Assembly (NCBI RefSeq): GCF_014174255.1
Contig: NZ_JABEQJ010000001.1
Location: 310,001 to 374,000 of the forward strand
Direction of reading: 5' to 3'
Length of the DNA stretch: 64,000 nt
From: Gluconacetobacter sacchari
GTDB taxonomy: Bacteria; Pseudomonadota; Alphaproteobacteria; Acetobacterales; Acetobacteraceae
Below are positions 1 through 64,000 of this stretch, piece after piece (position 1 is the first letter of the stretch; each line of letters opens with the position of its first letter). The notes under the pieces are model-generated. The model ran no database searches, was not told the origin of the DNA, and was given only the letters and a program-made list of their open reading frames with translations. The translations under genes were made by a program, and so were the position numbers.

Positions 1-60
1 GTGCGGGACACCGTTGACGTGCATAGGGTCGCGAACATCGCAACGAACCGGGGCAGGACA

Positions 61-1110
61 ATGACATCGATCGAACACGACCCCCGCTGGACCGCGATCG
101 TCAAGCGGGACAGGAAGGCGGACGGCCGATTCTGGTACTCCGTCATCACCACCCGAATCTATTGCCGTCCGTCCTGCCCGTCCCGGCTGGCGCGGCCGGA
201 CAACATGCGGCTGCACGACACGATCGAAGCGGCGAGGGCGAGCGGTGCCCGGCCCTGCCGACGCTGCGACCCGGATGCGGCGTCGCCCGAGGCGCGCGGG
301 AATGCGCGGATCGTCCGGGCCTGCCGTCTGATCGAAGCCGGTGACGCGCCGCCGACCCTGGCCGCGCTGGCGCGGCAAATCGGCCTGAGCCCCGGCCATT
401 TCCAACGTGTCTTCAAAAGCGTCACCGGGCTTTCGCCCCGCCAATATGCCGAAGCCTGCCGGAGCGGGCGCCTGCGCGACGGCCTGCGCGAAGCCAGGAC
501 GGTTACGGATGCGATCTACGCCGCCGGATATGGGTCCAGCAGTCGTTTCTATGAGAAGGCCGCCAACCTGCTGGGAATGACGCCGACCGCGCTGCGCAGG
601 GGCGCGCCGGCCGAGCGGCTGCGCTTTGCCATCGGGGCCTGTTCGCTGGGCGCGATCCTGGTGGCGTCCAGCGACAAGGGGATCGTGGCCATTCTGCTGG
701 GAGACGATCCCGATCAGTTGGCGCGGGATCTTCAGGACCGCTTTCCCCGGGCGGACCTGATCGGGGAGGACCGGGAATATGCGCAACTGGTGGCGACGGT
801 CGTCGGCTTCATGGAAGCGCCGGGTGTCGGCCTTGGCCTGCCCCTCGATATTCGCGGCACGGCGTTCCAGCAACGCGTGTGGAATGCCCTGCGCGAGATT
901 CCTGCCGGCAGCACAACGACCTATACCGAGATCGCGCATCGGATCGGGGTGCCGGCATCGGTGCGGGCCGTGGCGAATGCCTGTGGTGCCAATGCCCTTG
1001 CCGTGGCCATTCCCTGCCATCGCGTGATCCGCCGAGACGGCGCACTCTCAGGTTATCGCTGGGGTGTCGAACGCAAGGAAAGGCTAATTGAACGAGAAAA
1101 GACCTTATAA
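61..1110 (+). CDS. ada: Bifunctional Ada: methylphosphotriester-sensing transcriptional activator and O6-methylguanine-DNA methyltransferase
   Basis: The protein repairs alkylated DNA by suicide methyl transfer and activates the adaptive response. All Ada modules are visible. The N-terminal Zn/methyl-acceptor domain has four cysteines (C35, C39 in RIYCRPSC; C66 and C69 in PCRRC). An AraC-type helix-turn-helix follows at about 85-180 (LAALARQIGLSPGHFQRVFK). The C-terminal methyltransferase carries IPCHR with acceptor C319. At 349 aa it matches the usual Ada length (about 350). The frame is open to base 1, but the ATG at 61 gives the expected N-terminus and follows a GGCAGGA-like ribosome site. 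It stands alone; no alkB follows, although an AlkA-type glycosylase lies at 13.1 kb. Confidence 0.95.
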   Translation: MTSIEHDPRWTAIVKRDRKADGRFWYSVITTRIYCRPSCPSRLARPDNMRLHDTIEAARASGARPCRRCDPDAASPEARGNARIVRACRLIEAGDAPPTLAALARQIGLSPGHFQRVFKSVTGLSPRQYAEACRSGRLRDGLREARTVTDAIYAAGYGSSSRFYEKAANLLGMTPTALRRGAPAERLRFAIGACSLGAILVASSDKGIVAILLGDDPDQLARDLQDRFPRADLIGEDREYAQLVATVVGFMEAPGVGLGLPLDIRGTAFQQRVWNALREIPAGSTTTYTEIAHRIGVPASVRAVANACGANALAVAIPCHRVIRRDGALSGYRWGVERKERLIEREKTL

Positions 1111-1178
1111 TTTCCTATATGTTTTCCAGATTGGATTCGCCTGGATTCCGGAGAGTCCATTTGCGGCGACGATCGCCA

Positions 1179-2089
1179 TCAGTCCACACTCCAGTGACGT
1201 TTCAGATACGCATCAAACATTGGGACCGTAAACGCTATGTCCCCATCCGCGGGGCTGTAGATCATCCCCTTTGCGATGATCTGCGCGCACCTGGGCCCCG
1301 GCGTCGTGAGTTTTTCTCCCAGAACTTCGGCGACATCCAAGGAACGGTACGGACCCGGTCCCAGGCGCGCCATGGCAATCACATAGTCCTTTTCTTTGGG
1401 GGCCAGACGGTCGATTCGAACTTTAAAGAAGCCATCATCAAGTCTTCGGAGAGCTTCGCTCTCGGCGATTTCAATGCAACTGATGGCGATGGGCGAATCA
1501 TGGGATGCGCTCCATACCTGATATCCCTATTCTTGTAGAAAATATGGGCATTCTTTTGTCAAGGTGACTATTTTAGCGCGTAAGTCTTCATCTATCAGAA
1601 GCGCCCATCCGCGGCCGGCTGCTCTCGCGGCCTCACCGACTTCCAGAAAAAGCTCGGTGAGGTCGTGTTCAAGGTTGCCGCTGTCGGCCACCCCCGGTTC
1701 GGAGTCCACCGACACTTCGAAATCGCCGACGCGGACCTTGAACGCACCTGCGAAACTGCGGAGCGCGCGCAAGGCAGCATGAGTGGCCGTTCTTGCAGTT
1801 TCCAGAAGCGATAGCTTGCGGAGGACCTGATGAATCTTCGGATAGAGAAGATCGGCGAGCTTTCGATCTTCTGGAGCTTCAATGAAAGATGTCAGATAAC
1901 CGCGATCTTCGGCGATTTGTTCGATTCTATTCAGGAGAACGGTTTTTCCGACGCGCGCAGGCCAAGCCGCATTTGCGATTGCGCCGGCCGTCCGAGCAGA
2001 ACGCGTTGCAACGCGGTATCTGCGGCTGTGATAATATCCTCTCGACCCGCCAATTCCGGCGGCTGAGAACCCGCCCCAAAAAAAGGCGC
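1179..2089 (-). pseudogene. Degraded AAA/P-loop ATP-binding protein (ORC1-like bacterial ATPase family)
   Basis: Minus-strand fragments add up to one ATPase that is no longer open. From the 5' side they read GAGSQPPELAGRED and then MRLGLR at 2089-1956. A 1-bp loss inside the P-loop shifts the frame to VGKTVLLNRIEQIAEDRG. Reading then continues through DSEPGVADSGNLEHDL to WALLIDE, the Walker B region, near 1590. There about 85 residues expected in this family are missing. The next piece, LRAKIVTLTKECPYFLQE, is stopped by TAG at 1527-1529 where the family has Trp (FLQE-W-GY). The C-terminal domain follows (APKEKDYVIAMARLGPGPYR, KGMIYSPADGDIAFTVP) to a stop at 1179. It begins just past the rpsI terminator. 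The family is recognised from memory of its conserved blocks; the native start is not identifiable. Confidence 0.8.
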
Positions 2090-2113
2090 CCCGTGGCGCA
2101 CGGCACGATCGCC

Positions 2114-2160
2114 AAAAAAAACGGGGAATACCCAGCCGCGTGGCGGCCGGATATCCCCCG
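2114..2160 (-). terminator. Rho-independent terminator of the rplM-rpsI operon
   Basis: On the minus strand, about 50 nt past the rpsI stop, a long GC-rich hairpin (outer arms CGGGGGATA and TATTCCCCG with one G-U pair, inner GCCGC/GCGGC arms) is followed by eight T residues (A-run at 2114-2121 on the plus strand). A second GCCGGCCGG/CCGGCCGGC hairpin lies between it and the stop codon. Confidence 0.85.
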
Positions 2161-2210
2161 TTCGATGCCCGCCGGCCGGGGCGCGGTTGCGCCGCCGGCC
2201 GGCAGCGCGA

Positions 2211-2711
2211 TCAGCGCTTGCTGAACTGGAAGGAACGGCGGGCCTTGGCGCGGCCGTACTTCTTGCGCTCGACAACGCGGGAATCGCGAGTCAGGAAGCC
2301 GGCGGCCTTCAGGATGCCGCGCAGCGTGGGCTCGTAATGCGTCAGCGCGCGGCTGATGCCGTGACGGACCGCGCCGGCCTGCCCGGACAGACCACCGCCC
2401 GTCACCGTGCAATAGACGTCGAACTGGTTGTAGCGGTCGGCCACCAGGAACGGCTGGGTGATCAGCATCCGCAGCACCGGACGGGCGAAATAGGTGCCGA
2501 CCGGACGGCCGTTGACCGTGATGTCGCCCTTGCCCGGCTTGATCCAGACGCGGGCCACCGCGTCCTTGCGGCGGCCGGTGGCATAGGAACGGCCCTGCGC
2601 GTCGCGCTTGGCCTCGTAGACCGGGGCATCCTGCGTGGAGACGACCTGGCCGGTCGCGACGGCACCCTTCAGGTCGGCCAGCGTGCCTGTACGCTCTTGG
2701 GTTTCAGACAT
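2211..2711 (-). CDS. rpsI: 30S ribosomal protein S9
   Basis: S9 is a small-subunit protein whose basic C-terminal tail reaches the P-site tRNA. The C-terminus shows the diagnostic [17 protein letters not shown]-type ending, and the core reads [19 protein letters not shown]. At 166 aa it is longer than the roughly 130 aa of E. coli because of an N-terminal extension of about 35 residues; such extensions are common in alphaproteobacteria. It lies 4 nt after rplM and is surely cotranscribed with it. A strong hairpin terminator follows. Confidence 0.97.
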
Positions 2712-2715
2712 TCTA

Positions 2716-3198
2716 TCAGGCCCCGATCTTCTGGGTGTTGACGGTGTTCTTGCGGTTCAGCGCCGCGACGTCGAGCGGCTTGGGCTGCTGGCCGGCATGC
2801 GGATGCTCGGTGCCCGCATAGACATACAGATGCTTCATCTGCGCGCGTTGCAGCGGGCCGCGGGTGATCATCCGCTCGACCGCCTTGGTCACCACGTGGC
2901 CGGGGTTCTTGCCCTCCAGCCGCTGGGTGATCGTGCGCTGCTTGATGCCGCCCGGGTAGCCGGTGTGGTAATGGAACAGCTTCTGGCCGACCTTGTTGCC
3001 GGTCAGAGTGATCTTTTCCGCGTTGATCACGACGATATTGTCGCCGCAATCGACGTGCGGGGTGAATTGCGGCTTGTGCTTGCCGCGCAGGCGCTGCGCG
3101 ATAATGGCGGCGAGACGTCCCAGAACGAGGCCTTCGGCGTCGATCAGGATCCAGTCTCGCGTCACCTCTGCGGGCTTCAGCGAGAGGGTGGTCTTCAT
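2716..3198 (-). CDS. rplM: 50S ribosomal protein L13
   Basis: L13 is an early-assembly large-subunit protein. The sequence holds [20 protein letters not shown] at the N-terminus and the L13 signature block around [20 protein letters not shown], then [16 protein letters not shown]. The open frame extends upstream to 3264, but [11 protein letters not shown] at 3198 is the normal N-terminus and gives 160 aa. It is first gene of the rplM-rpsI operon. The 5' region (3199-3414) is shared with the divergent gene at 3415 and contains a near-perfect palindrome at 3315-3334. Confidence 0.97.
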
Positions 3199-3314
3199 CT
3201 GTTTGTGTTCCGTCTGATGATAGGGAGCGGTAACGGGTGGCGCGTTATCCGCGCAGGCAGGCATCGCGTCAAGACAAAAACGGGTTTTGCCCCGATTTTT
3301 CGGGCAACTAGCCG

Positions 3315-3334
3315 TGCGGTATCCTGATACCGCA
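3315..3334. promoter_or_regulatory. 20-bp palindrome, candidate operator between rplM and the divergent gene
   Basis: TGCGGTATCCTGATACCGCA has perfect 9-bp arms around a central CT. It lies 117 nt upstream of the rplM start and 80 nt upstream of the gene at 3415. With only 2 nt between the arms it resembles a dimeric repressor site more than a terminator, and no T-run follows. No candidate regulator is encoded next to it. Confidence 0.4.
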
Positions 3335-3414
3335 GGTTTGTTACCATCCGGTGATTGCCCAGGGGCGAGGGAATGTTATAGCTGTCGCACCGGCCATAGA
3401 CGGGTATCCCCTAC

Positions 3415-4761
3415 GTGAAAAAGCTGACTTCCGCCCTTGTTCTGCTGCTGATCATCGTCGTCGTGGGGGGGCTGGGGCTGAGGCATTTCGCCCAGAGCCG
3501 CATGGAATCCGCGATCGCCGACCTGCGGACGGCGATCGGGCCCGGCGCCAGCTTCACCTACGCCACCGCCCGGCCGCGCATCCTGGCGCGCGGCGCGCGG
3601 CTGACCTCGGTGAGCTATCGCAACCAGGCCATGACCCTGACCGCGTCGGAGGCGATCGTCGGCCGCGTCACCGGCAATGCGGTCGACGGGCAGCATATCG
3701 GGGCCCTGACGCTGCGGGATGTCCAGGTCATGGAGCCCGGCGCCACGGCATCGATCGCGTCGCTGGTGCTCAAGGGCCTGGTGCTGCCCAATACCGGGCC
3801 GGACCTGTTTCGCGCCCCGGCCCCGCCGCGCCTGGATTCGCTGGTGGTGGATTCGGCGCAGGTGACGAGCCTGCATGTGGCGGTGCCCGCCAGCCAGACC
3901 GACCTGACCGTCGCCGGCGCCACGATCCGCGATTACGGGCTGGGCAGGACCTCGCACCTGGATGTCGAGACGCTGGCCGTGCAGGTTCGCGTGGCGCCGA
4001 CGCGCCGCATCGGGGTCGGCCACCTGCGTATCGACGGGCCGGATTTCGCCGGCCAGATCGCCAGCCTGCTGCAATCGGGCCATCTGATCCATACGGTCGG
4101 CCGCCGCCGGTTCGACGTGACCGCGCTGACGATCGACGGTGCCAGCCCGCTGCTGCGCGTCGGCCATCTGGAGGCCGAGCAGGAGGCCAGCGCCAGCCAG
4201 GACGACCTTGAGACCACCCTCACCGACCTGTCCGCCTGGCCCAGCCCGCCGCAGGACCAGTCGCTGCTGCGGATGATCGGCTACGATCATTTCGCCGGCC
4301 GCGTCCATGCCGTCAGCACCATCCAGCGCCAGAGCGGGACGATGAGCCTGCACCCGCTGGATATCGACGCCCCGGAGATGGGGCACATGACCATCATGGC
4401 CGACCTGGACCAGATTCCGGTCGACGACCCGGCCAACATGCCCGAGACCGCGCGGATCGTCTCGGCCACCATCGACTGGCAGGACCGTTCGCTGGCCGAC
4501 CATGTGCTGGACGGGCTGGCCCGCGCCCGGCAGGTGGCGCCCGATGCCTATCGCCAGCAGATCCAGGCCGCGCTGGCGGCGTCGCCCGACCCGTCGATGC
4601 AGGCGCTGGGCCATTTCCTGGCGCAGCCCGGCCAGCAGCGCCTGCGCGTGATGCTGCGCCCGCCCCGGCCGATCAGCGTATTGATGCTGGGCGTGGCGCT
4701 GTCGATGGCCGGCGACCCGTCGACGGCCGGCCTGCTGGGCCTGTCGATCAGCACGCCGTGA
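3415..4761 (+). CDS. Membrane-anchored or secreted protein of unknown function (448 aa)
   Basis: I do not recognise the family. One hydrophobic segment at residues 5-24 (LTSALVLLLIIVVVGGLGLR) acts as an anchor or uncleaved signal. The rest is soluble and probably periplasmic, built of alternating short hydrophobic stretches with recurring phrases such as LTLRDVQVMEPG and LTVAGATIRDYG. That pattern resembles the beta-rich repeat architecture of AsmA or DUF945-type proteins; this is a weak structural impression, not a match. No catalytic motif was seen. It overlaps the next gene by 4 nt (GTGA), so the two are probably translated together. The start is the ATG-equivalent GTG at 3415 that opens directly on the anchor. 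Confidence 0.7.
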   Translation: MKKLTSALVLLLIIVVVGGLGLRHFAQSRMESAIADLRTAIGPGASFTYATARPRILARGARLTSVSYRNQAMTLTASEAIVGRVTGNAVDGQHIGALTLRDVQVMEPGATASIASLVLKGLVLPNTGPDLFRAPAPPRLDSLVVDSAQVTSLHVAVPASQTDLTVAGATIRDYGLGRTSHLDVETLAVQVRVAPTRRIGVGHLRIDGPDFAGQIASLLQSGHLIHTVGRRRFDVTALTIDGASPLLRVGHLEAEQEASASQDDLETTLTDLSAWPSPPQDQSLLRMIGYDHFAGRVHAVSTIQRQSGTMSLHPLDIDAPEMGHMTIMADLDQIPVDDPANMPETARIVSATIDWQDRSLADHVLDGLARARQVAPDAYRQQIQAALAASPDPSMQALGHFLAQPGQQRLRVMLRPPRPISVLMLGVALSMAGDPSTAGLLGLSISTP

Positions 4762-5630
4762 CGCCTCCCCCGGTGCCCGGCGGGCCCACGCATGTCATCG
4801 GTGCCTCCGGCCGGTCGGGCGCCGCGCTATGCCGGGCGCTGCTGGACCGGGGTACGCCCTTTATTCCCGTGGTGCGCGATGCCGCACGCTGGCGGGCGAC
4901 CGGGCTGCCCGGCACCCCGGCGATCGCGGACCTGGCCGGGCCGGCGGACATGCTGCGCCGGGCCCTGGCCGGCGCGACGCGGGTGGCCGGCACCGCCCAC
5001 GCGCGGCATGTGCCGGCCCTGCTGGCCGCGATGCCGGCGGAGGCCACGCTGGTCTGCCTGGGCAGCACGCGCAAATTCACCCGCTGGCCCGACGCGCATG
5101 GCGACGGGGTGCTGGCCGGCGAGGCGGCGCTGATGGACTCGGGGCGGAACGGGGTGATCCTGCACCCCACCATGATCTATGGCGCGCAAGGCGAGAATAA
5201 CGTGCGCCGGCTGGCGGCCCTGCTGCGCCGGCTGCCGGTCGTGCCGCTGCCCGGCGGCGGGCGCGCGCTGGTGCAGCCGATCCATCAGGACGACGTGACG
5301 CGCGGCCTGCTGGCCGCCCTGGACCGCCCGTGGGACGGGCCGCATGCGCTGGTGATCGCGGGGGGGACCGCCCTGTCCTATCGCGATTTCGCCGCCATGG
5401 TGGCGCGGCTGTCGGGCCTGCGCCCGCGCCCGGTGGTGCCGGTGCCGGCGGTGGCCATGATGGCGGCGGCGTGGGTGACGCGGGTGCTGCCGGGGGTGCC
5501 ATCGGTGGGCACGGCGGAAATCCGGCGGCTGCTGGAGGACAAGGCGTTCGACATCGCGCCGATGGAACGGGAACTGGGCTTCGCCCCCATCGGCCTGGAA
5601 GAGGGGCTGACGCGGCTGTTCGGGCGCTGA
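4758..5630 (+). CDS. NAD(P)-binding Rossmann-fold protein, atypical SDR/NmrA-like
   Basis: The N-terminal HVIGASGRSG motif (residues about 11-20) is the GxxGxxG dinucleotide-binding loop of extended or atypical short-chain dehydrogenases. Further on, VCLGSTRKFTRWPD replaces the usual TSS segment and LHPTMIYGAQGENNVRRLAA is the YG-containing active-site region of the epimerase/NDUFA9-like group. It is 290 aa long. The usual YxxxK catalytic pair is not evident, so it may bind nucleotide and act as a chaperone or sensor instead of an enzyme. It starts with GTG, overlapping the upstream gene by 4 nt. Confidence 0.75.
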   Translation: MTPPPVPGGPTHVIGASGRSGAALCRALLDRGTPFIPVVRDAARWRATGLPGTPAIADLAGPADMLRRALAGATRVAGTAHARHVPALLAAMPAEATLVCLGSTRKFTRWPDAHGDGVLAGEAALMDSGRNGVILHPTMIYGAQGENNVRRLAALLRRLPVVPLPGGGRALVQPIHQDDVTRGLLAALDRPWDGPHALVIAGGTALSYRDFAAMVARLSGLRPRPVVPVPAVAMMAAAWVTRVLPGVPSVGTAEIRRLLEDKAFDIAPMERELGFAPIGLEEGLTRLFGR

Positions 5631-5702
5631 TGTGGTGATCGATCCCGTTTGGTGATCGATTCTGTTTCCGGGCTGTTCCAGACAGCCTGACCGGAAAACC
5701 GC

Positions 5703-5778
5703 TGGGGCGAACGACGGGGCTCGAACCCGCGACCACCGGTACCACAAACCGGCGCTCTACCAGCTGAGCTACGTCCGC
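5703..5778 (-). tRNA. tRNA-His (anticodon GTG)
   Basis: The minus strand folds as a 76-nt cloverleaf with CCA encoded. The acceptor stem is GCGGACG/CGTTCGC and the D arm reads AGCTCAGCTGGTAGAGC. The anticodon stem is CCGGT/ACCGG around TTGTGGT (anticodon GTG) and the T arm is CGGGTTCGAGCCCCG. The base before position 1 (5779) is G and the discriminator is C73, so a G-1:C73 pair is possible, the standard bacterial tRNA-His identity element. Confidence 0.95.
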
Positions 5779-5885
5779 CACAGCGGGCTGTCATGTAGAG
5801 AACTGAGTCCGCCCCGTCAATCGCCCAGCACGCGCGAAGGCACGAAAAAAACCGACGCGCCGCCGGCCTTCCGCGCGCCGCTGCT

Positions 5886-7620
<1,735 letters not shown>

Positions 7621-7764
7621 CCCCGGGCCGTTTCCCCCTTCCTCCGCCCGGCGCAAGCAAGCGGACGATCGCGGGCCTGTCATCCTATCGACAACGGGCC
7701 GCTAGTTTCGTAACCGTTCCACCGCCGTGTCGTGCGGCACCTTCAGTTCAAGGCAGGTATATCG

Positions 7765-9225
7765 ATGGCGAAGAAAGCCCAGAGTTCAGCTCCGACCACC
7801 CTTCCGTCCCCTTCCGCTGAGGCTGTCGCCAAGGTCTTCAGCCTGATCCAGGAACATTCCGTGGAGCTGGTGGACCTGCGCTTCACCGACCCGTACGGCA
7901 CCTGGCACCACACCTGCCAGCATGTCTCGACCATCGAGCAGGACACGTTCCGCGACGGCTTCATGTTCGACGGTTCGTCGATCGGCGGCTGGAAGGCCAT
8001 CAACGAGAGCGACATGGTCCTGCTGCCGGACCCCGCCACCGCCGTCATGGACCCGTTCTCGGCCAAGCCGCAACTGATCCTGATCTGCGACATCATCGAG
8101 CCCTCGACCGGCCAGTTCTATAATCGCGACCCGCGCTCGACCGCCAAGCTGGCCGAGGCGTACCTGAAATCGACCGGCCTGGGCGACACCGCCTTCTTCG
8201 GCCCGGAAGCCGAGTTCTTCATCTTCGACAACGTCAAGTTCGGCACCGGCCCGAATTTCGGCATCTATCAGCTCGACAGCATCGAAGGCCCCGGCGCGTC
8301 GCTGAAGGATTATCCGGAAGGCAACATGGGCCATCGGCCGGGCGTCAAGGGCGGCTATTTCCCGGTGCCGCCGGTGGACAGCGAGAGCGACCTGCGCGCC
8401 GAGATGCTGACCACGATGGGCGAGATGGGCCTGCCGATCGAAAAGCACCACCACGAGGTCGCGCAGTCGCAGCATGAGCTGGGCACGACCTTCACGACCC
8501 TGGTGAAGTCCGCCGACTTCATGCAGATCTACAAATACTGCGTGCATAACGTCGCGCATTCCTATGGCAAATCCGCGACCTTCATGCCCAAGCCGATCTA
8601 TGGCGACAACGGCTCGGGCATGCATGTGCATCAGTCGATCTGGAAGAACGGCAAGCCCGTCTTCGCCGGCAACGGCTATGCCGACCTGTCGGACCAGGCG
8701 CTGTATTACATCGGCGGCATCATCAAGCACGCCAAGGCGCTGAACGCCTTCACCAACCCGTCCACCAACTCCTACAAGCGGCTGATCCCGGGCTTCGAGG
8801 CGCCGGTGCTGCTGGCCTATTCGGCCCGCAACCGCTCGGCCTCGTGTCGTATCCCGTACGCGACCAGCCCGAAGGCGAAGCGCGTCGAGGTGCGTTTCCC
8901 CGACCCGACCGCCAACCCGTACCTGTCCTTCGCCGCCATGCTGATGGCCGGCCTGGACGGCATCAAGAACAAGATCCACCCGGGCGACGCCATGGACAAG
9001 GATCTGTACGACCTGCCGCCCGACGAGCTGAAGCAGATCCCCACCGTCTGCGGATCGCTGCGCGAGGCGCTGGAATCGCTGGCCGCCGATTATGAATTCC
9101 TGCTGGCCGGCGGCGTGTTCACCAAGGACCAGATCGAGAGCTATCTCGAACTGAAATGGCAGGAAGTGTACCGCTTCGAACATACGCCGCATCCGGTGGA
9201 GTTCGAGATGTACTACTCCGTCTGA
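7765..9225 (+). CDS. glnA: Glutamine synthetase type I
   Basis: GlnA condenses glutamate and ammonia to glutamine with ATP, as a cytoplasmic dodecamer. Seen are [22 protein letters not shown], the metal-ligand segment [25 protein letters not shown] and the flexible loop near [17 protein letters not shown]. The adenylylation tyrosine is Y415 in [10 protein letters not shown], equivalent to Tyr397 of E. coli, so regulation by GlnE is expected. The protein has 486 aa with a short N-terminal extension ([12 protein letters not shown]). The ATG at 7765 is preferred over an in-frame codon at 7732. A terminator follows at 9251. Confidence 0.97.
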
Positions 9226-9250
9226 TCCGGCTTCGGGATTGGAGAACGGG

Positions 9251-9284
9251 CGCCGGATCCGCGAGGGTCCGGCGTTCTTTTTTT
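9251..9284 (+). terminator. Rho-independent terminator after glnA
   Basis: CGCCGGATCC and GGGTCCGGCG form a 10-bp stem (one T-G pair) closed by a GCGA tetraloop, followed by TTCTTTTTTT. It begins 26 nt past the glnA stop. Confidence 0.9.
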
Positions 9285-9299
9285 GCAGACAAAGAAGGC

Positions 9300-11150
9300 T
9301 TACGCGCTCGGCCCCTTTTCGCCCGCGAGTTCCCGCCGGGACCGGTCCAGTTCCTCGCTATAGCGGCGCAGCGCGTGCTGCTCGGTCAGCATGCCGCGCA
9401 CCTGTCGCCCTTCCGCGCTGTCCACCACCACCAGCGCGTCGCTTTCGGCCTGTTCGAAGCGGGCGATGGCCTCGCGCAGGTTCATCTGCGGCGTCAACAT
9501 CTGGTCGCGATACTGGGCGAAGCGGGCGAGGGTTTCGTCGGGCAGCGCGCTCTCGGCATATAATTCGGGCACCAGCACCAGTCCGACATACCGCCCCGCC
9601 TGGTCGACCAGCACGATGCGCTGCCCCGATCCCAGCGGATAGGCCCGGCGGGCCGCCTGTACCGTCGTATCCTGGCACAGCGTCTTCACATCGTGCCGCA
9701 TCATCCGCCCGACCGTCAGCGTGCGGATCCAGCCGATATCGACCGCCGAGCGGATCGATTCCCCGCGCAGGTGGAAGCGCCAGGTGGCGAAGGAATAGCC
9801 GAAGGTGCGGCGCACCGTCAGGCTGGAAATCACCGAGGCCACCAGCACGGCGGCGGTCAGCGGCAGGCTGCCCGTCATTTCCAGCGCCAGGAAGACCATG
9901 GTCATCGGTGCGCCGACCACCGCGACGGCCATCGCGCTCATGCCCACCAGGGCGCAGAGTTCGGCCGAAAGGGGGGTCGCGGAGATCAGCGCCAGGCCGC
10001 CGCCGAACGCCGCCCCGGTCAGCACGCCCAGATAGAGCGAGGCGAAGAACAGGCCGCCGCGGAACCCCGCGCCGATCGACACCGAGGAGGCCAGCGCCTT
10101 CATGACCAGCAGCGCCAGGACCTGCCCGGTCGGCATGGCATGTTCCAGCGCCACCCGCATCGCCCAGTGGCCCGACGACATGACCGAAGGCGATGCCAGC
10201 GCCAGCAGGCCCACCACCAGCCCGCCGATGGCGGGGCGCATCCAGACCGGCAGGCCGGACCGGCGAAACAGCATCTCGGCCAGGGTCACGCAATACATCA
10301 GCCCGACGCCCAGCAGGGCGGCGACGATGCCCAGCGTGGCGATGGGCAGGTAATCGTCCATCCGCAAGGCGGCCGGCAGCACCACGCTGACCCCCGGCAC
10401 CGTGCTGTGCAGCAGATGCGCCACCCCGATCGCGGAGACCGACGCCGCCGCGACCGGGGCCAGGTTGGCCAGCGAATAGGTGCCGATGACCAGTTCGAAC
10501 GCGTAGAACGCCCCGGCCAGCGGCGCGTCGAACGCCGCCCCGATCGCCCCCGCCGCGCCGCAGCCGACCAGCAGCCGCAGGTCCTCGCGCCGCACGCGGA
10601 ACATGCGGCCCAGGCGCGAGCCGGTGGCGGCGCCGATCTGGGTGAAGCCGGCCTCCAGCCCCACCGAGGCGCCGACGGAATTCGACAGGACCGTCTGGAC
10701 GGCGACGATCGCGCTGTCGCGTATCGACATCCGGCCGCCATGCAGGGCATTGGCCTCGATCGGGTCGACCGGGCGGCCGGGCACGCGGCGCGTCACCCAT
10801 ACCCCTAGCAGGCCGAGCAGCAATCCACCCAGGGTCGGCACCAGGATCGCGCGGGCGGGGGCGATCGCCCCAAGCCCCGAGATCCGGCCGATGCCGGGGG
10901 CGGCGAACAGCAGGCGATGCGCCAGCAGGGTGGCGTGGCTCATGGCGCCGACCAGCAGGCCCGCGGCGCAGCCGACCGCGGCCGCCAGCATCACCAGCCA
11001 TAATTCGTCGGCCCGCACCAGCGCGCGCAGCAGGCGCGGAACATAGGCCACGCGATCGTCGCGCACGTCGCCCTCCGCCCCGTCCGGAGGCAGGAATGCG
11101 CCGCGACGGCGTCGCAGATGATTCAGCAGGCCGAGGGTGGAAGACGGCAC
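9300..11150 (-). CDS. CLC-family anion channel/antiporter with C-terminal CBS pair
   Basis: This 616-aa protein has a CLC membrane core (about residues 40-440) followed by two CBS repeats (about 455-600; LTVGRMMRHDVKTLCQDT and YRDQMLTPQMNLREAIARFE). The gating-glutamate motif appears as GASVGLEAGFTQIG: Glu is kept but the usual GxEGP is changed. The usual selectivity-filter GSGIP is replaced by DPIEANALHGG. The N-terminus carries a short cytoplasmic stretch before the first helix. It starts with GTG at 11150 and its 3' end faces the glnA terminator. Transported ion and coupling cannot be told from sequence. Confidence 0.88.
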   Translation of the reverse strand: MPSSTLGLLNHLRRRRGAFLPPDGAEGDVRDDRVAYVPRLLRALVRADELWLVMLAAAVGCAAGLLVGAMSHATLLAHRLLFAAPGIGRISGLGAIAPARAILVPTLGGLLLGLLGVWVTRRVPGRPVDPIEANALHGGRMSIRDSAIVAVQTVLSNSVGASVGLEAGFTQIGAATGSRLGRMFRVRREDLRLLVGCGAAGAIGAAFDAPLAGAFYAFELVIGTYSLANLAPVAAASVSAIGVAHLLHSTVPGVSVVLPAALRMDDYLPIATLGIVAALLGVGLMYCVTLAEMLFRRSGLPVWMRPAIGGLVVGLLALASPSVMSSGHWAMRVALEHAMPTGQVLALLVMKALASSVSIGAGFRGGLFFASLYLGVLTGAAFGGGLALISATPLSAELCALVGMSAMAVAVVGAPMTMVFLALEMTGSLPLTAAVLVASVISSLTVRRTFGYSFATWRFHLRGESIRSAVDIGWIRTLTVGRMMRHDVKTLCQDTTVQAARRAYPLGSGQRIVLVDQAGRYVGLVLVPELYAESALPDETLARFAQYRDQMLTPQMNLREAIARFEQAESDALVVVDSAEGRQVRGMLTEQHALRRYSEELDRSRRELAGEKGPSA

Positions 11151-11283
11151 GGCAGGGTACTCTCGCGGGGCGCCCGGACGCCCGTAGCGACTATTTGAAG
11201 TGATGTGCCTGTCGGATCAACCCGAATTCGGCCTTACCATGCCGCCCCGGCGCCCCTACGGCTTCGATCGCGGAGAAATGCCG

Positions 11284-12294
11284 ATGTCCCCTGCCCTGCC
11301 CCCCACCATGCGCGCGGTCATTGTGCGCGAAGCCGGCGCCCCCGAATCGATGACGCTGGCCGACATCCCCCTGCCCGTGCCCGGACCGGGCGAGGTGCTG
11401 GTGCGGGTGCAGGCGGCCGGGGTGAACCGGCCCGACCTGATGCAGCGCAAGGGCCAGTATCCGCCGCCGCCGGGGGCCAGCCCGATCCTGGGGCTGGAGA
11501 TCGCGGGCGAGGTCGTGGCGAAGGCGCCCGACGCCCCGGACTGGCCGGCGCTCGGCACGCCGGTCTGCGCGCTGACCAATGGCGGCGGCTATGCCGCGTA
11601 TTGCGCTGTGCCGGCCGGCCAGTGCCTGCCCTGGCCGGACGGGTTCGACGCCATCCGCGCCGCCGCCCTGCCCGAGACGTTCTTCACCGTATGGTCGAAC
11701 CTGGTGATGACGGCGCATGTCGCCCCCGGCGAGCGGGTGCTGATCCATGGCGGCGCCGGCGGCATCGGCACCGCGGCGATCCAGACCGTCCGGGTGCTGG
11801 GGGCCGTGCCCTACGTGACCGTGGGCTCGACCGACAAGGCGGCGCTGTGCCTGAAACTGGGCGCCGAAGCCGCGATCGACTACCGGGAGGAGGATTTCGT
11901 CGCGCGGATCGACGACCTGACCGGGGGGCGGGGCGTGGATGTGGTGCTGGACGTGATCGGCGGCCCGTACCTGGACCGCAACCTGCGCTGCCTGGCGCAG
12001 GGCGGCCGGCTGGTGATCATCGCGCTGCAAGGCGGCGCGAAAGCCCAGGAGGTGGGGGTGGCCCGGATCCTGACCCGGCACCTGACGGTGGCCGGCACCA
12101 CGCTGCGCCCGCGCGACCGCGCGTACAAGGCCCGGGTGGCCGAGGGGCTGCGCGCGGCGCTGTGGCCCGCACTCTCCGACGGTACGATCGCCCCGCTGAT
12201 CCACGCGACCTTTCCCCTGGCCGAAGTCGTCGCGGCCCATAAACTGATGGAATCGGGCAGCCATTCCGGCAAGATCGTCCTCGATCTGCGTTAA
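11284..12294 (+). CDS. NAD(P)H quinone oxidoreductase, zinc-independent MDR family (PIG3/Qor-like)
   Basis: This medium-chain reductase has an N-terminal GroES-like domain (VPGPGEVLVRVQAAGVNRPD, QRKGQYPPPPGASPILGLE) and a Rossmann domain with HGGAGGIGTAAIQ. Zinc ligands of alcohol dehydrogenases are absent, and the length of 336 aa fits the PIG3/TP53I3-type NADPH:quinone oxidoreductases. The open frame reaches 11200, but GGAGA at 11272-11276 is well spaced for the ATG at 11284. An ATG at 11278 would sit too close. It is transcribed divergently from the CLC gene. Confidence 0.87.
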   Translation: MSPALPPTMRAVIVREAGAPESMTLADIPLPVPGPGEVLVRVQAAGVNRPDLMQRKGQYPPPPGASPILGLEIAGEVVAKAPDAPDWPALGTPVCALTNGGGYAAYCAVPAGQCLPWPDGFDAIRAAALPETFFTVWSNLVMTAHVAPGERVLIHGGAGGIGTAAIQTVRVLGAVPYVTVGSTDKAALCLKLGAEAAIDYREEDFVARIDDLTGGRGVDVVLDVIGGPYLDRNLRCLAQGGRLVIIALQGGAKAQEVGVARILTRHLTVAGTTLRPRDRAYKARVAEGLRAALWPALSDGTIAPLIHATFPLAEVVAAHKLMESGSHSGKIVLDLR

Positions 12295-12347
12295 TGTTAT
12301 AACAGAAGGCCGGTCATGTCCGGAGCGAGGTTGAGGACCATGCCATC

Positions 12348-13139
12348 GTGCTGCTGAACGTCATCGCGCGCGGGCCGGACGAACCGTCCGGCGCCCAGGC
12401 CGCCCGTCCGCCCATCGTCCTGCTGCATGGCCTGTTCGGCCGTGCCCGCAACCTGGGCTTCTTCCAGCGCCGGCTGGCCCGCACCCGGCGGACGCTGGCG
12501 ATCGACCTGCGCAATCACGGCGACAGCCCGCATGGCCCGATGGACTACAACAGCATGGCCGGCGACCTGCTGGACACGCTGGCCCATCACGCGGCGCTGC
12601 CGGCCACGCTGGTGGGCCATTCGATGGGCGGCAAGGTGGCGATGACGCTGGCGCTGACCCGGCCGGGGATGGTGCATAGCCTGGTGGTGGCCGACATTCC
12701 GCCCGCCCGCACCGGGCATGGGCAGTTCTCGCTGGGCGAGCAGATGCTGCGGATCCGCTTTCCGCCCTATCTGAACCGGGCCGAGGCCGATGCCCTGCTG
12801 CGGCCCGAGATCCCCAATGCCGACGTGCGGGCGCTGATGTTGCAGAATATCCGGCTGGGCGAGAATCCGGGCTGGGTGATCGGGCTGAAGGACATCGTGG
12901 CGTCGATGACCAATATCGAGAGCTGGCCCTATATTCCCGAGGGCTATACCTATCCCGGGCCGACCCTGTTCCTGGCCGGCGGCAATTCACCCTATATCCG
13001 GCGCGAGCATTATACGGTGATGCGCCGGCTGTTTCCCAATTATCATCTGGAACTGATCGAGCATGCCGGCCACTGGCTGCATGTCGAAAACCCGACCCGC
13101 TTCGCCGCGCTGGTCGAGGATTTCACGGACCGGTACTGA
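12348..13139 (+). CDS. Alpha/beta-hydrolase (YbfF-like esterase)
   Basis: The fold is shown by VLLHGLFGRARNL (oxyanion HG motif), a nucleophile elbow GHSMGGK with Ser as nucleophile, the late Asp region after TLFLAGGNSPYI, and the catalytic His in HAGHWLHVENP. The early phrase LRNHGDSPHGPMDYNSMAGD is typical of the YbfF/ABHD11 esterase group. It has 263 aa from a GTG at 12348 preceded by GAGGA. It follows the oxidoreductase gene by 53 nt and may share its transcript. Its end overlaps the end of the convergent glycosylase gene by 17 nt. Confidence 0.85.
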   Translation: MLLNVIARGPDEPSGAQAARPPIVLLHGLFGRARNLGFFQRRLARTRRTLAIDLRNHGDSPHGPMDYNSMAGDLLDTLAHHAALPATLVGHSMGGKVAMTLALTRPGMVHSLVVADIPPARTGHGQFSLGEQMLRIRFPPYLNRAEADALLRPEIPNADVRALMLQNIRLGENPGWVIGLKDIVASMTNIESWPYIPEGYTYPGPTLFLAGGNSPYIRREHYTVMRRLFPNYHLELIEHAGHWLHVENPTRFAALVEDFTDRY

Positions 13140-13788
13140 CATAGCGCCCGGCCTTCGCGGCCTCGGCGGCGCGCCACAGATACCAGGCGGCGGCGGAGCG
13201 GTAGGGGCTCCAGTCCCGGGCGATCGCCGCCAGGGCGGCGGGGCGGGGCTGGGCGTCCAGGCGCTTGATCGCCCGCCAGCCCTCGCGCACGCCGAAATCG
13301 TCGACCGGCATCACGTCCGGACGCCCCAGCGAGAAGATCAGCAGCATTTCCACCGTCCACCGCCCCACGCCGCGCAGGCTGGTCAGCCGGGCGATCAGCT
13401 CATCGTCATCCATCGACTCGGCCTGCCGCCGCGAAGGGACGATGCCGTCGCGGCGGGCCTGGGCCACGCCACGGATCGCCCGGATCTTGCTGCCCGACAG
13501 GCCGCAGGCGCGCAGATCGGCCTCGGACAGCGCCAGCAGCGCCTCCGGCGCCGGGAAGACTCCGCCGGCCAGCGCCACCAGCCGCCCCAGGATGGCCTGC
13601 GCCGCCCGGCCGTGAAGCTGCTGGTAGGCGATGGCGTTCACCAGAGCCTCGTAGGGCGCGCGATCGGCCTCGACCCGCAGGCCGCACGGCCCCACCCGCG
13701 CCACCAGGGCGGCCAGGTCGGGATCGGCGGCGGAAAGATGGGCGCGGAGGGCGCGATGGGGGTCGGGAGAGGGGATGGAAGAACTCAT
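13123..13788 (-). CDS. DNA-3-methyladenine glycosylase II (AlkA/HhH-GPD family)
   Basis: The enzyme removes alkylated purines. Residues about 125-165 hold the helix-hairpin-helix LTSLRGVGRWTVEM followed by the catalytic-Asp loop PVDDFGVREG. Upstream are NAIAYQQLHGRAAQAI and the second hairpin region ACGLSGSKIRAIRGVAQA. The 221-aa length fits the short AlkA form without the N-terminal domain of the E. coli enzyme. The frame is open far upstream (to 16545), but only this part is protein-like; MSSSIPSPDPHRAL at 13788 is a sensible start. Together with ada it covers alkylation repair in this region. Confidence 0.9.
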   Translation of the reverse strand: MSSSIPSPDPHRALRAHLSAADPDLAALVARVGPCGLRVEADRAPYEALVNAIAYQQLHGRAAQAILGRLVALAGGVFPAPEALLALSEADLRACGLSGSKIRAIRGVAQARRDGIVPSRRQAESMDDDELIARLTSLRGVGRWTVEMLLIFSLGRPDVMPVDDFGVREGWRAIKRLDAQPRPAALAAIARDWSPYRSAAAWYLWRAAEAAKAGRYVSTGP

Positions 13789-13941
13789 GACGGCACAGAT
13801 CGGCGTAGCAACTCGACCGCATCGGTGACAAGTTGATACGATCGCATGACAGCAAGGTATCATGACAATGGGGTCGCCAGCGGCTAGGGTCCCGGATACA
13901 TCATGCGCCGCAGGCGACCACGCGGAGACTCCCGGCACTTC

Positions 13942-15087
13942 ATGACGGTGACACTCAGTCCTTCCTCCCGCCACCGCCAGGCCGAGGAGCCCGTCCTGAT
14001 CCCGCGCGCGGATATGCGGGAGCGTTCGGTGCGCCAACCGGAAACACCCGGGCGCCGCGACGGGCGCGAGGGCCTGCGTCCCGAGCCGGTGGCCCGGCCG
14101 GCGGGATATCGCGCGCTGAAACAGGCCGGGGCGCCGATGGTGCGCCCGGATACGATCGCGGAACCCGGCGTCACCACCGTACTCGCGGTTTCCGCCGCGC
14201 TGCACCTGATCCTGCTCGCGATCATCCTTCAGGCCGCGCGCCACCATGCCGGCGGGGCGACGGCGCCCGAATCGCAGTCGGTCGAGATGATGTTCACCCC
14301 GCAGGCTTCGAGCGGCATGCAGGGGCGCAATTCGCCCGACCAGGCCGGCGGCAGCGGGTCGCCGGCCAAGCCCACCCCCACCACGCCCCAGCCCGACCAG
14401 CCGCAGCCCAGCGATTCCTCGCCGTCGCCCAGCGTGCCGTCGCCGCAGACCCCGGCGGCCCCGCCGCTGCCGCGCTCGCCATCGGACCAGACCCTGCCCG
14501 ACCAGCCCTCGACCGCGCCGCCCAACCCGGCGATGCAGAGCCCGGGCCAGGCCGCCCACCCCACGGCGCACCCCACGCCGCGCCACCCGCAGCCGGCCCG
14601 GCAGCGCACGCCCAGCCGCGCGCCCTCGCCGTTCGATCATCCGATGGACCTGTCCTTCGCCCCGTCGCCGGGGCCGGTGCGCCAGCGGCGCGGCCGCGCC
14701 GGCGGGTCGGGCGGCCCGATCGACCTGTCGGTGGGGCCGGTGGTGCGCAACGGGCAGTTGAACGCCCCCTATTCGACCCAGACGCAGGTGCGCGGCGTCA
14801 GCGAGGATTACGGCGAGGAAATCGACCGCTGGATCCGCAACCACATGTATTATCCCGAGGAAGCCGCCCGCGCCGGCGAGGACGGGGCCTCGACGGTGCA
14901 TGTGGTGCTGGACCGCAGCGGGCGCGTGCGCGGCGTGCGCCTGACCAACCAGTCGGGCTCGTATTATCTGGATGCCGCGACCACCGGCATGTTCCACGGT
15001 GCCGAACTGCCTCCGGTGCCGCCGGACATGACGGGCGACCATTTCGATATCGACGTGACGATCAACTATATCCTGATCCGGCGCTGA
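13942..15087 (+). CDS. TonB-family energy transducer
   Basis: The protein has an N-terminal cytoplasmic stretch and a single membrane helix (TTVLAVSAALHLILLAIILQ). A long Pro/Ser/Gln-rich periplasmic linker (PTPTTPQPDQPQPSDSSPSP) precedes a C-terminal TonB domain (IRNHMYYPEEAARAGEDGAS, VVLDRSGRVRGVRL). It probably spans the periplasm and energises outer-membrane receptors such as the one at 27.4 kb. Unlike E. coli TonB, about 70 residues precede the membrane helix, and no exbB/exbD is nearby. The start is uncertain: the ATG at 13942 (MTVTLSPSS) is chosen, with an upstream in-frame ATG at 13903. Confidence 0.8.
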   Translation: MTVTLSPSSRHRQAEEPVLIPRADMRERSVRQPETPGRRDGREGLRPEPVARPAGYRALKQAGAPMVRPDTIAEPGVTTVLAVSAALHLILLAIILQAARHHAGGATAPESQSVEMMFTPQASSGMQGRNSPDQAGGSGSPAKPTPTTPQPDQPQPSDSSPSPSVPSPQTPAAPPLPRSPSDQTLPDQPSTAPPNPAMQSPGQAAHPTAHPTPRHPQPARQRTPSRAPSPFDHPMDLSFAPSPGPVRQRRGRAGGSGGPIDLSVGPVVRNGQLNAPYSTQTQVRGVSEDYGEEIDRWIRNHMYYPEEAARAGEDGASTVHVVLDRSGRVRGVRLTNQSGSYYLDAATTGMFHGAELPPVPPDMTGDHFDIDVTINYILIRR

Positions 15088-15129
15088 CACGGGGCCGGGT
15101 GTGACGCTCCTGCCGGGGAGGAATGGCGC

Positions 15130-16587
15130 ATGAATGGCGATTTCACAGCGATCCGCGACCGCGTGGGAACGGATTTCGAGAGCTTCGACGATGCCGAGGC
15201 GGCGGTGCGGCGCATAACCGGCCTGTACGAGGCCGCCGTGCATGAGTTGCGGACCGCCTTCGGCCGGCGGCAGTCGCCCGGGGCCGAGGCGCCGACCTAT
15301 CCGTACCTGGCCTTCGCCGTGACCCGCGCGCCCACGGCGGAGGACACGCGGCCGCCCTTCGACGTGCTGCTGGAACCGGGAGTCTACGGCACCACCCTGA
15401 CGCGCCCGGAACTGTTTCGCGATTACTGGCGCGAGCAGATCGGCATTCTGCTGCATCATTACCGCCAGCCGGTGCTGGTCGGCCGGTCGCGCCGGCCGAT
15501 CCCGCTGCCTTATGTGATGGAAGACGCGGTGACCGCCATCACCGAGGACGACCTGCGCCTGCTGCAACGCCATTACGCGTTGCCCGACCTGCACGCCACC
15601 GACGACAGCATCGCCAACTGCGCGCTGATCCCCCGCCCCGACGAGCCGCGCCCGTTGGCGCTGTTTACCGCCGAGCGCACCGATTATTCCCTGGCGCGGC
15701 TGCATCATTACACCGGCACCGCGCCGCGACACGTGCAGCGCTTCATCCTGCTGACCAATTACCAGCGCTATGTGGACGCGTTTCGCGACTATGGCCGGGC
15801 CCAGGTGGACCTGGGCGGCGAGTACGACCGGTTCGTCGAGCCTGGCGACCAGATCCATCGACGCGGCGACCCGGACCGGCCGCCGCTGGCCGGGTCGCTG
15901 CCGCAGATGCCGGCCTATCATCTGTGCCGGCCCGACGGTGACGGGATTACGCTGGTCAATATCGGCGTCGGCCCGGCCAACGCCAAGACCATCACCGACC
16001 ATCTGGCGGTGCTGCGGCCCCATTGCTGGCTGATGGTGGGCCATTGCGCCGGGCTGCGGCGGACCCAGCGGCTGGGCGACTATGTGCTGGCGCACGGCTA
16101 TGTGCGCGACGACCACGTGCTGGACGACGATTTGCCGCCCTGGGTGCCGGTGCCGCCGATCGCCGAGGTGCAGGTGGCGTTGCAGGACGTGACGGCGCGG
16201 GTGACCGGGCTGCACGACTCGGAACTGAAGACCCGGCTGCGGACCGGCACGGTGATGACGACCGACAACCGGAACTGGGAATTGCGGCTTCAGGCGCTGT
16301 TCACGCAGATCAACATGTCGCGATCCATCGCGGTGGATATGGAGTCCGCCACCATCGCCGCCAACGGGTTCCGCTTTCGCGTGCCGTACGGCACCTTGCT
16401 GTGCGTGTCGGACAAACCGCTGCATGGCGAGCTGAAGCTGCGCGGCATGGCCAATGCCTTCTATCGCGAGCGCGTCAGCCAGCATCTGACGGTGGGGATC
16501 GAAACCATGCGCCAGTTGCGCGCGCAGGGGGTGGACCGGCTGCATTCGCGCAAGCTACGCGGGTTCGACGAGCCCCCGTTCCGCTGA
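15130..16587 (+). CDS. amn: AMP nucleosidase
   Basis: Amn hydrolyses AMP to adenine and ribose-5-phosphate. The 485-aa protein has the AMP-nucleosidase N-terminal domain (RPPFDVLLEPGVYGTTLTRP) and the nucleoside-phosphorylase-like catalytic domain: VNIGVGPANAKTITDHLAVL, MVGHCAGLRRTQRLGDYVLA, and VDMESATIAANGFRFRVPYG with the ribose-binding Glu. The start follows GGAGGAA at 15117. The gene stands between the TonB-like gene and a thioesterase and has its own ribosome site. Confidence 0.95.
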   Translation: MNGDFTAIRDRVGTDFESFDDAEAAVRRITGLYEAAVHELRTAFGRRQSPGAEAPTYPYLAFAVTRAPTAEDTRPPFDVLLEPGVYGTTLTRPELFRDYWREQIGILLHHYRQPVLVGRSRRPIPLPYVMEDAVTAITEDDLRLLQRHYALPDLHATDDSIANCALIPRPDEPRPLALFTAERTDYSLARLHHYTGTAPRHVQRFILLTNYQRYVDAFRDYGRAQVDLGGEYDRFVEPGDQIHRRGDPDRPPLAGSLPQMPAYHLCRPDGDGITLVNIGVGPANAKTITDHLAVLRPHCWLMVGHCAGLRRTQRLGDYVLAHGYVRDDHVLDDDLPPWVPVPPIAEVQVALQDVTARVTGLHDSELKTRLRTGTVMTTDNRNWELRLQALFTQINMSRSIAVDMESATIAANGFRFRVPYGTLLCVSDKPLHGELKLRGMANAFYRERVSQHLTVGIETMRQLRAQGVDRLHSRKLRGFDEPPFR

Positions 16588-16622
16588 ATGCATCGCCGCG
16601 GGCCGAGCAAGGAGAAGAATGC

Positions 16623-17039
16623 GTGACCGATCCAGACCAGCCATCCGCCGCCCCCGTGCCGCCATCCGGCCAGCCGACCATCCGCGTGGTGGCGATGCCG
16701 GCCGATGCCAATGCGGCGGGCGACATTTTCGGCGGCTGGCTGATGTCGCAGATGGATCTGGCCGCCGGCACCGCCGCCGCCCTGCGGGCCAGGGGGCGCT
16801 GCGTGACGGTGGCGATCGACAAGGTGATTTTGCACCAGCCGGTGCTGATCGGCGATGAGGTGAGCCTGTATACCGACATTATCCGCACCGGCCGGACCTC
16901 GATGTCGATCCATGTGCAGACCTGGCGCCGGGCCCGGCATTCGCACGAGACGGTGAAGGTGACGGAGGGTGTGTTCACCTTCGTCGCCATCGACGACGAG
17001 CGCCGGCCGCGCCCCCTGCCGCCGGAGATGCCGCGCTGA
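16623..17039 (+). CDS. Acyl-CoA thioesterase, YciA-type hotdog fold
   Basis: At 138 aa this is a single hotdog domain. It shows MPADANAAGDIFGGWLMSQMD, the conserved N-x-x-G-D-x-F-G-G-W motif with the catalytic Asp, and GRCVTVAIDKVILHQPVLIG, VQTWRR and VTEGVFTFVAID. Family members hydrolyse medium to long acyl-CoAs in the cytoplasm. The start is GTG at 16623 preceded by AAGGAGAAG; the larger open frame from 16023 is an overlap artefact with amn. Confidence 0.9.
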   Translation: MTDPDQPSAAPVPPSGQPTIRVVAMPADANAAGDIFGGWLMSQMDLAAGTAAALRARGRCVTVAIDKVILHQPVLIGDEVSLYTDIIRTGRTSMSIHVQTWRRARHSHETVKVTEGVFTFVAIDDERRPRPLPPEMPR

Positions 17040-17063
17040 GGGCGGGCATGACCGCGAGGCGGC

Positions 17064-17278
17064 TCAGATCGGACCGGATGTCCCGACCCAGATAAGCCGC
17101 ACGTCGCCGTCGGCCGTTGCCGCGGCGGAATAGAGAAGGCGCAGGTCGAACCGGACGCTGTCGCCTGGACCGAGCACGAAGCTCTTCCTGCCGACCGTCA
17201 TCTCCAGCTTGCCTTCGAGGACATACTGAAGTGGCCCCCGTCATGAGGACCACGGGCGGCACGATTTAAGTCGGAGAG
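17064..17278 (-). pseudogene. Remnant of a cupin-domain protein (C-terminus only)
   Basis: Minus-strand translation gives a cupin core. ARGPHDGGH (about 17228-17260) continues, after a one-base frameshift, as FQYVLEGKLEMTVGRKSF, VLGPGDSVRFDLRLLYS and DGDVRLIWVGTSGPI, and stops at 17064. This is the second half of the small cupin found at the end of XRE-cupin transcriptional regulators. Everything upstream of about 17278 is gone and IS3-like sequence takes its place, so the gene was probably cut by a transposition-linked rearrangement. The parent family assignment is inference. Confidence 0.7.
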
Positions 17279-17300
17279 CGTAGCCCGGTTGATCCTTTTT

Positions 17301-17560
17301 TCAGGCGACCATCAGGTCTTCCTGATGATGTTGACCCTGTGGAGATGTGGGCGACGCGTCAGCCTCGTCCACATCTCCACAGGCATCGACGCTAAAAAAC
17401 CCCGCTCCACCGTCAAACGCCCGCGCCGCCTGGTCCTGCAACTGCTTCTTCCAAGCGTCAATCCGCTTCGGCTGAACCTCATGGCGCCGGGCAAGGTCCG
17501 TCACCGTCACGTCCCCACGGATCGCCTTCACTTCAATCGCGGCCGGATGCGGACGATCGG
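17301..17560 (-). mobile_element. Fragment of IS3-family transposase orfA
   Basis: The minus frame at 17531-17400 reads KAIRGDVTVTDLARRHEVQP and IDAWKKQLQDQAARAF. This is the helix-turn-helix start of IS3-group OrfA (AIRGxxTVxxLAxRxxVxPxxIxxWKKQ). It runs into non-homologous sequence after GGAGFF and no orfB is present, so the element is a dead remnant. It sits exactly between the truncated cupin gene and the intact LysR gene, whose stop codon is 7 nt away. The region also includes the inverted repeat at 17336-17383. Confidence 0.8.
17336..17383. repeat. Perfect 15-bp inverted repeat inside the IS remnant
   Basis: CCTGTGGAGATGTGG at 17336-17350 is matched by CCACATCTCCACAGG at 17369-17383, with an 18-nt loop. 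Next to it, ATCAGG-TCTT-CCTGAT (17311-17326) forms a second small hairpin. It follows the orfA fragment on the minus strand and could be a terminal structure of another lost element. Confidence 0.75.
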
Positions 17561-17566
17561 GCCAAT

Positions 17567-18487
17567 TCAGCCCAGTTCGCTCTGGATCTGGCGGGCGACG
17601 CGGACGATGGTCTCACGCAGCCAGCGATGCACCGGATCGGTGTCGCGCCTGGGGTGCCAGGCCTGGAAGGCGACGACCCGTGGCAGGGGAAACGGATAGT
17701 CGAAGACCGCCAGACCGCGCTCGGCTAGCGGCACGCGGTAGAGGGCCATGTCGGGCAGGGTCACGATGAGGTCCGTATCGCGCATGCTGTCGATCATCGC
17801 CTTGTATTGCGGGACGACCAGCACGACGCGGCGGGACAGGCCATACTGGTCGCGCAGGATGCGGTCGATCGGGCCGTGGGCGCGGCCCCGGCGCGAGATG
17901 CTGATATGGTCGTAGTGGGTCAGGGTCTCGGGCGTGATGCCCTCGGCGAAGATCGGGTGGTCCTTCCGTACCAGCGCCTTCATGACATGGTGGAGAATGG
18001 TCTGGCGCCGGATTTCCGGCTTCAGCATGTCGGTCGCGCCGATATACAGGTCGATCGCGTCGTCGCGCAGGGCCTGGTTGGCCGCGTCATCGATCTCGGG
18101 CGCGAAGACCAGTTCGCAGTTCGGGCAATCCTGCCGCAATGCGCGCATCAGCGGCAGCGCCAGCGGGCCGATGACGACATCGTTCGCACGGATGACGAAT
18201 TTGGGCGCCATGTTATGCAGGGCGGCCAGGACCTGGGTTTCGATCAGCCCGTCGGCGGCGCGCACCACGTCCTGCACGCGATCGCGGATGCCCTGCGCGA
18301 AGGCGGAGGCGATCAGATGCCGGCCCGAGGGGACCAGGATCGGGTCGCCGAACACGGTACGCAGTTTGGCCAGGTGGCGGCTCATCGCCGGCTCGCTGAT
18401 ATGCATGCGCCGCGCCGCGACGGATACGCTCTGTTCTTCAATCAGCACCTGCAAGAAGCGCAACAGGTCGAGATCGTATCCACGCAT
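17567..18487 (-). CDS. LysR-family transcriptional regulator of the adjacent efflux operon
   Basis: The 306-aa protein has an N-terminal winged helix (DLLRFLQVLIEEQSVSVAAR, MHISEPAMSRHLAKLR) and a LysR effector domain (VIRANDVVIGPLALPLMRAL onward). It is of the NodD/NahR-like LysR branch by its MRGYDLDLLRFLQVL start. It is divergent from the MFS-HlyD-OMF operon with 118 nt between the starts, where CGGAA-N4-TTCCG (18525-18538) is a weak dyad. Control of that operon is inferred from the divergence. Its 3' end is intact although it touches the IS3 remnant. Confidence 0.88.
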   Translation of the reverse strand: MRGYDLDLLRFLQVLIEEQSVSVAARRMHISEPAMSRHLAKLRTVFGDPILVPSGRHLIASAFAQGIRDRVQDVVRAADGLIETQVLAALHNMAPKFVIRANDVVIGPLALPLMRALRQDCPNCELVFAPEIDDAANQALRDDAIDLYIGATDMLKPEIRRQTILHHVMKALVRKDHPIFAEGITPETLTHYDHISISRRGRAHGPIDRILRDQYGLSRRVVLVVPQYKAMIDSMRDTDLIVTLPDMALYRVPLAERGLAVFDYPFPLPRVVAFQAWHPRRDTDPVHRWLRETIVRVARQIQSELG

Positions 18488-18605
18488 CCGGGCAATTTAT
18501 CTTTTCATGAAGGGGAAAGGCCAGCGGAAACGGTTCCGGAAAGTGAAATCCTGACATAATCGGAATGGAGGTTTTCCGCGATTCGGTTTCGATGATGATC
18601 GCGCC

Positions 18606-20249
18606 ATGAAGTCCGACCCGCATGCTCCACGCGGCGGCGCGGCGGCGCCGGTGATCCATGCCGCGCCGCCCGTGCCGTCCTATATCCCGCCTTTCGGGTT
18701 ACGCACGATCATCGGTTGCCTGGGCATGTTGCTGGCCGTGCATGTTGCGGGATTCAACGAGCATGTCACGGAAATCGGCCTGTCCGACATTCGTGGCGCC
18801 ATGCATGTCGGCCACGACGAAGGCACGTGGTTCACCACGATCTACGAGGCGTTCAACATCGCGTCCATGGCGTTCACGCCATGGTTCTACATGACGTTTT
18901 CGATCTATCGTTTCTCGATCTTCGTCACCGCGACGATGGCGCTGCTGGCCGTTCCGGCCCCCTTCATGCCCGACATCACCTCGCTCTGCGTGCTGCGGGC
19001 GTTCCAGGGGCTGACGGCCGGATGCCTGCCGCCGGTGCTGATGACCGTGATGCTGAAATATCTGCCGGCGGAAATCCGCGTGTTCGGCATCGGCGGCTAT
19101 GCCATGAGCGCCACCTTCGGCCCCAATCTGGGCCTGCCGCTGGAGGCGTTCTGGTTCGAGCATGTCGGCTGGCACTGGCTGTATTGGGAGATCATTCCCC
19201 TGGCCGCCCTGTCGGTCGCCATGCTGGCCTACGGCCTGCCGCGCGACCCGATGCGTCTGGAACGGTTCGAGACGTTCAACTGGTTCGGGCTGCTGGTCGG
19301 GCTGCCGGCCATCTGTTCGCTGGTGATCGTGCTGTACCAGGGCGACCGGCTGGACTGGTTCCGCTCGCCGGTCATCACGCATCTTGCCTTCTGGGGCGGG
19401 GCCGCGTTCGTCGTCTTCCTGATCAACGAATCCTTTCATCCGAGCCCGTATTTCAAGATTCATTACTGGCTGTCGCGCAACATCCAGGCGTCGCTGCTGT
19501 CGCTGGTCGGCATTCTGGCGATCTGCGGCCTGATGGCCGAACTGCCGGCGACCTATCTGGAGGCGGTGCGCGGTTACCGGCCGATCCAGACCGCGCCGAT
19601 CTCGCTGGTCGTGGCGCTGCCGCAGTTGATCATGCTTCCGCTGATCGCGGCCCTCTGCAACAGCCGCCGCGTAGATTGCCGCTATGTGCTGGCCGGCGGG
19701 ATGCTGTGCCTGGCGGCGGCGGCCTGGTGCGGCACCTGGCTGACGCCCGACTGGGTGCGCGACAATTTCTATGTCATCCAGATCCTCCAGGTATTCGGCC
19801 AGCCGATGACCGTGATCCCGACCCTGATGCTGGCGACGCTGGCGCTGGGGCCGGCCGACGGGCCGTTCATCTCGGGCATGGTCAACATGCTCAAGGGGCT
19901 GGCCAACGCCGTGGCCTTCGCGCTGTTCGCGGCCCTGACGCGGCGGCGCGAGCAGTATCATTCCACCATGCTGCTCGACCATCACGGCACGCAGGGGCTG
20001 GCGTTGCAGGGGCTCGGCGAGCCGATCGGCCGGCAGCTCGCGGGCACCTCGCCGGATGCGGGGCATGTCGCGCGCAACGCGCTGGACGTCTTTCACACCT
20101 ACATCCGGGAACAGTCGCTCGTCCTCGGGCTGGCGGATATCTATTTCATCCTGATCTGGGTCTGTCTGTTCTACGCCGCGCTGAACGTCATCCTGCCCCG
20201 TCGCGTCTATCCGCCTCGCCCGCCCGCGGCGACGGCTCCCGCCCACTGA
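18606..20249 (+). CDS. DHA2-family MFS multidrug efflux transporter (EmrB-like)
   Basis: The inner-membrane proton-driven pump has 547 aa, the length of 14-helix DHA2 transporters. Many hydrophobic segments are visible (IIGCLGMLLAVHVAG, FSIFVTATMALLAVPAPFM, LAALSVAMLAYGLP, LSLVGILAICGLM). The early motif FNEHVTEIGLSDIRGAMHVG matches the EmrB-type first loop, and LRAFQGLTAGCLPPVLMTV the motif C-like region. With the downstream HlyD adaptor and outer-membrane factor it forms a tripartite exporter. Substrate is unknown. The ATG at 18606 has no strong ribosome site. Confidence 0.9.
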   Translation: MKSDPHAPRGGAAAPVIHAAPPVPSYIPPFGLRTIIGCLGMLLAVHVAGFNEHVTEIGLSDIRGAMHVGHDEGTWFTTIYEAFNIASMAFTPWFYMTFSIYRFSIFVTATMALLAVPAPFMPDITSLCVLRAFQGLTAGCLPPVLMTVMLKYLPAEIRVFGIGGYAMSATFGPNLGLPLEAFWFEHVGWHWLYWEIIPLAALSVAMLAYGLPRDPMRLERFETFNWFGLLVGLPAICSLVIVLYQGDRLDWFRSPVITHLAFWGGAAFVVFLINESFHPSPYFKIHYWLSRNIQASLLSLVGILAICGLMAELPATYLEAVRGYRPIQTAPISLVVALPQLIMLPLIAALCNSRRVDCRYVLAGGMLCLAAAAWCGTWLTPDWVRDNFYVIQILQVFGQPMTVIPTLMLATLALGPADGPFISGMVNMLKGLANAVAFALFAALTRRREQYHSTMLLDHHGTQGLALQGLGEPIGRQLAGTSPDAGHVARNALDVFHTYIREQSLVLGLADIYFILIWVCLFYAALNVILPRRVYPPRPPAATAPAH

Positions 20250-20269
20250 ACCTCGCGGACCCAAATGAA

Positions 20270-21346
20270 ATGATCTACAGGAAACCTCTGCTTTACGCCG
20301 GCAGCGCCGCTGTCGTGCTGGCGGTCGCCGCCTGGGGCGGCAGCCGGCTGGTCCTTGGCAACGGCATCGACCAATATACCAACGACGCCTATGTCACCGC
20401 CGATTTCACCGCCGTCGCGCCCAAGGTGGCCGGGCGCATCGACCGGGTGCTGGCCGAGGATAACGAGGCCGTCCGCGCGGGCGAGGAACTGGCCCATATC
20501 GAGGATGACGACTACCGCGCCGCGCTGGATGTCGCGCGCGGCCGGCTGATGGCGGCCCAGGGCACGGTCCGGAACCTGCAAGCCGAACTGGGGCGGCAGG
20601 AATCGGTGATTGCGGGCGCCCAGGCGGCGGTACGGGCCGACCAGGCCACATGGCAATTCGCGCGCCAGAACATGGCGCGCTATCGCAACCTGTCGTCGGG
20701 CGGCGCGGGCACGGTGGAGCAGAAGGAAGCCACCGAGGCCCGCGAGAAGGAGACCGCGGCCGCCGTGGCGCGGGACGAAGCCGCGACCGACGCCGCGACC
20801 CGGCAGATCGACGTGCTGAAGGCCCAGCTCGCGCGCGCCCAGGGCGAAGTGCTTCAGGCGCAGGGTGACGCGCGGCAGGCGGAGCTGAATCTGTCCTACT
20901 GCACCATCCCGGCGCCGGTGACCGGCATTGTCGGCGAGCGCGGGGTGCGTGTGGGGGCCTATGTGCGTCCCGGCACCGCGATCCTGGCCGTGGTGCCCAC
21001 GCAGGCGGCCTATGTGCTGGCGAACTATCAGGAAACGCAATTGACGCATGTCCAGACCGGGCAGAGCGCGACCGTCTGGATCGATACCTTTCCCGGCCAG
21101 CCGCTGAGGGCGCATGTCGATTCGGTGGCGCCGGCCACCGGCGTCGCCTTCGCGCCGATCCAGCCGGACAACGCGACCGGCAATTTCACCAAGGTCGTGC
21201 AGCGCGTGCCGGTGAAGCTGACCTTCGACCCCGGCCAGCCGTTGGCCGCCAGGGTGCGTGTCGGCCTGTCGGTGGAAGTCAGCATCGATACCGCCTCGCA
21301 TCCCTCGGGACCGCATGCCGGCGACACGCGCTATGTCTGGCGCTGA
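20270..21346 (+). CDS. HlyD-family membrane fusion protein (EmrA-like)
   Basis: This periplasmic adaptor links the MFS pump to the outer-membrane channel. One N-terminal anchor (LLYAGSAAVVLAVAAW) is followed by DQYTNDAYVTADFTAVAPKV and GRIDRVLAEDNEAVRAGEEL, the biotinyl-lipoyl half motif. A long coiled-coil follows at about 95-210, then the second lipoyl half (LSYCTIPAPVTGIVGERGVR) and a beta-barrel domain (YVLANYQETQLTHVQTGQS). It has 358 aa, starting at ATG 20270, 20 nt after the pump gene. Confidence 0.92.
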   Translation: MIYRKPLLYAGSAAVVLAVAAWGGSRLVLGNGIDQYTNDAYVTADFTAVAPKVAGRIDRVLAEDNEAVRAGEELAHIEDDDYRAALDVARGRLMAAQGTVRNLQAELGRQESVIAGAQAAVRADQATWQFARQNMARYRNLSSGGAGTVEQKEATEAREKETAAAVARDEAATDAATRQIDVLKAQLARAQGEVLQAQGDARQAELNLSYCTIPAPVTGIVGERGVRVGAYVRPGTAILAVVPTQAAYVLANYQETQLTHVQTGQSATVWIDTFPGQPLRAHVDSVAPATGVAFAPIQPDNATGNFTKVVQRVPVKLTFDPGQPLAARVRVGLSVEVSIDTASHPSGPHAGDTRYVWR

Positions 21347-21350
21347 AACC

Positions 21351-22892
21351 ATGCCCGGGCAGGCGCGCCGGGCGCTGGCCGGCGCCTGCCTGGCGGCATT
21401 GGCCGCCTGCACGGTCGGGCCCGACTACCATACGCCCGCCATGGACGGCCCGCGCGCCTGGCACCAGAGCGTCGCACCCGCGACCAGCCACCCGGTCGTG
21501 GCCTCGACCGACCCGCAATGGTGGCGGCAATTCGACGACCCGGTGCTGACGGCGCTGGAGCGGGAAGTCGCGGCGGAGAATCTCGACCTTCAGGCCGCGT
21601 CGCTGCGCCTGACGGAGAGTGCGGCCGAGCGCCGGATCGCCAGCGCCGCGCAGTTTCCCCATGCCGAGGCCAATGCGTCCTATGCGCGGGAGCGTGCCAG
21701 CACCAACGGCATTCTCGGCCTGCTGGGCACCCTGGAACGCGAGCAGGCGGGCACCGTCGCCAGCGGCACGCAGGGTTTCGGGCCGACCGCGCTGCCCGGC
21801 AGCGTCGGCAACCCGTCCTTCAACCTGCCGCAATATGGCATGAACGCCTCATGGGAAGTCGACCTGTGGGGCCATGTGCGCCGGCAGGTCGAGGCGGCCA
21901 CGGCGGCGATGCGGGCCAGCGAGGACATGCGCCGCGACGTGCTGGTGTCGCTGATGGCGGAAACCGCGCGGGATTATATCGACCTGCGCGGCGTGCAGGC
22001 CCGGCTGGCCATCCTGGACCATGATATCGCCATCGCGCGCGACAGCGTGCGGCTGACGACCATGCGCTTCGGCCAGGGGGCCGCCACGCGGCTGGACGTG
22101 GCGGATTCGACCGGCCAGTTGCACGGCTTCGAGGCCCTGCGGCCGCCGCTGGAGCGCCAGCAGGTGCATCTGCTCAATGCGCTGAGCTTCCTGGTGGCGC
22201 GCGCGCCGGGGGCCCTGAATGCCCGGCTCGGCAAGCCCGCGCCCGTTCCGCCCGTGCCGGCCGCGCTGCCTGTCGGGCTGCCCTCGCAACTGGCGGAACG
22301 GCGGCCGGACATCCGCATGGCGGAGGAGCGGCTGCATGTCGCGACCGCCAGCATCGGGGTCGCGGTGGCCGATTTCTTCCCGCGCGTCACGCTGTCGGGC
22401 AGCCTCGATATCCAGGCGCTGCAATTCAGCGGGCTGGGGTCCTGGGCCTCGCGCCAGTACGGGTTCGGCCCGACCGCCACCCTGCCGCTGTTCGAAGGCG
22501 GGCGCCTGACCGGGCAGCTTCGTCTGCGCCAGGCCCAGCAGAAGGAGGCCGCCATCATGCTGCGCCGGACCATGCTGAAGGCCTGGCAGGAAATCGACAA
22601 CGCGATGGCCGATCTGGCGACCGCGCAATGCGAACGCGACCGGCTGCGCGAGGCGGTGCGGGAGAACGAGATCGCCGTGGACACCGCGCGGGCGCAATAC
22701 AGGGCCGGCGCGTCGGACTTCCTGACCGTGCTGACCGTGCAGAACCAGCTTCTGGCCGCGCAGGCCCGCTTCGTGGATGCGACCACCGACATCGCGCGTT
22801 CGGTCACGCAGCTCTACCGCGCGCTTGGCGGCGGGTGGGAGAGCACCTACCCTGACGCGACCCCGGCAACCCCGGCGACATCGCACGGCTGA
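21351..22892 (+). CDS. Outer-membrane factor lipoprotein, NodT/TolC-like efflux channel
   Basis: The 513-aa protein begins with a lipoprotein signal (MPGQARRALAGACLAALAAC, lipobox LAAC) followed by TVGPDYHTPAM, the typical start of the NodT/OprM family. Two outer-membrane-efflux repeats follow: WWRQFDDPVLTALEREVAAE with LRLTESAAERRIASAAQFP, and the second with AERRPDIRMAEERLHVATAS and AEARYRAG-like AQYRAGASDFLTVLTVQNQL. It completes the tripartite efflux system. An in-frame ATG at 21333 overlapping the HlyD gene is an alternative start. Confidence 0.92.
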   Translation: MPGQARRALAGACLAALAACTVGPDYHTPAMDGPRAWHQSVAPATSHPVVASTDPQWWRQFDDPVLTALEREVAAENLDLQAASLRLTESAAERRIASAAQFPHAEANASYARERASTNGILGLLGTLEREQAGTVASGTQGFGPTALPGSVGNPSFNLPQYGMNASWEVDLWGHVRRQVEAATAAMRASEDMRRDVLVSLMAETARDYIDLRGVQARLAILDHDIAIARDSVRLTTMRFGQGAATRLDVADSTGQLHGFEALRPPLERQQVHLLNALSFLVARAPGALNARLGKPAPVPPVPAALPVGLPSQLAERRPDIRMAEERLHVATASIGVAVADFFPRVTLSGSLDIQALQFSGLGSWASRQYGFGPTATLPLFEGGRLTGQLRLRQAQQKEAAIMLRRTMLKAWQEIDNAMADLATAQCERDRLREAVRENEIAVDTARAQYRAGASDFLTVLTVQNQLLAAQARFVDATTDIARSVTQLYRALGGGWESTYPDATPATPATSHG

Positions 22893-22909
22893 AGAAGGGC
22901 CATGAACCA

Positions 22910-23656
22910 ATGATCACGATCCGGCGCGCGGGCAGCCTGGGCCAGGTGCGGCAGGGCGACGCGTCTCTGCGCTGCCATTTCGCCTTCGGGCCGTACCAGG
23001 ACCCGCTTCATGTCCATGACGGCCGGCTGCGCGTGGTCAACGCGGTGCATCTGCCGGCCGGCGCGGAGTATGCGCTGGGCCCCGAACGGAATGTCGATAT
23101 CGCCACCTGGGTGGTGGACGGCGCGCTGACGGCGCGCAGCGACCTGTTTGCCGACATGGCCGTCGGGACGAACGGGCTGCATCTGATCCGTACCGCCGAG
23201 GGGTGCCTGTCGATGGGCTGGCGCGCGGAGGCGGGTGGCGCGTCGTTCCTGCAATTCTGGTTCCTGCCCGACGATGAGGGCGGGACCCCGGCGCAGGAGG
23301 CGCGGCCCGCCTTCGCCGGGCTGGAAGATGGCGGCTTTCGCATTCTCGCCTCCGGCTTTCCCGAGGACGATCCGGAGGACGCCGGCACCATTGCCGACGG
23401 CGCGCCGGCCGTGCTGCGCGCCAGTGCCCGCCTGCTGCACGCGGCGATCCCGCGCGGGGAAGGGGCAAGCTACCGGACGGTTGCGGGGCGCGCGCTCTAT
23501 CTGGTGGTGGCGCGCGGCACCGTCACGCTGGACGGCACGGGCCTCGGCCCCGGCGACGGCGCGCGGATCGATGACGAAACGCAATGCGTCGTCATGGCGA
23601 CGGACGACGCCGTGATTCTGCTGGCGGATACCGCGCGGCTGGAGCCCGGCCTCTGA
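22910..23656 (+). CDS. Pirin-family bicupin protein (YhhW-like)
   Basis: Pirins are metal-binding double cupins; some have quercetinase activity and others act as regulators. This 248-aa protein has the conserved HFAFGPYQDPLHVHDGRLRV region (pirin HFSF...y.dp....fg.LRVin), a second block IATWVVDGALTARSDLF where canonical pirins have WEMVTYVLxGxLxHxDS, and QFWFLPDDEGGTP. Several metal-ligand histidines of the standard pirin are therefore missing or replaced (for example VDGALTARSDL lacks the H-x-D-S His). It is 18 nt after the efflux channel and probably part of that operon. Confidence 0.8.
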   Translation: MITIRRAGSLGQVRQGDASLRCHFAFGPYQDPLHVHDGRLRVVNAVHLPAGAEYALGPERNVDIATWVVDGALTARSDLFADMAVGTNGLHLIRTAEGCLSMGWRAEAGGASFLQFWFLPDDEGGTPAQEARPAFAGLEDGGFRILASGFPEDDPEDAGTIADGAPAVLRASARLLHAAIPRGEGASYRTVAGRALYLVVARGTVTLDGTGLGPGDGARIDDETQCVVMATDDAVILLADTARLEPGL

Positions 23657-23781
23657 CTGCCGGCCGGGGAGCGCCACGAGCGTAGCCCGTTCCCTCGCCA
23701 CGCAGACCTTCCCCCCTCCCCGCCCTGAGCGATCTGACGTACGATGCATCAGCGGGAACATACGGAGCGCGGGCAGGTCGG

Positions 23782-26442
23782 ATGCGATGGATCATGCGGA
23801 TAGGCATGGGGCTGCTGGCCTGCGCCCTATCGGGGGCGGCCCGGGCCGACGAACCGGCGGTGCTGCGCGACACGCTGGCCAACGGGCTGCGGGTGGTGAT
23901 CGTGCGCGACGCGCTGGCGCCGATGGTCGCGACCCGGCTGGTCTATCTTGCCGGATCGGCCCAGTCTTCGGCCGATTTTCCCGGCACGGCGCATGCGGTG
24001 GAACATATGATGTTCCGGGGCACGCGAGACCTGGACGCGAACCAGCTCTATCGCATCATTCAGGCGACCGGCGGCGTGGCCAATGCCATGACGGGCACCG
24101 ATTACACGCAATATCTGTTCAATATCGCGCCGGCCGACCTGGGGGTGATCCTGCATGTCGAGGCCGACCGGATGCGCGGCATCGCGCTCGACCCCAACCA
24201 GTGGGCGCGGGAACGCGGCGCGATCGAGCAGGAAGTCTCCGCCGACCGGTCCAATACCGGCTATCGGGCGGCGGAGCAGTTCAATGCGGCGCTGTTCGCC
24301 GGCACGCCCTATGCGTGGCGCGGAGTGGGAACGCGGGAATCGTTCGATGCCACCGATATCGAGCGGCTGAGGCAATTTCACGATTCGTGGTATGCGCCGA
24401 ACAATGCCGTGCTGCTGATCGTCGGCGACGTGGCGCCGCGGGCGACGCTGGCAATGGTGCGCGCCGATTTCGCCGATATTCCGCGCCGTGCGCTGCCCCG
24501 GCCGGGGGCGCCGAAAGTGCCGCCGCCGCTTGCGCCGCGCACGTTGAGCGCGCCGACCGATGCCGGCGTCGGCACGGTGACGATCGGCTGGCGGACGCCC
24601 GGCCTGCGCGATCCGGACATGGCAACCCGCCTGATCCTGGCCGATGCCATCAACAACCGGCGCGGCGGACTGGGCCGGCTGTCGGTCGAGGGACGGGGTC
24701 TGGGGGCCTATTTCTCCTATAGTGGGCGGCGTGACTGGGGGCAGGCCATCGCCACCATCCGCTTTCCGCGCGGCGCCGATCCGGCGCGCTATCTGGCCGA
24801 TCTGCAAGCCGTGCTGGCCGATTTTCGCGCGCATGGCGTGCCGCCCGAACTGGTCGAGGCGGCGAAACGCGCCCGCGTGAAACATGCGGCGTTCGACCGC
24901 AACAGCATCCTCGGCCTGACCCAGACCTGGCTGAGTGCGCTGGTCGAACGCGATGTGTCGGACCCGGATGAACTGGTGCGCCAGTGTGCCACCGTGACGC
25001 CCGCCGCCGTCAATGCGCTGATGGCGCGCGAACTGGCGCCGGATCATGCCCTGATCCAGGTCGATCTGCCGGCCGAGCATATCGCGCCGCCGCACGATAG
25101 CGGGTTCGGCGGGGCCGAGAGCTTCGGCGACAGGCCTGTGCCCGATGCCCCGCTGCCGCAATGGGCACAATCGGTGCTGGCACCGCCGCCGACGCCGCAT
25201 TTCGCGCCGCCCGCCGCCGATTGGAGATTGCCCAACGGGCTGCGCCTGATCGTCCGCCCCAATCACCGGACGCACACGATCCTGCTCCGTGCGCGGATTC
25301 ATGAGAATGCCAATATGGAGGAACCCGCGGGGCAGGATGGCGTGGCCCGCCTGACGGCCAGCCTGATGCCGTTCGGCACCGCGGCCCGGGACCGGGTCGC
25401 GACCGAGGCCGCCGCCGATGCGCTGGGCAGCAGCATCGATGTCGGCCCCACATTCGGGCTGGCGGCGCAGACGGCGGATTTCGGCCCGACGCTGGCGCTG
25501 CTGGCCGATACCGAACTGCATCCGGCCTTTCGCGAGGCCGATCTGGCGATCATGCGCGACAAGTTGTCCCAGGCGCAGAAGGGATTCCTGCAAACCCCGG
25601 CCCATGCGTTCGGCCGTGCGGTGCGGGCGGCCATGGTGCCGGCCGGCGACCCGAGCCTGCGCGAGGACACGCCGGAGACGATCGGCCGCCTGACGCGCGA
25701 TGACGTCCTGGCCTATTTCCGGCGGGCCTATCGGCCGGACATGACGGTGATCGAACTCATCGGCGATATCGAACCGCAGGCGGCGCGGACGGCCATCCTG
25801 TCGGCCTTCGGCGGCTGGACGGCCAAGGAGCCGAAACCCGAGGTGATCGAGCCGCCGATCGCCGACCCGCCGGTGGCGCGCGTCCAGATGGATGGGGAGG
25901 GCCGGACCCAGGACCGCATCATCCTGGCACAGGCCGTACCCCTGCGCCGGGGCACGGCGGAGACCGCGCTGTTCGAACTGGGCAACGGGGTGCTCAGCCG
26001 GGGCTTTTCGTCGCGGCTGTACCAGGCGCTGCGGGTACGCACCGGCTATGTCTATGGCGTGAGCAGCATGGCTTCGACCAGCGAGACACGCGGCACGTTT
26101 CTGATCGCGCTCGGCGCCGACCCGGCCAAGGTGCCCCGCGTGGAGGCCGAGATCCTGTCGATTCTCGACGACATGCGCGCCCATCCGGTCGGCGCGGAGG
26201 AACTGGAACGGGTGCGATCCGGGTATCTGCGCACCCTGCCGTTCGCCGGGGCCTCGCTCGACGCGATCGCACTGCGCGATATCGGGCTGGCGACCCACGA
26301 TCTGCCGCTGGACCAGCCCGACCGTGACATCGCCACCGCGAACGCCGCGACCCCGGAACGGATACGCGACCTGTTCGCCAGGATCGTTCACCCGCCGGGG
26401 CTGTCGACCTTCGTCTACGGCCCGGCCCCACCGCAGGACTAA
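23782..26442 (+). CDS. Exported M16-family zinc metallopeptidase, fused two-half form
   Basis: A signal peptide (MRWIMRIGMGLLACALSGAA, cleavage near ARADEP) precedes two M16 halves, 886 aa in all. The N-half carries the inverted zinc motif HAVEHM (HxxEH) at about residues 72-76 and the distal Glu in ERGAIEQEVSADRS. The C-half (from about PNGLRLIVRPNHRTHTILL) lacks HxxEH, as is usual for the non-catalytic partner. Such periplasmic pitrilysin/PqqL-like enzymes degrade peptides. It probably starts a transcript, followed 17 nt later by the MgtC-like gene. Confidence 0.92.
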   Translation: MRWIMRIGMGLLACALSGAARADEPAVLRDTLANGLRVVIVRDALAPMVATRLVYLAGSAQSSADFPGTAHAVEHMMFRGTRDLDANQLYRIIQATGGVANAMTGTDYTQYLFNIAPADLGVILHVEADRMRGIALDPNQWARERGAIEQEVSADRSNTGYRAAEQFNAALFAGTPYAWRGVGTRESFDATDIERLRQFHDSWYAPNNAVLLIVGDVAPRATLAMVRADFADIPRRALPRPGAPKVPPPLAPRTLSAPTDAGVGTVTIGWRTPGLRDPDMATRLILADAINNRRGGLGRLSVEGRGLGAYFSYSGRRDWGQAIATIRFPRGADPARYLADLQAVLADFRAHGVPPELVEAAKRARVKHAAFDRNSILGLTQTWLSALVERDVSDPDELVRQCATVTPAAVNALMARELAPDHALIQVDLPAEHIAPPHDSGFGGAESFGDRPVPDAPLPQWAQSVLAPPPTPHFAPPAADWRLPNGLRLIVRPNHRTHTILLRARIHENANMEEPAGQDGVARLTASLMPFGTAARDRVATEAAADALGSSIDVGPTFGLAAQTADFGPTLALLADTELHPAFREADLAIMRDKLSQAQKGFLQTPAHAFGRAVRAAMVPAGDPSLREDTPETIGRLTRDDVLAYFRRAYRPDMTVIELIGDIEPQAARTAILSAFGGWTAKEPKPEVIEPPIADPPVARVQMDGEGRTQDRIILAQAVPLRRGTAETALFELGNGVLSRGFSSRLYQALRVRTGYVYGVSSMASTSETRGTFLIALGADPAKVPRVEAEILSILDDMRAHPVGAEELERVRSGYLRTLPFAGASLDAIALRDIGLATHDLPLDQPDRDIATANAATPERIRDLFARIVHPPGLSTFVYGPAPPQD

Positions 26443-26459
26443 CGACAAGGACCGATGCG

Positions 26460-27176
26460 ATGCATTTCATCCAGACATTCAACGGGCCGGCTTTTCTCGA
26501 TACGATCGTCAGCTATCTGTCGGCCTTTCTGTTCGGCACGCTGATCGGGGCCGAGCGTCAGTACCGGCAGCGCACGGCGGGGCTGCGGACCAACGTGCTG
26601 GTGGCGGTGGGGGCCGCCGCCTTCGTCGACCTGGCCCAGCGGATCGCGGGCGATGCCGAGGCCGTGCGCGTGATTTCCTACGTGGTCTCGGGCATCGGCT
26701 TTCTGGGGGCCGGCGTGATCATGAAGGACGGCACCAACGTGCAGGGGCTGAACACCGCCGCCACGCTGTGGTGCTCGGCCGCCGTGGGTGCCTGCACCGG
26801 ATGCGACATGGTGGCCGAGGGCGGGTTGCTGACGGTGTTCGTCATTGCCGGCAACACGCTGCTGCGACCGCTGGTCAATGCCATCGACCGCATTCCACTG
26901 CAAGGACGCGGGGTGGAGGCGAGCTATACCGTCAGCCTGCTGACGGACCGCGCGCATGTCGACACGCTGCGCGACCTGCTGGTGGCGCATCTGGAGCAGG
27001 CCCGCTTTCCCGTCGCCGATATCGAACTGGTCGACCGGGGCGCCGACCAGGTGGAAATCGTCGCGACCCTGACCAGCACCACGGTCGACAAGGCCGAGTT
27101 GCAACGCGTCGTCACTCATCTGGCCACCATGCACAGGGTGGCGCATGCGAGCTGGCTGGTCACGCCCGAGGCCTGA
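26460..27176 (+). CDS. MgtC/SapB-family inner-membrane protein
   Basis: The 238-aa protein has the MgtC membrane domain. Its conserved features are GTLIGAERQYRQRTAGLRTN (G-x-E-R-q), SYVVSGIGFLGAGVIMKDG and NTAATLWCSAAVGACTG. After about residue 150 comes a soluble ACT-like domain (VDTLRDLLVAHLEQARFPVA). Family members inhibit F1Fo-ATP synthase or act in low-Mg and acid survival; which applies here is unknown. ACAAGGA precedes the start. Only 17 nt separate it from the protease gene, so no Mg riboswitch leader is possible here. Confidence 0.92.
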   Translation: MHFIQTFNGPAFLDTIVSYLSAFLFGTLIGAERQYRQRTAGLRTNVLVAVGAAAFVDLAQRIAGDAEAVRVISYVVSGIGFLGAGVIMKDGTNVQGLNTAATLWCSAAVGACTGCDMVAEGGLLTVFVIAGNTLLRPLVNAIDRIPLQGRGVEASYTVSLLTDRAHVDTLRDLLVAHLEQARFPVADIELVDRGADQVEIVATLTSTTVDKAELQRVVTHLATMHRVAHASWLVTPEA

Positions 27177-27372
27177 CCCGGCCGCCCGCGCGAATCCGCG
27201 ACCGGCAGGCGTGCTCAAAACGGCAACAGAGTGATGTCTCTTTTATCCTTGAGGTGATTGCCCCGCCTTCGTAATTTCGATTTCGCACCGATCCGGAAGG
27301 CGATCTTTCGTCTTTTGCAGCAAGACCGGCACAGAGCGGGGGCGGGACGGACGAAATGAAAAGGATCGAGGA

Positions 27373-29781
27373 ATGACGCATTTCTGCCGCACGCCCGGAT
27401 TGCGGGGCCGGTTGCAGGCCATGACCTGCCTGGCAGGCGTGTTCTGTATCGTCACGGCACCGGGCCAGGGCGCCCGCGCGGCGACGCCCCACCAGTACCG
27501 TCATGCCTCGAACCCCGCCGGGCGGCCGGCCGCCACCACCCCCAGGGCCGCCGCGCCGACCACGCGGGCCCCCATCGTTCCGCGCCCGGTCGTCGTCGCC
27601 CGCGCCGCGACGGCGGAAGACATTTCGGTCACCTCGTCCCGCCAGGCGCTGAACGGCGGCGGCGGCATGATGCGGCTGGAAACGGCGCCGCATGCCGTGC
27701 AGACCGTCGCCAAGGAATATATCGACATGCGCGCGCCGACCAGCACGGCGCTGGACCTGATCAAGAACCTGCCCAGCGTCAGCGTCTCGACGCCCGACAC
27801 CGCCGGCATGCAGGGCGGCATGATCCAGGTGCGCGGCCTGACCGACCTGGATATGGGGCTGATGGTCGACGGCGCGCCGGCGGCGGCGGCCAAATACATG
27901 GCCGAGGACATCGATTCGGAAAACCTGGAAGAGGTCAACGTCGCGCCCGGCAGTTCGGCAACCGACCTGCCCGTCATGTCCGCCGCCGGCGGCGTGATGG
28001 ACGAGCGCAGCCACACGGCGGCGCAGAAATTCGGCGGGTTGATGGATTTCTCGTACGGCACCAACAACCTGTCGCGCGAATTCCTGCGCCTGGAATCGGG
28101 CGAGATCGGCCATAGCGGCGTGCGCAGCTATATCTCGTTCTCCAATACCCACAACCGGTCGTGGATGGGTGCCGGCATCAACGAGCGCCGCCATCTGGAT
28201 TTCGGCCTCCAGAAGGACTGGCAGAACGGATCGACCGCCAGGCTGTTCCTGTCGTGGAACAACGAGAACTTCACCATCGACAATTACCCGACCGCGCAGG
28301 AATTCTACCAGTACAAGCATACCGGCCAGGGCTGGGGCCGCTCGGCCGACCCCAGGAACGACAATTACTGGGAGAACAGCAAGGATCACTGGAACCAGGT
28401 CTTCCTGACCGCGCCGGTGCATATCGTGCTGCCCGCGCGCCTGAGCCTGGACCTGCAACCCTATTATACCTTCGGCCAGGGCTGGGATGCCGCGCCCGCC
28501 AATCCGATCAGCAACGCCGACGGCACGCCCTATAGCGGCCCGAACCAGACCAGCTTCTTCCTGCAAAACGACACGCGCGGCGTGGGCGTGGTCACGAAGC
28601 TGAACTACCAGATAGACCCGCATAACGTGTTCTCGGTCGGGTACTGGTATGAAAATACCTATACCAACCAGTCCTACCCGTCCGGCAACACCAGGGCCAA
28701 CGGCAACCCGCCCAGCCCGTGGTATCTGTACAAGACCGGCGACTTCACCTTCGGCCAGAATGCGGGCTACGAGATCCATTCGCTGTTCGTCCAGGATACC
28801 GCGAAATATCTGCAAGACCGGCTGGTGATCCATGCGGGCTTCAAGTTCGCGATGATCAATAGCTGGACCGCCAGCTTCGCCAACATCGACGGCACCAAGG
28901 TCAAGGGATCGGTCTGCGACAACAGCGACAATTTCCAGCATTGCAGCAACAACCGCACCGAGCCGCTGCCGCAACTGTCGATCGGCTACACCTTCAACGA
29001 GCATCACCAGATCTATATCAACGCCGAGGGCGATTACCGCCAGCCCAGCGCGGTGGATATGGGCTGGCTGCCGTCTGGACCGAACTTTCTGAAAAACCAG
29101 TATTCCATCAAGGAAGAGCTGGGATATCGCTATCACGACAAATACATTATCGCCGACCTGTCGCTGTTCAACTACAACGTCACGAACCGCATCGTGAACC
29201 AGTATATCGGCATGAACAGCTTCCTGCCCATGTCGATCGGCAACCAGACGATGCGCGGCTTCGACGCCATGATTTCGGGCCGGTCGATCCATGGCTTCAG
29301 CCCCTATGCGTCGTTCGAGTATCTGCACGCCACGCAGGACAGCAACGTGATGGACCCGGACGGCACGCTGATCCATTCCAAGGGCACGCAGGCGGTGATG
29401 GCGCCGCGCGTCATGGCGAATTTCGGCCTGACCTATACCTATAAGGGATTCTTCGCCAACGGCAGCCTGCACTATACCGGGCCGCAATCGGTCAGCATCG
29501 CCGGCGACCAGCGCATGCCCGGCTTTGTGACCAACACGCTGTCGCTGGGCTATCACTTCCCGGCCTTCCTGTTCGCGAAATCGCCGACCTTCCGCCTGAA
29601 CTTCACCAACCTGACCGGATCGATCGTCCGCACCGGGCCGATGGGCGTGGTGTATCGCGGCAGCGACCTGAACAGCCACTATGTCTATAGCGGCAGCAAC
29701 GCCCCCGCGCTGGGCTACGGCAATTCCTTCATGGTCGAACCGCGCTTCAGCATGACCGGCACCGTTTCGACGGCTTTCTGA
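27373..29781 (+). CDS. TonB-dependent outer-membrane receptor
   Basis: An N-terminal signal region (LQAMTCLAGVFCIVTAPGQG, cleavage near ARAA) and a Pro/Ala-rich spacer lead to a plug domain (APTSTALDLIKNLPSVSVST, GMIQVRGLTDLDMGLMVDGA). A 22-strand-type barrel follows, with alternating aromatic segments, ending on Phe (GTVSTAF). It has 802 aa, an ordinary receptor length. AAAAGGATCGAGGA precedes the start, and 196 nt upstream are free for a promoter. The ligand is unknown. Downstream is a remnant of a similar receptor, suggesting this locus once had two. Confidence 0.93.
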   Translation: MTHFCRTPGLRGRLQAMTCLAGVFCIVTAPGQGARAATPHQYRHASNPAGRPAATTPRAAAPTTRAPIVPRPVVVARAATAEDISVTSSRQALNGGGGMMRLETAPHAVQTVAKEYIDMRAPTSTALDLIKNLPSVSVSTPDTAGMQGGMIQVRGLTDLDMGLMVDGAPAAAAKYMAEDIDSENLEEVNVAPGSSATDLPVMSAAGGVMDERSHTAAQKFGGLMDFSYGTNNLSREFLRLESGEIGHSGVRSYISFSNTHNRSWMGAGINERRHLDFGLQKDWQNGSTARLFLSWNNENFTIDNYPTAQEFYQYKHTGQGWGRSADPRNDNYWENSKDHWNQVFLTAPVHIVLPARLSLDLQPYYTFGQGWDAAPANPISNADGTPYSGPNQTSFFLQNDTRGVGVVTKLNYQIDPHNVFSVGYWYENTYTNQSYPSGNTRANGNPPSPWYLYKTGDFTFGQNAGYEIHSLFVQDTAKYLQDRLVIHAGFKFAMINSWTASFANIDGTKVKGSVCDNSDNFQHCSNNRTEPLPQLSIGYTFNEHHQIYINAEGDYRQPSAVDMGWLPSGPNFLKNQYSIKEELGYRYHDKYIIADLSLFNYNVTNRIVNQYIGMNSFLPMSIGNQTMRGFDAMISGRSIHGFSPYASFEYLHATQDSNVMDPDGTLIHSKGTQAVMAPRVMANFGLTYTYKGFFANGSLHYTGPQSVSIAGDQRMPGFVTNTLSLGYHFPAFLFAKSPTFRLNFTNLTGSIVRTGPMGVVYRGSDLNSHYVYSGSNAPALGYGNSFMVEPRFSMTGTVSTAF

Positions 29782-29791
29782 CCCGCGCTAT

Positions 29792-29814
29792 CCGGCCCTC
29801 TCATGGAGGGCCGG
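29792..29814. terminator. Hairpin after the TonB-dependent receptor gene
   Basis: CCGGCCCTC and GAGGGCCGG form a perfect 9-bp stem around TCATG, 10 nt past the stop codon. No T-run follows, so it may stop polymerase poorly or protect the 3' end. Confidence 0.6.
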
Positions 29815-29858
29815 CATGGCCCGACGCGACGCTGTCATGCCACGGCATGCATCATCGC

Positions 29859-29966
29859 TCATGCCGCGCGCCCCTCCAGGACGCGCCGGATCGTCCTGGC
29901 TGGCGGTTTGCCGAATGTTTCGGCGTAATAGGCTGCAAAGCGCCCAAGATGAAAGAATCAGCAGCC
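29859..29966 (-). pseudogene. C-terminal remnant of an AraC-family regulator
   Basis: The minus strand reads LGRFAAYYAETFGKPPARTI and RRVLEGRAA before a stop at 29859. This is the end of the second AraC helix-turn-helix (HLGRFAxxYxxxFGxxPxxTLRR). Everything N-terminal is missing; at about 29966 the sequence turns into the opposite-strand receptor remnant. AraC regulators often adjoin receptor genes, so this was probably the regulator of the lost receptor. Confidence 0.75.
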
Positions 29967-30969
29967 GCTGCTGGGAGAGGGGCCGCCGCGCAATCCGCTT
30001 GGTCCGTTCCACAACCCGTTCGCCGAGGAACTGGATGACCAGTTCAATGCCAACACGTTTCAGTTCTATTTGCAGGATACCTACGAGATACTTAAGAACC
30101 TGCATATTGCCTCCGGGTTTCGTTCCGCCATCCAGACGACACATGGCGGCGCCAAGCAGAACGACCCCGACCTGACCGGGCAGGACGCGCTACCCGATGG
30201 TTCGCTCACGGCGTCTAACGCGTTTCTTCCGCATTTTTCCATCAACTACCGGATCAATCAACATAACGAACTCTATCTGGACATTGCCGAAAACATGCGT
30301 GCGTATACGTACAACCCGTGGTTTCTTGGCAATGCGGCGCGTGGTCCGTGGGAAACCAACAGCAATTTCTGGAAAACAAGGATAATATCAAACCGGAAAG
30401 GACCTGGAACTATGTCATCGGCTACCGCTACGGAAGCGGGATCACCCCTTCAGCCGATCAGCACATTCGTCAATGCGGGACGTGAGGAGGTCAATGGCGG
30501 AGACGCGTCGGTTACAATCCGCCCCGTCTCGGGACTGGAAATTCTCAATACCGCCAGCTATGCGGACGCCGAGTATCGGGGCGATATCAATTATGAAGGC
30601 GCAAATGTCAGTTTGAAGGGAAAGAACCAGGTCGCGTATCCTCGTTTTATTTACAAGACCAACGCGTCCTATACCTACAGGAAGTTTCAGGTCAATTTCA
30701 ATGCGACGTATACCGGCAGACGCCCGCTTTCCTATGTCAACGACGTGTATGTGCCGTCTTACTGGGTAGCGGGTCTTTCCAGCACCTATACGTTCGGGCG
30801 TGTCGGCTTCGCCCGGCATGTTCAGGTCAGTTTCGGCGTCACCAACCTGTTCAATTCCGCCTATATCGGAGGACTTGGCATTTCCGGTTTCCCTGTTTCG
30901 GGCGATTATCCTACGCTGTTCATCGGGGCGCCGAGACAGTATTTCGGGACGGTTTCGGCCCAGTTCTGA
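29967..30969 (+). pseudogene. 3' remnant of a second TonB-dependent receptor
   Basis: Barrel-type sequence starts abruptly (PRNPLGPFHNPFAEELDDQF, FQFYLQDTYEILKNLHIASG). It continues to about 30370, where the frame is lost. The true reading passes to another frame (NKDNIKPERTWNYVIGYRYG) until about 30440, then returns (ISTFVNAGREEVNGGDASVT). The end, GAPRQYFGTVSAQF, has the terminal Phe of an outer-membrane barrel. Plug and signal peptide are absent and a short stretch around 30440 seems deleted. It has a slightly lower GC content than its neighbours. It cannot make a working receptor. Confidence 0.85.
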
Positions 30970-30980
30970 TATTCGGGCGT

Positions 30981-31472
30981 TCAGCCCGGCAGGGATCGCA
31001 TGAATGCCACCAGCCGGATCACGTCGCCGGGGACGAGGCGGCCTATGGCGCGGGTCGAATAGACCGCGTTCACGATCGTGCCGTCCGGCGCGAGGATGAA
31101 GCCGGTCGTTTCCAGAAAATGTCCGCGACCCGGGTGGCGCATGTCGTATGCGCCGGTACGCGCGACAATCGTCTCGACATCGGCTGAATGGCCGAGCGGG
31201 AACGGCCAGTTGTGCCGGGCGGCGAATGCGGCGGACGCGGCCTCGTCGTCGACTGAAAAGGCCATGACCTTGATCGCCGCCTGCGACAGCGCCTCCGCTG
31301 CATGGGCGAACGCCGCGATCTGCTCGTTGCAGAACGGGCACCAATGGCCACGGTACATCAGGACGACCCCGTACTCTCCGGCGAAATCGCGCGCGGGGTC
31401 AAGCGTGCCGCCGTCGACTTGCGGAATCGCGAGAGTCGGAAACCTGTCGCCGTTCTTGAGCTGGTTGGTCAT
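30981..31472 (-). CDS. Peroxiredoxin-like thiol protein (AhpC/TSA family)
   Basis: The 163-aa thioredoxin-fold protein has NGDRFPTLAIPQVDGGTLDP and the active segment VLMYRGHWCPFCNEQIAAF. There the peroxidatic cysteine sits in a CPFC pair, like the AhpC/TSA YRGxWCPxC subgroup. It likely reduces organic or hydrogen peroxides in the cytoplasm. MTNQLKNG at 31472 has GAGGA six bases upstream and is preferred over 31496. It is divergent from the TetR gene, and a palindrome lies between them, so TetR control is plausible. A related protein is encoded at 35.1 kb. Confidence 0.85.
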   Translation of the reverse strand: MTNQLKNGDRFPTLAIPQVDGGTLDPARDFAGEYGVVLMYRGHWCPFCNEQIAAFAHAAEALSQAAIKVMAFSVDDEAASAAFAARHNWPFPLGHSADVETIVARTGAYDMRHPGRGHFLETTGFILAPDGTIVNAVYSTRAIGRLVPGDVIRLVAFMRSLPG

Positions 31473-31522
31473 GTGGTCCTCGGCAATATGGAACAAGGCG
31501 TCCAGCCATGCGATTTTCGTAG

Positions 31523-31538
31523 TGGACTGTCCAGTCCA
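31523..31538. promoter_or_regulatory. Candidate TetR operator
   Basis: TGGACTGTCCAGTCCA has perfect 7-bp arms (TGGACTG/CAGTCCA) with 2 nt between. It lies between the divergent peroxiredoxin and TetR genes, 51 nt from the former and 20 nt from the latter. Size and symmetry fit a TetR-dimer site; assignment is inferred from position. Confidence 0.55.
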
Positions 31539-31558
31539 TTATGTGGAAGCATGAAGCC

Positions 31559-32182
31559 ATGGACCGCGAGACCACGATCATGAACCGCCCCCTGACCCCG
31601 CGCGGAGCGGCGACGAAACGGCGTATCGTCGAGGCCGCCGCCGAACTGATCCATGCGCGCGGCGCGGAGCATGTGAGTCTGGACGATTTGATGGAGATCA
31701 CGAACACCAGCAAATCCCAGCTCTACCATTATTTCGCGAACAAGGAGGCCCTGGTTCGCGACGTGATCGACCTACAGACCGGCCGCATCGTGGCGGCCAA
31801 TGCGGCCTATCTCGGCGCGCTCGATTCCTTCACCGCGCTCCGTGCGTGGGGAGACATGGTCGTCGCGGCCTACCGGGCCGGCGGCGGCGTGGGCGGTTGC
31901 CCGCTCGGCTCGCTCGCCAACGAACTGTCGAGCCGGTCCGAGGACGCGAGGCTCCAGTTGAAGCAGAGCTTTTCGACCTGGGCCACGGTGATCGAAAACG
32001 GTCTGCGCCGCATGCGGCAGGATGGCCGGCTGCGCCCCGATACCGACGTCGGCGGGGTGGCCGTCGCCATGGTGGCGGCGGTTCAGGGGGGCATACTTCT
32101 GGCCAAGACGGCCCGTGACGCCCGGTCGCTGGAATGCGCCGTCGACATGGCGCTTGCCTATGTGGCGCGACACGCGGCGTAA
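31559..32182 (+). CDS. TetR/AcrR-family regulator, possibly thiol-reactive (NemR-like branch)
   Basis: The N-terminal helix-turn-helix reads TKRRIVEAAAELIHARGAEH and LMEITNTSKSQLYHYFANKE. The ligand domain contains GVGGCPLGSLANELSSRSED, the GCxxGxLAxE block shared with NemR-type repressors, in which a cysteine at this place senses electrophiles and hypochlorite. That this Cys senses oxidants here is inference. With the start at 31559 (GGAAG upstream) it has 207 aa; ATGs at 31541 and 31580 are possible. The palindrome at 31523 suggests autoregulation and control of the divergent peroxiredoxin. Confidence 0.85.
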   Translation: MDRETTIMNRPLTPRGAATKRRIVEAAAELIHARGAEHVSLDDLMEITNTSKSQLYHYFANKEALVRDVIDLQTGRIVAANAAYLGALDSFTALRAWGDMVVAAYRAGGGVGGCPLGSLANELSSRSEDARLQLKQSFSTWATVIENGLRRMRQDGRLRPDTDVGGVAVAMVAAVQGGILLAKTARDARSLECAVDMALAYVARHAA

Positions 32183-32197
32183 TGCCGTGGAAGCGGT

Positions 32198-33082
32198 TCA
32201 ATCGGCCGATCGCATGATCCCTTCGACGAAGGTCGCGAACTGACGCGCCTTCGTGGTCATCATGTGCCCGGCGGGAAAGACCGCCCAGAGATCGATCGAG
32301 GGCAGCGACCAGGTCTTCAGCACCCTGACGACGGTGCCGTTCGCCAGTTCCGGGGCGAACATCCAGTCCGAGGCGATGGTCACCCCCATATCGGCCAGGA
32401 CCGCCGCGCGCAGGCCTTCGGCGGCGCTGACGCGCAGGCGGCCGGTGACGGAAACCGACACCGCCGCGCCGTTGCGCGTGAACGACCATGCACTCGGCAA
32501 CTGGCTGTAGACGATCGCCTCGTGATTCGCGAGGTCCGCCGGGCTTTGCGGCAGCCCCGCCCGCGCGAGATAGGCCGGCGTTGCCAGGACCGAGCGGCCG
32601 CCGGTGACGATTTTGCGGGCAACCGCCGCGGAGTCCGAGAGCACGCCCAGGCGCAGCGAGATATCCACGCCCTCGGCCACCAGGTCGATCAGGCGGTCGT
32701 CGAGAAGGATATCGACATCGAGATGCGGGTGCGCCGCCAGGAATTGCGGCAGCCTGGGAATGACATGCAGGCGCGCGAAGGTCGTCGCGGCGGAAACGCG
32801 CAGCCGCCCGGACAGGCCCGCCCCCGCGCCCTTCGCGGCGAGTTCCGCCTCGTCTGCCGCCTGGATGGCGATTCGCGCCCGCTCATAGAAGCTTTGTCCT
32901 GCCTCGGTCGGCGTCAGTTGATGCGTGGAGCGGATGAGCAGGCTGACCTGTAGCCGGGATTCGAGCTGCGCGACGGTCTTGGACACCGCCGGTTGTCCGA
33001 CATTGAGGTGGCGCGCCGCCGCCGAGAACGAGCCGGTCTCCACCACCCGCACGAACGTCGCCATCGCCTGGTATCGATCCAT
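32198..33082 (-). CDS. LysR-family regulator of the GST/ene-reductase gene run
   Basis: The protein starts MDRYQAMATFVRVVETGSFS, with helix-turn-helix FSAAARHLNVGQPAVSKTV. The effector domain follows (LRVSAATTFARLHVIPRLPQ) in the CrgA/DsdC-like branch of 294 aa regulators. GGGAGGA precedes the ATG at 33082; the open frame to 33208 is not used. It is convergent with tetR (15 nt apart) and divergent from the GST-OYE-Prx-CMD-SDR genes. Between the starts lie two dyads, CATTCC-N5-GGAATG (33085-33101, over its own ribosome site) and the 24-bp dyad at 33127. Confidence 0.9.
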   Translation of the reverse strand: MDRYQAMATFVRVVETGSFSAAARHLNVGQPAVSKTVAQLESRLQVSLLIRSTHQLTPTEAGQSFYERARIAIQAADEAELAAKGAGAGLSGRLRVSAATTFARLHVIPRLPQFLAAHPHLDVDILLDDRLIDLVAEGVDISLRLGVLSDSAAVARKIVTGGRSVLATPAYLARAGLPQSPADLANHEAIVYSQLPSAWSFTRNGAAVSVSVTGRLRVSAAEGLRAAVLADMGVTIASDWMFAPELANGTVVRVLKTWSLPSIDLWAVFPAGHMMTTKARQFATFVEGIMRSAD

Positions 33083-33126
33083 GTCATTCCTCCCGGGAAT
33101 GGCGTTTATCGCCTCGACGCACCTGC

Positions 33127-33150
33127 CATGTCGAGCGGTATGGCGACATG
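33127..33150. promoter_or_regulatory. Candidate LysR operator between lysR and GST genes
   Basis: CATGTCG-N10-CGACATG is a perfect 7-bp-arm dyad over 24 bp. It lies 44 nt from the LysR start and 45 nt from the GST start, almost the centre of the intergenic space. LysR regulators bind such interrupted dyads, so it is the best site for activating the GST operon. Confidence 0.55.
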
Positions 33151-33195
33151 TCTTTCCCATGCCCGGATAGGCCGGGCCGGAAGGAAGACGTCTCG

Positions 33196-33876
33196 ATGTC
33201 CGGTTCATCCATACCCGCGGCCGCCGGAGAAGAACGGCCGCTGCTCGATGTCCATGCGTTTGCGACGCCGAACAGCGTCAAGGTGCCGATCGCGCTTGAG
33301 GAGCTTGGTCTTCCCTATACGCTGCATGGCGTCAATGTCCGCCAGGGCGCGCAGAAGACGCCGGAGTTCCTGGCGCTCAATCCCAACGGCAAGGTGCCCG
33401 TCCTGGTGGATCGGACCGTGGAGGACGGCCCCTTCGTCCTGACGGAATCCGCCGCGATCCTCGTCTATCTCGCCGAGAAGACCGGGCGGCTGCTGCCGGG
33501 TGGCGGCGTGGCCCGTGCCCGGGTATTCGAGCAGCTTTTCTTTCACGCCTCCGGCCTGAGCCCGGCTTTCGGGCAATCAGGCTTCTTCCAGCGTTTCGCC
33601 GCCGAGCCGCAGCCGATCGCGATAGAGCGATTCTCCGGCGAGGCGAAACGCACCCTGGGCGTGCTCGACGGCGTGCTGGCGAACCGGCCATTCGTCGCCG
33701 GCGAGGCGTTCACCATCGCCGATATCGCCCATTTCGGCTGGCTGTGGCGGCGCGCCTTCGCGGGGGTGTCGTTCGACGACACGCCCAATGTCGCGCGCTG
33801 GTACGAAGCGATCGCGGCGCGTCCCGCCGTGCGGCGCGGCATTGCCCGCGTCGAGGCTCTCGTCCCGCAAGGCTGA
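33196..33876 (+). CDS. Glutathione S-transferase (YfcG/GstB-like)
   Basis: The 226-aa cytoplasmic GST has an N-terminal thioredoxin fold (LLDVHAFATPNSVKVPIALE, LNPNGKVPVLVD with the cis-Pro, LTESAAILVYLAEKTGRLLP). The all-helical C-domain ends IARVEAL. The TPNSVK start motif is that of Nu-class (YfcG, Ure2-like) enzymes, which reduce disulfides and peroxides with glutathione. GGAAGGA at 33179 fits the ATG at 33196 better than the one at 33148. It is the first gene of a run of detoxification genes. Confidence 0.9.
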   Translation: MSGSSIPAAAGEERPLLDVHAFATPNSVKVPIALEELGLPYTLHGVNVRQGAQKTPEFLALNPNGKVPVLVDRTVEDGPFVLTESAAILVYLAEKTGRLLPGGGVARARVFEQLFFHASGLSPAFGQSGFFQRFAAEPQPIAIERFSGEAKRTLGVLDGVLANRPFVAGEAFTIADIAHFGWLWRRAFAGVSFDDTPNVARWYEAIAARPAVRRGIARVEALVPQG

Positions 33877-33902
33877 TATCCATTCCAGACAAGGAGCCCC
33901 TT

Positions 33903-34997
33903 ATGTCCATGCTTTTCACGCCGTTCCGGGCGGGCGCGCTGTCGCTCGGCCATCGGGTCGTCATGGCGCCGCTGACCCGCCTGCGTTCGGAACCCGGCGA
34001 CATGCCGGGGGAATTGATGCGCGAATATTATACGCAGCGCACGTCCCGCGGCGGGCTTATCGTCTCGGAAGCGACCCCCGTCGCGCCCGAAGGGTATGGC
34101 TATGCCGGCGCGCCCGGAATCTACGATGACGCCCAGATCGCGGGCTGGCGCACCGTCACCGACGCGGTGCATGCCCATGGCGGCAGGATCGTCCTGCAGC
34201 TCTGGCATGTCGGCCGCCAGTCCCACCACGATCTTCAGCCGGGCGGCGCGGCGCCCGTCGCGCCCTCCGCGATCCAGGCGGAAGGCTATGCCTATACCGC
34301 GAACGGCCCGGTGCCGTTTTCCATGCCGCGCGCCCTGGAACGCGACGAAATTCCGGCGATCGTCGCGCAGTTTCGCGACGGGGCCGCGCGCGCGAAGGCG
34401 GCCGGTTTCGACGGTGTCGAGATCCATGGCGCCAATGGCTACCTGCCGGACCAGTTCCTGCAGGATGGCACCAATCATCGCACCGACGAATATGGCGGCC
34501 CGATCGAGAACCGCGCCCGTTTCCTGCTCGACATCACGCAGGCGGCGATCGATGTCTGGGGGGCGGACCGCGTGGGCGTGCGGCTGAGCCCGAGCGGCAC
34601 CTATGGCGAGATGTCCGACAGCGATCCGCAGAAAACCTTCGGCTATGTCGCGGAGAAACTGGACGGGATGGGCATCGCCTACCTGCATGTCGTCGAGCCG
34701 CGCATCAAGGGCACGGAATTGGTCGCCGAGAGCGACGCGGTCGCGGCCAGGACCCTGCGCGGCGTCTTCAGCGGCACGCTCATCGCCGCCGGCGGCTTCG
34801 ACGGCGCGAGCGCGGAGGCGATCGTCCGGGCGGGCGACGCCGATGCGGTCGCGTTCGGGCGGTATTTCATCAGCAATCCCGACCTGCCGGAGCGCCTGCG
34901 ACGCAACCTGCCGCTCGCCCCTTACGACCGCTCGACCTTCTATGGCGGCGGGGCGCATGGCTATGTCGACTATCCGCACGACGAAACCGTCGCCTGA
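33903..34997 (+). CDS. Old yellow enzyme / alkene reductase (NemA-like)
   Basis: The FMN enzyme reduces activated C=C bonds and N-ethylmaleimide with NAD(P)H. Its 364 aa contain MAPLTRLRSEPGDMPGELM, YYTQRTSRGGLIVSEATPVA, LQLWHVGRQSHHDLQPGG, HGANGYLPDQFLQDGTNHRT (active-site region), EYGGPIENRARFLLD and the C-terminal FMN phosphate loop DADAVAFGRYFISNPDLPER. AAGGAG lies 8 nt upstream of ATG 33903. It follows the GST by 26 nt. E. coli pairs nemA with the electrophile sensor NemR; here both a TetR of similar branch and a LysR are near. Confidence 0.95.
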   Translation: MSMLFTPFRAGALSLGHRVVMAPLTRLRSEPGDMPGELMREYYTQRTSRGGLIVSEATPVAPEGYGYAGAPGIYDDAQIAGWRTVTDAVHAHGGRIVLQLWHVGRQSHHDLQPGGAAPVAPSAIQAEGYAYTANGPVPFSMPRALERDEIPAIVAQFRDGAARAKAAGFDGVEIHGANGYLPDQFLQDGTNHRTDEYGGPIENRARFLLDITQAAIDVWGADRVGVRLSPSGTYGEMSDSDPQKTFGYVAEKLDGMGIAYLHVVEPRIKGTELVAESDAVAARTLRGVFSGTLIAAGGFDGASAEAIVRAGDADAVAFGRYFISNPDLPERLRRNLPLAPYDRSTFYGGGAHGYVDYPHDETVA

Positions 34998-35000
34998 AAC

Positions 35001-35021
35001 GCCATTCCGGCGCGGAATGGC
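35001..35021. terminator. Intra-operon hairpin after the ene-reductase gene
   Basis: GCCATTCCG and CGGAATGGC form a perfect 9-bp stem with a GCG loop, 3 nt past the stop codon, in the 108-nt gap before the peroxiredoxin-like gene. No T-run follows. It may reduce or process the transcript. Confidence 0.5.
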
Positions 35022-35105
35022 GGATAGTCGTCCGCGCCGGCATCCCCGGGACGACGGAGCGACCTACTCTTCGTCCCGCTACCACGATCAATGAAGGAAA
35101 CGACG

Positions 35106-35780
35106 ATGTCTCTGCAAGAAAATCTTGATGCATTCAAGGCTGATTTCGAAGCCGGCAGGCCGCCTTACAGCGTGCCGCACGCGGTGATCGAGGTCATGCA
35201 TCGTGCCACCGCCGAACTGGTCGCGTCCGGAGCCGCCGAAAAGGCGCTGAAGGCGGGCGACAAGGCCCCGTCCTTCACGCTGAACGATCCGGACGGCAAC
35301 CCTGTCTCGTCCGCCGAGCTGCTGGCGAAGGGCCCGCTGGTCGTCAGCTTCTATCGCGGCGTCTGGTGCCCCTATTGCAACATGGAACTCCAGGCGCTTG
35401 AAGCGGCGCTACCGTCGTTCCGCGCACTCGGCGCGAGCCTGATCGCCATCTCGCCGCAGACGGCGGTGAACAGCCGCAAGTCCGTGCGCCAGAACGACCT
35501 GGATTTCCCGATCCTGTCGGATACGCACAACGATGTCGCGGCGCGCTTCGGCCTGCGTTTCGCGCTGCCCGACTATCTGGTCGAACTCTACAAGAACCTG
35601 AAAAACGACCTGCCGGGATTCAATGGCGACGAGAGCTGGACGCTGCCGATGCCGGGCCGCTTCGTCATCGGCCGGGACGGCGTGATCCTCTATGCCGAGG
35701 TGAACCCGGATTACACGCGCCGGCCGGAGCCGGAAGACATGCTCCCGGCCCTGCGCAAGGCCTCGACCGTTACCGCCTGA
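35106..35780 (+). CDS. Peroxiredoxin-like protein (AhpC/TSA)
   Basis: The 224-aa thioredoxin-fold protein has a 60-residue N-terminal helical part (QENLDAFKADFEAGRPPYSV) and then the redox domain: KAPSFTLNDPDGNPVSSAEL, VVSFYRGVWCPYCNMELQAL with the CPYC cysteines, and ISPQTAVNSRKSVRQNDLDF. It resembles the AhpC/TSA proteins that use two nearby cysteines in a CxxC. GAAGGAAA precedes the ATG at 35106 (a codon at 35091 overlaps it). It shares the YRGxWCPxCN signature with the protein at 30981, giving two related enzymes 4 kb apart. Confidence 0.87.
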   Translation: MSLQENLDAFKADFEAGRPPYSVPHAVIEVMHRATAELVASGAAEKALKAGDKAPSFTLNDPDGNPVSSAELLAKGPLVVSFYRGVWCPYCNMELQALEAALPSFRALGASLIAISPQTAVNSRKSVRQNDLDFPILSDTHNDVAARFGLRFALPDYLVELYKNLKNDLPGFNGDESWTLPMPGRFVIGRDGVILYAEVNPDYTRRPEPEDMLPALRKASTVTA

Positions 35781-35814
35781 GCCGAATCGAAACGTCGAAC
35801 AGCAAGGACTTCAG

Positions 35815-36231
35815 ATGACACCGAGAGAAAAAGGAAATGCGGCCACCCGGGCGCTGATGGGCTCCGAACAGTCCGCGCGCCTGGCCGCCGCGGCGGAATC
35901 CGATACGTTCGGCGCCGATATCGCGGGATACGCGGTCGATCATGTCTTCGGCGATATCTGGACGCGCGATGGGCTCGACCAGGCGCGCCGGAGCCTGATT
36001 ACCATGACGGTCATGGTGGCGCTGCGGCAGCCGCACGAATTCGGCCTTCACATGAATTTCGCGCTCGATCACGGCATGCCGCTCCGGGAAATCGAAGAGG
36101 CGCTGATCCAGATGCTGCCTTATGTCGGCTTTCCCGCCATTTCGGGCGTCATGCCGGTGGCCACGAAAATCGTGGCCGAGCGCGGCCTGGACAAGAAGGC
36201 CGATTACGCGGGCCATCGCGGCCTGCTGTGA
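35815..36231 (+). CDS. Carboxymuconolactone-decarboxylase-family protein without CxxC
   Basis: The 138-aa all-helical protein matches the CMD family by FGDIWTRDGLDQARRSLITM and ALRQPHEFGLHMNFALDHGM, EEALIQMLPYVGFPA. It has no cysteine, so it lacks the CxxC of AhpD-type alkylhydroperoxidases and cannot be a thiol peroxidase. It is closer to gamma-CMD. Its place between a peroxiredoxin-like and an SDR gene suggests a lactone or carbonyl substrate, but no function is proved. It is 34 nt after the upstream gene. Confidence 0.85.
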   Translation: MTPREKGNAATRALMGSEQSARLAAAAESDTFGADIAGYAVDHVFGDIWTRDGLDQARRSLITMTVMVALRQPHEFGLHMNFALDHGMPLREIEEALIQMLPYVGFPAISGVMPVATKIVAERGLDKKADYAGHRGLL

Positions 36232-36255
36232 GCGTATCGTTCGAAGGAGCGAAAC

Positions 36256-37005
36256 ATGACGAAGCTTGAAGGAAAGGTCGCCGTCGTCACCGGCGGCAGC
36301 AGCGGACTCGGCCTGGCGATGGCCAGGCGGTTCGCCGAGGAAGGCGCGTTCGTCTACATCACGGGTCGGCGGCAGGGCGAACTCGACAAGGCGGCGGCGT
36401 CGATCGGCGGCACGGTCGCGGGCGTGCAGGGCGACGTTCAGCGGAGCGAGGATATCGACCGTCTGGTCGAGCGGATCCGGACGGAGAAAGGGCGGATCGA
36501 CATCCTGGTCGCAAATTCCGGCATGGTCGCGCCGCAGCTTCTGGCGGATGCGACGGACGGGAATTTCGACACGACGTTCGGCGTCAATGTCCGGGGCGTG
36601 TATTTCACGGTCGATCGGGCATTGTCGCTGCTGGCGCGCGGCAGCTCGGTGATTCTCGTCTCCTCGATCGCCGCGAACAAGGGGGTTCCCGGCTATGGGA
36701 CCTACAGCGCGAGCAAGGCGGCGGTCCGCAGTTTCTCCAGAACCTGGACGGCCGAATTGCTGGAGCGCGGCATCCGCGTGAATACGCTGAGCCCCGGCCC
36801 GTTCGATACCCCGATCATGGACGGGCAGGCCGACACGCCGGAGGGCCGGGACGCGGTGCGTGCCAAATGGGCCGCCGCCGTGCCGATGAAGCGGCTGGGC
36901 CGGCCGGAAGAACTCGCCGCCGCCGCGCTGTTCCTGGCCTCGGACGAGAGCAGCTATGTCGCGGGGATCGACCTGATCGTCGATGGCGGGGCTGCCGCGA
37001 TCTGA
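36256..37005 (+). CDS. Classical short-chain dehydrogenase/reductase
   Basis: The Rossmann start is VAVVTGGSSGLGLAMARRFA, with NSG-type ANSGMVAP, catalytic Ser in ILVSSIAANKG and YxxxK as YGTYSASKAAV. LSPGPFDTPIMDG and YVAGIDLIVDGGAAAI follow at the end. It has 249 aa, a standard length. An Arg after the second strand (TGRRQGEL) favours NADP(H). It is the last gene of the LysR-linked run, 24 nt after the CMD gene. Substrate is unknown; aldehyde or ketone reduction would fit with its neighbours. Confidence 0.93.
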   Translation: MTKLEGKVAVVTGGSSGLGLAMARRFAEEGAFVYITGRRQGELDKAAASIGGTVAGVQGDVQRSEDIDRLVERIRTEKGRIDILVANSGMVAPQLLADATDGNFDTTFGVNVRGVYFTVDRALSLLARGSSVILVSSIAANKGVPGYGTYSASKAAVRSFSRTWTAELLERGIRVNTLSPGPFDTPIMDGQADTPEGRDAVRAKWAAAVPMKRLGRPEELAAAALFLASDESSYVAGIDLIVDGGAAAI

Positions 37006-37062
37006 CTTGCGCGACCGCCGCGCCCGATACCGGCGCCGGCGATACGAAAACCCGGGGCAGGA

Positions 37063-37092
37063 TCACGGATGCGCCATGCGGCGCATCCGTGA
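37063..37092. terminator. Bidirectional hairpin between SDR and nrsF
   Basis: TCACGGATGCGC and GCGCATCCGTGA make a perfect 12-bp stem around CATGCG in the 98-nt gap between the convergent genes. There is no T-run, but the stem is strong in both directions. Confidence 0.65.
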
Positions 37093-37103
37093 CGGCCTGC
37101 CGT

Positions 37104-37748
37104 CTACCACCGCGTGAGCCACGGCAGGACCAGGCGCGTCGCAAGGGTGACGACGCCACCGGCCGACAGATACCATACCGCCAGATACAGCGGATCGTCG
37201 AACGGACAGGCCAGCGCGAAGGTCAGCGCGCCGAAGGCGGATGCGGCAATGCCCGCGGCCCAGGCCGTGCCGTGGGAATCGACCGGCGCGCCCCGCCTTG
37301 CCAGCAGGCCCAGCGCCAGGGCGAGGGGCAGGGACAGTTCCACGATCTTGCGCGCGCAGACCAGGCCGTGCGCCGGGTCCAGCCGGTGCCACAGAACGGC
37401 CGGCCCGCCGGCTTGCAGGGCATCGACCAGCCATCCCGCGCCCAGCATGAGGAACGCCACGCCGCCGACGATGCGCAGGCCGCGCCGCGGCGAGCGCGTC
37501 GGGCTGAGCGAGAGCAGCGCGGTGACGCCGCTGATGACCGCGACCGCCGCCAGGCCCGCGGTTTTCCACCAGAAGCTGGGCATGTGCATCGCATGCGGCA
37601 TGTCCGGGCGCATCAGGCCCGCCGATACCACCCAGGCGATCTCGATGATGCCGAGGACCAGCAGAATGGTCGCGTCACGCCAGGGCGTCCGCCGCCTGAC
37701 CGGACGCAGGTCGGTCGCGAGCCGGTCGATCAGGGGATCAGTCGACAT
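37104..37748 (-). CDS. nrsF: NrsF-type transmembrane anti-sigma factor (DUF1109)
   Basis: NrsF holds the partner ECF sigma factor at the inner membrane. This 214-aa protein has a short cytoplasmic N-terminus (STDPLIDRLATDLRPVRRRT) and about six membrane helices (DATILLVLGIIEIAWVVSAG; GLAAVAVISGVTALLSL; IVELSLPLALALGLLA). C131 in GLVCARK and C181 in LACPFDDPLY are its only cysteines. In the Caulobacter homologue two conserved cysteines of this protein are needed for stress response. The start at 37748 overlaps the sigma-factor gene by 11 nt, typical of a co-translated pair. Confidence 0.9.
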   Translation of the reverse strand: MSTDPLIDRLATDLRPVRRRTPWRDATILLVLGIIEIAWVVSAGLMRPDMPHAMHMPSFWWKTAGLAAVAVISGVTALLSLSPTRSPRRGLRIVGGVAFLMLGAGWLVDALQAGGPAVLWHRLDPAHGLVCARKIVELSLPLALALGLLARRGAPVDSHGTAWAAGIAASAFGALTFALACPFDDPLYLAVWYLSAGGVVTLATRLVLPWLTRW

Positions 37749-38268
37749 CACTACCTCGCAATACCATGTCGTTCATCCGTCCCAGCCCACGGTGAATATT
37801 GACCTTGACCAGGGCAGCGGATTGTCCGGTGCGCCGGGCCGCTTCCTCGATGCTGAGGCCGTGCAGCTTCACCAGCCGGATGACCTCGGCCTGCGCCGGT
37901 TTCAGCATGCCAAGCAGCCGCTCCAGCGCATGGGCCGTCGTGATCTGCTCCTCATGATCGGGAATGGCCAGATCGTCCTCGATCGGCACCATGTCCACCC
38001 GGTTTTCGGCCCGCAGCCGGTCGATCCATTTATGGCGCGCGATCGCGGCCAGCCATGGCCCGAACCCCTGCGCCGGATCGAATGTGTGGCGTTTCTCATG
38101 CACCGCGAGCAACGTGTCCTGCACGGCGTCGTCGATCATGGAAGGCGGCAGCCGCCGTTGGAAGAAACGCTTCAACCACACGGCGGCCTCGGCCAGGACA
38201 AAGCGATAGGCGTTGGCGTCGCCCCGCTGGGCGGCCGCCATCCAGTGACTCCATTCGGCTTCCGTCAC
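37738..38268 (-). CDS. sigF: ECF RNA-polymerase sigma factor, SigF-like
   Basis: The 176-aa protein has sigma region 2 (IDDAVQDTLLAVHEKRHTFD, FGPWLAAIARHKWIDRLR) and region 4 (LKPAQAEVIRLVKLHGLSIE, EAARRTGQSAALVKVNIHRG). Together with NrsF it corresponds to the SigF/NrsF pairs of Caulobacter and Azospira, which recognise GTAACC-N16-CGAA. Three such sites occur within 3 kb. It is third in an apparent operon msrB-msrA-sigF-nrsF, so activation would raise its own synthesis. The gap to msrA is 29 nt. Confidence 0.93.
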   Translation of the reverse strand: MTEAEWSHWMAAAQRGDANAYRFVLAEAAVWLKRFFQRRLPPSMIDDAVQDTLLAVHEKRHTFDPAQGFGPWLAAIARHKWIDRLRAENRVDMVPIEDDLAIPDHEEQITTAHALERLLGMLKPAQAEVIRLVKLHGLSIEEAARRTGQSAALVKVNIHRGLGRMNDMVLRGSDVD

Positions 38269-38297
38269 TCTCGCTCCTGTTGCTGCCGCCCCCGCCC

Positions 38298-39002
38298 CTA
38301 CGGTTCGCCAGGCGTGGCGAGCGCCAGGATCGGGTGATCGCGATACTGTCCGCCATATAGCATCTTCAGCGTGTCGATCCGAGGGGTATCATAGGTTGCG
38401 ATATAGGGATTGTCCGGGTGGCGGGCCGCGAAATTCTGGTGATAGTCCTCGGCCGGATAAAAGCCACGGTCCGGGACGACCTGCGTTGCGACCGGACGGG
38501 CGAAGACATGCGCGCCGTCCAGTTGCCGGATATAGGCGCGCGCCTCCGCCGCCTGTTCCGGCGTGCGCGTGAACAGGACCGAGCGATACTGGCTGCCGGT
38601 ATCGGGAAACTGCGCATTCACCTGTGTCGGATCCAGCGCGACGGAAAAGAAGATGCGCATCAGCGCGGCGTAGCTGACCTGCGTCGGGTCATATTCGACC
38701 GCGACCGATTCCGCGTGGCCCGTATCGCCTTCGCCGACGGTCTCGTATTCGGCGGTGTCCCTCGCGCCGCCGTCATATCCCGCGCGCGTCGCGGTCACGC
38801 CGCGAATGTGCTGGAAGACGCTCTGGACGCCCCAGAAGCATCCGCCGGCGAAAATGGCGGTCGCATGATGGGTCGTCGCGGGGGCGTCCGCGACCACGGG
38901 CGGCGGCAGATGCGCGGCCAGCGGCGTTTCCGCGGCGTGGCACGCCATGCCGAGTGTCCCCATGGCAATGAGCGAGACGCCGAGTATTCCGGTGCGTGTC
39001 AT
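38298..39002 (-). CDS. msrA: Exported peptide-methionine (S)-S-oxide reductase
   Basis: MsrA reduces S-methionine sulfoxide. The catalytic motif is FAGGCFWGVQSVF, followed by GYDGGARDTAEYETVGEGDT, HAESVAVEYDP and PAEDYHQNF, all MsrA signatures. A signal peptide (LGVSLIAMGTLGMACHA) places it in the periplasm. Apart from the signal region, the catalytic Cys is the only cysteine, so the usual C-terminal recycling cysteines are absent and a different reductant is needed. It has 234 aa. It lies 13 nt after msrB in the same operon as sigF. Confidence 0.95.
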   Translation of the reverse strand: MTRTGILGVSLIAMGTLGMACHAAETPLAAHLPPPVVADAPATTHHATAIFAGGCFWGVQSVFQHIRGVTATRAGYDGGARDTAEYETVGEGDTGHAESVAVEYDPTQVSYAALMRIFFSVALDPTQVNAQFPDTGSQYRSVLFTRTPEQAAEARAYIRQLDGAHVFARPVATQVVPDRGFYPAEDYHQNFAARHPDNPYIATYDTPRIDTLKMLYGGQYRDHPILALATPGEP

Positions 39003-39015
39003 GGTTCGGGTCCTT

Positions 39016-39480
39016 TCAGGCCGGGTGGAACGAGAGGGCGACGCCGTTCATGCAGTAGCGCAGGCCCGTAGGCGCCGGCCCGTCGTCGAAGACATGGCCG
39101 AGATGGCCGCCGCAGGTGGCGCACAGCACCTCGGTCCGGTCCATGCCGAGCGACCTGTCCGCGCGCTCCTGCACCGCGCGCGGCAGGGCGCGGTAGAAGC
39201 TGGGCCAGCCGGTGCCGCTTTCGAACTTGGTGCCGGCGTCGAACGCGGCGGTGTCGCAGCCGGCGCAGGCGAAGCGCCCGGGCCGATGCTCGCCCAGCAG
39301 GGGGCTCGACCACGGCATTTCGGTGCCGGCGCGGCGCAGGACGTCATATTGCGCGGGCGTCAGCAGGCGGCGCCATTCGGCGTCGGAATGCACGACGGCA
39401 TAGGACGGCGCGGCGCGGCCGGCGCGCGCGGCCAGCAGGAACGTGGCCGAGGCAAGGCAGAACTGGCGGCGGGAGGTCAT
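39016..39480 (-). CDS. msrB: Exported peptide-methionine (R)-S-oxide reductase
   Basis: MsrB reduces R-methionine sulfoxide. Zinc cysteines are in FACAGCDTAAF and VLCATCGGHLGHVF, the motif GTKFESGTGWPSFYRAL is complete, and the catalytic cysteine is in LRYCMNGVALSFHP. The 154-aa protein begins MTSRRQFCLASATFLLAARA, a twin-arginine signal, so the folded enzyme is probably exported. No resolving cysteine is seen near GWPSF. It heads the operon msrB-msrA-sigF-nrsF, and a SigF-type promoter lies 38 nt upstream. Confidence 0.95.
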   Translation of the reverse strand: MTSRRQFCLASATFLLAARAGRAAPSYAVVHSDAEWRRLLTPAQYDVLRRAGTEMPWSSPLLGEHRPGRFACAGCDTAAFDAGTKFESGTGWPSFYRALPRAVQERADRSLGMDRTEVLCATCGGHLGHVFDDGPAPTGLRYCMNGVALSFHPA

Positions 39481-39517
39481 GAAACCGCTCCTTCACGATA
39501 ACAGCATCGTCCGGTTC

Positions 39518-39543
39518 TTCGGCGCGCCGGGGCCATCGGTTAC
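39518..39543 (-). promoter_or_regulatory. SigF-type ECF promoter for msrB-msrA-sigF-nrsF
   Basis: On the minus strand GTAACC (39543-39538) and CGAA (39521-39518) are separated by exactly 16 nt. This is the known SigF -35/-10 pattern, and it implies positive autoregulation of sigF. Confidence 0.85.
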
Positions 39544-39576
39544 GGGCGGCGGCCGACAATCTTTTTGCGGGAGCCT

Positions 39577-39602
39577 GTAACCATTCGCGGGCGCCGGACG
39601 AA
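39577..39602 (+). promoter_or_regulatory. SigF-type ECF promoter for the b561/molybdopterin reductase genes
   Basis: GTAACC at 39577-39582 and CGAA at 39599-39602 are 16 nt apart and 31 nt upstream of the ATG. It is back to back with the msrB promoter; the two -35 boxes are 33 nt apart. Confidence 0.85.
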
Positions 39603-39633
39603 GGCACCGACATCATTGCCTGGAGGCCCGCAG

Positions 39634-40257
39634 ATGCCCCGACCACGCCGCACGCCCACGCCTGTCATCAGGATCACCCACTGGATCGGCGCGCTGTCGA
39701 TGCTCGCCATGATCGGCAGCGGGTGGCAGATCTACAATGCCTCGCCCATCCTGCCGTTCTCCTTTCCCTCCTGGATGACGCTGGGCGGATGGCTTGCCGG
39801 CGGGATCGCCTGGCATTTCGCGGCGATGTGGACGCTGATGGGCGCCGGATGCGTCTATCTGGCGCATGGCGTCGTCTCGGGCCATTTCCGGCGCGACCTG
39901 CGCCCGCAGGGCGCGCGCGCCATCGGGCGGGACATGGGCCTTGCGCTGCGCTTTCGGCTTTCTCACGCGCCGGGTCGGTACAATGCGGTGCAGCGCCTGC
40001 TCTATACGGGCGTGCTGATCGTGGCCGCCCTGACGGTGGCCTCGGGCCTTTCGATCTGGAAACCCGTGCAGCTTGGCTGGCTGACCTGGCTGTTCGGCGG
40101 CTATGACATCGCGCGCCGGATCCACTTCACGATGATGGCGCTGATCGTGGGGTTCCTGATCGTTCATGTGGTGCTGGCCCTGCTGGTACCGTCGACGCTG
40201 TTCGGCATGGTGTTCGGCCGCAGACCGGCCCCGCAGGATCCGGAGACGGTGCGATGA
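39634..40257 (+). CDS. Cytochrome b561-type membrane subunit (YedZ/MsrQ-like partner)
   Basis: The 207-aa inner-membrane protein has about four helices with histidines placed for two b hemes: PVIRITHWIGALSMLAMIGS, GGIAWHFAAMWTLMGAGCVY, LLYTGVLIVAALTVASGLSI and IHFTMMALIVGFLIVHVVLA. It is of the Ni-hydrogenase/b561 cytochrome type and would pass electrons from the quinone pool to the periplasmic reductase encoded next, with which it overlaps by 4 nt (ATGA). TGGAGG precedes the ATG at 39634. In Azospira the analogous gene is called yedZ1. Confidence 0.88.
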   Translation: MPRPRRTPTPVIRITHWIGALSMLAMIGSGWQIYNASPILPFSFPSWMTLGGWLAGGIAWHFAAMWTLMGAGCVYLAHGVVSGHFRRDLRPQGARAIGRDMGLALRFRLSHAPGRYNAVQRLLYTGVLIVAALTVASGLSIWKPVQLGWLTWLFGGYDIARRIHFTMMALIVGFLIVHVVLALLVPSTLFGMVFGRRPAPQDPETVR

Positions 40258-41003
40258 AGCGGCCGCAACTGGATCGAACGGCCATCGCGCCGGAATTGCG
40301 CCGCCTGGAACGCCGCCTGATGCTGAGGGGCATGGTCTCGCTCGGCGGGCTGTCCCTGCTGTCGGGCTGCGCGCTGGATGACGAACCCGCGGTCGAACGC
40401 GCGCTCGCGCGGGTGATGAGCCTGACCGACCGCGCGCAGGCGCTGCTGTTCAGCCGCCATCGCCTGGCGCGCGAATTCGATGCCTCGCGGATCACGCGTC
40501 CATTCCCGTTCAATGCCTATTACGGGCAGGATGACGTGCGGACGGTCGATCCGGCGCAATGGCGGCTTGAGGTATCGGGCCTGGTCGCGGACCGGCGCCC
40601 CTGGTCGCTCGCGCAGTTTCGCGCCCTGCCGCAGAAGCGGCAGATCACGCGCCATATCTGCGTGGAGGGCTGGAGCGCGATCGGCTGCTGGTCCGGCGTG
40701 CCGCTGTCGGTGTTCCTGAACCGGGTCGGGGCCGACCTGCGGGCGAAATACGTCGATTTTCACTGTTTCGACGATTATTCGACCAGCATCGACATGGCGA
40801 CGGCCCTGCATCCGCAGACCGTCATGGTGCTGGATTTCGACGATCGCGGGTTGCCCGCGGCCTATGGCGCGCCGATGAAGGTCCGGATTCCGACCAAGCT
40901 GGGCTACAAGAATCCGAAATACCTGGCGGCGATCAGCGTCACGAACCGCTTTCCCGGCGGCTATTGGGAGGACCAGGGATATGACTGGTTCGGCGGATCG
41001 TAA
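40254..41003 (+). CDS. Periplasmic molybdopterin oxidoreductase (YedY/MsrP-like)
   Basis: This sulfite-oxidase-fold protein has the molybdenum-binding cysteine in QITRHICVEGWSAIGCW. Family motifs FPFNAYYGQDDVRTVDPAQW, YSTSIDMATALHPQTVMVLD and MKVRIPTKLGYKNPKYLAAI follow. An RR-containing signal (RRLMLRGMVSLGGLSLLSGC) suggests Tat export, perhaps with a lipid anchor at the LSGC cysteine. It has 249 aa. With the b561 subunit it is expected to reduce oxidised methionine (or similar S-oxides) using quinol electrons; that role is known for related MsrPQ and YedY1Z1 systems. Confidence 0.9.
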   Translation: MKRPQLDRTAIAPELRRLERRLMLRGMVSLGGLSLLSGCALDDEPAVERALARVMSLTDRAQALLFSRHRLAREFDASRITRPFPFNAYYGQDDVRTVDPAQWRLEVSGLVADRRPWSLAQFRALPQKRQITRHICVEGWSAIGCWSGVPLSVFLNRVGADLRAKYVDFHCFDDYSTSIDMATALHPQTVMVLDFDDRGLPAAYGAPMKVRIPTKLGYKNPKYLAAISVTNRFPGGYWEDQGYDWFGGS

Positions 41004-41018
41004 AATAACGCGCGCCCT

Positions 41019-41044
41019 GTAACCTTCGGCCCCGCGCGGGCGAA
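41019..41044 (+). promoter_or_regulatory. SigF-type ECF promoter for the methionine-rich peptide gene
   Basis: GTAACC at 41019-41024 and CGAA at 41041-41044 are 16 nt apart, 65 nt upstream of the peptide start. It is the third site of identical form in this locus. Confidence 0.85.
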
Positions 41045-41109
41045 GAACAGGACAGTGAGGCGGAAAGGTCCGTCTCCGCACGGACTTTTTTCAATCAGGG
41101 AGAATCGCT

Positions 41110-41418
41110 ATGTCCATTCGTCATTTCATGTTCGCGGCCGCGCTGGTGTCCAATGTCGCCATCGCCGGCGCGGCGGTCGCGCAGGATGGCATGTCGCACG
41201 GCGCCATGGCGCATGACGGCATGTCCAAGAGTGCCATGGCGCACGACAAGATGGCGCCGAACGCCATGTCCGGCGGCAATATGGGGAAACATGCGGAGGC
41301 CGCCCGCCACGGCATGGAGAAGAATGCGATGTCCAAGGATACGATGTCCAAGGGCACGATGGGGCATGGCGGCATGATGGCGCCGCCGCATGACGACGGC
41401 ATGTCCAAGCCCAACTGA
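41110..41418 (+). CDS. Secreted methionine-rich peptide (MXKDX-repeat; MrpX-like oxidant scavenger)
   Basis: The 102-aa precursor has a signal peptide (FMFAAALVSNVAIAGAAVA, cleaved before QDG). The mature part of about 78 residues holds 14 methionines, mostly spaced every five residues (GMSHGAMAHDGMSKSAM, AHDKMAPNAMSGGNM). It also contains many His and Lys and no Cys or aromatic residues. It belongs to the pentapeptide MXKDX family. In Azospira, MrpX of this kind is a sacrificial hypochlorite trap recycled by YedY1. AGGGAGA precedes the start. It has its own SigF-type promoter. Confidence 0.9.
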   Translation: MSIRHFMFAAALVSNVAIAGAAVAQDGMSHGAMAHDGMSKSAMAHDKMAPNAMSGGNMGKHAEAARHGMEKNAMSKDTMSKGTMGHGGMMAPPHDDGMSKPN

Positions 41419-41488
41419 GGCGTGCCGGGTCATCCGGCGGGCAGCCGCCGGATGACGGGGATGGCGGGGGATGGGGGCCGGAAGGCCC

Positions 41489-43309
<1,821 letters not shown>

Positions 43310-43571
43310 GATGCTCCGGCCGGTCATGCCGGCCATCCTCAGTGCGTCGGCCCCAACCGCGGCGACGGCGCAGGCCGTCGCGTGCCGCGCGGCGCGCGCC
43401 CGCGCCGTGCGATGGGCATTCTGATCTTGTCCCGGTTTTCGGGCCGAACTATCGCCGCGCCGCCTTTGGAACGCAAGATGGCGCGGCCGGCCGACGCCGC
43501 GAACGATTTACAGACGGCGCCAACCGGCCGAAAACGGACCGCCCCATCCCACCATCTTCCGCAGAGACGGC

Positions 43572-44258
43572 ATGACCCGCACCCCGACTGGCCGCCCCGC
43601 CGGCGCCCGCCGCCGCATGACGCTGAAGGAAGCCGAACGCTTCATCACCCTGCTGGCCGAAGCCCACCCCAATGCGGAAAGCGAACTGGATTTCGTCGAC
43701 GATTACACGCTGCTGGTCGCCGTCGCCTTGTCCGCCCAGGCCACCGACGCGTCGGTCAACCGCGCGACCAAAGGGCTGTTCCGCGACGCACCCACCCCGG
43801 CCGCCATGGTGGCGCTGGGCGAGGAGGCGGTCGGCACGCATATCCGGACCATCGGCCTGTGGCGCACCAAGGCCCGCAATGTCGTCGCCCTGTCGCAGGC
43901 GCTGCTGGACCGGCATGGCGGCCAGGTGCCGCATGACCGCGCGGCGCTGGAGGCGCTGCCCGGCGTGGGCCGCAAGACCGCGAACGTGGTGATGAACGTG
44001 GCCTTCGGCGACAGTACCATGGCCGTCGATACCCATATCTTCCGGATCGGCAACCGCACCGGCCTGGCCCCCGGCAAGACACCCCGCGCGGTGGAAGACC
44101 AACTGGTGGCCCGCATCCCCGCCCCGATGCTGCGCCCGGCGCATCACTGGCTGATCCTGCACGGACGCTATGTCTGCAAGGCGCGGCGCCCGGAGTGCTG
44201 GCGGTGCCCGGCGACCGAGCCCTGTCAGTATACGGGGAAGGTGCTGATCGCACCGTAA
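43572..44258 (+). CDS. nth: Endonuclease III (DNA glycosylase/AP lyase)
   Basis: Nth excises oxidised pyrimidines and cuts the abasic site. The helix-hairpin-helix is LEALPGVGRKTANVVMNVAF with the catalytic Lys in GRKTA. The catalytic Asp lies in MAVDTHIFRIGNR, and the C-terminal 4Fe-4S cluster is CKARRPECWRCPATEPC (C-x6-C-x2-C-x5-C). It has 228 aa. It is transcribed divergently from the ABC exporter across a 262-nt gap in which I see no clear feature, and it converges with comEC 10 nt away. Confidence 0.96.
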   Translation: MTRTPTGRPAGARRRMTLKEAERFITLLAEAHPNAESELDFVDDYTLLVAVALSAQATDASVNRATKGLFRDAPTPAAMVALGEEAVGTHIRTIGLWRTKARNVVALSQALLDRHGGQVPHDRAALEALPGVGRKTANVVMNVAFGDSTMAVDTHIFRIGNRTGLAPGKTPRAVEDQLVARIPAPMLRPAHHWLILHGRYVCKARRPECWRCPATEPCQYTGKVLIAP

Positions 44259-44268
44259 GGCTGTTCGT

Positions 44269-46467
44269 CTACTCCCGCTGCGCCATGGGCAGAACGGGCA
44301 GCCCGTGCTGCCCGGGCGCCAGCACCCACGGGCGCGCCCCGCGCCAGTCGCGGTCCGAAACCACGACCGGGCCGCCGGCGCGCAGGAAGACGGCCTGCGC
44401 GCCGCCTTTCCAGGTCGCCAGCGAGTCGAGCATGCGCGCGCCGGGGCAGCCCGCGTCATCGGGGGCCAGCGTGACCAGCAGGGCCAGCCCGTCACACCGG
44501 GCCGGCGGCGCGCCCCGCAGGCGGAGCGCCACGCGCCCGCGATCCGGCAGGATCGCGCCGCCCGCCAGCGGCATGACCGGCAACGCCAGGGCCTGGCGCC
44601 AGTCATCCTCGACCAGCCGTTCGCTGCCTGGGTGCGGACCGATGCGCAGCGCGGCGCCGTCGCGCACCGCCAGCGTGCGGCCGTCGGGGGAGAGCAGCAG
44701 GTCCGGCCGCGCGACCAGGAAGGGCACGGCCAGTGCCAGCGCCATCGGCGCCATGCCCCAGGCGCGCCATCGGCCCGCCCACAGGCAGAGCCAGCACAGG
44801 CCCAGCATCCAGAGCGCCAGCCCCCAGTCGGGCATGGCCGGCACCGCCAGGCGCGCCGCCGGCCAGCCGGAGACCATGCGGGCCAGATCGAGGATCAGCC
44901 CGATGCCCCAGCCCATCGGCACCAGGGCCACGGAATCGAATCCCAGCGGCATCAGGAAGAGCGATAGCAGGCCCAGCGGCAGCACCCACATCGCCATCAG
45001 CGGCACCGCCAGCAGGTTGGCCAGGACGAACCAGGGCTGGAGCGTGCCGAAATGCGCCATCACCACCGGCACCGTCGCCCCGCCGGCCAGCAGGCTGGCC
45101 TGCGCCAGATGCGCGGCATGCAGCGCGCCGCGCCGCCAGCGGGCGGGCTGTTCGGTCAGGCGGGCCAGGATCGGACGGGTATGCTCGGCGCCCGCCGCCA
45201 GGGCCATGACGGCGACCAGCGACATCTGCAACGGGGCCTCCAGCAGGTCGGCGGGGCCGGTCAGCAGCAGCAGGATCGCGCCGACCGCCAGCCCGCGCAG
45301 CGACAGCGCCCGCCGACCGGTGACGATGGCCAGCACCACCAGCGCCGCCATGGTCAGGCTGCGCAGGGCCGGCAGATGCGCGCCCGTCAGCCCCACATAC
45401 AGGATACCGGCCACCAGCCCGGCGACGGCGGCGATCGACCGGCAGGGCCAATGCAGCGAGGCCCATTCCGAACAGGCCAGCAGCAGCCGCGCCGCCGCCA
45501 CCGAGACCCCCATGACGATGCCCAGATGCAGCCCCGCCACCGCCAGCAGGTGGGCCAGCCCCGCATCGGCGAACGCATCGCGGTCCGCCCGCGCCATGCC
45601 GACGGCGGACCCGGTCAGCACCGCCGTCGCCACGCCACCCGCCGCACCGGGCAGAACGCGCACGATCCGCGCCGAAATCCGCTCGCGCAGGGCCTCCAGC
45701 GACGATGATGCCGGCACCGGCCCGATGGCCTGCGCCCGGCCCAGGGCCGTGCCGCCGCCGGCGGTTCCGTCGAAATAGGCGCGGCGCTGCCGGTCGGGGC
45801 CGCCGGGCCAGGATGGCGGGGCCGGGGGCCGCAGCAGGGCGCGGACCCGCACCACCATGCCGGGAACGGGCGCGAGCGGATCGTCGGCGCGCAGGCGCAC
45901 GCGCAGGATGCGACGCAGAGGCGGCATGCCGGCATCCAGCGGGTCGTCCAGCACCGCGCCGGCCAGGTCCAGCCGGCGGATGGCGGGACCATCGGCCGGC
46001 AGCAGCGCCACCGCCGCCACGCGCCCGGTGACGATGGTCGCGCGTGCCGGCAGGTCGGGCAGAGGCGGCTGGCGATGCGTGGCCCAGAACGCGGCGAGGC
46101 ACCCCACCGCCAGCGTCGCGGCGCCCCCGCCGATGAGACGCGGGGCGAGGGCATGAGGCCGCCAGGCGATCCAGCCGAGCCCCAGAGCCGCGACGCCGGC
46201 CCAGGCCAGAACCTCCGGCGTGCCCGGCTCGCGCCGCAGCGAGAAATACCACGCGATGCCCAGCCCCAGTCCGACCGGCAGCCACAGCGCCAGGCGCCGC
46301 TGTTCCGCCAGCAGCAGGCGGGCGAGCAGGTCCCGTTCTTTTTTGAAAAAAAGAACCAAAAAACGTTTAGCCTTTATAAAGGGAAAACCGCCGGGCAAGG
46401 CGGAATACCGACAACGGATCAAAAGTCTTTTTGCGTCTTTTTCTTCAGAAAGAGAAGAGACAAACAC
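44269..46467 (-). CDS. comEC: ComEC/Rec2-family DNA-uptake channel
   Basis: ComEC moves transforming DNA across the inner membrane. The protein has an N-terminal DUF4131-like domain with two helices, then the competence domain with many helices ([20 protein letters not shown], the diagnostic HLLAxSGLHxG block; [20 protein letters not shown]), and a short C-terminal part. The zinc-hydrolase domain of long ComEC forms is missing, leaving 732 aa. The first 45 or so residues are encoded by AT-rich palindromic sequence and do not look native, and no in-frame ATG or GTG is found just inside, so the true start is uncertain. dprA is nearby (50.8 kb). Confidence 0.88.
46335..46356. repeat. AT-rich hairpin within the comEC 5' end
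   Basis: GTTCTTTTTT and AAAAAAGAAC are perfect 10-bp arms with a GA loop. The surrounding 46331-46470 is strikingly AT-rich for this chromosome and includes the palindrome CCTTTATAAAGG (46371-46382). It resembles extragenic terminator-like repeats of acetic acid bacteria (from memory). It could also provide a -10-like TATAAA for gltX. Confidence 0.6.
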
Positions 46468-46538
46468 CCCGCACCCGCGACACTCCCATACCGGCGCCCC
46501 CTGTCGGCAAACCTCGTCCCATGGTAAGGAGCCGGCTC

Positions 46539-47939
46539 ATGACCGTCCGCACGCGCTTCGCCCCGAGCCCGACCGGGTTGCTGCATATCGGCAACGCCCG
46601 CGCCGCCCTGTTCAACTTCCTCTATGCCCGCCACCATGGCGGGAAATTCCTGCTTCGTGTCGAGGATACCGACCGCGAACGCTCGACCCAGCATGCGGTC
46701 GACGTGCTGTTCGACGGGCTGGCCTGGATGGGCATCGACCCCGACGAGGAGCCTGTGTTCCAGTCCACCCGCCAGGCCCGCCATGCCGAGATCGCGCAGC
46801 ACCTGCTGGCGCGGGGGCTGGCCTATCGCTGCTACTGCACGCAGGAAGAATTGCAGCAGATGCGCGAGCAGGCCATGCAGGAGCACAGGCCGCCCCGCTA
46901 TAACGGCTACTGGCGCGATCGCGACCCGTCCGAGGCCCCGCCCGGGGCGCCCTATACGGTGCGCATCCGCGCCCCGCGCGAGGGCGAGACGGTGATCCAG
47001 GACCTGGTGCAGGGCGATGTCCGCGTCGCCAATGCCGAGATGGACGACATGATCATCCTGCGCGCCGACGGCACGCCGGTCTATCAGCTCGCAGTGGTGG
47101 TGGACGACCACGACATGGACATCACCCATGTCATACGGGGCGACGACCACCTGACCAACACCTTCCGCCAGGCGATGATCTATCGCGCCATGGGCTGGGA
47201 CCTGCCGAAATTCGCGCATCTGCCGCTGATCCACGGGCCGGACGGCGCCAAGCTGTCCAAGCGGCACGGTGCGCAGTCGGTGGTGGAATTCCGCGACATG
47301 GGCTACCTGCCCGAGGCGCTGAACAATTACCTGCTGCGCCTGGGCTGGGGGCATGGCGATGCCGAGATCCTGTCGCGCGACGAGCAGATCCATCTGTTCG
47401 ACCTCGATGGCGTCGGCCGGGCGCCGTCGCGGATGGATTACGCCAAGCTGCTGCACCTCAACGGCGTGTGGCTGCGCCAGGCCGACGATGCCCGCCTGAC
47501 CGGCGACGTGCTGGAGCGGCTGGCCGGCCACGAGGGCGTGACGGTGGACGACACGCTGCGCGCGCGGGTGCTGGCGCTGATGCCCGGACTGAAGGAGCGC
47601 GCCAAGACGCTGGTGGAACTGGCCGACAGCGCCGCCTTCCTGGGCCGGCACGTGCCGCTGGCGTTCGACGCCAAGGCCGAGAAACTGCTGACGGACGAGG
47701 CCCGCGCCATGCTGGGCCTGCTGGCCCGCGACCTGGCGGTGCTGGCGGCATTCGACGCGCCCGCGATCGACGCCGCCCTGCGCCATTTCGCCGAGAATCA
47801 CGGCCACAAGCTGGGCCAGGTGGCCCAGCCGCTGCGCGCCGCGATGACCGGCGGCGCGACCTCGCCCGGCATCGACGCCACGCTGGCCGCCCTGGGCCGG
47901 GACGAGGTGATGGCGCGGCTGGGGGCCGTCGCCCGATGA
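46539..47939 (+). CDS. gltX: Glutamyl-tRNA synthetase
   Basis: A class I synthetase of 466 aa, normal length. It has [20 protein letters not shown] with the HIGN motif and [12 protein letters not shown]. The KMSKS-equivalent is [13 protein letters not shown], preceded by [10 protein letters not shown]. The C-terminal anticodon domain ends in [27 protein letters not shown] lies 8 nt before the ATG at 46539. It opens the long operon and overlaps pyrB by 4 nt. Many Acetobacteraceae carry two gltX genes, so this one might charge tRNA-Glu, tRNA-Gln or both. Confidence 0.96.
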
Positions 47940-48901
47940 ACGACAGCCCGCGCGCGGTGCCGCCCCGGTTCTTCCCGCAGCACGGGCGGCACCTGCTGGG
48001 CCTCCAGGGCATGCATCCCACCCGGATCGCGCCCTTCCTGGACCTGGCCGAGAGCTACGCGCTGATGAACCGCTCGCGCCAGACGCCGCGCGACCGGCTG
48101 CGCGGGCGCACCGTCATCAACCTGTTCTTCGAGGACAGCACGCGGACCCGCACCTCGTTCGAACTGGCGGCGCGGCGGCTGGGGGCGGACGTGGTCAACA
48201 TGACGGTCGCCACCTCGTCGGTGAACAAGGGCGAGACGCTGCTGGACACCGCCGCCACGCTGAACGCGATGCGTACCGACCTGCTGGTGGTGCGCCATTC
48301 GCAGTCCGGCGCGCCGGCGCTGCTGGCGCGCAAGGTCGAGGCCAGCGTGGTGAATGCCGGCGACGGCACCCATGAACACCCGACCCAGGCCCTGCTGGAC
48401 GCGCTGACCATCCGCCGGCATTTCGGCACGCTGCACGGGCTGACGGTGGCGATCTGCGGCGATGTCAGCCACAGCCGGGTGGCGCGGTCGAACATCCACC
48501 TGCTGACGGCCATGGGGGCACAGGTGCGGGTGGTCGGGCCGCCGACACTGATCCCCGGCGCCATCGGCGCGCTGGGCGTCGATGTCCATTACACGATGGA
48601 AGACGGGCTGCGCGATGCCGACGTGGTGATGATGCTGCGCATGCAGCGCGAGCGGATGAATGGCGGCCAGGTGCCCAGCCCGCGCGAATATTTCCGTTTC
48701 TACGGGCTGGACCTCAAGCGGCTGGCGCTGGCCCGGCCGGGGGCGCTGGTGATGCATCCCGGCCCGATGAATCGCGGTGTCGAGATCGAAAGCCGCGTCG
48801 CCGATTCGGACCAGAGCGTGATCCGCGAACAGGTCGAGATGGGGGTGGCCGTGCGCATGGCCGTCCTGGACCTGCTGTCGCGCGCCGGAGACCAGACGTG
48901 A
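47936..48901 (+). CDS. pyrB: Aspartate carbamoyltransferase catalytic subunit
   Basis: PyrB forms N-carbamoyl-aspartate in pyrimidine synthesis. Motifs seen are [20 protein letters not shown] (carbamoyl-phosphate STRTRT), [30 protein letters not shown] and [19 protein letters not shown]. It has 321 aa. ATG 47936 overlaps the gltX stop (ATGA) and its own stop overlaps the pyrC start. No pyrI is present. The partner PyrC lacks metal ligands and may form a structural complex with it, as in Pseudomonas-type ATCases. Confidence 0.96.
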
Positions 48902-50211
48902 GCACTTCCCACCCGGCCCGGCCGCTGCTGTTCGAGAATGTCCGCCTGATCGACCCCGCGGGGGGGCTCGACCGGCCCGGGCGCCTGCTGGTCCGGGGCG
49001 GCGTGATCGCCGGCATCGACCTGCCGGGCGCCGAGGGGGTGCCCGGGGACGCCCGGACGATCGATGGCGGCGGCACGGTGCTGTGTCCCGGCCTGGTCGA
49101 TATGCGGGTGGCGATCGGCGAGCCCGGATTCGAATATCGCGAAACCGTGGCCTCGGCCGCCCGCGCGGCGGCGGCGGGCGGCATCACCACCATGGCGGTG
49201 CTGCCCAACAGCCAGCCCGCGATCGACGACCCCGCGCTGGTGCGGCACCTGCGGGCGCGCGGCGAGGAAACGGGCATGGTCTCGATCCTGCCCTATGGCG
49301 CGCTGACGCGCGGGTGCGCGGGCACCGAGATGGCGGAGATCGGCCTGCTGGACGAGGCCGGGGCGGTCGCCTTCACCGACGGCACGCAGGCCCTGGCCGA
49401 CGCGCGGATGATGCGGCTGGCCCTGACCTATGCCAGGGGATTCGACGCCCTGGTGGTGCAGCACCCCGAGGATCCGTCGCTGGCGCGCGGCGGTTGCGCC
49501 ACCGATGGCGAGCTGGCGACGCGGCTGGGCCTGCCGGGCATTCCCACGGCGGCGGAGGCGATCATGATCGCCCGCGACCTGCGGCTGGCCGAACTGACGC
49601 GGGGGCGGCTGCATTTCGCCCATGTCTCCACCGCCGAGGGGCTGGAGCTGATCCGCGCCGCCAAGGCGCGCGGCCTGCGCGTGACCTGCGATACCGCGCC
49701 GCCCTATTTCGACCTGAACGAGACCGCGATCGGCGATTTCCGCACCTATGCCAAGCTGTCGCCGCCGCTGCGGGGCGAAGCCGACCGGCTGGCCGTCTGC
49801 GCCGCGCTGGCCGACGGGACGATCGACGCCATCGCCTCGGACCACGCGCCCTGCGACGCCGACGACAAGCGCCAGCCTTTCGCCATGGCCTCGGCCGGCG
49901 GCACCGGGCTGGCCACCCTGCTGCCCGTCACGCTGGCGCGGGTCCATGGCGGCACGCTGGCGCTGATCGACGCGCTGGGGCTGCTGACCCATCGGCCCGC
50001 GGCCCTGCTGGGCAGCGGCGCCGGCACGCTGGCCCAGGGGGCGGCGGCCGATCTGTGCCTGTTCGAGCCCGATCGCGCCTGGCAGATCGTGGCCGGCGAG
50101 CTGCCGGGCCGGGCGCGCAACACGCCCTTCGACGGGCGCGCCGTCGAAGGGCGGGTGCTCGGCACCTGGAAGGCCGGGCGCCGGGTCTTCGGGCAGGACG
50201 CGGCGGAATGA
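48898..50211 (+). CDS. pyrC: Dihydroorotase-like protein lacking the HxH metal motif (pseudo-DHOase)
   Basis: The 437-aa amidohydrolase-fold protein is of class I dihydroorotase type: [70 protein letters not shown] and RTPFDG-like NTPFDGRAV. The metal-binding DxHxH is VDMRVAI, so both histidines are lost, while the later His of QHPEDPS and AHVS and the SDHAP Asp remain. It is probably not a normal dihydroorotase; an active one should lie elsewhere. The GTG at 48898 overlaps pyrB and plsY follows with a 4-nt overlap. Naming as pyrC follows the family only. Confidence 0.85.
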
Positions 50212-50843
50212 CCGACACACTCCCGGGCTATGTCCTGCAATTGCTGGCGGCCATCGGCGTGCTGGCCTACGGCATCGGCAGCGTCCCCTTCGGCCTGCTG
50301 CTGACGCAATTGGGCGGCGCGGGCGATATCCGCGCCATCGGGTCGGGCAATATCGGCGCCACCAACGTGCTGCGCACCGGCCGGCGCGGGCTGGCGGCGG
50401 CGACGCTACTGCTGGATGGCGGCAAGGGCGCCTTCGCGGTGCTGTGCGGCTTCATTCTCTCGCCCTTCCATACCGCGCCGGCGATGGCGGTGGCGGCCCT
50501 GTGCGCCGTCATCGGCCATTGCTTTCCCATCTGGCTGAAATTCAAGGGTGGCAAGGGCGTGGCCACCGGGCTGGGCGCGGCGCTGGCCCTGTCGCCGCTG
50601 GCCGGTCTGGCCTGCTGCGCCCTGTGGCTGGGGGTGGCGAAGCTGACACGGATCTCCTCGGCCGGGGCTTTGGCCGCGTTCGTGGCCTTGCCGGTGCTGC
50701 TGGTGCTGCTGGACGGCGGCCCGCGCGGCCCGATTCCGCTGGCGGGACTGCTGATCGCGGTGCTGGTGATCGCGCGGCATCACGGCAATATCCGGCGCCT
50801 GCTGAACGGGACCGAGCCGCGAATCGGACGGAAGACCCCGTGA
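50208..50843 (+). CDS. plsY: Glycerol-3-phosphate acyltransferase PlsY
   Basis: PlsY moves an acyl group from acyl-phosphate to glycerol-3-phosphate, the first membrane-lipid step. It is an integral membrane protein of 211 aa with about five helices. Its three signature loops are IGSGNIGATNVLRTGRRG, KFKGGKGVATGLGAALAL and ARHHGNIRRLLNGTEPR. It begins YGIGSVPFGLLL after the first helix. ATG 50208 overlaps the pyrC stop by 4 nt, and dprA overlaps its end. Confidence 0.96.
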   Translation: MTDTLPGYVLQLLAAIGVLAYGIGSVPFGLLLTQLGGAGDIRAIGSGNIGATNVLRTGRRGLAAATLLLDGGKGAFAVLCGFILSPFHTAPAMAVAALCAVIGHCFPIWLKFKGGKGVATGLGAALALSPLAGLACCALWLGVAKLTRISSAGALAAFVALPVLLVLLDGGPRGPIPLAGLLIAVLVIARHHGNIRRLLNGTEPRIGRKTP

Positions 50844-52015
50844 CATCGGGCGGGCCGCTGGCCGCGCGCCTGCGCCTGGCGCGCAGCGAAGGCGTGGGCC
50901 CGGTCGGCTATCGCAAGCTTCTGCTCGATTACGGCGACGCGGCAAGCGCGCTGTCCGCCCTGCCGGCCCGGGCCCGGGCCGCCGGCCGGGCGCGGGGGCT
51001 GCGCATTCCGCCCGAGGACGAGATCGCGGCCGAGATCGCGGGCACCGCGGCCCTGGGCGGGCGGATCCTGATGCTGGGCGACCCCGATTATCCGCCGCTG
51101 CTGGCCGCCATCCACGACGCGCCGCCGGCATTGTCGGTCCTGGGCGACCCGGCGCGGCTGGGCGGATGCTGCATCGCGATCGTGGGGGCGCGCAATGCCT
51201 CGTCGAACGGCGCGCGCATGGCCGAAAGCCTGGCCGCCACCCTGGCGGCGCGGGGCGTCACCGTGGTCTCGGGCCTGGCGCGGGGCATCGATGCCGCCGC
51301 CCATGCGGGGGCGCTACGGGCCGGCACCACCATCGCCGCCGTCGCCGGAGGGCTGGACCGCCCCTATCCGGCGGACCATGCGTCCTTGCAGGACAGGATT
51401 GCACAATACGGCGCCGTCGTTACCGAAACCCCGTTGGGCATCGCGCCGCAGAGCCGGCATTTCCCCCGCCGCAACCGGCTGATCGCCGGCCTGTCGCTGG
51501 GCTGCGTGGTCGTCGAGGCCGCGCTGCGTTCGGGCAGCCTGATCACCGCCGACCTGGCGGCGGATTATGGCCGCACGGTCTTCGCCGTACCCGGATCGCC
51601 GCTGGATCCGCGCAGCCGGGGCGCCAATTCCCTGCTGCGGCGCGGCGCGATCCTGACCGAGAGCGAGACCGATATCCTGGCCGAACTGCCCGATCCGGCG
51701 AACCGGGACCTCTTTTCCACCCAGGCGCTCCGGCGGCCCGGCGGACCGGCGCAAGGCGGCACGCCCTGGCCGGAACCGCCGGCCGGAGCGGGTTCGCCGC
51801 CCCCTGCTGACACCCCCGGGGAGGCGCCGGACATCCGGCGGGCGATCCTTCGTCTGCTGTCATTCACGCCAACGCCGGTTGACGATCTTGTACGGCGCTG
51901 CCAGTTCTCGACATCGGCGATCCTGACCGTTCTGTCGGAACTGGAACTGGCGGGCGACATTGAAACCCTTCCCGGCGGGAGTGTCGTCTTGCCATCCCTG
52001 CCCGACGGACCCTGA
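50840..52015 (+). CDS. dprA: DNA-processing protein DprA
   Basis: DprA loads RecA on incoming single-stranded DNA in transformation. The 391-aa protein has an N-terminal SAM-like domain (RLRLARSEGVGPVGYRKLLL). The Rossmann domain reads CIAIVGARNASSNGARMAES, VSGLARGIDAAAHAGALRAG, RHFPRRNRLIAGLSLGCVVV and GSLITADLAADYGRTVFAVP. The C-terminal winged helix reads FTPTPVDDLVRRCQFSTSAI. It starts with GTG 50840, overlapping plsY by 4 nt. Natural transformation is suggested by dprA and comEC together but pilus genes are not in the window. Confidence 0.95.
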   Translation: MTSGGPLAARLRLARSEGVGPVGYRKLLLDYGDAASALSALPARARAAGRARGLRIPPEDEIAAEIAGTAALGGRILMLGDPDYPPLLAAIHDAPPALSVLGDPARLGGCCIAIVGARNASSNGARMAESLAATLAARGVTVVSGLARGIDAAAHAGALRAGTTIAAVAGGLDRPYPADHASLQDRIAQYGAVVTETPLGIAPQSRHFPRRNRLIAGLSLGCVVVEAALRSGSLITADLAADYGRTVFAVPGSPLDPRSRGANSLLRRGAILTESETDILAELPDPANRDLFSTQALRRPGGPAQGGTPWPEPPAGAGSPPPADTPGEAPDIRRAILRLLSFTPTPVDDLVRRCQFSTSAILTVLSELELAGDIETLPGGSVVLPSLPDGP

Positions 52016-52051
52016 CGGGTGCCGGAACGAGACGCGTGATCCGGAGACAGA

Positions 52052-54769
52052 ATGACTGACGTGGTCGTGGTCGAATCGCCTGCCAAGGCGAAGACGATCA
52101 ACAAGTATCTGGGAGACGGCTTTACCGTTCTGGCGTCGTTCGGCCATGTCCGCGACCTGCCGCCCAAGGATGGCAGCGTCCGCCCGGACGAGAATTTCGC
52201 CATGGACTGGGAAGCCGACGAGCGCGGCAACCGGCAGATCGCTGCCATCGCCAAGGCGCTGCGCGGGGCCAAGCACCTGTATCTGGCCACCGACCCGGAT
52301 CGCGAGGGCGAGGCAATTTCGTGGCATGTCCGCGCCATGCTGGAGGAGCGGAAGCTGCTGAAGGGCGTGGATGTCCAGCGCGTCACCTTCAACGAGATCA
52401 CCAAATCCGCCATCCGCACCGCGATGGCCCACCCCCGCGAGCTGGACCAGCCGCTGATCGAGGCCTATCTGGCCCGCCGGGCGCTGGACTACCTGGTGGG
52501 CTTCACCCTGTCGCCGGTCCTGTGGCGCAAGCTGCCGGGGTCGCGCAGCGCCGGCCGCGTGCAGTCGGTCGCCCTGCGGCTGATCTGCGAGCGCGAAGCC
52601 GAGATCGAGGCGTTCAAGACTCGGGAATACTGGACGGTCGCCGCCCAGTTCACCACGCCCGGGGGCGCGCCCTTCACCGCGCGCCTGACCCACCTGGCCG
52701 GCCGGAAGCTGGAACAGTTCGACCTGCATGACGAAGCCGGGGCCATGGCGGCCAAGGCGACGGTCGAAGGCGGCACGTTCGCGGTGCGGTCGGTCGAGCG
52801 GCGCAAGGTGCGGCGCAACCCGCCGCCGCCCTTCACCACCTCGACCATGCAGCAGGAGGCCTCGCGCAAGCTGGGCATGGGCGCGCAGGCGGCGATGCGC
52901 GTCGCGCAGCAACTGTACGAGGGCATCGATCTGGGCGGCGAGACGGTCGGCCTGATCACTTATATGCGAACCGACGGCGTGCAGATGGCCGGCGAGGCGA
53001 TCACCGCCATCCGCGACCATATCGGCAGCAGCTTCGGCGCCCCCTATGTGCCGGAAAAGGCCCGGATCTATTCCACCCGCGCCAAGAACGCGCAGGAGGC
53101 GCACGAGGCGATCCGCCCCACCGATGTCGCCCGCACCCCCGCCGAGGTCGCCCGCTATCTGAGCGACGAGCAGCGGCGGCTGTACGAACTGGTCTGGAAG
53201 CGCTCGGTCGCCAGCCAGATGCAGTCGGCCGAACTGGACCAGGTGATCGTCGAGATCGCGGATGCCGCCGGCGCCGCGACCCTGCGTGCCAACGGCTCGA
53301 TCATCGCGTTCGACGGCTTCCTGAAACTGTACAGTGAGGGGCGTGACGACGCCGCGCCGAAGGACGAGCAGGACGACGAGAGCCGGATGCTGCCGCCGAT
53401 GCGCGAACGCGACCCGCTGAAGACCGGCACCGTCGAAGCCGACCAGCATTTCACCCAGCCGCCGCCGCGCTATTCGGAAGCGTCGCTGGTCAAGAAGATG
53501 GAGGAGATCGGCATCGGCCGGCCCTCGACCTATGCCTCGATCCTGTCGGTGCTGCGCGACCGCAATTACGTGCGACTCGAGGCGCGGCGCTTCGTGCCCG
53601 AGGATCGGGGCCGTCTGGTGACGGCCTTCCTGACCTCGTTCTTCGAACGCTATGTCGATACCGGCTTCACGGCCGGGCTGGAGGAGCAGCTCGACGACAT
53701 CTCGGGCGGCCGGGCCGACTGGCGGGACGTGATGTCGGCCTTCTGGCGCGATTTCTCGCACGCGGTGGACCAGACGAAGGATCTGAAGATCTCCGACGTC
53801 ATCACCGCGCTCGATGGCGATCTGGCGCCGCATTTCTTTCCGCCGCGCCCCGACGGCACCGACCCGCGCGTCTGCACCGCCTGCGGCACCGGCCGGCTGG
53901 GGCTGAAGCTGGGGCGCTATGGCGCCTTCATCGGCTGCTCGAACTATCCGACCTGCCAGTTCACCCGTCGCCTGGTGGTGGACGCCAAGGAGGAAGGCGA
54001 GGCCGACACGCTGAAGGACGGCATGCGCGTGCTGGGCCAGGCGCCGAGCGGCGAGGACGTGACCGTCAAGCGCGGCCCGTGGGGGCTGTATGTCCAGCAG
54101 GGCGAGCCCGACCCCGAGGACAAGAAGGCCAAGCCGAAGCGCGCCACCATTCCGCGCGGCATAGAGGGTGACAAGATCACCCTGGACCAGGCGCTGGGCC
54201 TGCTGTCGCTGCCGCGCATGGTCGGCCTCCACCCCGAGACCGGCGAGCCGATCGAGGCCGGGCTGGGGCGGTTCGGGCCCTATGTGAAGATGGGCGCCAT
54301 CTATGGCTCGCTGGACAAGGATGACGACATCCTGACCGTCGGGCTGAACCGCGCGGTCGACGTGCTGGCGCGCAAGCTGGCCTCGGTCCGCACCATCGCG
54401 CCGCATCCCAGGGACGGCGAGCCGGTGATGGTACGCAAGGGCCGGTTCGGGCCCTACATCCAGCACGGCCAGATGGTGGTGAACGTGCCGCGTGGCGAGG
54501 CGATGGAAGACGTGACGCTGGACCAGGCGGTGGCGCTGCTGGCCGAGAAGGGCAAGCCGCTGAAGCCCAAGGGCAAGGCCGCCGCCAAGAAGACGACCGC
54601 CAAAAGCACCACGCGCAAGACGGCGGCGAAGACGACGAAGAAGGAGGCCGACGGGGCCGACGCCCCGGCCGCCAAGCCCAGGGCCACCCGCGCCAGAAAG
54701 GCCGCGCCGGCCGAAGGCGCCGAAAGCCCTGCGAAGCGCGGCCGCCGCACGGCAGCCAAGGCCGAGTGA
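52052..54769 (+). CDS. topA: DNA topoisomerase I
   Basis: The type IA enzyme relaxes negative supercoils. The 905-aa protein has TOPRIM (VVVESPAKAKTINKYLGDGF, ATDPDREGEAISWHV) and catalytic Tyr304 in GLITYMRTDGVQ. One Cys4 zinc finger (CTACGTGRLG and CSNYPTC) follows, then several C-terminal repeats (GPWGLYVQQG, GRFGPYVKMG, GRFGPYIQHG). It ends in a Lys/Ala/Thr-rich tail (about 850-905), common in alphaproteobacteria. It lies 36 nt after dprA. Confidence 0.97.
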   Translation: MTDVVVVESPAKAKTINKYLGDGFTVLASFGHVRDLPPKDGSVRPDENFAMDWEADERGNRQIAAIAKALRGAKHLYLATDPDREGEAISWHVRAMLEERKLLKGVDVQRVTFNEITKSAIRTAMAHPRELDQPLIEAYLARRALDYLVGFTLSPVLWRKLPGSRSAGRVQSVALRLICEREAEIEAFKTREYWTVAAQFTTPGGAPFTARLTHLAGRKLEQFDLHDEAGAMAAKATVEGGTFAVRSVERRKVRRNPPPPFTTSTMQQEASRKLGMGAQAAMRVAQQLYEGIDLGGETVGLITYMRTDGVQMAGEAITAIRDHIGSSFGAPYVPEKARIYSTRAKNAQEAHEAIRPTDVARTPAEVARYLSDEQRRLYELVWKRSVASQMQSAELDQVIVEIADAAGAATLRANGSIIAFDGFLKLYSEGRDDAAPKDEQDDESRMLPPMRERDPLKTGTVEADQHFTQPPPRYSEASLVKKMEEIGIGRPSTYASILSVLRDRNYVRLEARRFVPEDRGRLVTAFLTSFFERYVDTGFTAGLEEQLDDISGGRADWRDVMSAFWRDFSHAVDQTKDLKISDVITALDGDLAPHFFPPRPDGTDPRVCTACGTGRLGLKLGRYGAFIGCSNYPTCQFTRRLVVDAKEEGEADTLKDGMRVLGQAPSGEDVTVKRGPWGLYVQQGEPDPEDKKAKPKRATIPRGIEGDKITLDQALGLLSLPRMVGLHPETGEPIEAGLGRFGPYVKMGAIYGSLDKDDDILTVGLNRAVDVLARKLASVRTIAPHPRDGEPVMVRKGRFGPYIQHGQMVVNVPRGEAMEDVTLDQAVALLAEKGKPLKPKGKAAAKKTTAKSTTRKTAAKTTKKEADGADAPAAKPRATRARKAAPAEGAESPAKRGRRTAAKAE

Positions 54770-57030
54770 CGATGGAGGGGAGGAAGCCTTCCGACCCTCA
54801 GCCGCCGCCCGAAACGCCGCCCGGCCCCGCCAGCCCCCCACGGGATGGCGGACTTCCGGATCGCGAGACCCTGCGCCGGTTCGTGACCGAGGCCACCGGC
54901 CGCGTCGGCAAGCGCGAGATCGCGCGCGCCTTCGGCCTGGGGCCGGCACACAAGGCGGCCTTGCGCGACATGCTGCGCGAACTGGCCATGGACGGCACGC
55001 TGGTCCCGGCCGGCGCGCGCCGCTTCCGCGCGTCGGCCGCCATGCCCGAGGCGACGGTGGTGCAGGTCACCGGCACCGACCCCGACGGCGACCCGATCGC
55101 CCGGCCCGTGCTGTGGGAGGGCGACGGGCCGGCGCCCGTCATCTTCATGCACCCCGAGCAGAAGGGCCGCCCGGCCCTGGCGCCCGGCGAGCGGGTGGTG
55201 GCGCGGCTGAAGCGCGTGGGGCCGGGCCGGTACGAGGGCCGCACCCTGCGCCGGCTGACCGATGCGCCGGGGCGGATCGTCGGCCTGTTCCGCGCCACGC
55301 CGGCCGATCCGGCCGCCACGCCGCGCGGGGCGCGGGAAGCCGGGCGCATCGTCCCCGCCGACCGGCGCGCCAAGGCGGAATGGGTCGTTCCGGCGGGCGA
55401 GACGCTGGGCGCCGAGACGGACGAGATCGTGGTGGCCGAACCGCTGCCGATGGCGGGACACGGGCTGAAACCCGCGCGGATCGTCGAACGGCTGGGCCCG
55501 ATGGGCGATGCGCGCTCGGTCAGCCTGCTGGCGATCCACACCCATGGCATCCCGGACCAGTTCGCCGCCGACGCGCTGGCCGAAGCCGCGCGCGCGCGCG
55601 GCGTGCCGGTGGACGGGCGCGAGGACCTGCGCGCGGTGCCGCTGATCACGATCGACGGCGCCGATGCCCGCGATTTCGACGACGCCGTGTATGCCGAGCC
55701 GGACGGCACAGGCTTTCGCCTGATCGTCGCCATCGCCGACGTGGCGCATTATGTACGCCCCGGCTCCGCCCTGGACCGTGAAGCCCGGCGGCGCGGCAAT
55801 TCGGTCTATTTCCCCGACCGCGTGGTGCCCATGCTGCCCGAGGCGCTGTCGAACGGCTGGTGTTCGCTACGCCCGGGCGAGGATCGCGGCTGCCTGTTCG
55901 CCGAGATCCATATCGATGCGGACGGACGGAAGCTGCGCCACCGTTTCGGCCGGGGCATCATGCGCAGCGCCGCGCGCCTGACCTATGACGCGGTGCAGGC
56001 GATCGCGGATGGCGGCGCGCAGGACAGCCCCCTGCCCGAGGGCCTGGTCGCCACGCTGTTCGCCGCGTGGCGTGCCCTGTCGACGGCGCGGGCGCAACGT
56101 GGCACGCTGGAACTCGACGTGCCGGAACGGGTGGTGCGACTCGACGAGACCGGGCGGATTACCGCCATCGAGCCCCGCATCCGCCACGACAGCCATCGCC
56201 TGATCGAGGAGTTCATGGTGCTGGCCAACGTAGCCGCCGCCGAGGAACTGGAACGCCGTCGCCTTCCGTGCCTGTACCGCATCCATGCCGCGCCCTCGCC
56301 GGAACGCGCCGCGTCGATGCGCGACACCCTGGAGGCCATGGGCTTTGCCCTGCCGCCGGCCGGCACGCTGCATGCGCGCGACCTGGCCGGGGTGCTGGCC
56401 CGCGCCGCCGAGGGCGACGCGCCCACGCTGGTCAGCGAGACCATCCTGCGGGCGCAGAGCCAGGCCGAATACAGCCCGGGCAATATCGGCCATTTCGGCC
56501 TGGCCCTGCCGTCCTACGCCCATTTCACCAGCCCGATCCGCCGCTATGCCGACCTGATGGTGCATCGGGCGCTGATCGGCCTGGGCACGACCCCGCCCGA
56601 TGCGATGCTCGCCGCCGACGCGGCGAAGCTGGAGGAGATCGGCCAGCAGGTCAGCACCGCCGAGCGGCGGGCCATCCTGGCCGAGCGCGAGACGACCGAG
56701 CGCTATGTCGCCGCCTGGCTGGCCGACCGGGTCGGCGCGGAATTGACCGGCCATGTGTCGGGCGTGACCCGGTTCGGCGTGTTCGTGACATTGACGCGGA
56801 CCGGGGCCGGCGGTCTGGTGCCGGTATCGACCCTGCCCGACGATGTCTGGACCCATGACGACAAGACCCACACCCTGCGCGGCCGCGACAGCGGGCTGGT
56901 CCTGCGGCTGGGCCAGCCGGTCACCGTGCGCCTGGCCGAGGCGACGCCGGTGACGGGCGGGCTGCTCTTCACCCTGACGGACCCGCCGCCCGCCCCCGCG
57001 CGCCGCGCCCGCGGGCAGCGCCCACGCTGA
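54766..57030 (+). CDS. rnr: Ribonuclease R
   Basis: The 3'-5' exoribonuclease degrades structured RNA. The protein has an N-terminal helix-turn-helix-like region, cold-shock domains, and the RNB domain with ITIDGADARDFDDAVYAEPD (metal-binding Asp cluster). The C-terminal S1 domain reads GHVSGVTRFGVFVTLTRTGA and is followed by a short basic tail. It has 754 aa from the GTG at 54766, which overlaps topA by 4 nt; ATG 54772 is nearly equivalent and loses two residues. Confidence 0.95.
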   Translation: MTMEGRKPSDPQPPPETPPGPASPPRDGGLPDRETLRRFVTEATGRVGKREIARAFGLGPAHKAALRDMLRELAMDGTLVPAGARRFRASAAMPEATVVQVTGTDPDGDPIARPVLWEGDGPAPVIFMHPEQKGRPALAPGERVVARLKRVGPGRYEGRTLRRLTDAPGRIVGLFRATPADPAATPRGAREAGRIVPADRRAKAEWVVPAGETLGAETDEIVVAEPLPMAGHGLKPARIVERLGPMGDARSVSLLAIHTHGIPDQFAADALAEAARARGVPVDGREDLRAVPLITIDGADARDFDDAVYAEPDGTGFRLIVAIADVAHYVRPGSALDREARRRGNSVYFPDRVVPMLPEALSNGWCSLRPGEDRGCLFAEIHIDADGRKLRHRFGRGIMRSAARLTYDAVQAIADGGAQDSPLPEGLVATLFAAWRALSTARAQRGTLELDVPERVVRLDETGRITAIEPRIRHDSHRLIEEFMVLANVAAAEELERRRLPCLYRIHAAPSPERAASMRDTLEAMGFALPPAGTLHARDLAGVLARAAEGDAPTLVSETILRAQSQAEYSPGNIGHFGLALPSYAHFTSPIRRYADLMVHRALIGLGTTPPDAMLAADAAKLEEIGQQVSTAERRAILAERETTERYVAAWLADRVGAELTGHVSGVTRFGVFVTLTRTGAGGLVPVSTLPDDVWTHDDKTHTLRGRDSGLVLRLGQPVTVRLAEATPVTGGLLFTLTDPPPAPARRARGQRPR

Positions 57031-58619
57031 TGCGCCTCCGCGCCGCCTCAACGCGGGCAGGCGGCCGGTCGCGCCTGCGGCGGCCGGCGCGACCGGCCGC
57101 GATCGTGCTGATCGTCCTCTACCTGATGACGCCCCGGCTGGCGGCCGCCGATCCGGCCCGGCCGGCGCTGGACATCGCGATGACGCAGGCCGTGCTCAAC
57201 GCCGCCCTGACCTTTCTGCTGCCCCGCACGCTGGAGAGCCATACCTCGCGCGATTTCTGCCTGTGGGGCCTGAACGGGCTGAGCGCGATCGACCCGTCGC
57301 TGACCGTGACCGACCGGGACGGCACCGTGCAACTGGCACTGGGGCAGGACGTGCTGCTGCGCGTGGCCGACCCCGCCGAAACCGACCAGGCGGGCTGGAC
57401 CGACGTGACGGTGCGGCTGATGCAGGCGGCGTGGAGCCAGTCCGCCGCCGTGCGCGACGCGGGGAGCGGCGGCCTGCTGCAAGGGTTCTTCGACGAACTG
57501 TTCAACCATATGGACCCGTATTCGCGCTATGTCGCGCCCGCCCCGGCGACCACCGACCGCGACACCCGCACCGGCGGCGAGGCCGGCACGGGCCTGACCC
57601 TGGGGCGCGATGCGCGGTCGATCCTGATCACGGCGGTCAATGCCAACGGGCCGGCCTGGCCGGCGGGCCTGGTGGTCGGGCAGCGGCTTTATGCGGTCGA
57701 TGGCCGGTCCACCCGCGACCAGACGCCGCAGGCGGTGACACAATGGCTGCTGGGCGATCCCGGCAGCAGGGTGACGCTGCTGGTGGGCGACGAGCGCGCG
57801 CGGCGCACGATCACGCTGCGCCGGGCCTCCGTCCCGCCCGAAACGGTCTTCGCCTATGCCGACGGGCATGTGGTGGTGATCCGCATCACCGCCTTTTCCG
57901 CCGATACCGCGCAGGAAATGAGCCAGTACCTGGACCAGGCGAGCGACGACCCGCATCTGCGCGGGCTGGTGATGGACCTGCGCGGCAACCGGGGCGGCGT
58001 GCTGCAACAGGCGGTGACCGCCAGCGCCCTGGTGCTGGATCGCGGCGTGGCGGTGATCACCCATGGGCGCGACGCGCAGGCCAACCATGTCTGGGCCGTG
58101 CAGGGCGGCGACATGACCAATGGCGTGCCCATCGTCGTGCTGGTCGACGGCCGCACCGCCAGCGCCGCCGAGATCCTGGCCGCCGCGCTGGCCGACCACC
58201 GGCGCGCCGTGGTGGTGGGCAGCGCCACGCTGGGCAAGGGGCTGGTGCAGACGATCGGCCAGATGCCGGACGGCGGCGAGCTGTTCGTGACCTGGAGCCG
58301 CGTGCTGGCGCCGCTGGGCTGGCCGTTGCAGGGGCTGGGCGTGATGCCGCAGGTCTGCACCAGCCGGGGCGAGGCCGACCTGGAACGGCAGCTCCAGGAC
58401 CTGGCCGCCGGCCAGGTGGACATGCGCGATATCGTGCGGGCGACACGGGCCGTCCGCTTTCCCGTCCCGGTGTCGCGGATCCTGGACCTGCGCAAGGCCT
58501 GCCCCGCCGCGATCGGCACCGATTCCGACCTGGATGCCGCCCGGTCGCTGATCGACAACCCGGCGGAGTATCGCGCGGCTTTGTCCGCCATTCCGGAAGA
58601 AGGGACCTATGCCCCATAA
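57030..58619 (+). CDS. Exported S41-family (C-terminal processing) peptidase
   Basis: A signal sequence (AAIVLIVLYLMTPRLAAADP) precedes a mostly helical N-domain, a PDZ domain (LITAVNANGPAWPAGLVVGQ, RLYAVDGRS) and the S41 serine-protease domain. Visible are GLVMDLRGNRGGVLQQAV, catalytic Ser in DGRTASAAEILAAAL and the Lys four residues into GSATLGKGLVQT. It has 529 aa. It acts in the periplasm on protein C-termini. Its ATG shares one base with the rnr stop. It is related to CtpA-like enzymes but not orthologous with certainty. Confidence 0.88.
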   Translation: MRLRAASTRAGGRSRLRRPARPAAIVLIVLYLMTPRLAAADPARPALDIAMTQAVLNAALTFLLPRTLESHTSRDFCLWGLNGLSAIDPSLTVTDRDGTVQLALGQDVLLRVADPAETDQAGWTDVTVRLMQAAWSQSAAVRDAGSGGLLQGFFDELFNHMDPYSRYVAPAPATTDRDTRTGGEAGTGLTLGRDARSILITAVNANGPAWPAGLVVGQRLYAVDGRSTRDQTPQAVTQWLLGDPGSRVTLLVGDERARRTITLRRASVPPETVFAYADGHVVVIRITAFSADTAQEMSQYLDQASDDPHLRGLVMDLRGNRGGVLQQAVTASALVLDRGVAVITHGRDAQANHVWAVQGGDMTNGVPIVVLVDGRTASAAEILAAALADHRRAVVVGSATLGKGLVQTIGQMPDGGELFVTWSRVLAPLGWPLQGLGVMPQVCTSRGEADLERQLQDLAAGQVDMRDIVRATRAVRFPVPVSRILDLRKACPAAIGTDSDLDAARSLIDNPAEYRAALSAIPEEGTYAP

Positions 58620-58631
58620 GAGCGTCGCGCC

Positions 58632-58970
58632 ATGACCGAGGCCCGGTTGCGCGCCGGCCTGTGGGTTTCCGCCGTGGTCCGGCACGCCAACCAGACCGGC
58701 CATCCATCAGTGGTGCTGCGGCGCGGCGACGCCGACGCGGGCGGCATCCTCGCCGTGCTGCTGGGGCGGGACGGAAAGCTGGCCGTCCTGGCCCAGACCC
58801 GGACGCCGGAGGGCGAGCCGGCCTGGATTCGCGGCACCGGGCCCGACCCGGTCGACCAGGCGGCGGCCGACGCCTATGTCGCCCGCCAGGTGGGCCGGGA
58901 CCCCGACCTGTGGGTGCTGGAATTCGATGCTCCCGATCTGAAGCCGCCCTTCGAGGCAACCCTGCTCTGA
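58632..58970 (+). CDS. DUF1491-family protein
   Basis: The 112-aa protein has the DUF1491 profile: RLRAGLWVSAVVRHANQTGH, VVLRRGDADAGGILAVLL, AWIRGTGPDPVDQAAADAYV and RQVGRDPDLWVLEFDAPD. This small family is found in alphaproteobacteria and has no known function. No signal or membrane segment is present, so it is cytoplasmic. It starts 12 nt after the S41 peptidase gene and closes the operon. Confidence 0.85.
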   Translation: MTEARLRAGLWVSAVVRHANQTGHPSVVLRRGDADAGGILAVLLGRDGKLAVLAQTRTPEGEPAWIRGTGPDPVDQAAADAYVARQVGRDPDLWVLEFDAPDLKPPFEATLL

Positions 58971-59172
58971 GTGTCCCCGGTGGAACCATGCGGGTGTGTC
59001 GTGCGCTCCACACCCGTCCCGTCACCATCGCCCGGCGCCGCTCCGGCCGCCGCTCATTCCACCCAATGGATTGCCATCGGCGCGTCTTTCGGCAAAGAAG
59101 ACAGACCAAAAGGCGACGCGCGTTCACTCGACCGGGCGGTACGGCATACCCGGCAAAGGGAGAAACCAGACC

Positions 59173-60315
59173 ATGACAGTGCGGCACGGATTGCTCGGAG
59201 GAACGATTCTGGCGACGGCGCTCGCCTTCGGTTCCACCCTTTCCGTCGCCCCGGCCTTCGCCCAGCCCGTCCAGGGCCTCTATGTCGCCGGCGAGGGCGG
59301 AGCCACCTTCAACCAGGACCAGCGGGTGCGCTCGTCGCCCAATTTCCCCGACGGGCGGGACAGGTATCATACCGGCGCGGTGGGAATCGGCAGCATCGGC
59401 TGGGGGCTGGGCAACGGCTTCCGCGTCGAGGTCGAAGGCAATTACCGCAATAGCGGGCTGAAGGATTTCAGCTCGGGCGCCGTGCCCAACAGCCATGTCG
59501 GCGGACGGCAGCAGACCTATGGCGTCATGGCCAACGCGCTGTTCGACATGGATATCGGCAAGAGCTGGCTCTACCCCTATTTCGGCGCCGGCGTCGGCTA
59601 TGCCTGGCAGTCGATGAACGCCTCCGTCATGGGGCAGGGCTTCAACCAGCAGATCGGCGGCACCTTCGGCAATTTCGCCTATCAGGGCATTTTCGGCCTG
59701 GCCTTCCCGGTGCCGTGGGTCGTCGGCCTGTCGGCGACGGCGGAATACCGGTTCTGGACCATGCTCGGCCCGCAATCCCACGGCGCGCGCTCGGTGGGCA
59801 CGATCGGCGGATACGACACCAGTCGCGCCTACGGCATCGCGACCGGCAATCGCGACACCATGACCGATTTCAACCATTCGCTGATGCTGGGCCTGCGCTA
59901 CGAATTCAATCCGGCGCCGCCCCCCGCGCCGCCCTCGGTCGAGCCCACCGCCCCCGCCCCGGCCCAGACCCGGACCTATCTCGTGTTCTTCGACTGGGAC
60001 CAGTCCGGCCTGTCGGATCGCGCCCGCACCATCGTGGCCACGGCCGCCCAGGCCTCGACCCACACCCAGACCACGCGGATCGAGGTCAACGGCTATACCG
60101 ACAATTCCGCCGCCCATCCGGGCCCGCGCGGCGCGCGCTACAACATGGCGCTTTCGCTGCGCCGCGCGCAGACCGTGCAGGCCGAACTGATCCGCGACGG
60201 GGTGCCCGGTGCCGCGATCGACATCCACGGTTACGGGGAAGATCATCCGCTGGTATCGACCGGCCCGAACATCCGCGAACCGCAGAATCGCCGGGTTGAG
60301 ATTATCCTGAAGTAA
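59173..60315 (+). CDS. OmpA-family outer-membrane protein
   Basis: A signal peptide (MTVRHGLLGGTILATALAFG, cleavage near AFAQP) leads to an eight-strand-type porin barrel (GLYVAGEGGATFNQDQ; FGAGVGYAWQSMNASVMGQG; SLMLGLRYEFNP). After a Pro/Ala hinge (PAPPPAPPSVEPTAPAPAQT) comes the peptidoglycan-binding OmpA domain: YLVFFDWDQSGLSDRARTIV, EVNGYTDNSA (Asp) and IREPQNRRVEIILK (Arg). It has 380 aa. The open frame from 58996 precedes the real ATG at 59173. The 202-nt upstream gap probably holds its promoter. Confidence 0.93.
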   Translation: MTVRHGLLGGTILATALAFGSTLSVAPAFAQPVQGLYVAGEGGATFNQDQRVRSSPNFPDGRDRYHTGAVGIGSIGWGLGNGFRVEVEGNYRNSGLKDFSSGAVPNSHVGGRQQTYGVMANALFDMDIGKSWLYPYFGAGVGYAWQSMNASVMGQGFNQQIGGTFGNFAYQGIFGLAFPVPWVVGLSATAEYRFWTMLGPQSHGARSVGTIGGYDTSRAYGIATGNRDTMTDFNHSLMLGLRYEFNPAPPPAPPSVEPTAPAPAQTRTYLVFFDWDQSGLSDRARTIVATAAQASTHTQTTRIEVNGYTDNSAAHPGPRGARYNMALSLRRAQTVQAELIRDGVPGAAIDIHGYGEDHPLVSTGPNIREPQNRRVEIILK

Positions 60316-60343
60316 GGCGGAGGTCGGGCTCCGCCCGAACCCG

Positions 60344-60365
60344 CAAGGGGCCAGTCGGCCCCTTG
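60344..60365. terminator. Hairpin terminator after the OmpA-family gene
   Basis: CAAGGGGCC and GGCCCCTTG form a perfect 9-bp stem with loop AGTC, 29 nt past the stop codon; a smaller TCGGGC/GCCCGA hairpin precedes it. No T-run follows. Confidence 0.65.
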
Positions 60366-60390
60366 ACCCCGATTCGCTTCAGGTCGCCTC

Positions 60391-60554
60391 CGTTTTGGCC
60401 TGGAAACGGGGGCTGGCGAGCGAGAGTGCCGCGTAGCGGCACGCCCGGCGTGTGTTTCCGAGCATCGGAGCGGAGCGGCCTTGATGGCCGTGAGCACCGA
60501 AGCGCAGGAAACGCGCGTCGGATCGCCGCCAGCGCGCGTTTCCAGGCCAAAACG
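60391..60554. repeat. 164-bp element bounded by perfect 18-bp inverted repeats
   Basis: CGTTTTGGCCTGGAAACG (60391-60408) and CGTTTCCAGGCCAAAACG (60537-60554) match exactly. After a 3-nt mismatch, GCTGGCG and CGCCAGC extend the pairing to 28 nt at each end. Inside is GTGCCGC-GTA-GCGGCAC and further small hairpins. There is no coding capacity of its own. It abuts the cysK stop codon (60555-60557). It may be a MITE-like or REP-type element, or a structured RNA/double terminator between convergent genes. Confidence 0.75.
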
Positions 60555-61544
60555 TCAGGTGAGGCCGGTGAAGAGGGATGTGGACAAATACCGTTCGGCG
60601 AAGGACGGGGCGATGACGACGATCGTCTTACCCGCGTTTTCCGGCAACTCGGCCAGCTTCAGCCCCGCATGCAGCGCGGCCCCCGAGGAAATGCCGATCG
60701 GCACCCCGTCCAGCCGCGCGCAACGCCGCGCGGCCGCGATCGCCTCGCGTTCCGACACCGTCAGCACGCCGTCCAGCGCCGGCAGATCCAGCGTGCGTGG
60801 GCAGAAGCCCGGGCCGATCCCCTGGATTCCGTGCGGACCGGCCTCGTCCCCGTTCAGGATCGCGCTTTCCACCGGCTCCACGCCATAGACCGCCAGGCCG
60901 GGCTTGCGCGGCTTCAGCGCGTGCGCGATGCCGCTGGCGGTGCCGCCAGTGCCCACGCCGGCCACCACGATGTCGACCGCGCCGGCGGTGTCGGTCCAGA
61001 TCTCCTCGGCGGTGGTCAGGGCGTGGATCGTGGGGTTGTCCGCGTTTTCGAACTGACGCGGCATCCAGGCATGCGGCGTCTTCTTCACGATGTCCTCGGC
61101 ACGGGCGATCGCGCCGGCCATGCCCAGGCGGGAGGGGGTAAGCTGCAATTCGGCGTCCAGCAGACGCAGCATCTTGCGCCGCTCCATCGACGCGCCCTCG
61201 GGCATCGTCACGATCAGCCGATAGCCGCGCGCGGCGGCGACGAAGGCCAGCGAAATGCCGGTATTGCCCGATGTCGGCTCGACCAGGATCGTGCGGCCGG
61301 GCGTGATGTCGCCCCGCTGTTCGGCCGCCAGCACCATGGCGGCGCCGATCCGGTCCTTTACCGAGCCCAGCGGGTTGAAGAATTCCAGCTTCAGCAGAAT
61401 CCGGCTGGCGACCTCGTCCTCGCGCATCAGGCGCGGCAGGGCGACCAGTGGGGTGCCGCCGACCGTGTCGACGATCGATTCGTACACCCGGCCCCGCGGA
61501 CCGGACAGGCCCAGATGGCCGTCCGCCGCCACTGAATGATCCAT
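60555..61544 (-). CDS. cysK: Cysteine synthase A (O-acetylserine sulfhydrylase)
   Basis: CysK makes cysteine from O-acetylserine and sulfide with PLP. Motifs are LKLEFFNPLGSVKDRIG with the PLP lysine (SVKDR), VEPTSGNTGISLAFVAAARG, MPEGASMERRKMLRLLDAEL and the glycine loop VVAGVGTGGTASGIAHAL. At 329 aa it is slightly longer than E. coli CysK. AAGGAGGGAG precedes the ATG. It is divergent from an Rrf2 regulator, which may control it. Its stop codon touches the inverted-repeat element. Confidence 0.95.
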   Translation of the reverse strand: MDHSVAADGHLGLSGPRGRVYESIVDTVGGTPLVALPRLMREDEVASRILLKLEFFNPLGSVKDRIGAAMVLAAEQRGDITPGRTILVEPTSGNTGISLAFVAAARGYRLIVTMPEGASMERRKMLRLLDAELQLTPSRLGMAGAIARAEDIVKKTPHAWMPRQFENADNPTIHALTTAEEIWTDTAGAVDIVVAGVGTGGTASGIAHALKPRKPGLAVYGVEPVESAILNGDEAGPHGIQGIGPGFCPRTLDLPALDGVLTVSEREAIAAARRCARLDGVPIGISSGAALHAGLKLAELPENAGKTIVVIAPSFAERYLSTSLFTGLT

Positions 61545-61711
61545 GGGTCGCTCCCTCCTTCAACGCATTGCCGCAGATTTAATCGTAATAGCTGACATAA
61601 TCCATCATCACACCAAACAGAAGCGTGGATCATCGCCGCCGATCCTGCTAGCGTTACGGGCGACAGGTGACCGGCTGTCGGACACACCATGAATTGCGGG
61701 AGAAATCGGGA

Positions 61712-62161
61712 ATGCTGCTTCGGCGTGACAGGGCCATGATCGCGGTGCTCATCATGCTCGATGTCGCATTTCATGCCGGACGCACCGGCACCGTCAGCGC
61801 CGCCGACATCGCCGAGCGCGCCGGCCTGGCCCGGCGGGGGATCGAACCGCTGCTCCAGACCCTGTCGCGGTCCAGCCTGCTGGAAAGCGTGCGCGGGCCG
61901 CGCGGCGGCTATCGGCTGGGGCGCCCGCGGCGCGACATCACCGTGGCCGATATCGTCGAGGTCGCGACGGCGGACGATTCGTCGTCCGACGATGGGCCGA
62001 TGGGCCAGCTTTACACCCGGGTCATCGATCCGTGCTGGCAGAAGCTGGACGACACGCTGTCCGCCCAATGCCGCAAGCTGACCCTGGACGACCTGGTCCA
62101 CCGGGCGGAATCCAGCGGCATGCGCCGGCCGCTGGCCGAGCCGATCAGCTTTTCGATCTGA
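61712..62161 (+). CDS. Rrf2-family transcriptional regulator
   Basis: The 149-aa winged-helix protein reads MIAVLIMLDVAFHAGRTGTV, SAADIAERAGLARRGIEPLL and LLESVRGPRGGYRLGRPRRD, the Rrf2 signature with the PRGGY wing. It has only two cysteines (DPCW and AQCRKL), so the three-cysteine Fe-S site of IscR/NsrR is incomplete. It therefore might work like CymR, a cysteine-metabolism repressor that senses through CysK; that analogy rests on its position opposite cysK. ATG 61712 follows GGGAG; the frame is open from 61667. Confidence 0.85.
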   Translation: MLLRRDRAMIAVLIMLDVAFHAGRTGTVSAADIAERAGLARRGIEPLLQTLSRSSLLESVRGPRGGYRLGRPRRDITVADIVEVATADDSSSDDGPMGQLYTRVIDPCWQKLDDTLSAQCRKLTLDDLVHRAESSGMRRPLAEPISFSI

Positions 62162-62182
62162 TCGGCCCCGCCGCGCCCGGTT

Positions 62183-62725
62183 TCAGTGGGCCGCCCTGGC
62201 GCGGTGCCGGGTCGCCGCCTTGCTCGTCCCCTTGGCCGGTGCCGGCGCGGGGGTTGGGGCCTTTACCATCGGGGTCGGCACGATCACGCCCGTCGCATCG
62301 ACCGTCGCCGTGATCTCCAGCGTATCGCGCGGCTGGCCGGGGCCACGGATCAGCGTCACGCCGAAATGGTCGGGGCCGGCATAAGCGGTATTGGGGGTGT
62401 ACATCACAACCGTATGATCGTTGTGATTATACAGGAAGGCCTTGCCGTGCTCCGGCGCCGGCGCGACGCCGAACGACGCGTAGGCGTGCTCGCCGTCGCT
62501 CTGGACCAGGACGACGCAATTGCCGTCATCACTCCGCACCGACATCGACGCCGTCTTCAGCGCCGGCCCGGCCGATTTGACCGGGCTGACCCGGCAGACG
62601 GCCGACCGCTTCATATAGCCGAACGGATCGGGCGGCCCCGCGACCTGGAGCGCAGGCTTGTTTTGACATCCGGCCAGCACGGCTGACACCGCCACCAGAA
62701 TTGCAGAAGACCGTCGCACGCGCAC
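62183..62725 (-). CDS. Putative lipoprotein of unknown function
   Basis: The 180-aa protein has a lipoprotein signal (SSAILVAVSAVLAGCQNKPA, lipobox LAGC at residues 17-20). The middle domain resembles an Ig-like beta sandwich (TVVMYTPNTAYAGPDHFGVT), with wording like the YTPnagfsGtDsFtv motif of secreted Ig/cadherin-like domains. The tail is Pro/Ala-rich and then basic (PTPAPAPAKGTSKAATRHRA). Two Cys in the mature domain (SAVCRVS, GNCVVLV) may form a disulfide. It converges with the Rrf2 gene and is divergent from the gene at 63045. Confidence 0.75.
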   Translation of the reverse strand: MRVRRSSAILVAVSAVLAGCQNKPALQVAGPPDPFGYMKRSAVCRVSPVKSAGPALKTASMSVRSDDGNCVVLVQSDGEHAYASFGVAPAPEHGKAFLYNHNDHTVVMYTPNTAYAGPDHFGVTLIRGPGQPRDTLEITATVDATGVIVPTPMVKAPTPAPAPAKGTSKAATRHRARAAH

Positions 62726-63044
62726 TCGTCAACTCCGCTCGCTCAAGAAACCGGCAGCCCCGGATGCCGCCGCGAATCGCCCGGCACCGCTCTAAAGCAA
62801 CTCCGGGACGCACATAAAGACCCTACCCGATCCCGGGGGATCGGCAATCATGGATGGCAAGGCCGGGCAGAACGCGCCATGGTGCGGCGACCGGCCGTGA
62901 ACCCAAAATGTGATTGCCAACTCTCTGGTCAGGGTTATGCTGCCATTATAAAATGCTAGCAAGCCCAGTTCACATGTCGGTTCATGTCACCTGCCCTCTT
63001 GGGGCGCAACATCCTGATCGATCGAGAGCGAGAGACAGCACATC
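62726..63044. other. Intergenic region between two divergent exported-protein genes
   Basis: This 319-nt stretch has no supported gene. The middle is ordinary GC-rich sequence. From about 62905 it becomes more AT-rich, with CCATTATAAAATG near 62942-62954 giving a -10-like TATAAA, probably part of a promoter for the gene at 63045. A matching -35 box is not clear. Confidence 0.4.
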
Positions 63045-63596
63045 ATGACTTCCCCCATTCGGCGCGCCGTCGTGGCCGGTCTGGTTCTTGCCGGTCTTGT
63101 GAACGGGGCGGCGGCGCGCGCCGCCGGACAATGTTCGCCCTCCCCCGCGCATGACGCATTCGATATCTACGGGTTGCAGAACGAACTCATGGTCACCGCG
63201 CTGACCTGCGGCCTCCAGGACCGCTACAATTCGTTCACCCGCAAGTTCAATCCGTCGCTTCTGGAGACGGAAAGGACGCTGGGGGCCTATTTCCGCGCCA
63301 CCTACGGCCGCGGGTTCCAGACGGAGTTCGACAGCTACAAGACGCAGCTTTCCCTGACGCAGTCCGAGCATGGGCTGAAATCGGGCACCGCCCTGTGCGG
63401 CCAGCGCGCGGCGATGTTCGACGAGGTCGCGGTGCTGGAAAGCGCGCAGGACCTGGCGCATTACGCCCAGGCGAAGGACATTATCCAACCCGCGTCGTAC
63501 GAGACCTGCGCCGCCCCCGCGCGCACGCAGCACACCGAAACCCGTACGCGGGCCCGAGCCCGCGCGACGCGCGCCACCCGCTCCACCCGGAGCTGA
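63045..63596 (+). CDS. Secreted protein of unknown function
   Basis: The 183-aa protein has a signal peptide (RAVVAGLVLAGLVNGAAARA, cleavage before AGQCSP). The mature core of about 130 residues is mainly helical (YGLQNELMVTALTCGLQDRY; ETERTLGAYFRATYGRGFQT; ALCGQRAAMFDEVAVLESAQ). It has four cysteines (QCS, LTCG, ALCG, ETCA), enough for two disulfides. The tail is Arg/Thr-rich (TRTRARARATRATRSTRS). I do not recognise the family. It precedes parE by 62 nt. Confidence 0.75.
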   Translation: MTSPIRRAVVAGLVLAGLVNGAAARAAGQCSPSPAHDAFDIYGLQNELMVTALTCGLQDRYNSFTRKFNPSLLETERTLGAYFRATYGRGFQTEFDSYKTQLSLTQSEHGLKSGTALCGQRAAMFDEVAVLESAQDLAHYAQAKDIIQPASYETCAAPARTQHTETRTRARARATRATRSTRS

Positions 63597-63658
63597 CGCA
63601 CGCCTGTCAGGCCGGTCCCGCTTGACAGGGAACAGGGGCGCGGAACAAAGAACAGTCC

Positions 63659-64000
63659 ATGAACGACGATCTCTTTTCCGCGCCGCGCCCGAAGCGGGAA
63701 CCGCGCCCCCGCGCGACCGAGGCCACCGCACCGGCTCCGGCCGGCACGGCCGAGACGTACGACGCCAGCGCCATCGAGGTGCTGGAGGGGCTGGAGCCCG
63801 TCCGGCGGCGCCCCGGCATGTATATCGGCGGCACGGACGAGGGGGCGTACCATCACCTGGCCGCCGAAATCCTGGACAATGCGATGGACGAGGCCGTGGC
63901 GGGCCACGCCACCACCATCGACGTGACGCTGGAAGCCGGCGACTGGCTGACCATCCGCGACAATGGCCGGGGCATCCCGGTCGATCCGCACCCCAAATTC
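63659..64000 (+). CDS. parE: DNA topoisomerase IV subunit B, N-terminal part (cut by window end)
   Basis: The first 114 codons are present. After a Pro/Arg-rich leader of about 35 residues, the GHKL ATPase begins: [40 protein letters not shown] (E-x-x-D-N) and [16 protein letters not shown]. The wording [13 protein letters not shown] and DEAVAGHA fits ParE better than GyrB. In the 62-nt gap before it, CCTGTCA (63603-63609) and TGACAGG (63623-63629) form a 7-bp dyad, and TTGACA at 63622 could be a -35 box. Confidence 0.88.

Follow-up and report, generated by a model that had tools for sequence, protein, structure and literature searches.

A predicted SigF/NrsF regulon for methionine-oxidation defence packed into one locus of Gluconacetobacter sacchari

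In the 64,000-nucleotide stretch of the Gluconacetobacter sacchari genome analysed here (the window; contig NZ_JABEQJ010000001.1, positions 310,001 to 374,000), positions 37104-41418 bring together a sigma factor and its anti-sigma factor, two methionine sulfoxide reductases, a molybdoenzyme with a membrane cytochrome, and a methionine-rich peptide. This raises the question of whether the genes belong to a single system and, if so, what that system does.

Gene content and promoters of the locus

All seven open reading frames are intact, and each was identified by profile search (Table 1). This agrees with the initial annotation, which had described seven adjoining genes in two divergent units plus a peptide gene: the minus strand carries msrB-msrA-sigF-nrsF, and the plus strand carries the cytochrome and molybdoenzyme genes followed by the peptide gene, which has a promoter of its own.

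Table 1. Features of the locus, in window coordinates.
Feature	Position	Strand	Evidence or remark
nrsF, membrane anti-sigma factor	37104..37751	-	PF06532, 131 bits
sigF, ECF sigma factor (ECF16 type)	37738..38268	-	Sigma70_r2 and Sigma70_r4_2; ECF16-type promoters nearby
msrA, exported peptide-methionine (S)-S-oxide reductase	38298..39002	-	PF01625, 179 bits; TIGR00401, 154.7 bits (cut-off 108.1)
msrB, exported peptide-methionine (R)-S-oxide reductase	39016..39480	-	PF01641, 152 bits; TIGR00357, 155.8 bits (cut-off 113.05)
Promoter of msrB-msrA-sigF-nrsF, GTAACC-N16-CGAA	39518..39543	-	37 bp before msrB start; exact in 13/13 block loci
Promoter of b561-molybdoenzyme unit, GTAACC-N16-CGAA, T preceding	39577..39602	+	31 bp before start; N16 and no more than 1 mismatch in 13/13 block loci
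b561-type membrane cytochrome ("YedZ1"), putative quinol-to-molybdoenzyme electron carrier	39634..40257	+	PF01292, 72 bits
YedY1-type molybdoenzyme	40254..41003	+	PF00174, 98.5 bits; twin-Arg signal and lipobox LSGC (C39); putative Mo-ligand C136
Promoter of peptide gene, GTAACC-N16-CGAA, T preceding	41019..41044	+	65 bp before start; exact in 13/13 block loci
mrpX-like Met-rich MXKDX peptide, 102 aa	41110..41418	+	TIGR02953 (penta_MxKDx), 53.3 bits (cut-off 41)

The regulators have the hallmarks of the ECF16 (SigF/NrsF) class, in which a two-domain ECF sigma factor adjoins an NrsF-family anti-sigma factor whose two conserved cysteines are separated by some 50 residues. The two frames, as listed, overlap by 14 bases, and the PF06532 match at nrsF is the sole one in the genome; the protein scored 68.3 bits against the NrsF equivalog model NF042994, short of its 300-bit cut-off. 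The only cysteines of NrsF, C132 and C182, align with C131/C181 of Caulobacter NrsF and C129/C179 of OsrA. Among 52 aligned NrsF proteins (the window protein and 51 relatives), the first position is always cysteine, and the second is cysteine in 32, histidine in 19, and a gap in 1.

A search for the motif GTAACC-N{14,18}-CGAA returned 3 matches in the window, compared with 0.15 expected, and 0 of 100 shuffles reached 3. All three have N16 spacing and lie directly upstream of the three units, one each, with none elsewhere in the window. Because the same ECF16 promoter precedes each unit, we read the seven genes as one predicted regulon. The motif did not reveal a wider SigF regulon, since 17 genomic matches stood against 16 in a reversed control. 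N16 spacing was found in 7 of the 17, including the three of the locus. Read by eye, the other four concern a TonB-receptor-like frame, a long frame, a transposase-like stretch, and the inside of a TetR-like frame, where the match is on the opposite strand and on the 5' side of a gene for a small membrane protein; none of the four indicated a gene for a redox donor.

Export signals were assigned by eye from the sequences rather than by a signal predictor. Read this way, the repair enzymes do carry the export signals claimed for them: Tat-type for MsrB, Sec-type for MsrA, and Tat with a lipobox for the molybdoenzyme. The peptide, rich in methionine and histidine, has a Sec signal with cleavage after AVA, and 14 of its 16 methionines fall in the predicted 78-aa mature part; it had no Pfam match in the profile search.

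Family scores and catalytic cysteine motifs both identify the two exported thiol enzymes. MsrA has its catalytic cysteine in GCFWG and no cysteine beyond it, and the other MsrA in the genome has GCFWC plus further cysteines. MsrB contains SGTGWPS, RYCMNG, and two CxxC motifs; its missing resolving cysteine is no peculiarity of the exported form, because the other genomic MsrB has SGSGWPS. In addition to these second copies of MsrA and MsrB, a canonical MsrP is encoded outside the locus. A DsbD homologue is also encoded elsewhere in the genome.

A lipobox-bearing molybdoenzyme clade beside a b561 cytochrome

The molybdoenzyme and its neighbour had been taken for a YedYZ-like reductase, a label that does not fit. 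By sequence, the nearest solved structure is 1xdq (4e-13), and a structure search with the molybdoenzyme model placed 1xdy and 1xdq (E. coli YedY) closest, with sulfite oxidases next. The protein nevertheless scored only 84.8 bits against the canonical MsrP model NF003767 (cut-off 207), and in a tree it belongs to a separate deep clade divided from MsrP by long branches. Because of this low score and these long branches, its substrate cannot be transferred from MsrP by homology.

The two families also differ at their N termini. A twin-arginine signal with a lipobox is present in 79 of 79 readable clade proteins, that is, those with a readable Mo-Cys motif, compared with 0 of 28 canonical MsrP proteins (readable in 28 of 30 control loci). 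The window enzyme follows its clade, and both C39 and C136 are invariant in 13 of 13 proteins. Since the clade has a lipobox in its twin-arginine signal, these enzymes are probably membrane-tethered. The lipobox is possibly a new detail of the YedY1 clade: among the matches listed in a literature search, which covered titles and abstract openings and few subscription papers, nothing tied this clade to a lipobox or to b561.

Canonical MsrP is partnered by MsrQ, a ferric reductase domain protein. No partner of this type, and no YedZ/MsrQ family match, was found beside the molybdoenzyme; the adjoining gene encodes a PF01292 b561 cytochrome, of which H16, H61, H111, H164, and H178 are invariant in 11 of 11 sequences and are candidate heme ligands. 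The pair resembles E. coli MsrPQ in consisting of a periplasmic molybdoenzyme of the same fold family and a membrane heme partner, here putatively quinone-fed, but E. coli has a canonical MsrP without a lipobox and MsrQ as its partner. Given the MsrP score, the lipobox, the b561 partner, the separate clade, and the canonical MsrP elsewhere in the genome, we rejected an assignment of the pair as MsrPQ.

Of 80 named loci of YedY1-type molybdoenzymes, 79 have a b561 gene close by and 28 have SigF. In 42 of the 80, the molybdoenzyme gene is followed within 1.2 kb by a Met-rich frame in the same orientation, compared with 17 other such frames in 1328 kb. The filter for Met-rich frames, which passes some chance frames, was satisfied in 51 of the 80 loci (by position, 42 just downstream and 3 upstream); the peptides of two loci that it missed were found by reading frames.

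Distribution in Acetobacteraceae and related systems

The block and its three promoters are found in 12 relatives, including Gluconacetobacter diazotrophicus PA1 5, which with the window makes 13 loci in 10 Acetobacteraceae genera. Gene order is constant over all of them, while the intergenic sequence flanking the promoters has diverged in large part. G. diazotrophicus PA1 5 carries another YedY1 copy besides. The supposition that the block is unusual for an acetic acid bacterium is not supported. Its distribution is patchy: an NrsF and a YedY1-type molybdoenzyme occur together in 3 of 7 sampled genomes of the genus. In the comparison of SigF/NrsF neighbourhoods that had been suggested, 53 of the 80 Acetobacteraceae NrsF stretches examined contain no MsrA, MsrB, or YedY1-type molybdoenzyme, a point against the methionine-defence reading.

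Essentially this combination of genes has also been described before. Among perchlorate islands, for which sigF/nrsF, yedYZ, and mrpX are described as key stress genes, those of Propionivibrio militaris MP and Dechlorobacter hydrogenophilus LT-1 add msrA and msrB, both predicted to be exported (PMC4623255). These islands precede the window as an instance of the combined set, and we dropped the suggestion that it may be undescribed. As far as the text of PMC4623255 tells, which describes the islands together, the likeness is one of functions; the perchlorate set sits on islands, whereas the window set is a conserved Acetobacteraceae locus.

Several other systems share parts of this design. Azospira suillum PS has the regulator pair, the Met-rich peptide, and the YedY1 reductase (PMC5748585, PMC4623255), and its nrsF/sigF/mrpX/yedY1 system answers hypochlorite and reactive chlorine, as reviewed in PMC5748585. 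The available passages of the two papers do not mention exported MsrA or MsrB there, and the YedY1 proteins are likened by name rather than by placement in the lipobox clade. Brucella melitensis BcrS/AbcS-BcrXQP likewise has an ECF16 pair (bcrS/abcS), an MXKDX peptide, and a putative Msr pair, under a promoter (TGTAAC / GCGAAA) like those of the window; bcrS/abcS and bcrXQP are induced by HOCl and contribute to HOCl resistance (PMC8315932). Unlike in the window, the peptide and reductase genes share one operon in Brucella, and MsrA and MsrB go unmentioned in the available text of PMC8315932. Bradyrhizobium japonicum EcfF/OsrA combines an ECF16 regulator with a two-cysteine anti-sigma factor, is induced by H2O2, and controls three methionine sulfoxide reductases, one of them predicted to be periplasmic, together with DsbD-like proteins (PMC3420878). 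Its regulon is spread over seven scattered units with DsbD-like and thioredoxin-like donors, and the accessible part of that paper mentions neither YedY nor a Met-rich peptide. The initial view, in which SigF/NrsF would govern a periplasmic unit for methionine-oxidation defence similar to that of Azospira, is supported, and the three shared promoters add regulatory evidence to it. The locus is an Acetobacteraceae member of a known methionine-defence type, to which the Brucella and Bradyrhizobium regulons are related.

Proposed mechanism and alternative explanations

We consider it likely that the locus is an ECF16-type (SigF/NrsF) regulon, packed in one place, whose role is to keep the methionines of the envelope in their reduced state. 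NrsF, located in the inner membrane, would hold SigF until an oxidant acts on C132 and C182, and the freed SigF would then transcribe all three units, including its own operon, from their like promoters. By analogy with the related systems, the signal would be HOCl or peroxide. The exported peptide could serve as a bulk methionine sink, and exported MsrA and MsrB would reduce S- and R-sulfoxides, respectively, with thiol electrons. The membrane-tethered molybdoenzyme, whose putative substrate, again by analogy, is methionine sulfoxide, would reduce sulfoxides, probably including those of the peptide, with electrons passing from quinol through the b561 cytochrome. It is plausible that both stereoisomers are reduced by two enzyme sets, as the initial annotation had it, provided that the putative activity of the molybdoenzyme clade is real.

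A more tentative reading takes the YedY1-type enzymes to be not MsrP but a separate and widespread family, whose members are lipoproteins exported by Tat and tethered next to a b561 quinol cytochrome. As the molybdoenzyme would be unable to leave the membrane, the small soluble Met-rich peptide might act as a diffusible methionine shuttle, oxidized anywhere in the periplasm and reduced again at the membrane through the respiratory chain; direct repair of proteins would fall to MsrA and MsrB, which are soluble and driven by thiols. The lipobox, which sets the clade apart from MsrP, would then offer an explanation, open to test, of why a Met-rich peptide co-occurs. The compact layout, with one promoter type before three units, also makes the roles of thiol-fed and quinol-fed sulfoxide reductases testable in one strain, and the defence regulon type against reactive chlorine and methionine oxidation is now placed in several genera of acetic acid bacteria, G. 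diazotrophicus among them.

It is also conceivable, but unlikely, that the locus answers metal stress, with a peptide rich in methionine and histidine chelating copper or other thiophilic metals in the periplasm, the NrsF cysteines sensing metal, and the reductases mending secondary damage. Caulobacter SigF, which controls a YedY-annotated gene, answers chromium and cadmium; its targets were not induced by ROS-making agents, and msrA homologues were unchanged (PMC3511200), although PMC8315932, to the contrary, has Caulobacter SigF answering ROS. SigF/NrsF genes also occur in copper-chelating bufferin clusters (PMC12452194), and one related locus has an apparent DUF692 enzyme (by eye) adjoining SigF. 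In the window, however, none of the seven genes matched bufferin, DUF692, or metal-efflux families in the profile search, and the genes behind the three promoters code for the peptide and for enzymes of the methionine-sulfoxide type. The Brucella (PMC8315932) and Azospira (PMC5748585) homologues, moreover, are described as answering reactive chlorine.

We regard it as very improbable that the molybdoenzyme and b561 cytochrome form a sulfite dehydrogenase in a sulfite-responsive regulon with the Msr genes as a side arm. The enzyme has a sulfite-oxidase fold, and S. meliloti RpoE1/RpoE4 are reported to be activated by sulfite (PMC3511301); yet E. coli YedY is nearest by both sequence and fold, the SorA and SoxC models score just 39 and 33 bits, and sulfite oxidation would leave the Met-rich frame after 42 of the 80 molybdoenzyme genes unexplained. 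Finally, we rejected as scarcely credible a chance grouping of separately regulated stress genes that merely adjoin, for although the MsrA, MsrB, and MsrP encoded elsewhere mean that the locus is not the sole repair set, the same promoter motif stands before every unit and the gene order has held in 13 loci of 10 genera despite diverged intergenic DNA.

Gene content of the locus

All seven genes of the methionine-oxidation locus described in the initial annotation were found at their expected positions, with identities assigned by Pfam and NCBIfam (see table). Of the export signals proposed for the repair enzymes, a Sec signal in MsrA and a Tat signal in MsrB could be read from the sequence. 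GCFWG without a further downstream cysteine was found in 18 of 20 MsrA proteins (window plus 19 relatives), and 18 of 21 MsrB proteins, the window's included, have SGTGWPS in a place that holds a resolving cysteine in many other MsrB proteins. The 4.83-Mb genome has one DsbD-type match, on a contig other than the window's; in Bradyrhizobium, co-regulated DsbD-like and thioredoxin-like proteins were proposed as donors (PMC3420878).

Genes and predicted SigF-type promoters of the locus (window positions)
Feature	Position	Strand	Basis
nrsF	37104-37751	minus	Pfam + NCBIfam
sigF	37738-38268	minus	Pfam + NCBIfam
msrA	38298-39002	minus	Pfam + NCBIfam
msrB	39016-39480	minus	Pfam + NCBIfam
Promoter, msrB-msrA-sigF-nrsF unit	39518-39543	minus	pattern match
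Promoter, b561-molybdoenzyme unit	39577-39602	plus	pattern match
Membrane cytochrome, b561 (PF01292)	39634-40257	plus	Pfam + NCBIfam
Molybdoenzyme (overlaps cytochrome gene)	40254-41003	plus	Pfam + NCBIfam
Promoter, peptide gene	41019-41044	plus	pattern match
Met-rich peptide gene	41110-41418	plus	NCBIfam alone

The description of a YedYZ-like reductase did not hold, because the partner is a PF01292 b561 cytochrome and the molybdoenzyme falls below the MsrP model cut-off (84.8 bits; cut-off, 207), in a clade apart from MsrP. In sequence, E. coli YedY (1xdq) is similar to the molybdoenzyme (E = 4e-13); it was also the best structural match to the predicted model of the enzyme (mean pLDDT 74.7). 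In a quick tree (61 rows, SH-aLRT support only), the molybdoenzyme formed a clade with 32 relatives, separated by long branches with support of 100 from 28 canonical MsrP proteins. Among the matches listed, the closest named molybdoenzymes came from G. dulcium, at 93%, and from G. diazotrophicus, at 83%. Five cytochrome histidines were invariant in 11/11 relatives. The window's genome also encodes a canonical MsrP above the cut-off, and the gene adjoining canonical MsrP was read from the sequence as MsrQ.

Conservation and promoters in Acetobacteraceae

Of the 299 genomes of the family that were sampled, 143 had an NrsF match (E <= 1e-3), and 80 stretches around such matches, from 75 genomes, were selected from the listed matches mainly for genus coverage. 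When SigF/NrsF neighborhoods were compared across the family, as the initial annotation had suggested, the six-gene block (nrsF-sigF-msrA-msrB / b561-molybdoenzyme) kept its order in 12 of the 80 stretches (L038, L039, L044, L045, L053, L055, L062, L066, L102, L106, L110, and L111) and in the window. These 13 block loci span 10 genera; a contig end truncates nrsF in L045, and msrB and the molybdoenzyme gene are each split over two frames in L106. A Met-rich peptide accompanies the block in all 13 (12 by filter, L102 by reading frames). MsrA, MsrB, or a YedY1-type molybdoenzyme occurred in 27/80 NrsF stretches and none of the three in 53/80. In one stretch (L040), the peptide gene is directly divergent from msrB and a molybdoenzyme gene lies on another contig. 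Among seven sampled genomes of the window's genus, three had NrsF and a YedY1-type molybdoenzyme, one had only a divergent NrsF, and three had neither. Two genomes of this genus (G215 and G247) each carry a second YedY1-type copy far from the SigF block. In another genome (G058; L097, 6001-11675), two oppositely oriented NrsF genes flank msrB-msrA and a b561-molybdoenzyme pair.

The Caulobacter SigF promoter is GTAACC-N16-CGAA (PMC3511200), and that of the ECF16 group is quoted as tGTAACc-N16-CGAA in PMC3420878. With spacers of N14-18 permitted, the ECF16 pattern matched three times in the window, always with N16 and each time directly 5' of one unit; shuffled windows gave a mean of 0.15 matches, and three were reached in 0/100 shuffles. 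In all 13 block loci, the msrB and peptide gene promoters were exact and the b561 promoter had N16 and at most one mismatch. This loose pattern showed no excess genome-wide (17 matches versus 16 in the control); thus, the argument rests on position 5' of the units and on conservation, not on the bare genome count. Given one match 5' of each unit, autoregulation is predicted for msrB-msrA-sigF-nrsF, whereas the b561-molybdoenzyme and peptide units are predicted SigF targets.

The second NrsF cysteine (C182 in the window) is a histidine in 19 of 52 aligned NrsF proteins. No YedY1-type molybdoenzyme was seen in these 19 stretches, and three (L067, L095, and L103) contain both MsrA and MsrB. Of the 13 block loci, 12 have cysteine at this position; the sequence of the other (L045) ends before it. 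This distribution hints at different signals.

Neighborhood and lipobox of the YedY1 clade

In 80 named YedY1-clade loci, the top-ranking ones among at least 581 found, neighbors within the fetched stretch were b561 (79), SigF (28), NrsF (27), MsrA (15), and MsrB (10). A Met-rich frame passed the filter anywhere in the stretch in 51/80. It follows the YedY1 gene on the same strand, at no more than 1.2 kb, in 42/80 and lies upstream of it in 3/80 (L160, L173, and L191), against 17 such frames elsewhere or upstream in 1328 kb. Eight enterobacterial loci (L148, L158, L172, L174, L176, L179, L184, and L189) have the b561-YedY1 pair and a Met-rich frame. No SigF/NrsF match occurred within ~9 kb on each side of these, so another regulator may drive the pair there.

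All 79 YedY1-clade proteins with a readable Mo-cysteine motif have a lipobox after a twin arginine (the motif was missing from the best-scoring frame of the 80th, L171). Among the 30 best-scoring canonical MsrP loci, all from Acetobacteraceae, 28 were readable; 27 of these had the twin-arginine motif and none had a lipobox. The regular expression used matched 74/1534 random frames, taken as background. The residue after the lipid cysteine was S in 24, D in 17, N in 14, T in 11, A in 7, V in 4, and R and G in 1 each of the 79, and Asp in 9/9 loci counted as enterobacterial (one, L167, titled Chryseobacterium, was so counted on sequence). Asp at this position is an inner-membrane retention signal in E. 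coli; together with the lipobox, it predicts that YedY1 in these nine loci is an inner-membrane-tethered lipoprotein. No report of this lipobox was found among the literature matches listed, in a search covering few subscription papers.

Function of the locus

This analysis established what the genes encode, that the three units share a promoter motif, that the block is conserved, and that NrsF has its cysteines and the molybdoenzyme a lipobox. The anatomy of the locus, together with experiments on relatives, makes it probable that this is an oxidant-responsive envelope methionine repair regulon. The signal would be HOCl or a similar oxidant, and the molybdoenzyme would reduce methionine sulfoxide, with the peptide as its likely substrate; all three points have support for homologous systems, in Brucella (PMC8315932) and Azospira (PMC5748585 and PMC4623255). 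In Caulobacter, however, where a YedY-annotated gene is under SigF control, SigF responds to chromium and cadmium but not to reactive-oxygen-making agents, and msrA homologues are unchanged (PMC3511200), although PMC8315932 classes this SigF as ROS-responsive. SigF/NrsF genes are also found in copper-bufferin clusters (PMC12452194); thus, a role in the metal response stays the main rival to methionine repair.

The suggestion that the combined system may be undescribed was not upheld. A passage of PMC4623255 names sigF/nrsF, yedYZ, and mrpX as key stress genes of perchlorate islands. In P. militaris MP and D. hydrogenophilus LT-1, according to this passage, msrA and msrB are present as well, with export predicted for both; the combination is therefore already in print, in a passage that gives no gene set per island. 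No publication on such a locus in acetic acid bacteria was found, and Gluconacetobacter was not named among the matches listed (ten of 168).

Beside the locus (32198-37005), a LysR-like gene (minus strand) is divergent from a plus-strand run encoding GST-like, old-yellow-enzyme (OYE)-like, AhpC/TSA peroxiredoxin, carboxymuconolactone-decarboxylase-family, and SDR proteins (the last three by Pfam, the others read from the sequence), which ends convergent with nrsF. Since the OYE-like gene shares a stretch with the SigF block in 9/12 relatives, the OYE/peroxiredoxin run and the block may be associated stress units.
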